The notes below the pieces were generated by a model, which was not told where the DNA came from, ran no database searches, and saw only the letters and a list, made by a program, of their open reading frames with translations. A stretch of DNA of 64,000 nucleotides, from NCBI GenBank assembly GCA_029204225.1, contig CM055095.1:43427184-43491183 (forward strand), in the 5' to 3' direction. The translations under genes were made by a program, and so were the position numbers. Within the stretch, counting starts at the first letter, position 1; every line of letters begins with the position of its first letter. Below, one piece after another: positions 1 through 64,000 of the stretch. Source of the stretch: Diphasiastrum complanatum. Its lineage: Eukaryota; Streptophyta; Lycopodiopsida; Lycopodiales; Lycopodiaceae.

Positions 1-45
1 AAAGGGAGCATCGTGAGGTTGACCCATTTGCCTCGTTAAATTTTT

Positions 46-872
46 TTGGAATCAAGTATTCAAGCAGCTTTTCAATTTTTTGATGAGTTTGATCAGCATT
101 GGTGGTTGGACTTTTTTGAGGAACAAAAAATCAGTTTGCTCAATCTTGAACACGCATCAACAACTGAAGAATTTCACTGGCCTCATAAATTGGGAACTTC
201 AACTACAGTTGTTGAATCTTCAAATCTCTCTCAACATAATGATTTCTTGGAGCTTGTGCAAGGTCAAGAAAAAAAAAATTATGTGGGCTCAAGAAAAAGT
301 AGGCAAAGTGTAAAAGTTGCAAAAATGAAGTGGCGCGGTGATCTCAATGAAATTCAAATTGGAAGTCTTGTTGCACTTCTAGGTTCAAAAAACAATGAAG
401 GGACATCCATTTTGGATTGCGAAAGTACTTGGTTTCATTCAAAATAGCAATCAGACAAAGTACTAGGTGTCCATTGGTTGCGCACCACTTCAACAAATGC
501 TTTTTTGGGAAGGTACGAACTTGAATGTCGCAAGTAGATCCAAAGGGCAAGAGAAAACGATTGCCAAAGAACCAACCCGAGGATTGATGATTTGGAGATG
601 TTTTGGCTTTTAATTTTGAGCTAACAATGTCCAATCATCTACGAAAATAAAATATAGCCTTACTGAATGAACGACATGGATTAATGAGACAACCATCGTC
701 GTCAACTCGTCAACAACAAAAGAAAATTGACTTACAAAGTTTTTTATCAACATTGGATGCGGATTCTGAGGACGATATGCCAGTGGACTCTAATGAAGAA
801 GACGGGTCTTCCACCTCATCGGCTGAAAACGAGTGTTCAAAATATGTCAAGTTCTGCATTGAGAGGCATTAG
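46..872 (+). pseudogene. unidentified decayed coding remnant with acidic C-terminal segment
   Basis: An open frame runs from the left part to 447 without an ATG at its start. A second frame begins with ATG at 684 and ends at 872. The second piece is polar and acidic, with a Q-rich start followed by DSEDDMP and EEDGSSTSSAE runs. The sequence between them is open only with frame changes. I do not recognise a family. The acidic, serine-rich tail and broken frames fit an old transposon protein, but this is inference. The left end may be cut by the window. Confidence 0.2.
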
Positions 873-1596
873 TGAAAATTCCTTAGAAAATGTACTTTGA
901 AAAAAATATATACATAATATAATTTAAGCCCTTTTGTATTTGAATGGGCGTTTGGACTTTCAAAAATCATGTGTTGTCTTGAAATGTTATGCAGCATGTA
1001 ATTATGATGGCTTTATGAAATTTGTAAAAAAAAAACCTGCAGTGCTTCATTAAAAATAGATACTTTCGACCATTTTTTTTTTATTGCAAGTTAGAGAATC
1101 CTTAAAAAAAACCATGATTTGGTCTAAAACTAGGATTATTAAAAAAATATCAAAAAATGTTACTCTTTTTTGGGTCAAAGTCCCAAAATAAATGTCATCA
1201 TGTCTATGCATAGATGGCGGCATCCTTCCTCATTCCAGCAGCGACTTCCTTTTCAAAAACTACATGAAAATTTTTAGAGGACTTGAGCGATTGAATGACA
1301 TGATAGTTGTGGCAAGGGAGAAAGTTTTCAATTTACAACACTGGAACAACCATCATCTCCCATCTCGATAGCAACAACAATCAGAATTCTCTACATCTCT
1401 CTTGTGAATCCCATCAAACGTTCTAAATAGCAACATCACGACCTAATGGAATAAGGGATCCCTTTAGCAACAAAGCAAGGCAATAAGACCGCTCTTTCTC
1501 TCTCTCTCAAAATATTTTTCTCATAGTTTTTGCAATAATATGGTAGTGTGAGCAAATTGATCAGCATATATTAATAGAACCCCGTATCCGCTCCCT
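873..1596. other. AT-rich sequence without a recognisable gene
   Basis: Poly-A and poly-T runs, for example near 1029 and 1073. No frame, RNA gene or repeat could be supported here. Confidence 0.5.
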
Positions 1597-1745
1597 ACCC
1601 CTTTGTAGCTCGCTCTCCCACCTCCCGGGTCGCGAGCCCGATTGGGGGTGCAGCGGCCCGGGGGCCCCATGGCACACACACGCCCTTCCAAGAAAGTGCG
1701 AGGGGGTGGGGGGTCCGGGGCAGCTCACGTTGTCCATGAAACACT
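1597..1745. repeat. isolated GC-rich block
   Basis: A 150-bp island of very high GC in AT-rich surroundings. It contains CGGCCCGGGGGCCCC and GGGGGTGGGGGGTCCGGGG. Its composition resembles the GC-rich cores of the repeats at 47.6 and 51.95 kb. I infer a related kind of repeat core, not a gene. Confidence 0.35.
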
Positions 1746-1796
1746 AAAATTTTAATTAATATAGATAAAGATTGGCATAGCAATATGATCTTAGTT

Positions 1797-2130
1797 CACA
1801 TATGAAAAGGGAATAAAGACTCTCAATGCTACCACTATCTTGTTCTCATATCATATATATGGAAATTAGAAAAAAAGATTACCATAACAAAATCTTGTTT
1901 GCAAATGTAAAATAGAATAAAGATTCTCAATGGTGAAATATAAAATAAAAGTTTGTAGTACTGAGATTTTGTTTGCATATACAACATAGAATAAAGGTTC
2001 TCAATACAAAAATCTTGTTTGTAAATGCAGAATAGATCAGAGATACCCATACCAAAGTCATGTTCTCAAATGCAAAACAGAATACAAATTTGTAGCACTG
2101 AATTCTTATTCACAAATGCAAAACAGAAGA
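1797..2130. repeat. imperfect tandem repeat, about 50-65 bp unit
   Basis: Four or five diverged units share a core like TTGTTTGCAAATGYAAAA followed by AGAATAAAGATTCTCAAT. Spacing varies because of small indels. Composition is AT-rich and no coding potential was seen. Confidence 0.5.
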
Positions 2131-2192
2131 AAGCGCGGACGCGAGGCTCCTCGCGAACACCCGTAATGCGCTAAGGCTCGAACGCCATCCCG

Positions 2193-2600
2193 ATGCCTCA
2201 GCTTGTACGGCGAAACATAAAAATCAACCTGCCAATCGTCCACACAATCAATCGTCTATCAATTCCGGATCCTTCGTCCACAATGAATAGTCTACCTCCA
2301 CCTCATTTCTATCAGAGCAATCTTGGAGTCCGGAATCCTTGTGTAGGCACTCTCATCGACGTTCCCTTCACTATGGCCATGCCGAATGAGGATGATTTTT
2401 CTGCGACGAGGCGGGAGGTCACTGCCATGCCTGTGTTTGCCTTAAGCATTCAAACTGGCAATGAAGGGATTGGCATTTAGCCTTCCCAGAGCCATTCTGA
2501 TACGAGGTTTTGTGAGAGTGGGGGATGATGATACTGCGCTGCTGCGGTCAGTGGATGATGATGATGCTGCTGGCAGGAATTCTCTTTGACAATGCAAATG
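2193..2600 (+). other. unidentified coding-like segment
   Basis: An ATG-started frame of 95 codons (2193-2480) is followed in another frame by a stretch reading PRAILIRGFVRVGDDDTALL. Together they look more protein-like than their surroundings, with balanced composition and few low-complexity runs. They could be a gene fragment carrying one frameshift. I do not recognise the family, and no splice sites or flanking exons could be placed. Confidence 0.2.
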
Positions 2601-2681
2601 CAATATATTGCTCATACTGGATTGAATGCTTTCCCTCTGAAAATGCTTCAGTTTCTACGAGGAAGCCAAGGAGTACATTTG

Positions 2682-2699
2682 CCCGCCCAAGTGGGCGGG
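2682..2699. repeat. GC hairpin
   Basis: CCCGCCC (2682-2688) and GGGCGGG (2693-2699) form a perfect 7-bp stem around a 4-nt loop. Confidence 0.6.
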
Positions 2700-3291
2700 T
2701 AGCCAAAAATCGACTACCTTAAACACATTCCATAAAAATTTCTGAACCTGAAAGGATATTTATGTTATCCTAGAAGTATTGAGCTAAAAACCACCACAAC
2801 TATGGGTTCAGTGTTGCTGTTGTAGCACACAGCGAGTGTGAAAACTAATCAGAAAACCATAAGAAAAATATCTGAGCTGATATTTGCCGCATTAGGAACA
2901 GTATAATAAGTACCTCAAGAAGCTTTATAAGAATGTAAACTTCAGGAAGATCCCTCACCTCAACAATATGTGGTGCTTCCTCGTTGGAAGGTACGGTGCC
3001 TAAAGGTTGTCCCAACCACAAGGAAACCTTTCTATCCTCTCCTACACTCACCACCACCAAATCTACACCAACAGCTCTTAGAAAACACAAAGTATGTAAA
3101 ACTCTTTTCAAAAAAATCATATATAAAAGAAATCACACAAGTGGAAGGAGATGAGAAGAGTGACAACAGAAAACCTAAAGCAGAAGAAATGCACAACAAG
3201 AATCATGTAGAGGATGCCAACAGACGTACTAGTGTGATTCTAGCGAGCATAATTGATGTGCAGGCCAGGAGAGGGCATGTATTGCAATGTG

Positions 3292-3305
3292 CCCCCCCCC
3301 CCCCC
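3292..3305. repeat. poly-C tract
   Basis: Fourteen consecutive C followed by TCTCGC. A short CT microsatellite lies at 3371-3383. Confidence 0.8.
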
Positions 3306-3414
3306 TCTCGCACATCGAACAACTTGATCATGTTGCCACCGCAGACTGCAAGCAACGCCCTCGCGTACCTCTCTCTCTCTCTCATGATTAAATTTTCAAA
3401 AAAAGAGGGTTCAC

Positions 3415-3469
3415 GGGCAGCGCTCACTTTGCCCGTCACGTGTGAGCGGGCAGCGTGAGCGCTCACGCT
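3415..3469. repeat. inverted-repeat cluster with 18-bp perfect palindrome
   Basis: Positions 3452-3469 read AGCGTGAGC then GCTCACGCT, a perfect 18-bp palindrome. The same words (GCGCTCAC, GCCCG, CACGTG, GAGCGGGC) recur in both orientations just upstream. This may be the end of a small DNA element; no partner end was found. Confidence 0.45.
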
Positions 3470-3990
3470 CAAGCACTAATCTTTTAATATATTTAGATGA
3501 TATGCAAAAGAAGAGGTGTTATTTAGAAAACAATAAATATGTTCATCTCATTTGTGTTTACATAACAAATCATTAATCCTTTAAATAAGTGAGCAATTGA
3601 GCTAGTGACGTAAATTCTCCCTAGAATACAGGTGTACTACATTTCCTTCCTCTCACAAAAACTACCAAGTTTAATAAAAAGGCAGGTACTAGGTACTAGT
3701 CTGGCTTGGATACTCAACAAACAGCCGTGACCCGTCTTCAGGGTAAACTTGCAGCACAAGCATCCTCAAGATTTGATCATCTCCACTCTCTACGGCCTGA
3801 GGCACTCACTCATACGGTATCAGCACTACAACCTAAGGCACCCATCCCATTTTTCTAGTTCCTACCCTCGGTGAAAAAATGAAAAGTTGTTACACTTTTG
3901 AAAGATATAAAATTAGCACGTTTTCTTCTGTTTTTACGGCACAAGGCTTTCTCGTATGTATCTTTCCATGATAATGGGATTCCAATCCAA
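3470..3990. other. no gene seen
   Basis: AT-rich intergenic sequence. Nothing supportable was found. Confidence 0.5.
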
Positions 3991-3991
3991 C

Positions 3992-4103
3992 GGGGTTGGT
4001 TCAGCTGGTTAGCTTGGCATCCGGAGTTTCTTTGGTCCTAGGTTTGAGCCTCCCCTTGGAATTGGCATCTGAATTTTCTTTGGTCCCAAGTTCGAGCCTC
4101 CCC
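3992..4103 (+). repeat. tRNA-derived SINE-like element with duplicated box B
   Basis: A box A match (TGGTTCAGCTGG, 3997-4008) is followed 44 bp later by a box B-like GGTTTGAGCC (4041-4050), the spacing used by RNA polymerase III promoters of tRNAs and SINEs. A 48-bp segment starting TTGGCAT (4014) is then repeated in tandem (4062), giving a second box B (GTTCGAGCC, 4090-4098) closer to consensus. No clean cloverleaf can be folded, so this is not called a tRNA gene. A SINE head or degenerate tRNA relic is more likely. Confidence 0.5.
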
Positions 4104-4225
4104 TTCGAAACCAAGAAGCATCGGGTACTTGACTTTACGTGCAGGAAAGGAGCAATCAGTAGAGGGGTGGAGCAACTGGAGGGTGATCCCCAACTATACT
4201 CTACTTTGAGGTTAAGAAGTTAAGA

Positions 4226-4432
4226 AGAAAGCTTAGATTATTATCATTTATGTTGATGAGCAATTCAGTGAAAGAATCATGAATGCGAAGCAAGCGATGC
4301 AATGCAATTCGGATGGAGTTCGGATCTGATCGCTGGTCACTGCTAGCTGAATCGTTCCTACAGTCCTCCAGAATGTAGTCAAACACTGTTGATCTACGTT
4401 TAGAAATTAATGTAGCATTCAACAAGATTATA
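4226..4432 (-). mobile_element. LTR fragment of the 34.5-39.2 kb Copia family
   Basis: Read on the minus strand, this matches the last 180 or so bases of the LTRs at 35.22-35.39 and 39.06-39.22 kb. It shares CTTGTTGAATGCT, TACATTCT.GAGGA.TGTA, AGTGACCA and TCCGAACTCCATCCGAATT in the same order. No pol sequence accompanies it, so it is a truncated LTR or solo-LTR remnant. Confidence 0.65.
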
Positions 4433-4440
4433 CCAGGGTG

Positions 4441-4966
4441 CGGAATTTAGTAGACACTTATGGAAGACCCTCCTTGCCATAAAAGGAGAGGTATTTGCAT
4501 TGTAACCAACACTTTTGAGATTAAGCTATCTTGCTCTCTATTTTGGAGAATTATCATTCTATGTCATTTGTGTTCCCTTTGGAAAGGTGCATAGCTTGAG
4601 GGAAGGTGCTCGGGCCTCCTCTTGCCTCCTTTTCATTGGTTTATTGTGGCATGTTCTTTATTGCTTATTTATTTAATATTAGCCGCAATATCATTTTATT
4701 ACCCTTTGAGTGTTAAGTAGAATTTACATTAATCACCTTGCTAGTTGGATAAGCCTTAGCAAGGGTTTGTATATTGTCACCTTAGATAGTTTCATTTTCG
4801 TTTTGAGCACTAGTTGGGTAAGCCTTAGTGCTTCCGTCATTACTTCTTATTTTCTCAATTCTGTTTGAAACTTGGTAGAAACTTAAAAAGTGGACAAACC
4901 TCTACATCCCTATACTACACCCGTAAGTAGATCTAGCCACCGCACACACTAGAAATACTTTCAACA
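4441..4966 (+). mobile_element. probable Ty3-type LTR
   Basis: This sequence has a TATA-like CCATAAAAGGAG element near 4478 and ends just before a TGGCGTCGTTGCC primer-site-like sequence (4968-4980). The left limit is a guess, because the partner LTR is not in the window. Confidence 0.35.
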
Positions 4967-4967
4967 T

Positions 4968-4980
4968 TGGCGTCGTTGCC
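4968..4980 (+). promoter_or_regulatory. Ty3-type primer binding site
   Basis: TGGCGTCGTTGCC resembles the TGGCGCCGTTGCC primer site found in plant Athila/Tat-like Ty3 elements. It is followed by an untranslated leader to about 5290. Confidence 0.4.
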
Positions 4981-5942
4981 ACTTTTTAAGTATTTTTTAC
5001 CTAGCTTCTTCTCCTTTTTCTTTTGTTTTTGCTTCCGTGTTGTATGTTTGCTTGTGTGCTTGTCTCTATCTACCAACAAACAGCACGCGTTGTCTCTCCA
5101 GGTCTTACACGAGCTACGGAGCAACTTCTCAAACCGGAGGGAAGCAACAAAAGAGTCAACTTGGGCATTTTCTTCGAAAGAAGTGACCCAAGTGACCTTT
5201 TTCACAACCAAAAAGGTATATCAGAATTTGCCAACCTGTCTGCAGCCCTAACAGACCCTGATCTTTCATTTTATCATATCCGCAAATTTTGACCACAGTC
5301 AAGTTTTGACAAAACAGCCTGATATATTGTCAAAATCTCTTATTTCTCACCCAAATCCTTGTCCTAGAATTCTTCGGCTTCACTGAGGCTAGATCTCATC
5401 AAGATCAGTCCTCCAGTAGCTCCGCGAATTCTATCTCACAGATTTTGCCCGTTTACTATTAGAAAATCACATTTTTTTCCATATTTCCTATCTGCCAGTC
5501 AAAATTCTCTATTAGAATTTGCCATCCAGCCTAAGAATTTGTTCTCAAAAAGCACAATTTTGTTGTCCTACCCTCGAATTTTGAAACTGCAATTTTTTCT
5601 CATAAAATCTAAAAAAATCACTATTCTGACATTCAAAAATCTTTTCAGAATTCGTGAGTCTTACAATTAGCTTTATCTGTCTCTCCACAATTTGTCAGCC
5701 TGTCTGCGAATTCTATCACCACCAGAAAGACCAGGTTTTGTCCTACACTATCCATTCTGCAAGCAAACTGCCCTTTTTGCCAAGTACAGTCCTACCCTGC
5801 TCATCTATATTCTACATCATGTCTCGTGACTATGCTAAATCTTCTAATCCGACTCCTCCATTAATGGTGCTAGTTGTGTTGTCATTCATAAACAAAGATC
5901 AAGAGATGATTTTGGATCTTAGTGATTAACAAAATCTTCACA
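4981..5942 (+). mobile_element. leader of a Ty3-like element and unassigned sequence
   Basis: Pyrimidine-rich leader. Short open frames at 5023-5292 and 5654-5929 show no recognisable domain. I see no complete gag. Confidence 0.25.
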
Positions 5943-6445
5943 TGGTATCAAAGCTTGTGTTGCAGATTATTGAAGGATCAGCCATATTTAGCAAGCATTT
6001 GGAGGAGTTACCAATTCTAGAGTGTGCTAGATTGATTTCTACTCAAAAATCAAGCATTTTCCATGTGTAGAACTAATTTTTGTAGGTCAAAACTCAATAT
6101 AGGATTAGGATCTTGAAGTAGGCCATTTTTCACTCTTCACTTATTGGATTTGGCCGATTTTATTGTATTAGGAAAGCTTCATTAGAGGCTACAAGATTCT
6201 AAATCAAGTTTTTGGCAATTGCATGTAGAATTTGGAAGATTCAATTTTTTTGTGATTTTTTTAAAACCCTAATTTTTATTGGATCTCTATTTTTTGAGGT
6301 TTCTAGACTTCAAAATAGTTTGTTCCAATCTTTAAAAGTGGAAAGATTCATTAGATTGTGGGTGGATCAAAGGTTGATCAAGATTTCTTTATTCTATGTG
6401 TTGATTTGCTAGTTATAGTGCTAGAAGAGAATTGAGAGGATTTCC
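5943..6445 (+). mobile_element. Copia leader copy 1 (PBS plus 5' untranslated region)
   Basis: TGGTATCAAAGC at 5943-5954 is a near match to the initiator-methionine tRNA primer site. The next 500 bp match the leader at 27800-28287 in order: CCAATTCTAGAGTGTGCTAG, TCAAAAATCAAGCATTT, GTAGGC then a TTGGATTT.GGCGA-type segment, TTTTATTG, and GATTTGCTAGTT...AGAGGATTT. The match stops before any gag is reached. Confidence 0.6.
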
Positions 6446-8480
6446 TCAAGGACTGAATATAGTCAGTCGAACTCTCCACAAGATTGAACAAATGACATAC
6501 TTCAAGTTCATTGATCTCTCGGTAGACAAATGGAAGAATAAAGACGACTATCTTATCAACACCGTAAACGATAATGAGTTGGCTGCTACTTGCGCATATA
6601 TTACCCGATATACACAATGTCATAGCTCCTTGATCAGACGTATTCCCATGACACTATTCCACATGATAGCTGATTCCAGATGACACAACCTATGATTGAG
6701 CACAATTCGTTTCAAATTGTCTGCATGATTGTATCTGAAGCAAGCAGCCCATTACCTACCTAGGATACCTTTGACAAATATCACTTTACAGCAGCTCAGT
6801 CACCATTCACATGTTCGAGATAACTTGCTGCTCGCTGACAAAGTCTGGGAGATACTTGCTGATCAGACACCCCAATCTACTACAAAGCTTGCATCACACG
6901 ACACCATGGCAACATCGTCTCAAAAAAGGAAAGGTGCAGCCTCTCCTAAAGGACCAGTCTCAAAACATGTCAAGACAGGGCCAGCAAAGCTTCAACTACG
7001 CAAGGCAACCACCTCCTCTACGTCTCAGACAAAGGATCCATCTGCAGCCAAGTCCTCGACTCAACCGCAATCCACCATAACACAAGTCCAACCACCACCA
7101 CAATCCAGGTCAAAGATGCTTATGTCGCACCATGCCTCACCTGACAAAATAGAATCGGACGGTACGGAGTCAGACAACGACTCCCAATACACAAGCTCGT
7201 CCACTCATACGGCATCACACCAATAGTCATCACCACCTCACGACACAGATGCTGCAGGCACATCCTTAGCAACAGACACAACTGTAGTGGACTCCCAAGA
7301 AATTGCACCAAATTCAGTGGTGACTCCCCCACTACTCGTCAATACGTAGACACCACCACATGCAACACAAGAACTGTTAACTCTAGCAGCTCAAATGACA
7401 ACAACCACAGACACACCACTTGAGCTACCCAAGGCCATCGACGCTGACACGCAACCCTACCACAAACCACCATTTGGGGTGGGGGGGGGGGGGGGGGGGG
7501 GGAGATGGGAAGGACATTCCCAAAGACACAGCAATGGAAGCAACTACAAGTCAATAGAAATTACTTCCATTCCATATCATCTTGGATGATTCAGCTTACT
7601 TCGATGCTGAAGACTTGATCTAGATAACAAATGACACCAACGAGACGAATGCAAAACAGCCTGGGGGAAGCTAGTACTCACCAGTTATTTGTTGCCACTT
7701 CCACTCAACTTCCCAATCCATCGATCACTCATGTTCCCACCACCACCATCTCTAGTCTTTCATCATTGCCTCTACCACATCCACCCACTCAAACCCCCTT
7801 CTTTGGACTATCGCCACTTGGCCACACCATCGATCATTACCCCACCATTCCTAACCCTGAAGAACTTCCAAATGCGACTAAGAAATCCATAATAAGCATA
7901 TCTGAGACCATATACCAACTACACTGGTTGGTGAGCCAACACAAAGAATTGGAAAACCAAGTCAACCAGCAGGAAAAGTTTATATCAAAGCAGCAGCAGC
8001 AGATAAAAAAAAAATACGAGGTTGAGGAGAAAAAGATATCACTCATGGAGCTCTCATGGAGCTGCAAGCCACTATGGGCAAGCAAGCCGACGAACTCAAT
8101 GCAATTCAAAATCAACTTAAGCAACAAATGAGCCAGATCGATCGTTTGATGCAATGATAGTTGACACGCCTCCTGTGAAGCCGAAAGACATCAAAGGTGC
8201 AGCTCCCTCAGGCCCTCGCAATACGAATGGAGAAATACATTAGGCTTATTCAAGAGAGAGAGACTGACAAGTTAAATTTTGAACGAGTTGCGGCGAAACA
8301 AGAGAAGGTCATTCTAGAGTCCCAGAAATAGTTGGTAGAAGTGACGAAGGCCCAGCAATAGGTTTTGGACAAAGTGAACCAGCTTTGGAACACTGCATGT
8401 AAAGCCCAACCAAGAATCTATGATCAAAAACCAAGGGACAACGACAGAGATAACGATGATGCGGAGATACGATGGGCTTG
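6446..8480 (+). pseudogene. unidentified P/S/T-rich and coiled-coil coding remnant
   Basis: A series of plus-strand frames joined by stops: 6432-6683, 6729-7226 and 7631-8131. The first is an ordinary globular-looking segment. The middle is rich in Ser, Thr, Pro and Gln. The last has heptad-rich Glu/Gln/Lys sequence (EKFISKQQQQIKKKYEVEE) that should form a coiled coil, and coiled-coil sequence continues to about 8400 in shifted frames. The order fits a gag-like or element-specific structural protein of a retroelement. No zinc knuckle, protease or RT is attached, so the family is not assigned. Confidence 0.3.
7481..7502. repeat. poly-G tract (22 bp)
   Basis: Twenty-two consecutive G after GGGGT. 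It creates an artificial polyglycine or polyproline run in the overlapping frames. Confidence 0.8.
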
Positions 8481-8488
8481 CTCACTAG

Positions 8489-9570
8489 TTGGATGGTAGC
8501 TCGGGATCAGGTGAAAAGGATTCCAAAGATGCTTCTGGGAGTTTTTCAACCCCCCCACCTACCCACAAAACCGTCCAATTCTCCATATTTGATTTCTCCC
8601 AAACCTACGTACCCGCACATGATGTCCCACAACCATCATTTTTCCATCTGAGCTGGCTTTTGAGACCACACCAAGGACCTCAGGCGACGTATAAAGCTCA
8701 ATTAGATGAGTTCTTAAAGCAACTTAGCTCTCCCGACGTCGCATACAACTTTGTAGAGAGTCCAATTCCTGGTCAACCTCCTAAGCTCACGCCACTCTCA
8801 CTAGCCACCTGATTCACTTGAATTTAACATTGATACTGGTGAGTTCAGTGACCCCCAGGATGTTCTACCATCCACGAGAAGTTTCTCACCGCCATCCGTG
8901 GGTTTTAATCCCGAAGAGGCAGGTCCCTCAATGAGTGAAAGGGCTACGAAAGATGACAAAGACACAAAGGCATTGGATGAATATCTGGCCGAACCTCCGC
9001 AAATGTCAAGGGTGACACAACCAATCGAGCCTCAACCCAGGATGGCCGATACTAGAGAATCCGAGAGATTCCAAAGAAAATACCCTCGAAGCATGAGGGG
9101 TAGACGAGAGGACCTGGACTAGACTTTATAATATCTTACGAGGTCAGATATAATTGTAGCCCTTCAGCCACAGCCAGAATGGAAAAACAAAGTCTTGAAG
9201 GACAATAGAAGACTACAAGAAAATATCTAAAGGCGTCTGTTTGGAAAAGAATTGACCTCTTTTACATGCCTATCATGAGGAGAAAACCATGGCCTGCAGA
9301 GCGAGGAATGAGGCTATCAATTGGCCAGTGATTCCAAGACTACCAAAAATTTGTCACTTGACGAGATCACGCTACAGCTGCTAGACTTCGGCCACAAGCA
9401 CAAATCCAGCGCCGACAGAAGTGTACAAGAAGCTGCGGATTATTGCCGATCCTTAGTCTTCCTCATGAATGAAAACTGTTACTGGGATCGAGGCCTAGAT
9501 CCAATTCGGATCAATCCCAACAAGGCCCTACACTCAAAAGATGACCACCGAATGGTGGCCCGACTCTAGA
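8489..9570 (+). pseudogene. retroelement gag-like remnant
   Basis: Frames at 8489-8812, 8898-9122 and 9321-9569 lie in one orientation, separated by stops. They encode polar, proline-rich sequence (for example PTHKTVQFSIFDFSQTYVP) and charged linkers. No diagnostic motif is visible. Assignment to an LTR-retrotransposon gag rests on composition and on neighbouring Copia sequence. Confidence 0.25.
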
Positions 9571-9571
9571 G

Positions 9572-9660
9572 TTCAAGATGCAAGATCTACGAGAAATCCA
9601 CTACATACTAGGCCTAGAGATTGACTTTCATAATGATCAAGTTTTGAATCTCATGTTCAA
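9572..9660 (+). pseudogene. Copia reverse transcriptase snippet
   Basis: The frame reads FKMQDLREIHYILGLEID, the conserved Copia RT segment F.MKDLGE.HYFLGLEI. Only this segment remains, and it is out of frame with the sequence before it. Confidence 0.6.
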
Positions 9661-9749
9661 CACCTCCTACACGTCTTCTCTGAATTTTGTTTCTGTTTTT
9701 TCTCCTATTTGAATAAGAAAAAGTTTGAGCTCCACATTGTTGCTCCCCA

Positions 9750-10800
9750 TCCCCCTCCCTATGTTTTCACCTTAGGCATTTCATTTGTGCCCCATGGTAC
9801 AGTCACACGGCATTTGGGCTTCAATGTTTTGTCTATAAGCTAGTCTTTTAGGACTCTCACTTCATGTCATTTACGTCCATGGTTCTAGTTGTCCACCATA
9901 TTTTAGTTACCTATTCGGTCTTTTTCCCTTCCATCTTTGTTGCCCCCAAAGCCCTCCACAATCCCCTCCCTACTCTCCTTCGTCGCTTCCTTTGGGCTGG
10001 CAAACATCCCCTTGTTTCTTGGTCGGTCTGCGTGGCCACCATGGTTGATGGCATCCTCGACATTCTTCGTGCTTCGTCGCATCTCCTCCTTGGTCCACCC
10101 TTCTCAACACTGGCACTCCCTTCTTCTCATCTATATGACTTATGTTGTTGCCATTTGTCCTCTCCTTTCCTAAGCTGCTTTCCTTTGGTTGCTCCTTCCA
10201 CTTCAAAGGACCCTTTTGTGAAATATTACTTTAACCTTCATGGAGTTCGTCACCTCCTTTGTTGGTCCCCTCTTTTATGTCCATCCGCGCCTGTCTCTTG
10301 CCCTGTCTCGCAAAGGCCTCTCACCATGCTTCATCAGCTCATCCTTGTTCCCCCTTGACATCTCCTCTCGTCTTCTTCTCTAACTACTAATGAGCACTCT
10401 CTAGTCGATTATGCTTTCTTGTCTATTCTTGGCTTCCGTATTTCCCATGACTCAACCATCCTAGATGGCTAGGAGCCTTTTCTTGTGCTCCTTGTCTATC
10501 ATGCTTCTCACTACCATCATTATCCTTCTCTCCTTCCAGACTTTTTCAATACTCGTTGGTCTGACTTTGACTCCTTTCCCATTTGGCACAAAAGATTTCT
10601 CACTGCCCGTTCTCTTCTGGTAGGAAAACTTAGATATTTTGCTTACCACATCCTAAACAAGTCTTTTTCTCTCTTGGCCAAATGGCCCTTCCTTTCTGAT
10701 CACCTCTGCCCAGTTTGCCAACTAGAGGAGGAGCACCTATTCTTTCATTATCGCTGGGATCTATGCATTAGAGAAAATATGGGCCCCAAAGAGGGCCCTA
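9750..10800 (+). pseudogene. LINE (L1-type) 3' end remnant
   Basis: A frame within 9864-10358 has RFLWAGKHPLVSW, like the F.W.G......VSW..VC segment that follows the RT of plant L1 elements, plus a degraded ..GGLGI-like motif. A second frame (10485-10817) ends in FSLLAKWPFLSDHLCPVCQ followed by EEEHLFFHY, the zf-RVT type C..C...H zinc-binding end. Stops and frameshifts separate the parts. There is no clear poly-A tail. Confidence 0.5.
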
Positions 10801-10970
10801 TAAGAAATGCTATGTAGGATAGAGAAAAATAACTATAAAGTAGTTATAGTATCATTTTCTAACTTCTTTATGCATCTGCCCGCACTCCTTTCCATGTAAA
10901 TGAATGCACCTTAGTTTAGTCACATCAAACTTCACTGGTGCTTAGCCAAAGTTAGAATATAATTTTCAAA

Positions 10971-11780
10971 ATGATGAGATATTCCCTCCCAAAAGTTGGA
11001 AACACTCAAAAATTTGAATTAGGAGTGATCTCTGAAACAAAGTCTACGCCATCTCTATCTCCAGGGTCAAACAAGTGTTTAGCACCATCACTATCTCTAG
11101 CAGAGTTAGCGCCATCTCCAACTTTGTTATTGTCATTGTGTTGTTTGTTACTATACTATTGTATTGATGACAAAGCTTTATCATCTTCATGTGGTTTCAA
11201 TCACCAGAATATGCTCCGCTCAAGACAAGAAATTTAAAGCAACCCAAATTGACAACTTCTAATATGGTCCGATACAGAGAGGAAAAGCTAAAGCATGTAG
11301 ATTTATGGTCATCGGGAACATTGTATCCTATTGATCCATGTTCATTGCAACATCCGGATCTTCATTCAGTGAGTCAGTTAATAATCTATATGTGTCATGG
11401 GAAAAATGGTCTTTTGGGTTACTGTGAGAATTTGATGCTCTATGGGAATGCACATTCAATGCAAAGAATACATTATTTGGAAAAGAAATCAAGGAAAATA
11501 TCAAAGGAGTGCGAAGAAAAATCTACAAAGTTGAAAACTTGTTTGGATGAAAATGAGATGCTCAAGAAGGAGATCGCAAGGTTGAAATCTTCTTTGCATA
11601 TGAGATAAAAACTGCATTTCAATCCATGCGTATCTCATATTTGTCTCTTGTTAAAGATATGGATGTGCTCAACAGAAAGGTCCAAAGCAACAAGAGAAAA
11701 AGACTGTAACCAAGGATATATGTGATCTATTATCCAAAGGAGGTCATAGAAAAAGACAAATCCGTGCATTTAAGTAGGTT
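10971..11780 (+). pseudogene. coiled-coil ORF at the 5' end of the transposase-like gene
   Basis: The frame at 11189-11608 encodes a globular stretch, then a strong coiled coil (KKSRKISKECEEKSTKLKTC and onward). With one frame change, coding continues to about 11780 (KDICDLLSKGGHRKRQIRAF). It lies in the same orientation and directly upstream of the transposase-like exons, so it may be their N-terminal exon. No GT-AG join in phase could be fixed between 11780 and 11941. Confidence 0.35.
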
Positions 11781-11940
11781 ATAGCTTATTTGGTATTAAA
11801 TATTGCTTGAACTTTTTGATTCATCTATAATCTCTTGTTTTATTATTTATTCATTTCAACTTTCTATTGATTTTCTTATTATACTGCTGTGAATACTATG
11901 AGTGTCAAAATTTCTACTGACATTTTCATGAACATTATGT

Positions 11941-13601
11941 TTGCAATGCGGATCAGCATTTGTTGTTGAAGACCATTTGGCTGATGAGATTTTGATTGGA
12001 AACTCACTAGGCTCTATCTTGACTTCTAAATCTATGAAATCAATGTTAAACAATAACAAAATGAAAAAGATTAAGGCTTTAGTTATTGATAGCATTATGA
12101 ATGAAGTTGAAAAAATATTAGACACAACATTGCTTCAAGGGGCATGTGACTTTTCTAGCATTAGTAGAGAAGCATATGCAACAATGTTTAAGATGATAAA
12201 GGAGGCATTTGCACATGTAAGTATTAAAAAGTTTCTAATCCCACGACCATTTCATCTTTTAAGAAAAAAAGACATGTTAAACCAAGGTATGCAAACAATA
12301 GTTGGTAATCCATCTCATATCAATGAAGTGTATTGCTCAAAAGGAGAAAGTCTAGCATATAACAATTCCAATAATTTATTTATTGACATTAATCAGTTAC
12401 TAACATTCATCATAAATTTTTACGGTATTACAAATGAGAATGTCAATAACAAGTTGATAGTTGTTCTCAAGTTAGATGAGTCTGAAATCATAAAAAGACA
12501 AAAAATAGAAAGAGTCAATCTCACGATAATAAATGGAGCACTTTCAAATTCAGAAGACTTAGAAGGCCTCAATTTCAGGGTTCAATCAGAAAATGATATC
12601 TCGTGGTTGGCAGCATTTCAGGTATAGCAGTTCCTATCAATAGGGATAATCATTTTAATATGGATTTCATTTGGAAAATCTTCTCTTTGTTAATATTATG
12701 AGGCTAATCATGTTTTTGTATTCTCTTATAGGTGATGAAAGAAGACCATGACATTCTCTCGTGGATATTTAATAGAACATCATATCATGCCACCATAAAA
12801 AATCACATGGAGGGAGTTCCACTCAATATTCCTGGAATTGGCACTTTCAACATTGAATGGCATTTAACAGGAGATGTGAAGATATTAAAATATATGTTCA
12901 ATATATCACATGGCACTAACTCTAAACACCCTTGTCTGTACTGCATGAAGACAGCAAAAGACATGACAAGGAGTACAGGAATATAAAGAGATCGAGAAGA
13001 TCCTAATTGGAAACATGTACTACTGATTCCTCTTCAAAATGTTCATATCTGTACATTGCATGCGAAGGTGCGTATTATAGAAAAATAATCTATTTTCACA
13101 TCTTGTTTGCATGGAATTTCGAGTCAGAGGCCTCTGCGAAGGAAGCTATTTCTAGATTAGAGGATGTGTTGTCCAAAGAAGGCTTACATAAAGGCCACAT
13201 TAAAATTAAAAAAAAATGACAAGCTATCAGGTAAAACAAGAAATATTCCATGCAAGCTGAGCATTGGAGGACCTAAAGCTCGAATATTTTTATCAAATTA
13301 TTCTGGCAAACAATCCAAGATTCAATACACAATTTGGAAAGAAAATATTGCAACAACTCAAGATTTCGAAGAAGAAGGTTCTACTCGTATACACAAAGTA
13401 GAAGTTTCAAAAAAATTAGACAACATGGTGAAATACTTGAGAAAAGATAAATTTTCAAATACTGATGTACAAACGATACAGAAAACAACCAGTGAATTTG
13501 TGGATGTAGTTCAAAGTGCATGGGGTTTAGATCATATAACACATTATATGGTAAAATTTCGATGTTACACTACTATAGACAAATATGTGCAATTAAATTA
13601 G
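11941..13601 (+). pseudogene. DDE-type transposase-like gene, spliced and mutated
   Basis: Exon one (to 12621) ends SWLAAFQ. A 110-bp intron (12622-12731, GTATAG...CTTATAG) joins in phase to VMKEDHDILSW. Visible conserved-looking blocks are VVLKLDESEIIKRQKIERV, then EWHLTGDVKILKYM, then SKHPCLYC, then LIPLQNVHICTLHA, and last WGLDHITHYM. The spacing of an Asp in a KLDE block, a second Asp in GD.K.L..M and a nearby CxxC fits RNase H-fold (DDE) transposases of DNA transposons; this is my inference. A TAA at 12984-12986 and a frameshift at the A-run near 13205 break the frame. The part after HITHYM is lost. Confidence 0.55.
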
Positions 13602-13974
13602 ATACTTTTGGTACTGATTTAGACTATGTTTTTATGACATGCAACACATATTACGACATCATTCGACATTCTTTGCAAAAAATAGTGAAAGTCTTAGCAT
13701 TTGGTCATCGCAAGGAATGGAAAAATCTCATTGAGCAAGAGCGGCATTTCATAAAAGTACACAACATGGCGGGACTAGCACAAAAAACAGTTATATACTA
13801 CAACTTTTTCAATGATTTTATAGAAGAATCCAAATTCATCATAATACAAAATCGACGGATTATAAAAAATTTCAAAAAGCATGCAAATTTATACAAGCCA
13901 ATAGGCAATCGACACACAATAAAATTTTGTATATTAGATAAAAATATTTACAAATTATAATTGAACAGTATCCA

Positions 13975-15290
13975 CTATGCTTTCGATACTTTCTCTAGTG
14001 AAAGTTGCAACTTAGAATCATGCAACAATTTGCTTCTTTCGTATGGATCCAACAACTCATAGTTTTCATGCTTACTCAGATCAACGTAAGCAGCATACAA
14101 TACAAAATGAGATGATCTGAACATGAAATTCACTGGTCCATATATTAAAATTTTAACCGCAATGGTTTTCTTTACAAAAATAATTTTATGCACCTTATTA
14201 AAATTATGTCCTCCAATAAAATGAGACAGTGCCTTGATTGTCATAATCATAGTCTCACCATGTTGATGAAATTTTGAATGGACAACACTTATCTCATTAT
14301 TTTTGAAGAACTTCAGATAGTGTCTCAATGCATGATCTCTTGAAAATTCTCAAGCAGAAGATCTTTGTCCTCCTCGACGAATTGTGAAATCATCAAGGAA
14401 AATTGTTTTCTGAAATGGGAAAAAAATAAAAATAAAGTAAGCTTTAGTATAGTCTGACATAATGAATCTACTAGTACATGATAAAATACAAAAACTTACG
14501 CATTCAGCTTTGTCTTCCCTGATTACTGTCTCTCCATCAATATTATGTCCACCTTTCTATGTCAATATTGTTGGTGAATAGACATTTGGTTGTGGAAAAC
14601 CAAGTTGACTTTGGATTCTGAAAAACTCCTCCTCAAAAGATAGATCACCTTCTTTGTTGCACGTTTCCTCCACAGCCATTTTCAAGCAATCTTTCCTTGA
14701 ATAAAACTTATCATTATGTACATCGTCAATACCAGAGAGAAGATCATCAGTATCAAAATCAATTATATCCAAAAATTCATCAAGCTCTTTGTTCAAAATG
14801 CAAAGATTCTCAACTTTAGTGAAATAAAAAAGATCCGATATATTTGATATTATCAAAAAAGAATTATTATCTATATTATAAGTAGGCAAAGTGATCAAAG
14901 ATGTATCAGAAGGAGAAAGGATAGTGGGTGTTTTAGGGCCTATAAATGATGTCCTATTTCGAGCAGGATCAAAATCTGAACAATCATCTAAATTAATGCT
15001 TGTATCAATAAAAAAAAGTATGTATATCTACAATGTTTGACTTTTTAAACTTTGTACCATTGGAAGAAGCATTTTCAGAAGTGGAAGTCCCAGCTTCCGA
15101 ATCGTCAGAAATATTTAACAAAAGAAAAAACAAATGCAGACCGAAAATCAACAAATCTACATTTTTTATTGTGAATTGGACACTCGTCTACAGACTTGAA
15201 ATCATTATGTAACTTGGTGAATATTCTGTCAAGCTTAGTTTTATAGCTATGCTTGTCGAGTGCCACCAAATCTTGATAATGAATCATATC
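13975..15290 (-). pseudogene. acidic spliced gene of unknown function, convergent to the transposase-like gene
   Basis: Minus-strand coding starts near 15285 and shifts frame once near 15110. It runs through a Ser/Asp/Glu-rich region (SDDSEAGTSTSEN, DFDTDDLLSGIDD) to DGETVIREDKAEC. A clean intron (GTAAGT...CCCATTTCAG, about 14501-14411) joins to KTIFLDDFTIRRGG and a final basic, aliphatic segment ending LSLEKVSKA at 13975. Two in-frame stops and the frameshift make it a pseudogene. Only 374 bp separate its end from the end of the transposase-like homology. I recognise no domain. Confidence 0.45.
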
Positions 15291-15572
15291 CTTTTATTCT
15301 GAGATCTGAATAACGGAGTATTGAACAGAGACTTAAATCTGAGATATATCTCAGAAAATGTCTCCACACCAAGAATAACAACGGTATCGGTATCGATACC
15401 AGAACTGAATATCGGTTTCTTTTATGAAAATAATTTGTGTATATCTTGCGCTCAAAACCGATATTCAATTCTGGTATCGATCTCAAACGCTCTCTGATCG
15501 CAATCTTTTTTTGTTTTCATTCCATGCGCTTTTGTTCAAAGTTTATTTTTTTGATTTTTTTTTTTGAGAATG

Positions 15573-16047
15573 ATGGCCAGGACCAAATCCACTGCCCGTG
15601 CCATAACCACTGTACAGCCATCCCATGCCCGTGTTTTTCCTGGTACTGGCCGTAGACGTGGCAAGAAGCAGGTTTGGATGAGGGAGATTAGAAAACTCCA
15701 GAACTGAACTATTGATCCCTATAGCTCCTTTCAGTCGATCTATCATAAATGTCACTCTGTCACTTGGGCTAAATTTTTGTTCTGTCATGACAGCCATGCA
15801 AGCCTTACAAGGTGCTGCAGAGGATTTTTTGTCCCAATTTCTTGAGGATACCTATCTTTTGGTAGTACATGGTAAGCATGTCACCATCATGCCAAAAGAT
15901 TTCATCATTCTCAGAAGACTTCGGGACCGTTTTTCTGGTCTGCATGTTGATAACGCCAGCACCTCCAGAGACCTGCTCTGGATAGAACCAACTTGCCGAC
16001 TACCTCTAGCTGGAAAAGGAAGCAACCTATTCCCAAGAAAGCTCTAG
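15573..16047 (+). pseudogene. histone H3 domain, centromeric (CENH3-like) type, one frameshift
   Basis: ATG at 15573 opens MARTKSTAR, the canonical H3 N-terminus except that K9 and S10 are Ala and Ile. It continues through a short divergent tail into VWMREIRKLQN (the αN helix). A TGA at 15705 marks a 1-nt insertion or 2-nt deletion. In the next frame the fold resumes: ELLIPIAPFSR (α1), QALQGAAEDFLSQFLEDT (α2), VTIMPKDF and RRL (α3). LIP.APF, AAEDFL and KDF...RRL are centromeric-H3 signatures; canonical H3 has LIRKLPF, AAEAYL and KDIQLARRI. There are no introns, whereas plant CENH3 genes have several, so it is a retrocopy or captured cDNA. A non-histone extension follows and may lead into the protease downstream. 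Confidence 0.7.
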
Positions 16048-17491
16048 AGTTATCCTGGCCAAGAGACCCCGGATCGCCTTGAGCTCTGAGTCAGATGCTG
16101 GAGAATCTGATTCAGATCGAGAATCGTCACCCCTTCCTTCTCCTGTTATTCGTTTAGCTCCTTAGCATGTTTCTTCACCAAAAGTGTTGATTACCCAAGA
16201 GGAGCTCAACAAAATAACAAAAAATTCTGTAAATATTGTATCTACTCTTCTTTTTTCTCCTGTACATAATCTTTTTGTTAGAATTCCATATGATCCTGCC
16301 CAAGTTTATTTTGATTCTGAACATTATAACCAGTACGAGGCCTTCCTAGGTAATAAAATTGATCTTCTCAGCAATTTTTTTGATTTTTTTTTTCCAAATT
16401 TATGTAAAAGCTTTAGATTAGGTCCCAAATTTTGTGTCGAGCTGAAAGATAAAACATCAGAACTTTCAAAATATAATAGTAGAAGCCGAAGGATTTTTTT
16501 TGCAGAATAGTATTAGTTTCGATTCTCATGGTATAGTTTTTGTTCTTAGTCCATTTTTCATGGAGGCAATAAAGGCAAAAGAAGCCGATTTTGAGAAGGC
16601 TGTATATTATATCGAATGCAGTCCTGTGGCAAAATTTTATTTGATTCCATATGAAAATAAGTAAGGATTGCTCTTTTGTTTTTGTTGTTTTAATATGGAT
16701 TGTTGCATGTGGCATTGCTTTAATAAGTACGGATTGCTTTAATAAGTTTGGATTTATCGATATTTGTATTTTGGTTGTTGCAGTCGGCATTGGAGCTTGA
16801 ACATTATATTAGTAAAGATAAATAAGGAGGGAGTATCAAATTTCTATGTATAAAATTAAACTCAGCTGCAAATACACATAGAGAATTTGATTCTCTACTT
16901 TATAATGTCGTTCAGAAAATACCGACAACGGCAACCTCAATTGGAGAGATAACCATAGATCTCTCAAGGTATATTCAATTTATCTTTGATATACATGTAT
17001 TCTTTTTTAGTTCAAATCTATCATCATAGCATAAATAAATTTTCTATCATAATATTACTAATTTTCGTTCAATATATGTAGTGTGTATAGCAAAAGAACT
17101 CTTTTAGTTGTGCATGGTTCGTCCTGTACAATATGAAGTTATTTTTTGAGTGGTATACTTTACAAGTGGATGTAGATATTGAAAAGGTAATATTCTATTC
17201 ATTTGTAGATCCTTTCATTCTAATTCATATTTCTTTACTATCATTGTTTGTAATTTGCTGATTCTCGTGTTTTGTGATGACATTTCACTCTTGAGTCGTA
17301 TACTCCTGACGATGTATATAGATTTCGACAAGAGTTGATCAAAACCTATGCTCAGAACGGTGTAAGCGTTGCACCTAAGATCGAGGGCCCTAAAAAACAA
17401 GCTACTCCTGCCTTAATAGCCTTTCAGATTGTTCAGGATGTAGATCTTATTATATATGATAAAAAAGGAATAGAAGTCCTTCCTAATACAG
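16020..17491 (+). pseudogene. Ulp1-like (C48) cysteine protease gene, spliced and mutated
   Basis: A basic and acidic linker (AKRPRIALSSESDAGESDSD) leads into a frame to 16510, with one TAG near 16163. A second frame reads VFVLSPFFMEAIKAKE and KFYLIPYEN. A GT-AG intron (16661-16783) joins in phase to give PYENNRHWSLNIILV, the IP...HW.L block with the catalytic His of Ulp1. Later exons carry NTHREFDSLL, then QKNSFSCAWFVLYNM, matching the Q.N..DCG.FVLYNM block with its catalytic Cys (Asp and Gly changed). Last comes SYTPDDVYRFRQELI, like the Y..EDI..FR.E. end of plant C48 domains. Such proteases desumoylate or process proteins, and plant DNA transposons often carry them. Stops and shifts show decay. 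Confidence 0.6.
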
Positions 17492-17832
17492 AGTAAGACG
17501 ATATTATAGTAGAGAGTCCTCTTGTCTTAAAAGGCATAGAGGCTCTTCCCGAAATAGAGACAAGATTATAGAAGGAGCTATTCCCTTATCAGTTCCTAAT
17601 ACTAATAAAGAAAGTATAGAAAAATTGACTAAATAGAGATCTATTTGTAAATAGAGATACATCAAAAAAAAAAAAAAAAGATACATGTAAACAACCCGTT
17701 TATGAATTTTTTTTTATTGATATCAATATAGATTCTAACAATCAGGTTGTGTCCATAGTGTAATACTGGAATGCAATTTTCTATATTGATAAAAAGACAT
17801 GATGATTGGCATGTATTTGCTGATAGTGAATC
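17492..17832. other. intergenic, convergent gene ends
   Basis: AT-rich with a 17-bp A run near 17666. It separates the protease gene from the minus-strand gene below. No gene seen. Confidence 0.5.
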
Positions 17833-19199
17833 TTAGTGATCTTCCATAAGTTGGATTGTTTCGCCAATATCTCTGCATTTGATCTCGAGCTCATGTCCTT
17901 TACGTACCTACATAAAACTAATACAAAGTGAGTTACAATTAGTACAAAGATTGTATTAGAAAGTTTTGATTGAAACTATTCATAAAGGATCAAGTGTTTA
18001 CAGTTACTTACGAGTTTACCATTGAAAATGAATCTGAAGTCTGAAAGTACATCATCTTGTAGGAGCAATAGTTCCCACCTGATGTAATTTAGACTCCAAT
18101 TTTCTTCCACCTCAACACACGTCGAAACGGCATCATTGTATATAGTTTTAATGTTTTTTCATTTTGAATGTCCACTGGCTTCCAAGTCTTGATCAAGTGG
18201 CACCCATTTACCTTTATTTTTTTTTCATCTTTGATAATGGAAGCATAAGCTCAACATTTGTTTTTCAATTTGATAATGGAAGCACATGAAAGACATTTTA
18301 ATTCTGCATTCTATTTCTCCATCTGATCTTTTTGTCCCAACCTTCATCCATAAGTTCAGATAATAAACTATTTGATAAATTTTTGCATACAAACATCGTT
18401 AAGGTTTTGTGTACATTGACACTTGAAAAGAAATCCACAAATATATTCAAGGAAATAAACCAACTCAATCTGACTGTTTTTTATTTTGTGCTCATTTTTA
18501 ATGAATTTTTTACATCATTATATATCTTGCAATGAAATGATTCTGAAACTGTAGCATCTGGTGCAATCCATTCATCACTTTCAAAACTAGGTAATGGAAT
18601 TTGGACTATTTGTCCAAAATTTTCTTTTGTATCAAGAATGTACATTGATTCGTAAAAAAAAATCTCACTATCAACTAGATTTTTTGCAGTTCTACCTCGA
18701 TATTGCAGTTGTCCAATATCAGTGTGAATAACATCTAGCACATCTGCTAAAGATCCATTGGGCTCCCATTCATTTATGTTGGATGGATATAAATCTACAA
18801 GAGAAAAATGATCAGATTGGCAAGTTTACTATTAGATATTAATGAATGACAAAAATCTAACTATCAAAAATATCAATACTCACAATTGTTTTTTTTGTGA
18901 TCTTGACGGTTGAATCCTTGCACATTTATCTCTGAATGCATATGTACATGTTGGACTAGAATTTCAAAAATAGATTTTCCTCTTGATGATGTTCTGAAAT
19001 CCAAAATTCTGGCCTTCCAATAAGATCGAAATGATAGTTTTGATCTTTTGCTTTTTCGAAATGCTCCTCTTGATGATGGATGCATCAAAACCCAAGAGTT
19101 TTTTGAATATTTTCTTGGCACCCATAATCCATTATCATCTTTCTCGTTGAATAGAAGCATAGAGTCGATTGAGGAGCACGACTTCCTTGATGGCACCAT
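17833..19199 (-). pseudogene. spliced gene of unknown function, repeated elsewhere in the window
   Basis: ATG at 19199 opens MVPSRKSCSSIDSMLLF. Exon 1 ends at 18884. The intron (GTGAGT...CTCTTGTAG) rejoins at 18794 in phase, giving NNYLYPSNINEWEPNG, and coding runs to ESFHCKIYNDVKNSLKM. Further minus-strand blocks are TMFVCKNLSN...SELMDEGWD, EKQMLSLCFHYQR and W.PLDQD. A last exon is preceded by a GTAAGT...TATGTAG intron (18011-17908) and encodes VRKGHELEIKCRDIGETIQL, then stop at 17833. The middle carries stops and shifts. Homologous blocks recur at 39.95-40.5 kb. No known domain is recognised. It lies convergent to the protease gene. Confidence 0.5.
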
Positions 19200-19324
19200 T
19201 CGTAATGTGCATGCAAAAATCTAAAACACTGAACTATGAATCTGAAAATTTGCGTAGACAAAAAGCCATGAATCTGAAAAAATGTGTTGGCATAAATTTG
19301 AAACACTGATCTGTTTGGCGCCAC

Positions 19325-20480
19325 AAATTAACTCTGGTTAACCATGTTAACCATGATTTGACAATGCATATACATTAATGGTACATCGATTTTCTCATCT
19401 CAACCATCTGTCATATTCATTTTCAATATTTTTGGGTCTCTTCGGGTAGTGATGAGCTGGAAGGGCAGGCCTCATCAACCAATAGCATTTCCACATGTTG
19501 CCCGACGAAATAGCAATATATTTTAATAGTTTTTATTTTATTTATATTTGGAAAATTCTACGTTACGTAGAACCCCGATTTCAAGGTTTCAATTGGTCCA
19601 CATGGCAACGAAATAAGAAAAATAAAAAATAAAGCATCTTTTTCAAAGGCCCTCTTTGGGCTCTAAGTTTCTCTAATGGTTGGAGGTGGCACATCTTCTT
19701 CGTCGTTGGCAATTCCCCTTTGGCAGTTAGCAACATTCTCACATATTCAAAAGCACTCCTCACTTATGTTTTGGCATTTTTGCAGGCTCACGGTTCTTTG
19801 GCAAATATGATTGATATGGAATCAATAGGTTTACTTCCCCCGATCACATCAGTGTGCTACTTCTGGCTTGCTATGTACTTGTTTTGCCATTTAGCTGTGT
19901 TGGTAGGGTGCGAATTGTCCTTTTCTCTATTGTTGTATAGTAAACCCTTACGGGTTCTTTCACAGTTTCACCCATGGGTTGCTTGCACTCTTTGTACTTG
20001 TTCATTTGTGAGTATCTTAAAGTTTTGCAAAAAAAAAAAAAAAGCTAAGCAATTTTATTCTATGTATTTTGACCTTCTAAACAAATTTTGTATAACGAAC
20101 TCTCAAACTATGTACTCTAGAGATGTGCTTCTTGGAAACTGCCGAATGCTTTGTTGCATACCAACTTATCGAAGCATCTTTCATGCATAGATGAAGCTTC
20201 GTATTAGAAACATTTAACATAACCACACCATTTTTTTAAATACTTGCTACCAATTACTTATTCTAAATTTTCCAATTGTCTTTGCCACTTCATGCACACA
20301 AGCTTTTTACAAAACAATAATCCATACTTACAAGGATAATCTTCTAAATGTCAAACTTTATAGAGCGTAATATCATAAATCTAGGAAAATAGTCTTCTAA
20401 CCTTCATAAAAGAGAAGCAAATCATCGGTTCCTTTGAAACTATTAGCCATTATTTTGCTAATATCATAAATGGGTATGTA
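19325..20480. other. no confident gene
   Basis: A short inverted repeat GGTTAAC..GTTAACC lies near 19334 and TTCTACGTTACGTAGAA near 19556. An open plus frame (19720-20190) is hydrophobic and contains a lysine run from a poly-A tract. I do not call it a gene. Confidence 0.4.
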
Positions 20481-20493
20481 GATGATATGGTTA

Positions 20494-20714
20494 CGTAATG
20501 GATTTTTGGTGACTATTCTGCCCATTTCTGAACAGATTAAAAAGCAGAATAGTCACCTGTTTTTTTAAAAAAAAAAAATTAGTGCAGATTATGCCTGCCA
20601 TCTACCACGTGGCAGCATTGGATTGGTCTCAAATTTTTTTAGTGCTGATTCTGCTTGCACCTGCCACGTGGCAATTAAGGATTGAATTAAAAAGGGGTCC
20701 AAAAATCCATTACG
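20494..20714. mobile_element. MITE-like element with 16-bp terminal inverted repeats
   Basis: CGTAATGGATTTTTGG (20494-20509) is exactly complementary to CCAAAAATCCATTACG (20699-20714). Inside, GGTGACTATTCTGC (20508-20521) pairs with GCAGAATAGTCACC (20544-20557). Two CCACGTGG-containing direct repeats (around 20605 and 20663) also lie within. There is no ORF. Confidence 0.6.
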
Positions 20715-20726
20715 CAATGGAAGGGG

Positions 20727-20809
20727 CCGGGCAGAGGCCATTCTGCCCGGTACGGGCCTCGCCTAAAAAAATTCTTGAAAACCATGAGGGCAGAATGGCC
20801 TCTGCCCGG
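20727..20809. repeat. 22-bp perfect inverted repeat (strong hairpin)
   Basis: The arm at 20727-20748, beginning CCGGGCAGAGGCC, is exactly complementary to the arm at 20788-20809, with a 39-nt loop. It contains the word CATTCTGCC, shared with the adjacent MITE. Confidence 0.75.
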
Positions 20810-20995
20810 CTCCTTCCATAATACATCATATTTATAATGAAAGTCAGATCTACTCACAATTAAAATCGTTATCGGCTTTTTGAATAACTTTATCACTTTT
20901 TCAATATTCTCACAAACTTCAAGGTGATATACAACATCAAGGTAAACCAAACATTTGAATTAGATGCATGGTGACAAGAGTACTTTTTCAATGAC

Positions 20996-22267
20996 TTAAC
21001 ACTCCACACCATTGACAACTGCATCCTCTATGTGCAACTCATATACAGGAGGAAACCCACTATTTGAATAGCACATAACAGATTTCCTAAACCCACGAAC
21101 ATGTACCTTATTATTGCGATCACATGTTTTTAAGGAACCTGAACGATGTTTTGCTACTTGAGAAAGGAATGTCTTTATCCTCAAAAATTCAGCCTCACTA
21201 CACTCTACATCAGCTAGTGCAACGGTCCTAGCACGCAAATGGCATTTTCCTTCCTTAGGATTGAACCATGCTTCAACTATTGGGTTACTTCCAAAGCAGC
21301 ATGAGGTTTTTCCATTTTCTTCTTGCACTAAGGGGCTCATATCATCAGCACAGGCCACCGCCCCTTCCTTGTGGGTCTTTGCACCTCCACCTATGATCAC
21401 ACATATACTACCTCTCACAACCTTGAGAGCTATGTCATTGCAAGGCTTCAAGTTCTCCACCCAGCATCCAAAAGAGTAAATCTGTCTCCTTGTTGGACGA
21501 GACAGTTTGTCACATACGAGGTGCATGGCAACGCAGAAAAGCAGATTGATGTTGTTGTAAAGCACAACCCTCAGCGTTGTGCTGAACTCCAAAATTGCTG
21601 ACGTTAGACTCAACATGGTCGGATACAACCAATGCACTTGTTTTGTTTGCAGGAACAAACCCAGCAAATTCAAAAACTTCAGTAGTTTCTCCTCGGAGAC
21701 TGACAGGTTCACTGGCAGAAGCAGGTCATTGTCTAAACCCCTGATGATCTGGTTCTCTAATATTAAACTGTCAAGCACTTCTGTTAAGGTCATGACACCT
21801 CCAGTTGCCACTTGCTGCCAAAACTCTTTATAACCTTTTAGAAATGCGGTAGTGGGAGCTACTCTCTCCATTTCCAGAAGAGAGTGCCATATTTTCTCTG
21901 TTATGTAATATGACATGACCCCATTGAGGAACAACATATTTTCTCCCCTTCTCTCCAGAACAAAATCAACCTTCAAGTAGGACGACTTTATCTGTGTTCT
22001 GCCCTTACCAGCTGCGGATTCTTCTGCCTGTCTCCATTCGCCGGTACAGGTCACATGGCAACGCACCGTCTTGTATATCCGACCCTCGAACCCTTTCAGT
22101 TGAGCGTACGCTCGGGACAGGCCGAAGGGCAACAGCAACCAGCTCGCAACAAAGCTTTGTATGAGCGCCCCGACGGGTGTGAACTTACATATCTGCCAGA
22201 AACCAAGACAGAACTGCAAAGCCAAAAGCACGCTAGACAAAATCGTTTTTGCTTGAGATGGCGCCAT
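20996..22267 (-). CDS. intact 423-codon protein of unknown function, N-terminal membrane segments
   Basis: The longest uninterrupted single-exon frame outside the transposons. The open frame extends further upstream, but the first ATG is at 22267 (MAPSQAKTILSSVLLALQF). It has A at -3 and G at +4, a good plant start context, and the stop is TAA. Residues near 8-55 form one or two hydrophobic segments (LSSVLLALQFCLGFW, LIQSFVASWLLLPFGL), suggesting a membrane anchor or signal. The rest is mixed and Cys-containing, with GSICVIIGGGAKT and CHLRARTVALADVECSEAEF. I do not recognise the family. Its intactness among decayed elements suggests a host gene or a young retrocopy. Confidence 0.55.
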   Translation of the reverse strand: MAPSQAKTILSSVLLALQFCLGFWQICKFTPVGALIQSFVASWLLLPFGLSRAYAQLKGFEGRIYKTVRCHVTCTGEWRQAEESAAGKGRTQIKSSYLKVDFVLERRGENMLFLNGVMSYYITEKIWHSLLEMERVAPTTAFLKGYKEFWQQVATGGVMTLTEVLDSLILENQIIRGLDNDLLLPVNLSVSEEKLLKFLNLLGLFLQTKQVHWLYPTMLSLTSAILEFSTTLRVVLYNNINLLFCVAMHLVCDKLSRPTRRQIYSFGCWVENLKPCNDIALKVVRGSICVIIGGGAKTHKEGAVACADDMSPLVQEENGKTSCCFGSNPIVEAWFNPKEGKCHLRARTVALADVECSEAEFLRIKTFLSQVAKHRSGSLKTCDRNNKVHVRGFRKSVMCYSNSGFPPVYELHIEDAVVNGVEC

Positions 22268-22329
22268 ACTTGACTGGTAGTGCGTGAGAACAACACTGAG
22301 AGTCAGAGCAACACTGAGAGTCTGGACCA

Positions 22330-22945
22330 AACGTTTGTTCCAGTAGATCTAGAAGAAGATTCAAGCGTAACTTAAGCTATGATCTTTTCAGCATGCAAAC
22401 CTGAGTAGATTATACTTAGGCCCGCTCAAATCTGGTTCTTCCATCTGCTGATTGAGCATTTTCTTTACGAGGAGTCGAGTACAGGGAATCACACTACCAG
22501 GTAAAGTTACAATATACGAAAAGGCAGTGATGATCTTGGCTCTGCTGATCGCATTTGTGGGAACCACTGTTGGCCTAACACAGAATCAAATTAATCAATG
22601 GTAGAGTGGTGATTTACATGAGAATCGAGCCTTATGCTTTGCTGGTAATTAGATCACAAAGGGTAGTTTCTCATGCAAAATAGCTAGTTTTATTGTGAAT
22701 ATAAAGCTTAACATAAAGATGCGTACTGCATACGCTGGTGGAGCAGGCTGTACAAGCTGCTCAACATAAAGATGCGTACCGCATGGCATCCACAAAAGCC
22801 TCAAAGTTCAAATTTCTCTTTTGCTGTGGCTGTGGCAGTAGAACATTCGCAGAGGCCAAAACCTGCCGGCTACGTACTCATCAGCATTAGCAATTACCAA
22901 ATAGTTCGATGTTGGCTAGTATTAGGTAGTTCGTAACTGGAAAAT
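22330..22945. other. no gene seen; short direct repeat
   Basis: CAACATAAAGATGCGTAC occurs twice with small changes near 22708 and 22762. No coding signal was found. Confidence 0.5.
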
Positions 22946-22949
22946 GTAT

Positions 22950-23510
22950 AGCATCAAGAAACATGTATAGTGATCACTTATAAGTAGTAGTTTGATGCAG
23001 GCTAGTAACATAGGAGGACTACCCAAGGGAATCAACCCAAGGGAATCAGACAACAAATGAAGAGAAGAGACAAGTACATCTCTTTTTAAGCGACTTTGCA
23101 CAGATGTCATCAAGAGAGTCGACGATAGTGAAAGCACTAGCTCAGACTTTGATAACTCAAAGGTTTCTGCCCCGCTGCACGTAATGAGTGTGGTAGGAGA
23201 ACCCAAGGCATCTACGATGCATGTATACATCCAGACCAAAGTGCAGAAAAGACTAGAGAAAGGACCAACCAAATCCGTTACTATAAGACCTGTTAGTGGC
23301 TCATCGAAATCTTTATATGGTGGTGAATACCACAATCCCACTGTTGAACAAGGGAACTTTAGATGAATGAAGAAATTGATAAGAGAAGCCCAAGCCAGAG
23401 AGACAGCCCAAGAGCATGACAAGGTCCAACCCAAGGGTGAAAACGATCGACGACCGAATGCTTCCCCCCGTTTTCCTAGTGAATCCAAGGTTACTGTAGT
23501 TCATTCATGA
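22950..23510 (+). pseudogene. Ty3 retrotransposon gag/linker remnant
   Basis: One plus frame stays largely open and reads LPKGINPRESDN, then RVDDSESTSSDFDNSKV, GEPKASTMHVYIQTKVQKRL and GEYHNPTVEQGNFR. The charged, serine-rich linker sits in the same orientation as the protease remnant that follows, so it is taken as the gag-to-protease part of a Ty3 element. The 188-codon minus-strand frame here is its shadow. Confidence 0.35.
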
Positions 23511-23659
23511 GACCTAATAGAATGCACATGAGCATTCTAGTTTGGAGATCTCTTTATATAACAAGGAGGTGGAAAAGGACCATACGAATGTCTTAGTCAA
23601 TCTATTGAGAGGAGATGTCTGATTATCATCGGGCACCTTGCTCAAAATGCATCCGACCC

Positions 23660-25330
23660 TCTAGGAAGGATTGAAAACATACATAGATGGACCAAGCAGT
23701 GATAGATCAAACATGCACCCTACCAATCTGGTGTCAGCGAATGAAAGAGTTGAAGGATCACAACCAGCCCACCAAGTAGAAGTAGGATGAGAAAAAGATA
23801 CGAAATACATCATGATCACAATCATGCATTGTGGGTTTCCACGAGAATCAGCCATAGTTGATAGAAGATCTGAAGTGAACATCATCTCCTCCAAGCTATT
23901 CCATGCATGGAGACTCACTCATATGGTGAGTGCTCTTTTTACGACAACCAAGTGTAAAATAATTAGGCATCACCAAGGAGGTACATATCAAGGTAGTAGG
24001 AATCTGATTCATGCTGGATTTTGCAGTCTTGGACTTGCTTGAATCCCCCCAATTCTATAGTGTCCTATTGGGAAGACAATGTCTCAGAACGTCACAAGCG
24101 CTTCTTCACGATTGGGGACAGAATCATATCATCTTGTAGAATCACAATTTTGTAGTAAAGATCGATTCCAATATCTGGCCAAAACCAACCGACCAAAGAG
24201 CCATGGTTGCCAACTCTACCACAACAAACCATTTTGATGAGGAATCAGATGATGGATGTCATTGGAGGAGAATTGTCATACATGACGATTTGCAAACCGA
24301 TGTAGTAAACTGGACCGAAGCCTTGACTATGATGGATTGTTTGCAGTTTGATGTCACATCTAATGAATAATCGCCAAGCAAAGGTCAGCCATAGACGCTT
24401 CCTTTGATGAAGATGATATTCCGTTGAACAGACGAGTAGAGCAAACGAAAAAGTCCAGTGAAGAGCATCAAGATTCCGCACTGTCACACTTTATGATGAG
24501 CCTAGAGACTATATCCCATGAACCACTACTATAAAATTTGCAATGAAAAGGAAATAGAAGCTCTTCAGGTGTCTAGCTTGGAGGAAGGTTGTGAATATGA
24601 GGATGAATATTTTTTCAGATATGTTGATCCACATCATTTCAAGCCTGTCCCAAAATCACAAGGGAACATATCCACAAAAGGCTCCAATGAACAAAAATCT
24701 CATAGAAACAACTGAACCCCTCAAGGCAATGTTGTAGCAGCCGAATGGACACGGTATCTGAAGGATATATGACTAGTGTCCCGATAACCATGAACGATCT
24801 CTTACGAGAATGCATGGACTGGGACCTAGTCAAGGATGAAGCTCTATACAAGCTAGAAGTTTCACTGTGGGACAACAGTATCAAGATGGTGAAAGACCCA
24901 ACCACCAGTCATCGTTCGAATTCACTGAGGCATGCCAAAGGAAAAGGAGACTATCACTCTGGATCCCCTATTTGGAGGCTCTTAAAAAAGAAAAGCTCAT
25001 GTCCCCATTGCAGAGTTGAGTCCGAAGGCATCAAAGATATCAAGACTCCTGACAAAGCCTTGAAAAGGACAAGAATTAACAATGATAAGCCAACCACCAA
25101 GACGTCCCGAGAATGTAAGCCTCTCTACAAGGCTAAAACTGATGAGTGGAAAGCCAAGAGTGACAAACGAGGAATCAAGACGAAGATAATGACCTCCCAC
25201 CGAATGCACAAAAAATATGGCAAGACATCGTTGAAGAAGCCAAGCCTATGCACGATGTACCACAATACTTCAAGGACTATGAAAATGACACAGCATAGAC
25301 GATGTCATATTATGGAGAGAAATATTTAAA
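23660..25330 (+). pseudogene. Ty3 retropepsin and downstream pol remnant
   Basis: AIVDRRSEVNIISSKLF (about 23848) is a damaged VDSGSEVNI retropepsin active site in which the Ser-Gly after Asp has become Arg-Arg. Next come YSVLLGRQCL and HDWGQNHIIL, the LLGRPWL and WGQNHI words that follow the protease in plant Ty3 elements. Frames at 24518-24715 and 24745-25329 continue in the same sense with polar sequence. No reverse transcriptase motif survives before 25330. Confidence 0.5.
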
Positions 25331-25980
25331 CAAATAAAATGTATATCAAATGAGAAAGCTATACTTCTAGAGAATATTTTCTTTGAAATAAGTCTAATTT
25401 TATTGCTTCCAAGTAAAGTAAAAACATACAACATGATCTAAACGAAAGTAACTAATTTTGTTTGTATTCTCACATTTTGCAAAAATGTAAGACTACATAG
25501 AAAATTAGACTTTGATTCAATCTCTCAATAAACTATCTTTTTGTAGCAACATCTATAAGAAGTGTACGCATACATGTGGACATAATAAGTCAATGCAAGA
25601 CATGAAACAAACTTATTGACTCCCCAGGCCTGCCTCCATAGAAATAGTGTAACATAATTAGTGGTGGGTTGCATCCAATCTTTATGAATATAGTGAGTTG
25701 ATTTCTTTCAAAGTCCTACTACTATAATTGTTTGTCATTTTATTCTAGTAAATGATGAAAATAATTCACCTTAAACATGTAGAAAACACATCAAAAGTAT
25801 GAGTTGTGAGCTACAAAACTGCACTAGAGCATATGCACTTATGGACTTTGTATTTATATGATCATCAACAAAGTTTAAATTTGAAAATCCATAAAGTTAA
25901 GGTGTAGATCCTCCATACATCATGCCAAAATATCTAGATCCCGAGATGTATCTCAATATACTTTTTCCTAGCTTCCAATG
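25331..25980. other. no gene seen
   Basis: AT-rich sequence between the Ty3 remnant and a minus-strand Copia fragment. It may include LTR sequence of either, but no end could be fixed. Confidence 0.4.
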
Positions 25981-26755
25981 AGCCTCACTAGGATCTTGTC
26001 ATAAATTGGCTTAATCTAACACAATAGCCTAGATTGAGTCTTGTGATGGTTAGATATATAAGAGATCCTATTAGCCTTATATAGAGATTAATGTCCTTGA
26101 AGGATCTTTCATTATGTCTTATAGTTAGCTTTACATTAGATTCCATAGGTGTAGAAACAAGTCTGTAAGTATCCATATGAAATCTTTTAAGAATAGAATT
26201 AGCATGCTTCTCTTGACAAATGAAAGTGGTTATGGAAGTTCCACTCCTATTCTAAGGATATATTGCAAGTAACCAATATCTTGAACCTCAAACTCATTTT
26301 TGAGAGCTATCTTGAGATCATCTATATCTTGCTTATTACAACCACTCAAAATAATGTCATCTACATAGATTAAGAGGATAGTAACATCACTATCATTCAT
26401 TCCAAAGTAGAGTGAATGATCATACTCACTCATTATGAAGTTTTGAGAGAGTAGAAAAGAATTAAGCTTAACATACCAGCTCCTTGGTGCTTGCTTAAGC
26501 CCATAAAAGTCCGTTGAAGTAAGCACACCATATTAGGCTTGTCTTGAGATGTGTAGCCCTTGGGTTGCTCCATGTAAAACATTCCAATCAAAAAGTTTAG
26601 CAAGAGAAATGAGTAGTCGAATGCTTACCATATGTGCCTCATGTGCAAAGGTCTCATCATTGTCAATACCATACTCTTGGGCATATACTTTCTTTTGGAT
26701 GATTAGGAGATGCATGATGCAATTCCTTGATCCCTTTTGATCCACTATCATTTAA
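25980..26755 (-). pseudogene. Copia reverse transcriptase / RNase H remnant
   Basis: On the minus strand, from 26755 down: KKVYAQEYGIDNDETFAHEA (KARLVAKG..Q..GIDY.ETFAPV), then YGLKQAPRSWYVKLNSFL, DVTILLIYVDDIILSG (the RT YVDD active site), DIGYLQYILRIGVE, then STPMESNVKL and RLIGSLIYLTITRLNLGY. This is the full RT order up to the RNase H start, with a small gap after LFDWNVLHG and frame breaks at about 26530 and 26230. Confidence 0.75.
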
Positions 26756-26789
26756 AGATTGAATTTTTTTTTTTTCATACCATCACCTT

Positions 26790-27515
26790 TGTTGGAGGGT
26801 TTGCAGATCCCAAGGCAACCCTAACCCTAGTTAATAAGTGAGAGGGATTTGGCACCCTGCATGTGTAAGTCCAACCCGATGATCACATAGTTATTTGATT
26901 AGTTACAAGTCAATACAAGGACTTTAGGCCTTTTTCCGGGACTTTTAATGTCGCATGGCCTAAATGTCAAGTTAGTGAATAAAGTTGGGTTTCCCTCCAG
27001 TTTGGATGGTTCCCACTCTTTTTTAAATTTGAATAATTAGGGAGGCAGAAATGGACCAATAGGATTCTGAGGCTAGGGTCCTCCTCTCTACTATGAAAAG
27101 GGACCAACTCGAGTTCCTACACATGTTTTATTTCTCCATTTCAATAAAGCAGATTGGTTCTCTTGTGAAATGGATTTATGAATGTCCTTGCTCTCTGTCA
27201 CTTTTCCTCCATCTCTCATGCTTTCTTTGGTTTTGCTAATTGTTGGATTTGATTGTTATTGGGATTGCATGTTATTATACTTTTACGAGAGAGAAAGAGT
27301 AAGCTATTTGTTGTGGATCTAGTGTTAGTGGATGTAGTGTTAATGTTTAGGGTTAATGGATGTTAGAGTTAGATGTGAATCTTCCATTCATGCTGAAATC
27401 TGAACTAGACTATCGCTCTCATGGGAACGAATCTATGCGTGAGAACTAACTTCATCTCTTTGATGCTAGATTGATTAGATCTTGGATTGAGGTTAGACAA
27501 AGAAAGAAACCCACT
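26790..27515 (+). mobile_element. probable Ty3 LTR
   Basis: Begins TGTTGGAGGG near 26791 and ends CACTACA just before a TTTTGGCACCGTTGC primer site. It contains (T)AACCCTAACCCTAG near 26819. No partner LTR was found, so the limits are tentative. Confidence 0.35.
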
Positions 27516-27522
27516 ACAATTT

Positions 27523-27534
27523 TGGCACCGTTGC
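27523..27534 (+). promoter_or_regulatory. Ty3-type primer binding site
   Basis: TGGCACCGTTGC resembles the TGGCGCCGTTGC primer site of plant Ty3 elements and sits immediately downstream of the probable LTR. Confidence 0.4.
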
Positions 27535-27799
27535 TGATGAAGTGAATTTTTGTGTATAGAATGTTGATTTTATCATGTATATGAATCCACATGTGTATGT
27601 ACTGATATTGTATGGTTGTTGTATGGACAAGGATAGTAAGATATGATATTTAAGTGTTTATGACAAGTTCTTGTTGATTTTTCATCTTAATGTGTACTTG
27701 ATGCATGATTTCTACATTGGTAATGAAGCTAGATGTGCTCTCCAAATCAGCTAAAGATCAAAGGGCATAATTAGATCATTTGGATCTGATTTTTTCACA

Positions 27800-28370
27800 T
27801 GGTATCAGAGCTTTGTTACAGGATATATATGGAGGAGAAGCCAATTCTAGTGGTTGATATGGAGACGCCATTAATTCTAGAGTGTGCTAGAGTGGTTCCT
27901 TGTCAAAATCAAGCATTTCCAAGTGTATAAAAAGGATCTTTGTGATCCAAAGCTCAATTTAGGCCAAAAGACTTGTAGTAGGCAAATTTCCTTCCCTACT
28001 TGTTGGATTTTGGCGAGTTTTATTGCATAAGAAAGGATTTAAATCATTCTCCAAGATTCTATATCTAGTTCCTAGCTTTTTCATATAGAATTTGTGTGAT
28101 TCAATATATCTAAAGTTGATAGGATCTCTTGATTTTGAAGTTGCTAGACATTTCAAGAGTGCGTTTCAATCTTAAAAGAGTGCAAAAATTCATGATATTG
28201 TAGGGTGATCAAGTGCCATCAATTTTATGTGTTGGATTGGCTAGTTTTGTGCAAGAAAGAGATTTGAGAGGTTTCATATCTTTGTGATTTCTTCTTGGAT
28301 TTACTTGTTGAATTTCAAGATAGTGCTAATTGCATTGGACCAGATTGAAAGAGGAGATCAAATCATTGCA
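27800..28370 (+). mobile_element. Copia leader copy 2 with PBS
   Basis: TGGTATCAGAGC (27800-27811) is the standard plant Copia primer site, complementary to the initiator-tRNA 3' end. The LTR should end at ..TTTTTCA(CA) just before it. The leader matches 5943-6445 and leads to the gag ATG at 28373. Confidence 0.65.
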
Positions 28371-28372
28371 AC

Positions 28373-29019
28373 ATGGCTACAGATGGAGGCTTTATGTTGG
28401 AGAGCAATGATAGGCTTACCTCAAGCAACTATTCAACTTGGAAGGTGAGAATGGAGTCTTTGCTTGATATGAATGAATTGATGGATATTGTTATAGGTGT
28501 GGAGGAGAGACCTTTGGAACCTCAAGAACAATTGAGTATGATAGGAGGACAAAGAAAGCTCTTCATGTGATCAAGATGAATGTGACAAATGAACTTCTCA
28601 AGGAAGTTGGTAAGTGCACTACATTTAGTAAGGCTTGGGAAACTTTAAAGAAGATTTATGAGTCCAAGTCTACATTAAGGATTCTAACCATTAGGAGAAA
28701 AATATTTGAAAGTGTACAAAAGAAGGATAACAGTGCGCATGCTTTTGTTTTGAGAGTTAAAGATTTGAATGATGAACTAGCATGTATTGGAGAGAGCATT
28801 AAGGATGTTGAGCTTGTGCAAGTAGTTCTTAATGGCTTATTGGATGATCATGCTAACTTGGTGCAAAGCTTTTCTATTCAAAATAAATTGCCAAGTATGG
28901 AGGACTTGCAAGAAATCTTGGTTAATGAGGAGTTTAGGCTTCTATCAAGAGGAGGATCCACTTTTTCAATAACTACTCACAAGACTATTTGTTTGGAAAC
29001 ACCAAATTGGAAGCTGTAG
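28373..29019 (+). pseudogene. Copia gag, truncated
   Basis: ATG at 28373 opens a gag with LTSSNYSTWKVRMESLL, the Copia gag N-terminus (NY..W...M...L). After one frameshift at about 28567 it continues FSKAWETLKKIYESK, AHAFVLRVKDLNDELACIGE, ELVQVVLNGLLDDH and LPSMEDLQEILVNEEFRLL, the UBN2-type gag core. The zinc knuckle, protease and pol are missing, and coding ends at about 29019. Confidence 0.75.
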
Positions 29020-31090
29020 TTTCTAGCATATCAACCAAGAATCCACATTGTATTATTACCATTTGACCTTGTAATTTCATATCACTATGCACTCTTTTTC
29101 ACTATTGGGCTTTGTGACTTAAGTATCAAAAAAGTCCCCCTGCAATCATGTAAAAAATTTCTTCAAAAAATATCATCCACAAACAAAACTCATTTCCATT
29201 TAGAATAAAGTTTGAAGACATTCATATCTATTCATCATGAGCCTTTATTATGATATTTACTTATGTCATGTAGCCCTTCTTAACCTCCACTTCACAATAT
29301 AACATGTTATCATTGCATCCAACATTGTATGTATCCTCATGACATGTCCATCCATTTGCATTCAATATAAATCTGTGTCCATCAACATAGCTTATTGCAA
29401 TGCTCGTGTATGTCTCATCTAAATTACATCTATACCATGTTGAAGAATCATCTGAGTGCATATGTCATCCACTTGAATTCTATCAGGTCAAATGTCAACA
29501 CTTGAAGCATTAGTGACTAGATTGAGTTCAAATAGACAAATCGACAAGTAATTTGAATAGATCCATACACAAATCAATGATAGATCTAAACCAAAATGGA
29601 TTGATCACATTGACACTTTCCATCAATTTAGATTTTGGCACTTGCACAACCTTGAACATGTTAGTTGGCACATCATTGTTAGCTGCCACTTATGTTGGCC
29701 ATGTCATTAGTATCAAGGGTGACTATAGTCATCTTGGAACTCACCACATCATATGCCACTTCAACATCAACACTATCTCAACTAAGTGTCTTTAACACTT
29801 AGAAAAGCTCCACGGAGTGGCTATAAATAGGATTAGGTCATGAATATATTTTTTCGATGAGCTCTTGCCAATTCTTAACAATACTTACTTGAAATCTAAA
29901 TGCTTTGAGCTTGCTACTTGCATACTGCTCACTCGGCCAAATATGAGGGGACTTGGTCACACATCCAATTCGAAGCCCTCAATTCTCCCATCATCACTAT
30001 TCCATCATCATTGAAACACTCCTTGCCAACACTTACTCCATAACAACTTATTTGCATAGTGTAAGCACAAATTTGGATGTTACAACTATAGGATTACCAA
30101 CATCACCCTAGACTCCAATCCATTTTCAACCCCAATATCAAGCACACTTCATACTCAAGTGGGTGCTCCACCTATCATATATCTTCACATGTGCCCATGT
30201 TCACCTACCTCCCTAACCTTTCAATTCTCTAGAGCTCTAAGTTGCCACTAATACTACCACTTCCTCCACCACCATCCATTGCGCAAAAAGCTATCACACC
30301 AAGACTTGAGATTGTTGTCTATGTCACAATGGCCCAAAGCCCTCCATATTATCCATCCACCTCACATGGAAGGACTCTTGTGCACTATTGAAGAAAATGC
30401 CACTTACCCCACCTCTGCCAAATCGTTGGTAGGGCAAAAAATTTTGCCTGGTAGGGACGATTTGTAGGAGGGCAAAATCGGAAGTTGATTACTTCCATTT
30501 TGTGGATCGTTACCAAAACTTCTACAAACACTAGAGAAAAATTTGTAGCAAGAATTTGCACATCCAATGGAAAGTTAAAACAAATTCCATACCAAAAAAT
30601 CAAGACAGTAGCATGGTTGACTTAATCCAAGACTACAATTTCCATGCGACAAAGAATGCATGAACAAGTAATTGTAATATTTGTAAACAACAACATATTC
30701 AAACTTCCATAGTACAAGATAACTAAAAGATGCCATAACAAAATTTTGGTTGGCGAGGCATTTTTTTTGCCCTCTAGGCTATTATTCTTGTTTCTAAGTG
30801 ATTTAAACAATCTGCCTTTCTTTTTAATTACACAAACTAGGTAATCTAGAGTCAATTGTCACATTGGTACCTTCTGATTACACATGCAACTATCAATCAA
30901 CATAGAATTGAATGGTACTGTATAGACTCTAGAGAGGTTTCCACACTTTCTTGAATGTTAAAAATTACTTGTACTTGATGAGCTGGTAATCTAGATTCAA
31001 TTGTTTGTATTGATTCTAGATTACCAACTCATCAAGTGCTTAATCCTCTAACTTTGTTTTGAGTGCATGTCCATTGGCTAAAATAAAATT
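29020..31090. other. no gene recognised
   Basis: CT-rich and AT-rich sequence with scattered short frames. A small palindrome GGGCAAAAAATTTTGCCT lies near 30437. Nothing could be assigned. Confidence 0.4.
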
Positions 31091-31095
31091 ATCTA

Positions 31096-31418
31096 AATCT
31101 CATCAACACATTCTCAAGTCTTGCAACAAAAGATGTTGCATTGTTTTTCAAATTCTCAAAATGCATAAGCAAGCCTGTTGTAGGCAATTTGTTTTTCCTT
31201 ACAACTATACTCATTGGCAAGTAGGGCTAGAGGGCAATTTTTTTGTGCTAGTGATCTGGCATGGCAATTTTTGTTTTCCCTGTAGCTCTACTTGCCGGTG
31301 AGTAGAGCTACAAGTCAAAACAACATTTCCTATAATAGGTTTGCTTATGCATCTTGAGAATCTTAAAAAAATGCAATTGCTTTTCTTGCAAGACTTGAGA
31401 ATGTGTTGGTAAGGGTTT
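31096..31418. mobile_element. foldback element with about 120-bp imperfect arms
   Basis: The left arm begins ATCAACACATTCTCAAGTCT and includes AATGCATAAGCAAGCCTGTTG. It is complementary to the right arm, which includes GCTTATGCATCTTGAGAAT and ends AGACTTGAGAATGTGTTGGT. The right half holds its own perfect 12-bp stem, TGTAGCTCTACT (31281-31292) with AGTAGAGCTACA (31301-31312). Confidence 0.6.
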
Positions 31419-32200
31419 GGAAAAGGAAGAGCTGCCAACACTGGTAGATGAATGGGAGCCGCTTGAAATGGTCCTGCTGAATGGGAGTAGCTTGTTGGAA
31501 CCTACACTAAGAATAATAAAGCCTTGCCGAACAATGACTATATTGAGAAGAAAGAGCAAGAAGAAAGAGCAACATTACTTGTTGGTAGAAATGTCTAGTG
31601 AGTAGAGCCGGGGGCAAATTGTTTTTGCCCTATCAACAATCTACTAATGTTGAATGATTTTTTTTTACTGCTTGCATCCATTTTGTTGAATGATATTATT
31701 TTTCAATTGTTGATGAAGTTTATTCTTGAAAAAAGAGCTAATTTAAGAAGTTATAAAAGCTCACTAGGAGAGTTCAGTTACTTGTGGATGAAGCAAAAAA
31801 TACAACTTAATCTATAGCATTTGTAAAATTTGCCTCTTCAACAATGATTCCAGTGGCATCATTGGAAGAGTCTAGACCATAGTAAAAAATAGAGAATCAT
31901 AGGTAGGAGGAGGCTAGAACATTGATGGAGATCGAGCTCTACTTTGCAAAAGATAAATAGCCTAAGATTAAGGATGTGGATAGAGAGTGCACTATATTAA
32001 ATAATGTGCATTAAAATTTAGCGATAGTGTCAAAGCCATTAGATATGACTTTGGAGTTGTTGGATCAATCAGTTAAGCAAGATAATGGGCTAGAAAAACA
32101 TGTGAAGTCATAGATCAAGGATGATGAGTTTACACATGCTCAAACTATTGAAGATACTAAGCTTATACTAGATGACATGATTTTATTGACAAAATATGTG
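31419..32200 (+). other. unidentified coding-like remnant
   Basis: From about 31770 to 32200 one plus frame is mostly open with scattered stops and reads IKDVDRECTILNNVH, KPLDMTLELLDQSVKQDNGL and DDEFTHAQTIEDTKLILDDM. It is acidic, probably helical and of no family I recognise. It stops where the Copia gag fragment begins. Confidence 0.25.
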
Positions 32201-32204
32201 TGTG

Positions 32205-34185
32205 TGAATTCTATGCAAATTGCAAAAGAAGGAAGAGAGTACTCATGCTTTTGTTTTGAGGGTTAAAGCATTCAATGACGAGTTAGCATGTATTGATGAA
32301 AGCATTAAGGAGGTAAAACTTGTTCAAGTTATACTTGATGGCTTGTTGGATGATCTTGTTCAAAGTTTTGCTATTCAAAAGACTTTGCCAAGTGTTGTGG
32401 ATTTGCGAGAGATCTTGGTGAATGAGGAATATAGGCTTTAATCAAGAGGAGGTGGATCTACATCATCATCTCAATATGAAGCGGATGCTATGTCCATCAA
32501 AGGCAAGTTCAAGGGCAAAGGCAAAGGCAAGTGGTCTAAAGGGCAAGATCAAGGTGAGACTTTCTCTTTCGAAAAAAAGAAAGATACGTCTAAGTTGAAA
32601 TGCTTTTTTTGTGGAATCAAAGGGCATTTTGCAAATGAATGTTTGAAGAAGCAAAGAGATGAAGGTAGCAAGCAAATCAACTTTACTACTAATGATGAGG
32701 ATCTAGGTGGTGGTACTTCTCTTTTGATGTTTTCTTCAAGTCCAATATCAAGTGAAGGTGACAGAGATTCATGGTGGATTGATAGTGGAGCTAGTTCACA
32801 CATGACTAGTCACAAGGAGTTCTTTACTTTTGTGGTCACTTATGATGGAGCCAAGAAAGCAATTCACATGGCCAATGGTGGTGAGTGTGTGATTGAAGGT
32901 ATTGGTTCAATTCCTATTTGTCATTATATTAATAGGAAAGCAAGACTTGATGGTGTTCTTTACATTCCTTCACTTTCAAAGAATTTGTTGAGTGTTGGTC
33001 AAATGATAGAGAAAGGATACACAGTAAAGTTTGGTGGTGATGTTTGTTTTATTACAAAGGAAGAAATCTTGGTTGCTAGAGGCAATAGACAAGGTAGACT
33101 TTTCAAGCTTGATGCTTTTGTTATGGCTAAAAAAAAGATGAAATGGAAAAGGAGATTGGTCTCAACTTTCCAAAGCTACCTTTTAGCATCAATAAGACTG
33201 GTGGATTTTATGCAAAGTCTAACAAGCTTTCTTATGCCAGATCTAGGTCAAGATCTAAAATGCTTCTTGGAGATGTTCATCTTTTGTGCTAACTTGGCAA
33301 GTTATGAGGATAATGATGGTTCTTCAATGGTTCTTCGTGGCAAGTGCAAGTATGCCAAAGGTAAGAAAAGAGCTAACTTCATCAATGGAGGTGAAGGTTC
33401 TTCCTTGGAAAATATTGTTGCTAATGATTTCTTTGATCATATGGAAAAAGATGTTGCTAGGTGCATTCATGGAGGTGGTTCTTCTACATTCGTTTGTGAT
33501 GAGTCCAAAAAAGTCATTTTTGCAGCAAGTGGAGTCACATGTCTTCATAATGAGAGTAGATCAAATTGTTCTATCAAGAGACTTGGTGAGGGAGATAGTC
33601 ACAAGTCAACAAGAAGAGAAGTATGTGAAGAGTTCAAAGTAGGATGTACTTTGAATGATGTCATTGTGAATGATAGTGAGGAAGAATCATTATCAAATGA
33701 GTCATTACCTAAAACATTGAATAGAAGTTCTTGTTTGAAAAAAGTCAATCATCCTTATGTTGAAGGTACTAATCATTTTTTTCATGGCTTCTAATGTCTT
33801 TGAGGTTTCTACTTCTTATGAGGCAATCATTAAGAGGGAGCCTTATGAAGGAAAGAGCAATGGAAGATTGATTCTTGGGAAGATCCAAGGCATGGATCTC
33901 ACATCTCTTCAGCAACTCAAAGGATTCTATGATTGTGAATTGATCACTCATGATCAAGATGGCAAAAGGTTGGTTGGAGAAGACTACATGGAGCAAATCA
34001 AGAGGCAATTTCTTCAAGGCAAGGGATATATCATTCGTGAGCTTGTTGAGGTTTGTTATGGACTCAAGAGGGCTGGATTTATTAGGTTTGATACTCATCT
34101 TCACCTACTCTACTTCATGTTGGATGAAAAGTTTGGAATCTATCTTTTGATTTATGATGGTGACGTTGGTGACATTGTTTACTAA
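32205..34185 (+). pseudogene. rearranged Copia polyprotein (gag, protease, chimeric tail)
   Basis: The second copy of the 28.4-kb gag family starts mid-gag (HAFVLRVKAFNDELACIDES). After one stop it runs into a 434-codon frame (32490-33794) with a zinc knuckle (CFFCGIKGHFANEC) and the protease active site WWIDSGASSHMTSH. It ends the protease domain normally (LSKNLLSVGQM, RLFKLDAFVMA). Where the integrase HLGH block should follow, about 200 unrelated codons continue without a stop. A next frame (33757-34185) holds deleted RT pieces: HDQDGK, EDYMEQI, CYGLKRAG, IRFDTHL and YLLIYDGD. The catalytic YVDD and all of integrase are gone. Confidence 0.65.
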
Positions 34186-34339
34186 CCTTTGTGGAAATTC
34201 GAGATCAAGCATTGATGAGATCTTGTTGGATCTAGATCATATGTTTGAGAGGGACTATTTCCAGAGGTTCATGTCTAAAGATATTCATATCTTTGATATC
34301 TTTGATGATCAAGAGAAAGCTAAGCAAGTGGAAGCGACT

Positions 34340-34530
34340 CCTTATTGACATAAAGAAATGTATCTCTAAGTTTAAAATTCACTTTGGTCTCCAAATTGCC
34401 AAATTAGACAACTTAGCTAGTTGAATTAGACCTCCCTTACAATCTTGAACTTGACAAAGATATCATACACCTCATCCTTGCTCTTTAGTAGATACACCCA
34501 ACAAATATACTAAAATCATCAATAAAATAC
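34340..34530 (-). pseudogene. older Copia element, integrase segment left of the nested insertion
   Basis: On the minus strand it reads IDDFSIFVGCIY then KSKDEVYDIFVKFK, the Copia integrase core (FIDDFSR..WVY.LK.K.E.F..F..F). It continues exactly from the integrase at 39226-39487 once the 34531-39225 element is removed: GGAKVY at one side, FIDDFS at the other. Confidence 0.7.
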
Positions 34531-35395
34531 TGAAGAAACAAAGTGTTTCTATCACCAAAGCTCTGGTAGCTCTCGACTCCCAACCTGACAAATATCTCGA
34601 AGACCTTGAAAACGAAGACCTTGAAGACGAAATGTTCACGAACAACATGAACAACAGGAGAAGGTCGAATGACATGAAACGAAAATGTTTGAGACACCTG
34701 AAGGTCGAATACTTTCGACATCTCAACTCGAAAGGACCCAGAAGATCAAAGCAGTACCGTAAAGTACAAATCCCTGCTATGATATGATGACATCCGCAGA
34801 AGAGTATTAGGACGTGTCTAATCCGTCGCTCTTGTAATATGTGATTAGTCGTAGATTGTTTAATCTATCTAATCAAGATATTACTTTGAATATATGCAAT
34901 TGCTAGATGCATCAAAATATACACACACATATAGACAAAAAAAATATAGAATAGAGAAGTCCGCCAGTGAGTGAGATAATTGTAAGTAGGATCCACAGAG
35001 ATCCAAGTAGTCCGCTAGTAAGCGAGACATTGTTCGTGGGAGAACATCGCTTCTCTCATGCCAATGCACTATGGGGATCTGTCACACAGTGGTTAAAACC
35101 AAGAGAATCAATAGATGATGTTGTAGCCGTTATGCACATATCATTCTAAATTGTCTGATCTCGATTGAATTATTGTCTACTTATTGTTCCTGTGTCTCAT
35201 TCGCTTTGTTTTATCTATTCCGCACATAGGTTCAATCTTGTTGAATGCTGAATTAACTTAATGTAGGTCAGTAGTGTGTGTCTACATTCTAGAGGATTGT
35301 AGGAATGATATAGCAGGCAGTGACCAACAATCATATCCGAACTCCATCCGAATTCATTTGTAATTCGTTCGTTTTGGCTTCTTTGTTTCGCTTCA
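34531..35395 (+). mobile_element. 5' LTR of nested Copia element
   Basis: Begins TGAAGAAACAAAG and ends CGCTTCA. It aligns end to end with 38359-39225. In a 175-base stretch I count about 17 differences, mostly C/T and G/A at CG sites. The flank before it is AATAC. Confidence 0.9.
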
Positions 35396-35396
35396 G

Positions 35397-35408
35397 TGGT
35401 ATCAGAGC
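35397..35408 (+). promoter_or_regulatory. Copia primer binding site
   Basis: TGGTATCAGAGC, one base after the LTR end, complementary to the 3' end of plant initiator-methionine tRNA. Confidence 0.9.
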
Positions 35409-35525
35409 GTCACCATGACAGGCTCATATCCGAGACCTGATATAACTCAAGAGCTATCAGATCCAAGAGACAAGCATTTAGAACAAGAAACAAGAAAGAA
35501 CAGCTGAAGAACACAATCTACAACA

Positions 35526-35930
35526 ATGGCTTCAATAAGTAGTATACAATCAACGATCTATACAATCCCCGACTCAACTGGGTCGAACTTCCTAGCATGG
35601 AAGATAAAGACCTCTCTCATATTGAAGGGAGAAGGGCTATGGCCCTGGGTAGACAACACCGAGAAGATTCCTACAAGTATAGGCAAAGAGCTACGTGAAT
35701 GGAGAGTGAAGAACGACAAGGCAGTAGCCATGTTGTCATCATCCATCAAGGATAGCTTGACGCTTGACCTCACGACACTCTCTAATGCAAGAGAGATGTG
35801 GGGTACATTGCTTACCAGATTTCAGACGAAATCATGCAGCCACATCATGTTTCTTGAAGATCAGCTGACAAATTTGCGATGGGATGGCAGAGACCATGCA
35901 TTCGACAAGTTCACAGAATATGTGAACTAG
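35526..35930 (+). pseudogene. nested Copia element: gag N-terminal part
   Basis: ATG at 35526 opens MASISSIQSTIYTIP, then FLAWKIKTSLILKGEGLWPW, DKAVAMLSSSIKDSL, AREMWGTLLTRFQTK and LEDQLTNLRWD, a Copia gag of 134 codons ending in TAG. The gag C-terminus with its zinc knuckle, the whole protease and the integrase N-terminus are absent, because the next bases are already integrase core. The element therefore could not make its own protease. Confidence 0.8.
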
Positions 35931-38348
35931 GCAGAGAGATGCACATGAAATAAGGTGAAGCAGATCCGAATAGATTGGGGTGGAGAATACATCTCAAACC
36001 GATTTACTGATTTCTACAATGACCGATGAATCATTCATAGAAGGACAACATCCTATACAATGCAGCACAATGGTATTGCAGAAAGAAAGAAAAAGACTCT
36101 CATGGAAGCCGCTAGGTGCATGATGGCCGATTCAAAGGCTCCAAGAGTGATGTGGGCTGAAATAGTAGCTACAGCTGCCTTAATTCAGAACAAGACATGA
36201 AAATCTGGTGTTCCTCACACAACACCACAAAAACTATGGTGGGGTAGAAAACCCAATCTGACTCATATTTGAATCTTTGGTTGTGCAGCATATGCACATG
36301 TTCCTGACAAGCTTCAAAAGAAGCTTGATGAGAAAGCAGAACAAGGATATCTTGTAGGATATGACAATCATTCATCATACTACAAAATCTATATGCCAAA
36401 GACAAACATAGTGAAGACAGTCAGAGACGTCAAGTTCAATGAGACAAGAACAATGGCCAACAATGATCCTGTCAATTATGAAGTTCTTGGAAGACAATAT
36501 TATGATCTACCAACCGCGATAGAGGGAGCATGGGACGAACACTTAGACAAAGATGTTCAAGTCGCACCTCAATCAAGCAACGAATTAGACGAAGAAAGAC
36601 TCGCAAGCCTGCCTACTGCTACTACACCTATAAACTGAAATGGTTCTGGACCTAGCATAACAGATAAAGGCAAGAGCATTGCAGTACCAGAAGGATCTCC
36701 CAGAAGATCAACAAGAGCGAAGAGCGCCAACAAGATTTGTGCCAGATAGCTCAACTTCTACATCTGAAGAGTTTTGTGGATTTGGTGGAGAACCACAAAC
36801 ATTTGAAGAAGCAATTGATTGTCCAGAGAAGGATCTAAGCCATGAATGAAAAAATCGAATCCATGAAAAAGAATGAGGTCTGGACACTGCAACCAATGCC
36901 TAAGAAATGAAAAACAGTGCAATGCAAATGAGTTTACAAACTCAAGTATGAACCGAATGGAGATGTTTCGAGATACAAGGCCAGACGTAGCGAAGGTTTT
37001 TTCTCAGAAGTACGACATCACCTACACTGAGACCTTTTCTCCAGTGGTGAAACATGCTTCCTTACGCCTACTATTTGTATATGCAGCTGCATACGACCTC
37101 AAGATTCACATTGTTGATTAGAAGACAACATTCCTACATGGCAAATTAGACAAAGAAGTCTACATAGATCAACCTCCAAGTTATACCTCCGAATCACTTC
37201 CTACATATGCATGCCGAATGCACAGGAGTATCTATGGTCTGAAGAAACCAGCACGACAATGGTATAAGCAGAAATATTAAGCCCTAAAATCCTTAGGATT
37301 TGAGCCATTGATAGCCGATTCCAATGTTTATGTGAGAATCACAGATGGGAAGATCATCATTGTTGATGTGTATGTGGATGACACCCTAATACTATGCAGA
37401 AGCGAAGGCCTGATTGTAGGAGTGAAGAATGAGATCTCAAAACATTTTGAGATTACAGACCTAGGAGAAGCCAGATGTTATCTTGGCTTACAGAGTGACA
37501 AAGACTATGACGAAGGGAAATTGTACCTTCATCAGTCCAAATATACCCAAAAAATGCTAGAAGATTTTGGGATGATGAATTACAAAGGAGCAGATACTCC
37601 AATGCTTGGAGGAACAATCCTGACGAATGAAAATTGTTCGAAGACTGAAGAGGAAAGAGAATTGATGCAACATACACCATACAGGAAGCTAATCGGATCA
37701 CTAATGTATCTTGCAAATTACACATGCCCTAACATTGCTTATGCCGTGTTCAAGATGAGTCAATTCAGTACGAATCCAGGCTCGACTCATTGGAAGATCG
37801 TGAAGCAAATCTTGCAGTTCCTTCAACTAATGAAGGATTTTGAATTGTGTTATTCTCATGATGTAGGATTCCAGATGCTTTCATACAGTGATGCTAGCTG
37901 AGCATCTCTCAAGGATGATTGCAAAAGTGTCTCAGGAGGATGTACCATCGCATCAAGAGCAACAATTCTCTGGGTCAGCAAAAAGTAAACCACCGTATCT
38001 CAGTCATCCTATGAAGCAAAATACGTAGCAGCAACGAAGATGGCCAATGAAATCACTTGGCTCAAATAGTTCCTTGACGAACTAAGTGAAACGAGGAATG
38101 AGCCTCTGATTTTGTAGATGGACAATACATCCACAATACACCTAATGAACGTTCCTGTGTTTCACTCAAGGACGTAACACATTGCAATCAAGTACCACTT
38201 GATAAGGGATCTGATAAAAAAGAAGAAGCTGCAGACTACTTTCATTGGAACGAAGAAGATGGTTGCTGACATCTTCACAAAGGCCTTAGACAAAGGTTTG
38301 TTCGAGAAACAGAGGAGCAGCCTTGGAGTCATAAAGCTACCACGCTTT
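35931..38348 (+). pseudogene. nested Copia element: integrase, RT and RNase H
   Basis: Integrase: RIDWGGEYISNRFTDFY, HNGIAERKKKTLMEAARCM and KLWWGRKP, then the EQGYLVGYDNHSSYYKIY domain. RT: KYDITYTETFSPVVKHASLR, FLHGKLDKEVYIDQPP, YGLKKPARQWY and VDVYVDDTLIL (YVDD intact), then ITDLGEARCYLGLQ. RNase H: SYSDAS, TVSQSSYEAKYVAA, MDNTSTIHL, KYHLIRDLI and ADIFTKALDKGLF. At least a dozen stops and shifts interrupt it. The last frame (38199-38615) crosses the PPT into the 3' LTR. Confidence 0.85.
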
Positions 38349-38357
38349 GAGAGGGAG
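38349..38357 (+). promoter_or_regulatory. polypurine tract of nested Copia element
   Basis: GAGAGGGAG immediately before the C that precedes the TG of the 3' LTR, the plus-strand primer position. Confidence 0.8.
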
Positions 38358-38358
38358 C

Positions 38359-39225
38359 TGAAGAAACAAAGTGTTTCTATCACCAAAGCTCTGCTATCTC
38401 TCGATTTCCAACCTGACGAATATCTCGAAGACCTCAAAAACAAAGACCTCGAAGATGAAATGTTCGCGAACAACACGAACAATAGGAGAAGGTCGAACAA
38501 CATGAAACGAAAATGTTCGAGACACCCGAAGGTCGAATACTTTCGACATCTCAACTCGAAAGGATCGAGAAGATCAAAGAAGTACCGTAAAGTAAAAATC
38601 CCTGATATGATATGATGACGTCAGCAGAAGAGCTGTAGGATGTGCCTAATCCGCTGTTCTTGTAATCTATGATTAGTCTTAGATTGTTTAATCTATCTAA
38701 TCAAGATATTACTCTGAATATATGCAATTGCTAGATACATCAAAATATACACAGACACAGCTAGACAAAAAAAATACAGAACATAGAAGTCCGCCCGTGA
38801 GTGAGATAATTGTAAGCAGGATCAACAGAGATCCAAGTAGTCCGCTAGTAAGCGAGACATTGTTCGTGGGAGAACATGGCTTCTCTCATGCCAATGCGCT
38901 GTGTGGGTCTATCACACAGTGCTTAAAACCAAGAGGATCAATAGATGATGTTGTAGCCGTTATGCACATATCATTCTAAATTGTCTGGTCTCGATTGAAT
39001 TATTGTCTGCTTATTGTTCGTGTATCTCATTCGCTTTGTTTTATCTATTCCGCACATAGGTTCAATCTTGTTGAATGATGAATTAACTTAACGTAGGTTA
39101 GCAGTGTTTATCTACATTCTGGAGGATTGTAAAAATGATATAGCAGGCTGTGACCAGCAATCATATCCAAACTCCATCCAAATTCATTTGCGATTTGTTC
39201 GTTTTCGCTTCTTCGGTTCGCTTCA
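38359..39225 (+). mobile_element. 3' LTR of nested Copia element
   Basis: TGAAGAAACAAAG...TTCGCTTCA, the partner of 34531-35395 (867 versus 865 bp). It is followed by CATAC against AATAC before the 5' LTR, a 5-bp target duplication with one change. Confidence 0.9.
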
Positions 39226-39487
39226 CATACACCTTAGCACCACCATTGCTAATTGTAGTAACCACAAGTTGGAAAGGCCTAGTAGATCTAGATATATATC
39301 TCTTATAAGGCAATCTATGTGACTTTGATAAAGCACATTGCTCACAAACATAATTCATGCTAGTTAGAGATTTTGGAAGACCAAACACAACTTGTCTCTT
39401 TGCCATCACCTCCAATGACCTGAAGTTGAGATGCCCCAATCTCTTGTGCCATATCTCTTGCATTGACAATTGCTCCTTTGCCATCAT
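39226..39487 (-). pseudogene. older Copia element, integrase zinc-finger segment
   Basis: Minus strand: IWHKRLGHLNFRSLEVMAKR then CEQCALSKSHRLP, the HHCC domain at the integrase N-terminus, followed by SNGGAKVY where the nested element cut in. The upstream protease end is missing because of the 39.5-40.87 kb insertion. Confidence 0.8.
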
Positions 39488-39810
39488 TAGGGGATATTAG
39501 AACTCAAAATGGACCCTTTATCAAGATGTTTTTCTTGACTTCGCACGCTTTCAACGCTAATGTGTCCCAATTAATGGTGTCCATCTGTGACGAACTGTGA
39601 CAGTGGTTGACGGACGGAAATTGTTTTTGCCTTGCTCGGCCAAATTTTTGTGATTTTCAAAAATCCCGCCTGGCAGAACAAACGATTGTGATTGGACCAC
39701 AATTACTGCCCGAATAATCTTTTGCTGCATTCCTTTGTACACTCGAGGTTGATTTGACGTCAATAGTCGTAAACTATAGTTAACTAATTGTTGTAGTTTA
39801 GGAACTTATC

Positions 39811-39950
39811 GTCATTCTTAGGTATACCTCTCATTCTCTTCGTTCTCTCTGTCATAGCTTCCATAGACATATTTTGGATTGTCATTCATAGGTATACCTC
39901 TCATTCTCTTCATTCTCTCTGTTCTCAACTTGCGTAGACATATTTTGGAC
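39811..39950. repeat. tandem duplication, 2 x 70 bp
   Basis: GTCATTCTTAGGTATACCTC (39811) and GTCATTCATAGGTATACCTC (39881) each open a 70-bp unit that ends TAGACATATTTTGGA. Confidence 0.75.
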
Positions 39951-40500
39951 TAATGGCTACACATAATCGGAGACCAAGAGGAACCATTAGAGCCGATTCC
40001 TCTACCAGATTTTTCAAGTGAGGAATGGATTTTTCCATATTCAACAATCTCATAAAGTTTTCGATCTAGACTTTATATGGGTATTCAGAGTATATTAAAA
40101 TGTAGCACTGGTTCAAAGAATAATAGATTAAGGTGGTATCTCTCTTTTTCTTATTTTGTTGATTTTTTCCAAATGCAATGTTCAGCGAACGAAAACAATG
40201 TTTATTTGTAAGGACTTGAGTGACGAAATAATCGCCGAGTTGTTGGATGATGGTTGGGATACGAAACAAAATCAACAACTTGAGTGTAGAGAGTATGTAA
40301 CTCATCAATGGCATTTGGATATCACATCAAAAAACAAATGCTCACTTTGTTGTTGTATTATAGAAGATGGAGAAAATTCAAAAATGAGTGGAAGCCACTT
40401 GATCAAGATTTTGCAATAAACCATGGAGGGGTAAGAAGAGATAAATATAAATGTCTCAATCTATCATTCGGAAAAAAAAGTATTGATTTGCACATTAAAA
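39951..40500 (+). pseudogene. second partial copy of the 17.8-19.2 kb unknown gene
   Basis: In plus-strand frames it reads IPLPDFSSEEWIFPYSTIS then SFRSRLYMGIQSILKCST, against IPLPSFESDEWIAPDATVS and SFHCKIYNDVKNSLKMST in the minus-strand gene. Next comes TMFICKDLSDEIIAELLDDG, against TMFVCKNLSNSLLSELMDEG. Then IKKQMLTLLLYYRRW and WKPLDQDF, against IEKQMLSLCFHYQR and WVPLDQD. Between blocks one and two both copies have non-coding bases ending in a splice-acceptor-like TTTTCAAG or TGTTCAG, so the intron position is shared. It lies inside the interrupted protease of the older Copia element. Confidence 0.6.
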
Positions 40501-40509
40501 AATGAAAGC

Positions 40510-40870
40510 CGAGGTGGAGAAGAGAGTTGTCCAGACTGTTCAATAGATTTTGGAGAAGATTTGAGAGGAGATTTGTGAGATTTAGAAACTGATTTAGGAG
40601 ATTTGAAATGAGATTTGGAAGGAATTCTAGAAATTGATTTGGGAGGAAAATTTGATACTGATTTGGAAGGAGAATTGGAACGAAAATTGGAAGGAGATTT
40701 TGATGTTGATTTTTGAAAAGATTTGGAAGGAAATTTCTGTATCTTGGGGGGAGATATGAGAGGAGATTTTAGTGTTTTGGGGGGAGATATGGAAGGAGAT
40801 TTATGTGTCTTGGGATGAGATCTAGAAACTGATTTCTGTGAAGAGGATTTGGAAGAAGAAGACGAAGAAA
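40510..40870 (-). repeat. 12-bp-period minisatellite encoding a Ser/Lys/Pro-rich run
   Basis: Variants of GATTTGGAAGGA repeat about 25 to 30 times. On the minus strand they stay in frame with the Copia gag-protease ORF (40464-41072) right after WWIDSGAS, giving KSPSISPPKTLKSP-type sequence. On the plus strand they read as an acidic DLEGD-type run with stops. Confidence 0.65.
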
Positions 40871-41289
40871 AAGAGCTTGCTCCACTATCAATCCACCAAG
40901 GATCAATATCTTCATCATTAGCAATCAAACATGAAGACATCACAAGAGCATGATCATTTGAGTTTTGATCATCAACACCATCTTTATCTAGAGTTAGATT
41001 TGTTTTGCAGTTTCTCACCTTGATCTCTTTTCTTCTTGAAGCACTCACTATCAAAATGTCCTTTGACTCCACAATATAAGCATTTTAGCTTAGATCTATC
41101 TTTCTTTTTGCCAACAAAAGTAGAAGGCTCATCTTGATCTTGCCCTTTAGACCACTTGTCTTTGCCCTTGCCCTTAAAATTGCCTCTTGCAAACATAGCC
41201 TCCTCCTCTGCAACTTGAGAGTTCAGACATTCTATGAGTAAATGAAAAGCAAGTTTTGCAAGTTTTCTTTCACACAATCTATTACTCAT
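40860..41289 (-). pseudogene. older Copia element, gag end and start of protease
   Basis: Minus strand: a basic KGKGKDKWSKGQDQD linker, zinc knuckle CLYCGVKGHFDSEC, then, after a frameshift near 41000, EDIDPWWIDSGAS, the retropepsin active site. Linker and knuckle closely resemble the 32.5-kb element (KGKGKGKWSKGQDQG, CFFCGIKGHFANEC), so both belong to one Copia family. The protease is cut one or two residues after DSGAS. Confidence 0.75.
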
Positions 41290-44200
41290 AGCTAGCTAAA
41301 CAGAATCTGCCACACAGGTTCTATTATTGACTAGACTGCCTCTGCCATGTAAAACTACACATAGAATTTAACCAATGGATTTGTGTCACCCAAGAAACTA
41401 TTCTACTGACTTAAATGTGCTATAACGATTGAGATATACAATGGAAAATGGGCATGTAGATAACTTCTGAAGTGTAAGGTTGGATTTTTCGAATAGGGTA
41501 AATGCGCTCAAAATTGAAAATGCAATTTTTAATTTGTTTTCTTCGTGCATGTGATATCAATTTCAAGCACAAATAGGGTGGTATTTGAAGCTTTCAAATA
41601 GGCAAATAGACTAAGCGATATTGCAAACTTTAAAAGATTAATATATTATTTGTGTATTCAATATTAAATGTAGGTGCAGATAGATTATTTGAAAGTATTA
41701 AAGAAGACAAATGCATTTGAAATAAAATTGCCAAAAAAGAAAAACAAGAATATTATGCTCTACTAGACATGCATACATTCAATGTCAAATGTGCAAACAC
41801 CAGAGCACGTGTCAATTTAAACTCAACGTATGTGCACAAAATTGATGTCTTTTTTTTTTTCAATGGAAAACTAAGCAAACTAAAAAAGAAAAGAATTAAA
41901 TTTCTCTGTAGAACTCAATGTAATGTGTAATTTCAATGGATTGAACAAATTTATTAGAAGTATTTGATTTCAAATCACTCCAAATAACAAAATTAAGAAA
42001 AAGACAAACTACTTTTCTATTATGAAACAAATAGAACCAGAAGCACTGTCAATAATCTATATCTATAGTTATTTAGAGCAACCAAAAAATATCCACAATA
42101 CCTCTCAACAAATAGGATAGAAATATGTTTTGATACCAAAAATGTCATATTCCTTTGTATCTACCATCATCGTCACCAAACAAGAATTATGAAATAGCAG
42201 AATAAAAACAAAAGAAGTTTGAAATACTACTTGAAGACCATGTATCTAAATATTATGCTCCAAAATTACAACACGTTAGAGATGATAATGCAATAAAAAT
42301 AGAGACATAGGTAGAAATGCTCACGTTGATTCCCACATTGAAAAATCATGTTGGCTCTCATTTACAAGAGGAAGAGAAGAGATAGAACTCCAAGTTCACT
42401 GAATTGCATTTGATCCAAAAGATCTTGAAAATTGATGTCTATTGTCTATCTATTGGCAAGGTTAATGTCTTAATTAAACTTTTTCATTTGTAAGTCCAAT
42501 AGGGCCATTGTTAAATCTAATTTAAGCTTTTTTTGGGCTTGTTATCCTTCTTTAGGGGTAACTGCCTTCATTTTTTAAGGCTAATAATTCCTATTGGGCC
42601 CAACAAAGCTTACAATGGATATTATTATTCTTTTTTGAGCACCTATGTTTAAAGAATGCATGACAAGTCTACAAAAATAATCTAACAGTTAAAACAAAAA
42701 ACTATCAAATTTGTATTGACAGATGATATTGATTCGACCCAATAATGACAATGTTGACCTTCTACATCAACCTCCATGATATTGACCCTTGTTCACCATT
42801 TTGACCTCATGACTACTTTTTGATTAGATGTTGATAGCGACTGATTCTGTGATTAGTTAGCATCTATTACAAGATTGATTAGACAATAAACATCTTGTAA
42901 TTAAAAGATTTCAATAAACTATCTTGTAACTACATTTGTATAAAGATAGATGATGAGACACACATTATCTAGAATTTTCCTGACATTTGTTTTTGTATGC
43001 ACCTTGTCGATTCTAGTTATTATGGGTGTTGTATCTAGCTCAAGAAAATGCTTTGATGATTTGCAACAACCATAGCCCTGCATGTATTTAATGCTTTCAA
43101 GTTTTTGAGTTGTGTTTGTAAATTGCTCTAGCATTCTCACATTTTTTGCTTCCACACTCTACATGATTTTGATTGTATATATCTTAAATCAAAATTCATG
43201 ATTGGTTGAAAGTTTGATGATATTAAAAATTGGAATTTTCTAGTCCTATTTTTGATAGAATCAAATTGAAGCTACAATTTTAGTGGTATAGACTATCTGA
43301 TTTGAACTCTTTGTCGATTCACTGAAAAACTAGGGAACACCTTTAGTTTATGACAACATCATCAATGGTGCCTCTTGATATTTGATTATGAGTCGCCATG
43401 TCTATGCAATAGGTCTAAACAAAGCAAGTACCAAAAGAATGAAAAGAATATGTTTAAATGGCTAGATATCCTAAACCATAAAGATTAGTTTAACTATAAT
43501 TTATAGAAAAGACCAAGAGTTTGCATATGTAAGCAATGAAAATGCATACTTGCAATAACTATGATTCAATCAAAATGTTTTCTGCTGTCTGATGAAATTT
43601 CTAAAATAACAAATTGATAGTTGAGAAAGATAAAAGTTTCCGTTCGTCAATCACAATGACAATTTTTTACAAATAGATGAAGCTTATAGGCCCTTTTGGA
43701 CATCAAAAGTGTGCGAGTTAAAACTAGTATTTTTAGAAAGGGCCCATTTTGGGCTCTAATATCCCCTAATGTCTAAGTGATAGGCCACACATATTTCGAA
43801 GGGTTTTCCCTTGGATTAACTATTCCTACACCTTGCTTTGTAAAGGCTAATACTATGTGTTTTGAAGTGCATACTACCTATTGGATCATATGGTTTTATT
43901 TATTTATAATTTCCACATGACGTCTGTGTTTCATGTTTACCTTTCTAGAATCTTGTTTTCAAAAATATAAACATTTCTAATTCACAACCTTTTTGTGTCG
44001 TTAAGAAGAGAAGTTTTTAGATTTTGGAATGTAAATATAAAGTACTTGTTAAGTTTGTGCTACAATCTACAAGTTAAAAAATCTTTTGCCTTCTTTGATA
44101 GGAAAATAATTCTTTGATATGCATTTTGAATTCGTCAACATCATTGTGATTAGAAGAGCTCTTTTTAAAAATATATCTCGAGGCAAAACCTAGACCAAAA

Positions 44201-45230
44201 TGTATGAATAGATACTAGACTTTGCTAGGCTTGGTGACTATGAAACATTTGATATAATTGTTAAAAGCTCAAAAGCCACTATTTAGCAAAACTTCACCAA
44301 ATTAGGCAAAGTAATCATTCATTATTTATGAATGGAGATCATGCAAAGGATAAGGCCTGTAACTAAAGCATGATCATAGATCTCATGTGATTGGAAGCAC
44401 ATGAACCACCATTCCATTCAAGAAAGCTCTCAAAGAGAAGCTTCAAGAACACAAGAGAACACGTAGAGTTCAAAATTAGACAAATGAATAATAGCTTTCA
44501 AATTTAGCACGACCTCAACTATTTATAGTGATCATTTGTGCCTCTACTATAAGTTTGGGGCCTTGTTAAGCTAAATTGGGCTTCACGACCATTATTACAA
44601 TTTCGCTATTTACAAATATAGCGAGATTATTCGAGCCACTTTATAACTGTCCTATTGACTAAATCTAATTTAATTTAGCTCCATGGCTATATGGGCTAAT
44701 TACATGCAGCACATGACAATTTCACTTCTCTACCCACTTAAAATTTTTGCATCCTTATAAAATAATATTTATTACAAATAAGAGCAAAAAATATAGTGTT
44801 AATGGCATATAAAAAATGTCAATCATGCAAAGCTCATGAATTTTGCTTTTTATTGTGTTGAAAGCTGAGCTCAAACGGAGGCGACATAGAAGTTCAAAAA
44901 TCATTAAAAATAATTAAGGAAATTGCAACTTTAAAAAAGTGCTCTATTTTTTTTTTAATTAGTGATTACTAAACTAGAAAAATTGTTTGAGTGTCAAGCC
45001 TGTGAATTGATTGCTATTTTGGGGCCTTGCCTTGGAAGAACAAGAGCATGTGTTGGTCAAGGAACTTTGTGAACAAGTTGTCGCTGAAGGAGTTTTGAAA
45101 TGTAGCTCATAATCTTTTTGAAATGTAGCTCATTAAAAGATCCGTGGTGACAGTTGGTATTTAATATGCACTTGTTTTTTTATTTTTTCATGCACAAATG
45201 TGAAATCTTAGAATTTTTGATATGATTATA
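41290..45230. other. about 3.9 kb without a recognisable gene
   Basis: Very AT-rich. It may include the 5' LTR and leader of the minus-strand Copia element and older LTRs: related-looking words (AAGAGAAGC/AAGAGAAGAG, GAACTC.AAGTTC) occur near 42370 and 44440. No ends, ORFs longer than 78 codons or RNA genes could be supported. Confidence 0.4.
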
Positions 45231-45237
45231 TATTTTA

Positions 45238-45480
45238 AAAGGGGGGGGCAACGTCACCCTTTGAGGCCATTTTGCTAGGGAAGGGTCTTCGGCCGAGGAT
45301 GGTAGCCAAAGGTGAAAGGCCTTTCCCACGGCGGAATGGCCGAGAAGGTGACCTTCCGAGACGTGAATTTTTTTTTACTTTTCTTTTGCAGTAAGTTTTT
45401 TTTTACATCCACCTTCCGAGTAGAAGGTCATGTAATTTTATTTTACATACACCTTCGGCATTCCGAAAGTTGCATATAAA
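45238..45480. repeat. G-tract and repeated AAGGT(C/G)-CCTTCCGAG words upstream of the kinase gene
   Basis: GGGGGGGGCAACG at 45241 resembles the GGGGGGCAACGCCCCCC words in the intron repeats. ACATCCACCTTCCGAG and ACATACACCTTCGGCATTCCG repeat just before the TATA-like element. Confidence 0.35.
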
Positions 45481-45482
45481 AA
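45475..45482 (+). promoter_or_regulatory. candidate TATA box of the ABC1K gene
   Basis: TATAAAAA, about 430 bp before the ATG at 45904 and about 105 bp before the short upstream ORF. The transcription start is not otherwise visible. Confidence 0.35.
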
Positions 45483-45580
45483 TTTGGAAAAAAAGAAGAA
45501 GGGAATCATAGGTTTGGGGAGAAAGCAAAAAATGATTTTACTAAAGTTGTACAGATTTTGAGTTATGCATAAAGCTGCTC

Positions 45581-45796
45581 ATGTTATCCAGATGTGGCAC
45601 ATTGGGAGCCAATCAGCATATAACCAGCCAATCTTCACAAACTTTGGTTAATTCTCATCAAATCAGTATGCAGCAATGCAACCCCAGTTCATGGCTGTAT
45701 GTGGAGAGAGTGAGCAGGGAAAAATGGCTTGTAGCAGCATGGAGGCAATCGCTGCTGCTGCTCTTTGATTCTTATGCAGAATCACTATCCTTGTAA
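45581..45796 (+). CDS. upstream ORF (71 codons) in the ABC1K 5' leader
   Basis: ATG at 45581 lies between the TATA-like element and the main ATG and ends 108 bp before it. If it is in the transcript it could lower translation of the kinase. Composition is not distinctive, and it may be chance or removed by a 5' intron. Confidence 0.25.
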   Translation: MLSRCGTLGANQHITSQSSQTLVNSHQISMQQCNPSSWLYVERVSREKWLVAAWRQSLLLLFDSYAESLSL

Positions 45797-45903
45797 GCTT
45801 CAAACCCAAATGGTGAGTCTTGAGAGATGGTAAGAAGAAGAAGGCTGATAGAAATGGAATTGGTTCTTGTAGTGTTTGATTAGAAAAGCACAGCAGATCA
45901 ATA

Positions 45904-48341
45904 ATGGGAATGGGGCAGTGCAGTGGGAGCGTGATCATGTGTTTGCCCAGCTTGGATGGAACTGGGTTTGTGGGCTTGTGTGTCTCCTCCTTGGAGCGTG
46001 GGCTACATCATCATTGTAGCAAACCCAGTAGAGTAGCAGCCGCAGTGAATTCTCAAACTGCAGCTTCTTGGCATCATCATAATTCCACAACAATCTGGAA
46101 CTGCTCCTATAATCATATCTCTTATTTTTCTTCTAAGCAATGCAGCTTGACTATACAATGCGCAGATACTGGTGCTTTGCAACAAGAAAAGGACGACATT
46201 GAGGCGTGTAGGAGGGGCCAAAGCCTGGTCAGAATTCCTGCTACCTCCAACCGTACTTCTGTGAGAAAACCCCAGCCGCAGCCTAAGATGGACTACAGCT
46301 TAGAAATTCCACTTTCTGAAGTTGATGGGAAGAGGGCGTTTGCAAAATCATGGCAAGAAGTGAAGAACCCATTCAAGAAAGTGGGTGAAATTTGGGAGAA
46401 AGACAAGCAATTCATGAGACATTGGCTCAGAGAAGTTGGCAAAGAGGTGCATATTGCAAGGGTGTTTGAGAAAGACAAGAAGGTTTTAGCAGATGGAGTT
46501 AATTTCTTGAGGAAATCTTCTGTTTCCACTCTAGCTGAAGTTCTTTCTCTTAGAATTTTCGAGGATCCTTGTGCAGTTCCAAAGCCACCACAACCTTGGC
46601 CACGGCCCTTCTATCCTGGTATTTTTACACGTGTTTGATCCTTGTCATGATCTCAGCAGTTTTGGCATTCTGCGAGTAGTTTGATTGTGAGCTTTGCAAG
46701 TAGCTAGCAACAAATTTTTGTGAGTTTCGCGAACAACTTGCAAATGCGCAAAATGACGAAGCCCCTTTGGGATTTAGGATTTTCTAGAAAGCAATCAAAT
46801 CATGCAGCATCTGGAGCTTTGTATGTGAGATAAACGCTGGTAATATTTAGGTTTGTCAGGAAAAGCCTTGGTCGCAGCTGATATCTCAACTACTATGGCA
46901 TATTTCAAGTACATCAAAGAGTGGTTTGCTATTTGGGGAGTTCCTTTGCAGAACAGATATGATCCAAGAGTACTTGCAAGCTATTTCAATAGGAGGCCTC
47001 ATGTCGTGGTTTTTCGTACAGCACAGGTACTGGTTAAACTTATGTATTCCAAGAAGATGCACAAGACTCATTCTTTCTGTGCAAGGAGGGTGGATCCTCC
47101 ATCAAAATCTTATAATATGCTAATTTTTTTCATGTCATTTATGTAACAATTCAGTAACAAGAGAATGAATCAATGGAATGGTCTGATACTTTGTAAATTC
47201 TGGAAAGTAAAACTTTCCTTAGATGTGCGAACCTTAATCAACAGGACAGTCCATGTCAAAAGTTACTATCATTCATAGTTGCAGTGAATCGCGATTCTCA
47301 CGATTCGGGACCCAGAATCGTGAATTTTTTTTTTTTTTTGGAAAAATAGCTTATGGCTGAATTCTTTTAGGGGAGCAATGATCAAACCAGCGTTTTGCCT
47401 CCCATAAGTGCAGTAGATAGGGCACAAACAGATCTTATTTTCAGTAGCTATTTGGTTGTTATTTGCTTTGGTTCTCAGTAAATGTTAATGCTACAGTTTG
47501 GGCTATCAACTCTATGGATGATGATCACTTTTGCAATCATTTCACTGGAGATGTGAGTGCAATGTGCATATAGTTGGGGGGTCGGGGCATAGATATCGGG
47601 CCCTTATTGGCGCGTTGGACCCCCATTTTTATCTACGGGGGGTGCGGGGGGACAGCACCCCCCTCCCCATGTTACTGTCGCCGGGGGGGTCCAGGGGGGG
47701 CCAGCAACAGCCACCTAGGTCCCCCCTGGCCTCCCTTGGCAGGGGGGATCGGGCAACAACGCCCCCCGAAGCAAAAAGCGAGGTACAATTGCTCTACAGT
47801 TCTCTGTCTCTGTCCCACTGGAACCATCTGTGATCGTAACGAACAGGCTATCCTTGACAGAACCCAACATGGATTAATGCACCTGAACTGGACCATCTTG
47901 TACCCGAAACATTCGGCAAACTACACAGTAATAATGCTCTTAATTAGAGCTTTCATCTACTCGTGGGTCCACAAGGCCTAATTATGACATCATGTACCCC
48001 AACTTGACATTTGGGGGTACCTTACTTTTTGTAAGTAACTTGTAGGAGAAGTTAGGTTATACCCTCTAACTTATAGGAGAATTATACCCTCCAACTTGTA
48101 GGAGAAGTTAAGGGTATATATATGTATGCTATTCCTTTGTATTTCATTATTGTTGTAAGCATCATAACTATTCTCTTGGAGGTCCATGAGTGTTTACAAG
48201 AGGGCGACCAACTATCTCACTCTTTCTCTTTGGAATGCTTTGTGTGATTGAATAGTTGAGATCCTGGATCCTTTGGTTTCTATTTTCCTACAACAAAGTC
48301 TTTGGATAAGCAGTGAGAGCGAGATAGAGAGAGAGCGAGCG

Positions 48342-48396
<55 letters not shown>

Positions 48397-51300
48397 CATT
48401 TTGTAAGTGTAACTCATATGAATACCCTTTGGTGATCTGCTAGGTGTGTGCAGCATTTAGCTTATTGTATATAAGGTTGAATCTTGACAAACTGATCAAA
48501 AGTCCATTCAAGAAATCAGAAGAAGATGATGGCAAAAGTGCAACCAAAGTTGCTGAAAGGTTCAAGGAGGTTGTGTTGAAACTTGGGCCTACTTTTATTA
48601 AAGGTAACATAAGCTAATACTCATTAAATTTCAGCTAATTTTAGTATTGTACTAATCACCCAAGATTACATTCTTCCTTCCATTTAGTCTCAGATGGTGC
48701 ATATAAGCTCCCCTATTTGAAAGTTAACTTTGCATTTCACACGTTAACTTTGTTTAAGATTTTCCCATAGCTACAATTACTAATGTTTGGCTTCAGTCTT
48801 ATCAATTGTCTCATGTGTAGGATGTTAATCATATTTGCATGCTCAAGTAGCTGAATCCATTTATGTATATGTTTTTAAACTGACCCGATTATCAAATTGT
48901 TTCTCAATGAAAGGAAGGTGTGTTGCCATTTTTACATAATCAAATCATCAAGGTAAGGAGTCAAGTTATCATAATTTGGAAGCCTTTTTCTTACGCTGGA
49001 TATTCAAAATCATTTTAATGTGACCTATCAAATCCAAGACGTGATTCAAACAATGAGGACTATTGAAGTAGCATCCATGTAATTGGTCGAGAGCATTTAA
49101 AATAACAGTCTCCTAAGCATGGTACATGCCTAATCCCTTAATCACTCAGTGAAGGTAGGTAAACATCTTGTTGGAACTGCATTAGTCTCACTCACATGTG
49201 GTTGGAAGTTGCTGAATAGTTCTGATAACCTTCTCAAGGCTGTATTCTTATTTGATGATTTGTAGGATAGTTCACATTAACGAGCTTTTTTGGCATCCTT
49301 GAACAAATCATATAATGACTTGAGCTACATTTCGAAAGAATATTTTTTTTTAACAAAATTCTCAATGAATCTGACTTATCATACTTATACTTATCAATAG
49401 TTGTGACTCCATGAGAGATGTTTCTATAATAGTCCAAACTATAGTCATATGATGTGGGACCTTTTCATCTTGCTACATTGGGGCTGGCTATCTACATATG
49501 TGCAACTGAGCCGCACAACTATGCTAGTCCTTCGCATAATTCAGTAGACAGTACAACAGAGTATTACATAATCCATGGTTTTAGGAAGTCTTCCCCAACT
49601 AGGCATGAGGCATATTGTGCACCAGTATACCTAGTAGAGTAGGTTAAAGTTTGGTAGCATTTATGCCTGTGAATGGAAGGGCCACGATCATGATGTACAA
49701 TATTTTACAAAAACTACCTTCCCGCAGGGACGGAAACCAGGAAATAGTATAACTGATGCAGACATCAACATCCGTCCTTACGGTCCTTAATGGTTTCAAG
49801 TGACTCAAATTGCAAGTCATTCTCACCACTTAAGTTCACGTGCGAACCTTTTTGAGATTATGAGAGCCCATAAATGCCCATCTAACAGGCTCATCTATGA
49901 GTTATGTTTTGGCATTTTGAATGTTGTTTCATAGAATACTCTTGTGGCAAGTTTGGTTGTTGGATGTCATTGTGAAGCAATCTATTGTGAATTTGTTGTA
50001 TTCTTTGTTGGAAAATCATCATATGACGCGGTTACTTCGTGTGTTGGTGGTGCTATTCTATCCATGTATTCATGGTTGGTGGCTAATTATTAGTCCATTT
50101 CGTTCTCTTTACAGTGGCTCAGTCATTGTCAACACGACCAGATTTTATTGGTCCCGATAGTGCAAAGGTAAATGCTATTTTGGGTTGTTGCACTAATTAG
50201 TGTACCCTTTCATTTCTAGTAGTAACATTGATACTTATGTTGAATTTAAGTAGATTTTTTCCATTTAGGTTTCTGCAGATTAAATTTCTACTTATGTTGA
50301 CAAAGTTCCTGGTGCCCACATCAGGTGATTGCTTGCTTTAGTTCCTAGTAGCATCTTTGGAGACACCTCTTTGTTCAGATATCTCCCCTTCCAAACCTTA
50401 CACAAGCAGTCCTTATATTTGTAAAGCAGGTTTTAGCAGAGTTGCAAGATCAGATGCCTCCTTTTTCAAATCAGGAGGCCATGGGAGTCCTCGAGAAGGA
50501 ACTAGGCTTTCCCGTGACGAATATTTTTGAATACTTGTCAGAAGATCCTATTGCAGCTGCATCACTTGGGCAGGTATATATTGCACTTCCATCTTTAGTG
50601 TCATTATTTCTTGCTAAATGCCAAAGGATTGGTAGCGATACTGGTTTCTGGTCAAGGTTCTAGCTGAACATTTTAGTTGCTTGTTCTCTTGTATCTCTTC
50701 CTATGATATAAATGGTTATCCCTTAGAAGTTATGCAAGAGCAATTAAGTGCAAGATTTTTTGTTTCTAAAATAAAGTTGTCTTGGGTTCAATAATAGGTC
50801 TACAAAGGGCGAACGAAAGATGGTCAAGATGTTGCTGTCAAAATTCAAAGGCCAGATGTCCTATATTCGGTTTCTTGTGACATTTACATTCTTCGTCTAG
50901 GAGTAGGCTCTGGACTTGTGGTTTTCTTTCTAAATGAGATTTTAAGTAGCAAAAAAGTTATGCATTTTTGTGATGGTCTATAAACCTTTGAACCTCCACC
51001 TTTTCTCTCTTAAGTTTTGACATGCTTGTCTTGAGAAAGATTTGAAAAACAGCCTGCAAACGTAACCCATATATGCATTTCTATGGCATAAGGTTGATCC
51101 TTCTGCATTGATAGTACATTCTATGGAATTTTTATACGTGCTTGATTAAATCATGTCGTATGCACAATGGAACTGCTTCTAATTATCTGTCCAATTTCAA
51201 GATTTAGAATATTTTTAGAATGTATGTGTTGTGTATCTTTAGATGCATTTACAGAAGTGTTATGGGCTTTGAGACTTTTAGAAGCAATTTTGCATTATAG

Positions 51301-54300
51301 CGTTGGTCTCAATTTTGTGGAGAGTTTTAGGATTGCATGTATCCTAGCCACTAGAAATGCAAAATCTAACTGTTTCCAAATGACAACTTGAATATTGCAG
51401 CTAGCGTTGGTGAGGAAGTTGGCAAAAATCAACTCCGACCTTTCGATATTTGCTGATGAAGTTGGAAGGGGTTTATACGGAGAACTAGATTATACTTTGG
51501 AAGCATCAAATGCGTCTGAATTTGCAGTAAGCCTAGTTCGAAGGGCATCACCATCATAATTTGCACTTGTTTTTTCTTTTTTAGGGCTATTTGATTTAGT
51601 CTTCTTAATTTAAATTTTTTGTGATGTGAGCTTTTGGCAGCTTATGCATTATAGCAAACCACAACCATCAATGTTACTTTATGCTTGGTCATCATCTTGG
51701 GTAAACTGTAACTAGGAGGAGACGTTTCGGAAACCGCGTTTCTCCTCCCAGAATCGCAAAAAAAAAATTTCTTTTTTGGAAAAATAGCTTATGGCTGAAA
51801 TTTTTTTAGGGGATTAATGGTCAAACCAGCGTTTTGCCTCTCAGAAGTGCAGTAGATGGGGCACAAACAGATCTTATTTTCAATAGCTATTTGGTTGTTA
51901 TTTGCTTTGGTTTTCAATAAATGCTTAGGGGGTTCGGGGGGGGGTCCGGGGGGCAGTAGCCCCCCAGTGGGGGGTTTGGGGGGCAACGCCCCCCAACGGC
52001 AGGGTCTGGGGGCTGCCGATAGACCCCGGCCCCGACGGTAAGGCTTTTTCATGACTTGGCCTTCCAACTCCCTGAGCGAAAACACACTTAGTGGGACCAT
52101 CTGTGATCGTAACAGACAGGCTAGAGGTTAGTTTTGAATTTTTATCCTTGATAGAACCCAACATGGATTAATGCACCTGAACTGGACCATCCTGCACCCG
52201 AAATAGTCGACAAACTACACAGTAATTATGCTCTTAATTAGAGCTTTCATCTGATACCCATATTGCCCATAAAAAAACCAAAAATATAGATATATATAAA
52301 AAAACGTTTCTGGAATTTTTTTTAAAATTTCAGAAACGCGTTTCTGAACTGCGTTTTCGAACACGATTCTGAAACGCGTTTCAGAAACGCAGTGCATCTA
52401 TGGTATCTAGGCAATGTTAGCTCAAAAACTGCCTGTACAAAGTGTACCAGAAAACACAAGTTTAGATTAGTGCAAATGGAGATTAGATAAAGTAGCTTGG
52501 AAAATGCAACATGTAACATGGTTGCATGTACACAAAGATCACATTTGAGAGAAGAGGACAAAGGAAGGTTTTGTTCTTGGCCCGAGGAAGTTTCTCAAGT
52601 ATTTAGTGTTGTTGTGGTGTTCTGATTTGGGGATGGTCTCAATCTAGATATTTGAGTTCGAGGTTTCTACATCAATTGTGGATCTTGTGATCTGCAATAG
52701 GTGTCTTATGGTTGTTGTGTCTACATCGTCCTTTGAGTGTAACATCTCTCTTCATTGTATGGAGAAGAAACGGGTCAGCCAAAACTGAAAAGTGCTTACA
52801 ATAAATGTGTCCTTTTGGCTGTGAATCGCTTAAAAAAAAAGCCATCTCTCATGGCATTAAAACCTTGTACCTATGGACCTCATATAAAATTAAGGACCGA
52901 ATAGTGATCACATCATCTATGACTATAGACCAAAAGACATCACTTAGAATAGGTTGTGCATGTGAAGGAAGACAAAGTGCTACTCAGTCATCATCTTTCG
53001 AAGTACATAGTATGCAGATTTGATCCTTGGGGGAAATCCTCTTAAATCTTCTGATGTCCAATTGGGGCTGATACTAAAAAAATGTTAGCTGACCCAATTG
53101 TATCAAGACTATGTGGTAGGACAATAACCAAACACCTCAAAACTACTGAGGTCCATGTGTCAGTCGATTGGGAGTGTGTCCCAATTAAATATGGCACATA
53201 TTGGCTGCCCAAAATCACTAGATATATGATTAGATACGTTGTTGGATTTAGTGATAACTCCCCTTCGGAAGACATATGTATGTTCTCACCTCAGTTGCAT
53301 TGGAACGGTGTTCCAAGGCCCTGTGTTCCGGAACCCAGAACGTTGTGCCAAAAAAAACCTTGAGACTTTTTTATAAGTCCCATGACCCTCATTTCCAGCG
53401 CACTTGTTTTGGAGTTTCTTGAGATTGTGGAGAGAGCAATAGGAGGCCAAATAGGTTGTGTGAGCACTCTATGTGAAGGCCATGATGTGTGGAAGGTGAC
53501 TGTAGCACATAGAAGAGGGCAAAAGTGAGTATGTGGAGATTTGCAAGCAAAACAACTTCTTGAAGCTTTTTTTCACCCTTTTTGTCTTTGCTTTGGTTGG
53601 AGGCCATAGTGCATCATTTTGAGTGAATCCTGTTGCTAGGATTGGCTGTAGGGTTGCTACGGAGAGAGTGATTTCCGAAGCTTCTGTTTGCATAGGTGGT
53701 CACCATGAGCATTCTGTGATTGATGTACATGAGTCCCTTTTGCATAGTTTTTGTTTCTAGGTTTAGGGTTTAGGGTTTAGTGATTCAGATAGGTCTTAGG
53801 CATCTATTGGCATTACGGTTTAGGTCTTAGGCAATTTTAGGGTTGTTTTAGCTCCCTTTTTTCCACTTATCCACTTTGCATTGAGTTTTTGACCTTTTTT
53901 ATAATGTTTTGAGGGTTTCTATAGCCATGCCTGTGGTGGGATGAGGTGTGTGGGAGGAGGTGGATCTCTTGGAGGGAGACCGTAGTTGGTGCACGCAGAT
54001 GGCGTTGCTGTATGGTAATTCTTGCACCTGAGCGAGAGTGCCTACTGAGCACATATGGAGGAGCAGCAGCGATTGGGCCCAGGCTACAGATTGGTGGGCA
54101 GCTAGGTTCTATTGGCACAGGATCAGAGGTTGTGGTGTACCTTCTAGCACCAGGGTTGGTTTAGGACGACTTGTTTCACCATCAAGTCATCAACAAAAGG
54201 CCCATCACGGCCTAGTCCATTAGTAGCAGGGCCATCACAAACTTCATTAGCAGAGGCAGGCTCATCACGACACCATCAATAGCAGCAACAGGGCCATCAT

Positions 54301-57300
54301 CTACAGGAGAGGCTTGTCCATCAGGGGGGTCAATTGGGGGAAGGCCTACTGAGGTTAGTGGCCTAGGTTCAGCAGAGGTGGTAGTTTCTATGGCGGCTAT
54401 GGGAGGTGTTGGGGAGAGATCACAAGCTGGAGCACACTCATGCCCTAGAGTCAGGCCATGACCACTTGCACCTACATAGGCAGGGTGGGCAGATATTGAT
54501 AGAGCACAGTGCCTGCAAGGTGGCAGCGGACACACCATGAGGTAGCCACCAAACTTACACGCTAGTGGTTTTTGACAATTGCTACCTTGCATTTGCCTTG
54601 GCCAACACCACCATCTTTTGTGACATGATGAGGGAGATTGTAGCCTGTGATGCCACTTGGAGACCCCCCACATGCAAGGCTCTTCATACTCGCCATTTGA
54701 GAGAGGAGTATGCATGCATCACAAGAGAGCTTAGCCCCGTACGACATGGCTGGGCCACATATGGTTGCTCTATTCTATCGGATGTGTGGATTGATATTTG
54801 GCATAGGCCTGTTATAACATGTTGGTTTCATGTCCGTTGGTCACTGTTTCTTAGGGGTGTGGATGCTTCCCGAGTTAGCAGTGTTGAGTTGGGAGAGTTT
54901 ATTTATGAGCATTTACGTGCAGTAGTCATCGAGGTGGGGGCGCAACATTTAGTGCAGGTGGTCACTGACAATGCCAGCAATTGTGTGGCTATGGGTGAGC
55001 TTTTGGAAAGAGACTATCCTCCTATTGTATGGACCCCGTGTGTAGTACACTACATCAATCTTTTGATGCACGACATAGGAGGCCTCCCTTGGGTTTCCAC
55101 CATCACATCCCATGCCATCTTTCTTTTGTAGCCAGGAAGAAGAGGGCCCTGGCCTTGTTCAGGACATATAGCCTCCTAGATCTGAAGAAGCCAGCACCCA
55201 CATGCTTTGCCTACCACACTGTCATCGTGTTGGAGTGGTTGCTTCGACTTGCATACGCCAGATGGCAGCCAGCCTTGAGTTCACATAGTGGCATTGTAGT
55301 AGAGAGCCAATTGGACTTAGGTTTCAGAGGATTGTTTTTGGAGATGATTTCTACAGGCTGAGCAACTGGTTGAGGTCTTGCAGCCAGTGGACCGTCTCAA
55401 CTTCATGGAAGACGTTACAGGATATCTCATCCACCAGAGGCGGTCCAAGAGAGGTACTTGTGCCAGAGCACAAATGAAAGAAAGGAATTGTCTCAAAATT
55501 GCATTTTTTGAACGCTAAGGTGTTGCACACAAGCTCACAAACCCTAAGTAAATACACATAATTACCCAGCAAATCCGTCACTTTATTAATCTCAAGCAAA
55601 TGTACATAGATCAGCAAGCAAACATGAGAGCTCTGCTGCAAGTCTCCTCCCAACCAATGCTGCATAGGAATACCATAATCAGGAATGCCTGACAAGGCTC
55701 ACACTATATCCCCTCAAGCACCCCTTAACCCTGACACATCCTTACGTCGACACATGGCAAACTCCATGCACAATCGACACTTGCCACTTGGCAGTACCCT
55801 GACACATAGGCAAGCTAGTAGGTGGACAGTCTGACAAGTGTCACTCTGCATTGGACCAAGTGTCCCAATGAGCATATGACACATGTCCTGTTGACCCGTC
55901 CATTGACCGTCCGACAAGTGTCACTCATGCACTGGACCAAGTGTCCCAGTTAGCATATGACACGTGTAATGTTGACCAGTCAACCCTTCCTACTTTTTAG
56001 GAGGTCAGTCCAGCAGCAGACTCTCATGAGACCTAGTACCCCCTTGGCCATCTCGGATTTAGTCACTATAACAGATATTTACATTGCAATTTACAATTGT
56101 CTCCACAGGCCGGTGACTTAGCCATTTACAATTTAATAATTACAATTTACCATTTACATTGGGCAAGGAATTCAAAGTACATGTGACTTGAGGTTGGTTG
56201 ATTGAGAGGGTTCTACGCTTGGCCTCATTTATGAGTTTATGGACAAGATTAGGGAGACCCTTCAGAGACCCTTTTTTGATGAGCGGAGATATATATTTTT
56301 CTAACTTGCTTGGTGCATCTGTTTTGTAAAAATGTTTTAGCATTGTTGAGTTGTTTCTTTTGCAATGAAATGATTATTTTTTTGGTTTCTATAGGATGTT
56401 GATTATCCAAGAGAAGTGGCTTGACCGATGGAATTTCTTCTACAAGTCCATACATGCAGTTGCTCATTTGCTTCACCCTATGTGGGTTACTGGAGCCATA
56501 CCCACAGACGCTGAGCCTGTGGACAGTTGCAGGACATACACGCAAAATGTGTGTCCAGGTTAGGGTTGTGCCCCAAAAGGGCTATCTAATCCATTTCGTT
56601 TTTAGCACTTGTCTAATTGTCAACACTTTTTGTATGCTTTTTGATGATTTATTCTTTCAAGAATCTGACAATGTCCCTTGTTTTTGTATAGGTCATGCCC
56701 CCCTTGTTGCTTAGGATCGAGAGACAAATGTTGAATTTTGTAAGCAAACTCCAACAATGGTAGGTATGTCCCCCATCGAGTTTGCTTATCCCCAACAAAT
56801 GCCCTAAGCAATATCTCTAAGGTCTAGCTGACTCTCTCAGTTTGGCCATCTATTTGAGGATGCTCCATACTGCTCATTCTCAATTGGACTTCAGTTTGTT
56901 CATAAATGTACTCCAAAAGTTCCCATTAAATCGAGTATCCATGTCAGACACTATGGATGATGGTAATCCATGAAGTCTAAACACATGCTCAATAAACATG
57001 CTAGCTACTCCATATGCATCTATCTTTTTACGTGTTGGAATAAAGTGAGTCACCTTACTTAGGCATTCCTCTGACAAGTCCAATAGACCTCAACAACCAA
57101 GATGATCCCCTTCACGTAGACTTTTCTTAAGTCGAGTTACGTGAAAGACCGGGTGTACCTGAGTTCCTTCCGGGAGGTCTAGTTGGTAAGCCAAAGATCC
57201 TATCCTTTTCAGGATTTTATATGGTGCTCTGTATCTAGCGGACAGTTTGTAATGCTTGCTGATATGCATTACATTTGAATCCTTTGGGATTTGCATTTAT

Positions 57301-59881
57301 ATACCAAATTCCCTTCTTGAAAATTTCGAGGCGATATTTTCATATTAGCGTAATATCTATCCTGGTCTTGTTGGACATTCTCCTATGCTATTGGTAGCAT
57401 TTCTTGCATATCATGCATGAAATTTGCTACCTTATGATACTTTATCGTTTGAGTTTCAATTGAAATGGGTGATCTAGTTTCATAATTGTACATAAGCATA
57501 AGCGGGCTATAACTGGTAGCCGAATGCTTACTATTATTAGAGGCAAACTTAATCAAGGGCGAATACTTCTCCCCATGAGATTGTCGTCAAGATATATATA
57601 CTCGTGGAAGCTGTTCCATTGTCTGATTAGTTCTTTCCGTTTGACTGTTTGTATCGGGATCAGAAGAATTGAAGCTCAGTGTTGTTTCTAGTTTAGCAAA
57701 TACGATTTACCAGAAGTGACCGGTGAACTTTGGATCACGATCGCTCACTATGTCACTTGGTAATCTATAAAGTCTAAATAGAGGTTCAACAAATATTTGA
57801 GCTAAATCAGAAGCCTTCGTGGTGGTCTTTACTGAAGTAAACATAGCCAATTTGATAAGACGGTCGACAACTACCCAAATTGTATCATTTTGTTTATTCA
57901 TCCGCGGTTACCCAACCACGAAATCCATCAAAATACTATCCCACTTTTTATTAGGGATATTCAATGGATGTGAGAGTCCACTAGCCATAAGACGTTCAGC
58001 CTTATATAATTGGCATAGTTCACACTTGACCACATAAGATTCTATAAAAGGTTTAAGTTTTGGCCAATAAAAATCTCTTTGTACTAAATCTAATGTACGA
58101 TGTATGCTTGGATGCCTTGCACAAGGTGAGTCATGACACTCATAAAGAATTTTCTCTCTATTGCATCCACATTGGGGACGCATATCTTCCCTTTCTTGAG
58201 CAAAAGTCCATTACGGATAGAGAAGTCATCAACACTCTTTTTGTCCTTTCTCCCAGCTTGCCTACACTTTCCCTACCTCTATCTTCTCTCTCTTTCTCAC
58301 ATTTTGGACTACATTTCTATCTCTAATTCAAAGGAAAACTAATTTGAAGGTATGATTGAATGAGAAGTTTGGATTTAAGCATACTTGTTGCATGAGTTTT
58401 ATTTTAGATCAAATCCCTATTGGGATTTTCAGTCGAATGTATACTTGATCAATTTAGATCAGAGGTTAGTTGCATAATAAGATTTTCCTAATGGGAGGTG
58501 GTGGGTGCCCATCTTGACCCATTTATGTGAGTCGATATGTGAATGCTTTGATAAAATGTGGAGTTCTTCTATTAGCATTCTCTATTGCATGTATGAGCTC
58601 TTTCTAATTTTTTATTTTATTCTTTTACTATGAATTCAATGCATGAAGCATGTGTTGTCTTTCCACAAGTTATAGTACATTGATAAGATACGATACTTTT
58701 GCGAGTTCGTTGACATACTGATTCTTTAATGCATGTTTTATTGCATATGTGATCCAAGTGACAAAGAGGTGACACTTAGTCCTTACGTCCTATATATGAT
58801 TCGAAAAAAAGAACTACTCCATGAAGATTGGAGATGATTGGCCCTTTGAAGTCCAACTAGTAACTTTTCTCCTCATGTTAAAAATAGGTTTCAAAAGAGT
58901 ATACCTAGTTAAGTATAAAAAGAAAATAACTTCCATTAGTTGGCCACCTAAGGTGAAAGTTTAACTATGCATTGATATGTTCAAGACTATCGCCTTGTTT
59001 ATTTTCATATTAACCTTCGAGCGTCTCTCCTGAAAGAAATGAAACAAGCTGTTAATGTGCCACTATAGTCCCCCTTGAGATGAAGATAGTAGAACTACTT
59101 CATTTGCGTAGAAGAGAATGAATCACAATATCCTTCATTGAAGTTAATAAGTTCCTTCGAGCTCACCAACGTACAAGTCAAAAACCGTAGGGGATAATGG
59201 GCATCCTTAATTTGGTTCGATAGTAATAATGTATGTCTCTATTGTTACCTATCAAAATTTGGAAGGACCCACCATGCTCTCGTAAAATATGAAAACAAAA
59301 AAACACTTTCATTGGAAGTTGCGAGTCATGCAATTGCTAGATGAGCATGTAGCATGAGACTGAGTCAAAATTCAGATGAGTGTCAGAAGCATATGGAGCA
59401 GCAAATATACTCTATCTACTAGTCTTCCCTCATCAATTGTGGCCTTGAGAGTGAGAACATGATATACAGTAGAATGTGATATGTATCCTACCTAACCCAG
59501 TATACGAAGAGGTATAAGCTAGTTGATGAATCTAATTAAGGGCTCTTGTGGTAAATGTGTATTTCTCCAACTTTAGATTCTTTTGATAAATACTCAACAT
59601 TTTTTGGTTGCTTGAGTTGTCTATATTTCAAGCTTAGGGGCTTAATACACATTATATCATTGATTCAGCTGAAAATCACTTTCTTTTAGGCTGCACTTTC
59701 ATCAAAATTGGACTTCGTCGTTGTTCCTAGAGCCATTTTGCATCTTACGACGAGGCGAGTATTGACTATGGAATGGATCAACGGTGTTCGTCCCTTGGAT
59801 TTGCAACGTATTGCAAAAGGAAAAGATGGAGGCTATAGCATCTTGGAGCAACACGCTGCTAAGGAACGACTTCTCAACATG
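45904..59881 (+). CDS. plastid-type ABC1K atypical kinase (UbiB/ADCK family), 3' end outside window
   Basis: Exons: 45904-46618, 46860-47026, 48444-48603, 50115-50167, 50430-50573, 50798-50902, 51401-51526, 59690-59881, all GT-AG with matching phases. The first 130 residues are Ser/His/Thr-rich and poor in acids, like a chloroplast transit peptide. Kinase signatures: LGPTFIKVAQSLSTRPD (the family KxGQ motif, here KVAQ), PIAAASLGQVY (the Ala-rich loop that replaces the Gly-rich loop), DVAVKIQRP (the VAIK-type lysine), GELDYTLEASNASEF (ExD) and VLTMEWINGVRPLDL. The HADPHPGN and DFG exons are not found before 64000. Plant ABC1Ks act mainly in plastoglobules on prenylquinone and redox metabolism. 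The subfamily is not fixed. Confidence 0.88.
47296..47965 (+). mobile_element. intron repeat, copy 1, with GC-rich core
   Basis: Starts CCAGAATCG, then GGAAAAATAGCTTATGGCTG, ATGATCAAACCAGCGTTTTG, GTGCAGTAGAT.GGGCACAAA and GCTATTTGGTTGTTATTTGC. Next is a core of GGGG/CCCC hairpin words (GGCAACAACGCCCCCC). It ends with CCATCTGTGATCGTAAC, ATGGATTAATGCACCTGAAC and TTAATTAGAGCTTTCATCT. All parts recur in order at 51740-52252. It has no protein domain, so it is a non-autonomous element. Intron 2 of the kinase gene. Confidence 0.7.
47990..48293 (+). mobile_element. possible solo LTR
   Basis: TGTACCCCAACTTG...TTCCTACAACA, with a TATATATAT box near 48116 and repeated TAGGAGAAGTTA words. No target duplication is visible, so the call is weak. 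Confidence 0.3.
48313..48394. repeat. GA microsatellite
   Basis: (GAGC)n then an uninterrupted (GA)n of about 46 bp, in intron 2 of the kinase gene. Confidence 0.9.
48604..50114. other. intron 3 of the kinase gene, no other gene seen
   Basis: Begins GTAACA and ends TTTACAG. Short frames inside have no domain. Confidence 0.6.
51740..52252 (+). mobile_element. intron repeat, copy 2, with GC-rich core
   Basis: The second copy of the 47.3-kb element: CCCAGAATCG, GGAAAAATAGCTTATGGCTG, GGTCAAACCAGCGTTTTGCC, a core with GGGGGGCAACGCCCCCC (a perfect hairpin), then CCATCTGTGATCGTAAC, ATGGATTAATGCACCTGAAC and TTAATTAGAGCTTTCATCTG. The core differs from copy 1 in length and order, and this copy has an extra AGAGGTTAGTTTTGAATTTT. 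Located in intron 7. Confidence 0.7.
52331..52384. repeat. two 16-bp perfect palindromes
   Basis: CAGAAACGCGTTTCTG (52331-52346) and CTGAAACGCGTTTCAG (52369-52384). The related CGTTTCGGAAACCGCGTTTC lies at 51722, so these may mark the two sides of an insertion carrying copy 2 of the repeat. Confidence 0.6.
52400..53880. other. intron 7 sequence without a gene; short telomere-like run
   Basis: GGTTTAGGGTTTAGGGTTTAG at 53760-53780 is about three copies of the plant telomere heptamer. No other assignable feature. Frames at 52805-53363 show no family I can name. Confidence 0.5.
54540..55400 (+). pseudogene. hAT-superfamily transposase relic (DUF659 type)
   Basis: A frame of 188 codons (54565-55131) reads WRPPTCKALHTRHLREEY, GCSILSDVWIDIWHRPVI, LFLRGVDASRV and EHLRAVVIEVGAQHLVQVVT, then DNASNCVAMGELLERDYP, WTPCVVHYINLLMHDIG and PWVSTITSHA. 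This is the DUF659 order GCTILSDGWTD, VVTDNASN, WTPCAAHCIDL in plant hAT-like proteins. A frameshift near 55130 leads to VARKKRALALFR and sequence where the hAT dimerisation domain would begin. The BED finger end and the C-terminus are lost. It sits in sense in intron 7 of the kinase gene. Confidence 0.75.
55401..56610. other. repeat-rich intron sequence, no gene
   Basis: Contains a tandem duplication (listed separately) and many GACA(C/A)(A/G)TGT words. A minus frame at 56140-56545 has no recognisable domain. It may hold Ty3 LTR sequence belonging to the integrase fragments to the right. Confidence 0.4.
55825..55985. repeat. tandem duplication, 2 x about 80 bp
   Basis: GACAGTCTGACAAGTGTCAC (55825) and GACCGTCCGACAAGTGTCAC (55905) open two units that share GGACCAAGTGTCCCA, AGCATATGACAC and GTTGACC. 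Each unit contains ACAAGTGTC/GACACTTGT-type short inverted repeats. Confidence 0.7.
56620..57083 (-). pseudogene. Ty3 integrase core fragment 1
   Basis: Minus strand: KVTHFIPTRKKIDAYGVASM, HVFRLHGLPSSIVSDMDTRF and GNFWSTFMNKL, matching the integrase core (D..TK..HF.P......A..........HG.P..IVSDRD..F...FW). Downstream, after breaks, RWGTYLPLLEFAY corresponds to W...LP..EFAYN. Fragment 1 repeats the core found in fragment 2, so it is a second element. Confidence 0.75.
57090..58250 (-). pseudogene. Ty3 integrase fragment 2 with C-terminal domain
   Basis: Minus strand order: ECHDSPCARHPSIHRTLDLV, FYWPKLKPF and CELCQLYKAER (the HHCC domain), NKKWDSILMDFVVG, VVVDRLIKLAMFTSVKTT, YRLPSDIVSDRDPKFTGHFW, then TNSQTERTNQTMEQ, YSPLMLMYNYETRSPI and HKVANFMHDMQEM. 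It ends with the GPYKIL-type segment SARYRAPYKILKRIGSLAYQ and HPVFHVTRLKK. All integrase parts are present but split by stops. No chromodomain beyond HVTRLKK is evident. Antisense in intron 7 of the kinase gene. Confidence 0.85.
58260..59689. other. remainder of intron 7, no gene seen
   Basis: Non-coding, AT-rich, ending in the TTTCTTTTAG acceptor of exon 8. Confidence 0.6.
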
Positions 59882-61370
59882 GTACATAATACCAATAGAA
59901 TTTAGTCTTATGTTTTGTCAGCTAAGATTATTGCACTTTCTTAATCCTCTAAGACTATTCATTAGAAAAGTAATTTCTGCGTAGCGTTGTTTATTGTTAG
60001 TTTGGGCGTTATGAATTTTAATCATGTTGTTTATGTAGAATTTTGAAATAAGCTATCACGTCATTAACTTATAGTTCTCCAATTATGAGCATAAGCACAC
60101 AAGATCATCACATGATAAGAAAGTAGACTATAAACTTATGTCGTATAGCAATCTTCAATTAATAACATTCTACTAATGATAAGAAGTTGATATGTGGGTC
60201 CTACAATTGAACACTTCTAGAGCATTTGCTACAAAGGCACTTGTAGTAGTATTTTCAAACAAACAATGGTAAATGGATGCGTAGGTCCTTTTAGAGGAGG
60301 ATTGTTGGAGCATTTCCTACCAAGACACTTAGAAGAGTCTCCTAGAGACAATTCTCAAAAACTAGGATCATTAGTTTTAGGATGACTAGTAGAATTCCTA
60401 CCTATACTATTTGAAGGAGTCTGCATGCTAGAAGGTTCCACTAGGCCTATAGCATGGGTTTCAAGACTACTTTTGCCATCTCAGAAGGTCACGTGGCATG
60501 TACCACTTAATGTTGTCATAAGAAAACAAGGTTTTAACATGTACACCCCACTAGTCTTCTAAGGTACGAATTAGATGTTAATAGCTTTACTCTACTGATA
60601 GAAGCATTGCCCTCAAGTTTGGCAATATATAGAAGAGATACATTTACAAAAAATGAAAGACAAAAAGCTAACGTGGACGTCAAAAAATGTATTGCCAACT
60701 AAAATAGTTAAAGGAATATCCACACCGTATCAATACTTTTGTATTGTTTTTATTAGCCATCTCGACTGTGTATCAATATTTGTCATGAACACATTGCAAA
60801 TAATGGCATCACACATGAATTGATTATTAAAAGAAAACCTCCTACAAAGAATACCCCACAATGCACTTCCTCCTATAAGGAACACACTACTAAGTATCTC
60901 CTATAAAGACACTCATAGACTTCAGATCTATAAATTATAGAATGACTAGTGGATAGCCTGTTTATCCTAGTTTGAAGGCCCTTAGGGAAACCTCCCAAAA
61001 ACTATTGCTAAAACTAGGGCTAAGAGCCTCCTATGCTATGCAGACTGTTAGAAGCAAATGAGTGTACCCAGGGTTTATTATTCAATCAATGGGGTCATCA
61101 ATATAGCATTGACGTAAAGACCACAAAGGTCCTCATAATCCTGTGTCCATAACACTCTCCAACTAAACAAAACATTACTGAAGGTGGTGTTGCAAACTTC
61201 AATGTCTAATTGCTCCTGACATAAATACATTTGCTAAATTTGTAGCTGTCTCCAAAAGTGTGGACACGTCCCAACTAACAAAAACAATGCCATGAATTTT
61301 GCAATACGTTAAAGTGCTTCAAGATCCAAAGCACTTAATTTTGCATTAGGTGCTTCATCTTCTTCAGCAA
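59882..61370. other. start of intron 8, no gene seen
   Basis: Begins GTACATAAT. I searched by eye for the next kinase exon (HADPHPGN) and did not find it. Words such as CTCCTA.AAAGACACT recur near 60870 and 60898. Confidence 0.5.
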
Positions 61371-61374
61371 AATT

Positions 61375-61640
61375 CATGCTGCTTCTTCTTGAACTTGTTG
61401 TGCCAGCACTCCTTTGCATAATGCCCTGATTTGCCGCAAATGAAGCAATTTCCCTTTCGAACTACTTTCTTTCCATCTTTTGATCGATTTGATTGATTCT
61501 CCTCCGTATCTAGCTGCTGCTTCTTCTTCTACTACTTCCCTTTGCCACCCTTCTTGGAACTTTGCTCTTGCTTCTTTGCCAGGAATGCCTGTTCCTTGAA
61601 ATCGTCCCTGTTGACAATGTTGTGTCGTCTCATTTCTTCA
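61375..61640 (-). pseudogene. Copia gag zinc-knuckle fragment
   Basis: Minus strand: RDDFKEQAFLAKKQEQSSKK, then, after a stop, KGNCFICGKSGHYAKECWHN (CX2CX4HX4C knuckle). It abuts a plus-strand integrase at about 61641, so the two halves of a Copia coding region face away from each other. Confidence 0.7.
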
Positions 61641-63992
61641 CAAGGTTTGTGAAGGCTGTGTCTTAGGCAAGCATCATATGAAGAAATTTTTGCCTAGTAC
61701 ATTCGGGGCAAAAAATGTTCTAGAACTTGTTCATATAGATTTGTGTGGTCCTATGAGGACTTAGTCTTATGGGGGAGCAAGTTACTTCATGGTGTTTGTG
61801 GATGACTATTCTAGGAAGCCGTGGATCTATCTTCTCAAGAATAAGGGTGAAGCATTCAAGTATTTCACCTGGTTTAAGACACAGGTGGAGAAAGAAACAG
61901 ATAGACAAATCAGGATAATCTGCTCGAACAAAGGGGAGAGTATATTTCTATGGAATTTCAGACGTTTTGCAAGGATCATGGTATAAAGAGACAATTTGCA
62001 AACACGGACACGCCTCAACAAAATGGAGTCGCGGAAAGAAAGAACCGGTCTATAGTGGAAATTGCGACGAGTATGCTCAAGAGTAAAGACCTACAAAGAT
62101 TGTAGAGAATTGGACTCCAGAGGAAGCTTACATGGGTCGAAAACCAGATGTAAGTCATCTGAGAGTGTTTGGTAGTATTGCTTATGCTCACATACCTAAG
62201 GATTCCAGGAGCAAATTGGATATTCCTTGGATATGATAGTCAAGAGAAGGGATACAAGTTGTATGACTTGGAGGGTAAGAAAGTCATCATAAGTAGGGAT
62301 GTAATCTTTGATGAGGAGGCAACTCATAAAGATACAGAGATACCTTATGATAGGAATCAAGATGGAGGAATCCCTATATTGAATGACGAGTTATTACAGG
62401 AGCCTGAATTGACACATGTATCGCCTGCGCCAATCCAAGTACCTAGAGTGACCTTGGTTGAGAAAGGAAAGAGGAAGGAGAGATCAAGTATATGGGATAT
62501 TTTTTCACCTCCTACTTCACTAGGCAGGAAGCATCCTACATCAGAAGATAGAAGATTGCCTAGATGTTACTATAAAACTATCAAGGATAGTGTCATTATG
62601 GAACTAGGAGATCGGCTAGGCTTGAAAAGCAACAGGAAGATCAGGATCGACAAGAGGATCGACAAGAAGATCATCATGAAGATCAAGATTGACAAGAAGA
62701 TCATCACGAAGATGGGGATGTACATTTTGCATATATGGCCACAATATTGGAAACCAAGGATCCATCTACTTTCAGAGAGGCTGAAAAAGAGTATTTGGAA
62801 GAAAGCTATGGATGAGGAGTACGACTCAATCATGAAGAACAAGACTTGGAGACTTGTTTGATTACCTACAGGTAAAAAGGCCATTGGATGCAAGTGGGTC
62901 TATAGAACTAAGTACAAATCAGATGGTTCTATAGATAAACATAAGGCAAAATTGGTGGCAAAAGGTCATGCTCAATAGGAAGGGATTGACTATGAAGAAA
63001 CTTTTGCACCAATTGCTAAGTCTACTACTATAGAGTGCATTTTTGAATGGATTTCTAGAGGAGGATGTCTACATGGAGTAGCCAGATAAATACATAGTAG
63101 CAGGACATGAAGACAAGGTTTGCAAGTTGGACAAGGCAATATATGGACTTAAGCAGGCACCTAGGGCGTGGTACACAAGGATTGACACATGCTTTGAGGA
63201 GCTTGGCTTTCAGAGGAGTAGTTCGGAGCATACACTTTATGTTTTGATTAGGGATGTTCATATTGTGATTGTAGTGATGTATGTGGATGATCTTGTTATT
63301 ACAGGATTAGATCATGGTGTGATTCAGGTTATCAAGAAAGATCTCTCATCGAAGTTTGACATGAAAGATCTTGGTTCACTACAATATTTTCTTGGGATTG
63401 AGGTATGGAGAGTAGCACAGGGGTTATTTATTTCTCAATCTAAGTATCCTCATGAACTCCTTGAAAAGTTCATTGTTGGAAGCTTAATCTATCTAACTAC
63501 GATGAGACCAGATATTGCTTATGTTGTGAGTATGGTTAGTCAGTTTATGGCTAAGTCTAAGCAGATTCATTGGAGAGCTGCTAAGCGAATATTCAGATAT
63601 ATCCAGGGTACATTGAGTTTTGGTATTCTCTATGGGAGACAGGATGATTTGAAGTTCCAGGGATATGTGGCCGCTGATTGGGCTGGAGATGTGGAAGACC
63701 GAAGATCTACTACAGGGTATGCTTTTAGTCTTGGGTTTGTTGCTATCTCTTCAAAGAAGCAGCATACTATTGATTATCATCCACAGAGGCAGAATACCAA
63801 GCTACTACGAGTGCGGCAAGTGGCACATTGAAGTACAACAATACTTCATCAGAGAGAAGATTCAGAGTGGTGGAGCTTATCTATTGTCCTACGGAAGAGC
63901 AAGTTGCAGATACCTTTACCAAAGGACTTGGCAAAGAAAAATTTCAGAAGTTTAGGGAACTTCTAGGAGTAATAGATAACAAAGTAAACATT
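61641..63992 (+). pseudogene. Copia integrase, RT and RNase H, sense in kinase intron 8
   Basis: Integrase: CEGCVLGKHHMKKF, LELVHIDLCGPMRT, YFMVFVDDYSRKPWIYLLK and TPQQNGVAERKN (in a shifted frame), then HLRVFGSIAYAHIP, IFLGYDSQEKGYKLYD. A Gln/Glu/Asp/His linker comes from a GACAAGAAGATCA repeat (62640-62715). RT: KKAIGCKWVYRTKYKSDG, GIDYEETFAPIAK, YGLKQAPRAWYTRID, VVMYVDDLVITG and KDLGSLQYFLGIE. RNase H: RPDIAYVVSMVSQFM, HWRAAKRIFRYIQGT, DWAGDVEDRRSTTGYAF and EEQVADTFTKGLGKEKF (in a shifted frame). Frames break repeatedly, and about 60 codons after TFAPIAK and the segment before SLIYLTTMRPD are partly deleted. Confidence 0.85.
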
Positions 63993-64000
63993 AAGGAGGA
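63993..64000 (+). promoter_or_regulatory. polypurine tract at the window edge
   Basis: AAGGAGGA follows the end of the Copia polyprotein, so the 3' LTR should start within a few bases beyond 64000. Confidence 0.6.

Follow-up and report, generated by a model that had tools for sequence, protein, structure and literature searches.

Structure of the element

The window, that is, the whole stretch of 64,000 nucleotides of contig CM055095.1 of Diphasiastrum complanatum analysed here, carries between positions 10766 and 19678 a decayed DNA transposon of 8.9 kb with the termini 5'-CATTAGAG...CTCTAATG-3'. Its ends are imperfect terminal inverted repeats of 47 nt (10766-10812 / 19633-19678), and between these lie a transposase, two minus-strand genes (A and B), and an H3-like domain that reads into a C48 (Ulp1-like) protease. 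The features are given below; families A, B, and C and the loci numbered with L are related copies in the genome, described further on.

10766-10812, no strand: left terminal inverted repeat, CATTAGAGAAAATATGGGCCCCAAAGAGGGCC..., in local alignment with 19633-19678 (score 40)
11201-13559 (11201-11599, 11731-12624, 12732-13559), plus strand: decayed transposase exons, from tblastn of P0001-P0007 and motifs
13496-13960, plus strand: probable final transposase exon, an open frame with a 31-41% match in six of eight family-B loci (query Wtnp4)
13975-15027, minus strand: gene A, with an acidic stretch; WmA1/WmA2 match in six of eight family-B loci, with place and strand unchanged
15392-15481, no strand: 27-nt inverted repeat, 96% complementary, with a 36-nt spacer, between divergent genes and upstream of the H3 start
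15573-15930, plus strand: H3-like domain with MARTKSTAR tail and H3 fold (Pfam, PDB relatives) and one frame change at about 15682-15705
15931-16165, plus strand: basic and acidic linker (KRPRIALSSESDAGESDSDRESS) with a frame change at 16008-16047 and TAG at 16163; open in L028 and L034-L041
16166-16660, plus strand: N-terminal part of the protease region, with a frame change at about 16497, ending in IPYEN at intron 1
16661-16783, plus strand: intron 1 (GTAAGG...TTGCAG), at equal position and phase in L016
16784-16968, plus strand: C48 exon 2 (RHWSLN...), with the Asn of KLNS at the expected catalytic Asp site
17091-17187, plus strand: C48 exon 3, QKNSFSCAWFVLYNMKLFFEW, with Gln six residues before Cys and a one-base phase lesion at the junction
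17293-17497, plus strand: C-terminal extension YTPDDVYRFRQELIKTYAQNGVS...; a comparable stretch lies behind exon 3 in L037 and, less clearly, in L016
17750-19220, minus strand: gene B, with WmB1/WmB2 matches in families B and C
19633-19678, no strand: right terminal inverted repeat ...TTTCTCTAATG, pairing with 10766-10812

The score of the terminal repeat pair was reached by none of 1000 Markov-shuffled flank pairs, and the same flanks in direct orientation scored 27. In a first count over segment pairs, 10 of 351 were as high, the pair itself included. The ends were accepted on the basis of the shuffle test together with genome copies that have the same ends: a near-identical left end is present in the family-A locus L028 at its position 2053, and the first 8 bases are common to the ends of family-B copies.

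WmA1 of gene A matched L028 at 77%. WmB1/WmB2 of gene B matched seven of the eight family-B loci at 42-58%, plus one short piece at 64%, and 8 of the 11 family-C loci at 29-38%. No Pfam family was found above its cut-off for gene A or gene B; RNA_bind, BLYB, DUF4292, and other weak Pfam matches of these genes and of the transposase were under the cut-offs and were rejected. The arms of the inverted repeat at 15392-15481 have no occurrence of comparable score elsewhere in the window; the repeat may be a promoter element acting in both directions or a binding site for an element protein.

LINE-like reverse transcriptase and zinc-knuckle readings at 9852-10817, recognized by eye and giving no Pfam match, reach the left end of the element, which may for this reason have been inserted into a LINE. 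A hairpin with 32-nt arms and a 39-nt loop (20717-20819) lies directly outside the element. Farther away, the window contains an exon of a host ABC1 atypical kinase (50352-50660; Pfam 1.7e-12) and a DUF659 reading (54541-55128; Pfam 5e-34), a domain typical of hAT transposases.

Transposase and classification

Seven relatives of the transposase (P0001-P0007, 30-61% identity) were present in the protein database. The motif set of this family consists of LKLDES, WHL.GDLK, CxxC, and THYM, and the window reading has LKLDES at the first D, WHLTGDVK at the second, CxxC 20 residues past the latter, and HITHYM. All six relatives covering the CxxC motif share it with the window. The ITHYM motif, which is HxxH-like and not H(3-4)H, is present in the window and in five of the six relatives that reach it, P0006 having ITFY. 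The family gave no Pfam match above cut-off and no PDB sequence match. When a model of P0004 was compared with known structures, RAG1 and Transib ranked at the top, the model itself being of low confidence (mean pLDDT 49, pTM 0.36); against BFVD the transposase model gave no match at E <= 1e-3. No relative was found in IMG/VR (five queries) or in a GTDB scan, and nothing matched in phage and plasmid collections.

For the CMCT clade, C(2)C together with H(3-4)H motifs, mostly 5'-CA..TG-3' ends, and target-site duplications of 2-5 bp have been described (PMC12730594). Termini of the form 5'-CA..TG-3' are present in the three copies with both ends, namely the window element, L016, and L026. In none of these three was a target-site duplication found, where 2-5 bp would be expected of a CMCT element, and for this reason the element is described as CMCT-like and is not called a member of the clade.

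The H3-C48 reading of the window copy

The reading MMARTKSTAR... begins at 15570/15573 and, after the frame change at about 15682-15705, stays open to 16045. The joined reading matched Pfam Histone with 69.2 bits (5e-19; cut-off 26.4), and the unjoined piece 15682-16047 did so by itself at 3.2e-13. The closest solved structures are those of CENP-A (up to 70.3 bits), followed by canonical H3 (60-64 bits). The H3 domain that the preliminary description had recognized by the signatures LIPIAPF, AAEDFL, and KDF...RRL and by its almost canonical MARTK.TAR start is thus real. The same description counted one frameshift, which holds for the H3 part but not for the linker and C48, where further lesions were observed: a frame change at 16008-16047, TAG at 16163, a frame change at about 16497, and phase lesions near the later exons. 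A single-sequence model of the H3 half was uninformative (pLDDT 36.6). From 15944 to 16616, the frame of linker and C48 contains no ATG; shuffled versions of 16008-16510 were free of ATG in 5.9% of cases.

The C48 part of the window copy scored below the cut-off of Pfam PF02902 (18.5 and 16.9 bits versus 20.7), and in a control with six shuffles another family was matched at E 0.026 at best. Taken alone, this match is suggestive only. The assignment is secured by the relatives, as the spliced family-B reading L016 matches at 37.9 bits (E 2.2e-9). Both blocks noticed at the outset, HW.L and SCAWFVLYNM, are present in the window, and the proposal of a spliced protease was borne out by a GT-AG intron at 16661-16783, ahead of both blocks, which by eye has the same place and phase in L016. 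In QKNSFSC, a Gln stands six residues ahead of the Cys; the expected site of the catalytic Asp is by eye occupied by Asn (KLNS/KMNS) in both families A and B. Caspase matches of the C48 part in the PDB had E > 0.4 among the matches listed and were taken as chance.

Searches of the protein database with the H3-C48 reading (7645 candidates) and with H3 alone (17 candidates) gave nothing at E <= 1e-3, which is no sign of rarity because ordinary H3s were absent as well.

Related copies in the genome

A Histone search of the same 1.74-Gb genome from which the window was taken yielded, among 150 matches scored of 6325 first-look candidates, 13 near-canonical H3s of about 164 bits, followed from 110 bits downward by a long list of dispersed copies. 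Twenty dispersed loci, picked for their long open H3 frames, were fetched and fell into family A (one locus, L028, of the window type), family B (eight), and family C (eleven, L022 being placed there by similarity). In 19 of the 20, another element gene was present within 10 kb; L015 is a fragment of about 2.1 kb with H3-C48 only.

Using as a query the 293-aa L028 protein, which covers H3, the linker, and the beginning of the protease region, 134 family-A matches were scored of 8594 first-look candidates, the locus of the query itself (100%) included. They are 72-100% identical, nearly all span most of the query, and they are spread over many large contigs; 20 of the 134 are free of stops. Several pairs have equal scores and may represent duplicated stretches or alternative contigs, so that the independent insertions are fewer than 134. 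Eight family-A gene regions (L034-L041) were taken from the stop-free matches besides L028. L041, which is nearly identical to L040, was left out of the dN/dS estimates and kept in the exon counts.

The family-B copies are 83-95% identical and have a sharp common right end, with CTCTAATG closing six of the eight loci. Four copies were examined for the left repeat CATTAGAG; L016, L024, and L026 have it, and in L013 it was not found within 800 added bases. These same four of the eight loci have the gene order of the window, i.e., transposase (+), gene A (-), H3-C48 (+), and gene B (-), L024 with C48 exon 2 only. In L025 the order is kept without C48 exons and in L012 the transposase is inverted, both loci being counted; in L015 and L027 the element is cut short inside the fetched stretch. 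With terminal repeats, a transposase, and the same gene order in other copies, the early view of the block as mobile is confirmed. Family C has the order gene B (+), H3 (+), gene A (-, a weak match), and transposase (-), with all four present in L020 and L023.

Three further observations concern single loci. The region 2053-9457 of L028 contains the window-type left repeat, a right end of family-B type at 6474, and more transposase, H3, and C48 pieces, and appears to consist of nested or recombined elements. A window-type terminal sequence, CATTAGAGAAAATATGGGCCCTATAA, is located at 1695 in L022 near a family-C copy, so that families A and C may have ends in common. In L030 (G000:C13:7457001-7459500), a fourth reading of H3 type (D) was seen; it reads MARTKQTAREPQR... 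and has an insertion, a frame change, and a divergent core, LLLLRAPF.

Fusion of H3 with the C48 protease

The reading of H3 into the protease, broken in the window, is open in cleaner copies, and the fusion that had been proposed from the window alone was thereby established. In L034, H3, linker, and the N-terminal part of the protease form one frame of 369 codons up to intron 1, followed by the HW and Cys exons. In all eight family-B loci, one open frame runs from H3 through the linker into the protease region, and in six it reaches the exon end; this end at intron 1 is the same as in L034. The spliced reading of L016, a copy with the terminal octamer of the window element, matches both Pfam Histone (8.5e-28, 97.5 bits) and Peptidase_C48 (2.2e-9, 37.9 bits) in one protein.

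C48 exon 2 was found downstream of H3 in seven of eight family-B loci and in five of eight family-A gene regions (L034, L035 in part, L037, L038, and L039). Exon 3 was found in six of eight family-B loci (64-73%, query WC48c) and three of eight family-A regions, with other sequence at its place in L036 and L040/L041. No C48 exons of its own were found behind the H3 of L028, where other element pieces follow, and the partial L034 reading without exon 3 gave no Pfam C48 match. The refuting condition set in the preliminary description, copies whose protease never neighbors H3, therefore fails in families A and B, where exon 2 lies downstream of H3 in most copies, and holds in family C, with C48 found in none of the 11 loci. 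As predicted from these copies, H3 forms the N-terminal half and an Ulp1-type C48 the C-terminal half of a spliced protein in families A and B.

The family-C locus L020 scored 96.0 bits with Pfam Histone (cut-off 26.4) and has, in this order, MAWTKQTARDP, SR-rich and proline-rich sequence, and the H3 core. H3 is thus the module common to the three families found, to which A and B have added the protease; all loci were found through H3, so that relatives without it would have escaped. Since C48 was found in none of the family-C loci, the protease would not be essential to the role of H3 in that family.

Conservation of the H3 core

The cores of families A and B are 61-64% identical at the amino acid level, with pN at 0.29 and pS at 0.79-0.90, the silent sites being saturated; the core of C is 43-50% identical to that of A or B. 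The H3 core is under purifying selection between families. Within families, dN/dS of the core was 0.41 (A) and 0.20 (B) and that of the linker with the N-terminal part of C48 was 0.61 (A) and 0.58 (B), values that are biased because H3 score or the absence of stops decided which copies were used.

Residues R52, R69, H113, K115, R116, T118, K122, D123, and R129 are kept in all five element rows compared. Residues for DNA contact and for the tetramer are among them, and their presence suggests that the element H3 is competent to form nucleosomes. R63 is replaced by Pro in all five rows, and R49, R72, and R83 are lost in some.

Proposed function and alternatives

It is fairly probable that the decayed transposon, whose transposase has a predicted RAG1/Transib-like fold, encodes an H3 variant which is fused to C48 and carries the protease to chromatin, either against silencing or for transposition. 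The H3 half would pair with H4 and enter nucleosomes, or bind H3 chaperones, and would thereby act as a tether that brings the protease to chromatin. The protease could there remove SUMO or act on another substrate, and deSUMOylation might weaken silencing of the element or aid its transposition. An H3-fused SUMO-type protease suggests that the element manipulates the packaging of host DNA, and family C points to an action of H3 without the protease as well. A chromatin-tethered protease is preferred because Ulp1 recurs in plant anti-silencing transposons and because there are precedents in transposons with TET/JBP and SET genes. VANC/KIU genes with Ulp1 in Vandal elements have been tied to hypomethylation, although the function of Ulp1 in them is stated to be unknown (PMC13317346), and where DNA transposons carry VANC, SET, or TET/JBP genes, these have been read as countering silencing (PMC12730594).

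A more far-reaching version, possible if on the doubtful side, is that a plant transposon lineage has domesticated a centromeric-type H3 as its typical accessory gene, SUMO-protease-fused in two of its families, with which it makes its own nucleosomes and a private, silencing-resistant chromatin, either on the element or on its targets.

Rather doubtful is a role outside nucleosomes, in which the H3 module would be a decoy that titrates H3-H4 chaperones or mimics the ARTKQTAR tail and so blocks enzymes of silencing. It would fit the first residues, which are MARTKxTAR-like in A, C, and D (MAWTKQTAR in L020) and weaker in B (MDRRKQTRR), and also the replacement of the remaining tail, in C by SR-rich and polyproline sequence. 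Several of the DNA-contact and tetramer residues are kept, however, and for a pure tail mimic these would be superfluous.

Deposition of an element-borne CENH3 at centromeres, which would steer insertion to these sites or exploit centromere identity, is unlikely. The CENH3 likeness asserted in the preliminary description stands for the LIP.APF motif, which is shared with plant CENH3s. Counted by eye, loop 1 (PF.R to the ALQ/AIQ of helix 2) is 21 residues long in the window reading and in families A and C, the length found in H3, and 22 in family B. The CENH3s compared have 22 or more residues in this loop, family B being as long as rice CENH3. CENH3s have RW or NW at the Trp site, or RY in maize, whereas RF or HF is found in A, RF in B, and RV in C. 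In a tree with reference sequences, families A-D and plant CENH3 fell on one side of a branch with support of 88/92, a leaning below the usual threshold, and AU tests rejected neither a placement of A and B with canonical H3 (p 0.067) nor one with plant CENH3 (p 0.17). In the tree including cleaner copies, the window copy grouped with the family-A copies at 99/97; when the decayed window copy was the only one included, the tree gave no resolution. The spread of matches over many of the large contigs might speak against a centromeric target. The element H3 is best described as an H3 variant that may descend from CENH3.

It is hardly credible that a processed pseudogene of a host H3, or a chance neighbor of an unrelated Ulp1 element, is present here. 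Such a reading would fit the lesions of the window copy and its sub-cut-off C48 score, but fused copies with shared terminal repeats and introns occur genome-wide, in high copy number and in the context of an element, and the window H3 is just 38-39% identical to human and Arabidopsis H3.

If the element protein does enter chromatin, selfish DNA would supply its own nucleosome, a new route of escape from silencing that is made directly testable, and would perhaps be a source of odd H3 variants. Transposon copies can also inflate the number of H3 and CENH3 genes counted in genomes of this kind.

Comparison with known systems

Plant CENH3s resemble the element H3 in the LIP.APF motif, in the H3 fold, and in the MARTK start. 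The element H3 differs from them in the short loop 1 of family A, the lack of the Trp, the C48 fusion (A and B) or proline-rich insertion (C), and its dispersed, multicopy occurrence.

The CMCT elements (EnSpm/CACTA, Mirage, Chapaev, Transib, Plavaka, ESTA, and Lanisha, with RAG1) share with the window element a transposase fold predicted to be of RAG1/Transib type, a CxxC behind the second D, and 5'-CA..TG-3' termini. The window element differs in having THYM as its H motif and H3 as cargo, without a target-site duplication and without a Pfam or PDB match of the transposase.

The transposase of Vandal is of a type other than that of the window element. Vandal MULEs with KIU (Kaonashi) are likewise plant DNA transposons with Ulp1 in an accessory gene, the Ulp1-carrying VANC gene (PMC13317346). 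Their effect is hypomethylation of related elements, and the word "histone" has 0 occurrences in the review (PMC13317346). DNA transposons bearing TET/JBP or SET genes likewise have a cargo for chromatin or DNA modification with a proposed role in escape from silencing (PMC12730594). No transposon family with a core-histone homologue was found in searches of the open-licence PMC literature, judged by titles and abstract beginnings. Transposons with DNA- or chromatin-modifying enzymes are already known; the cargo of the TET/JBP and SET transposons consists of enzymes, whereas that of the element described here is a core-histone homologue itself.
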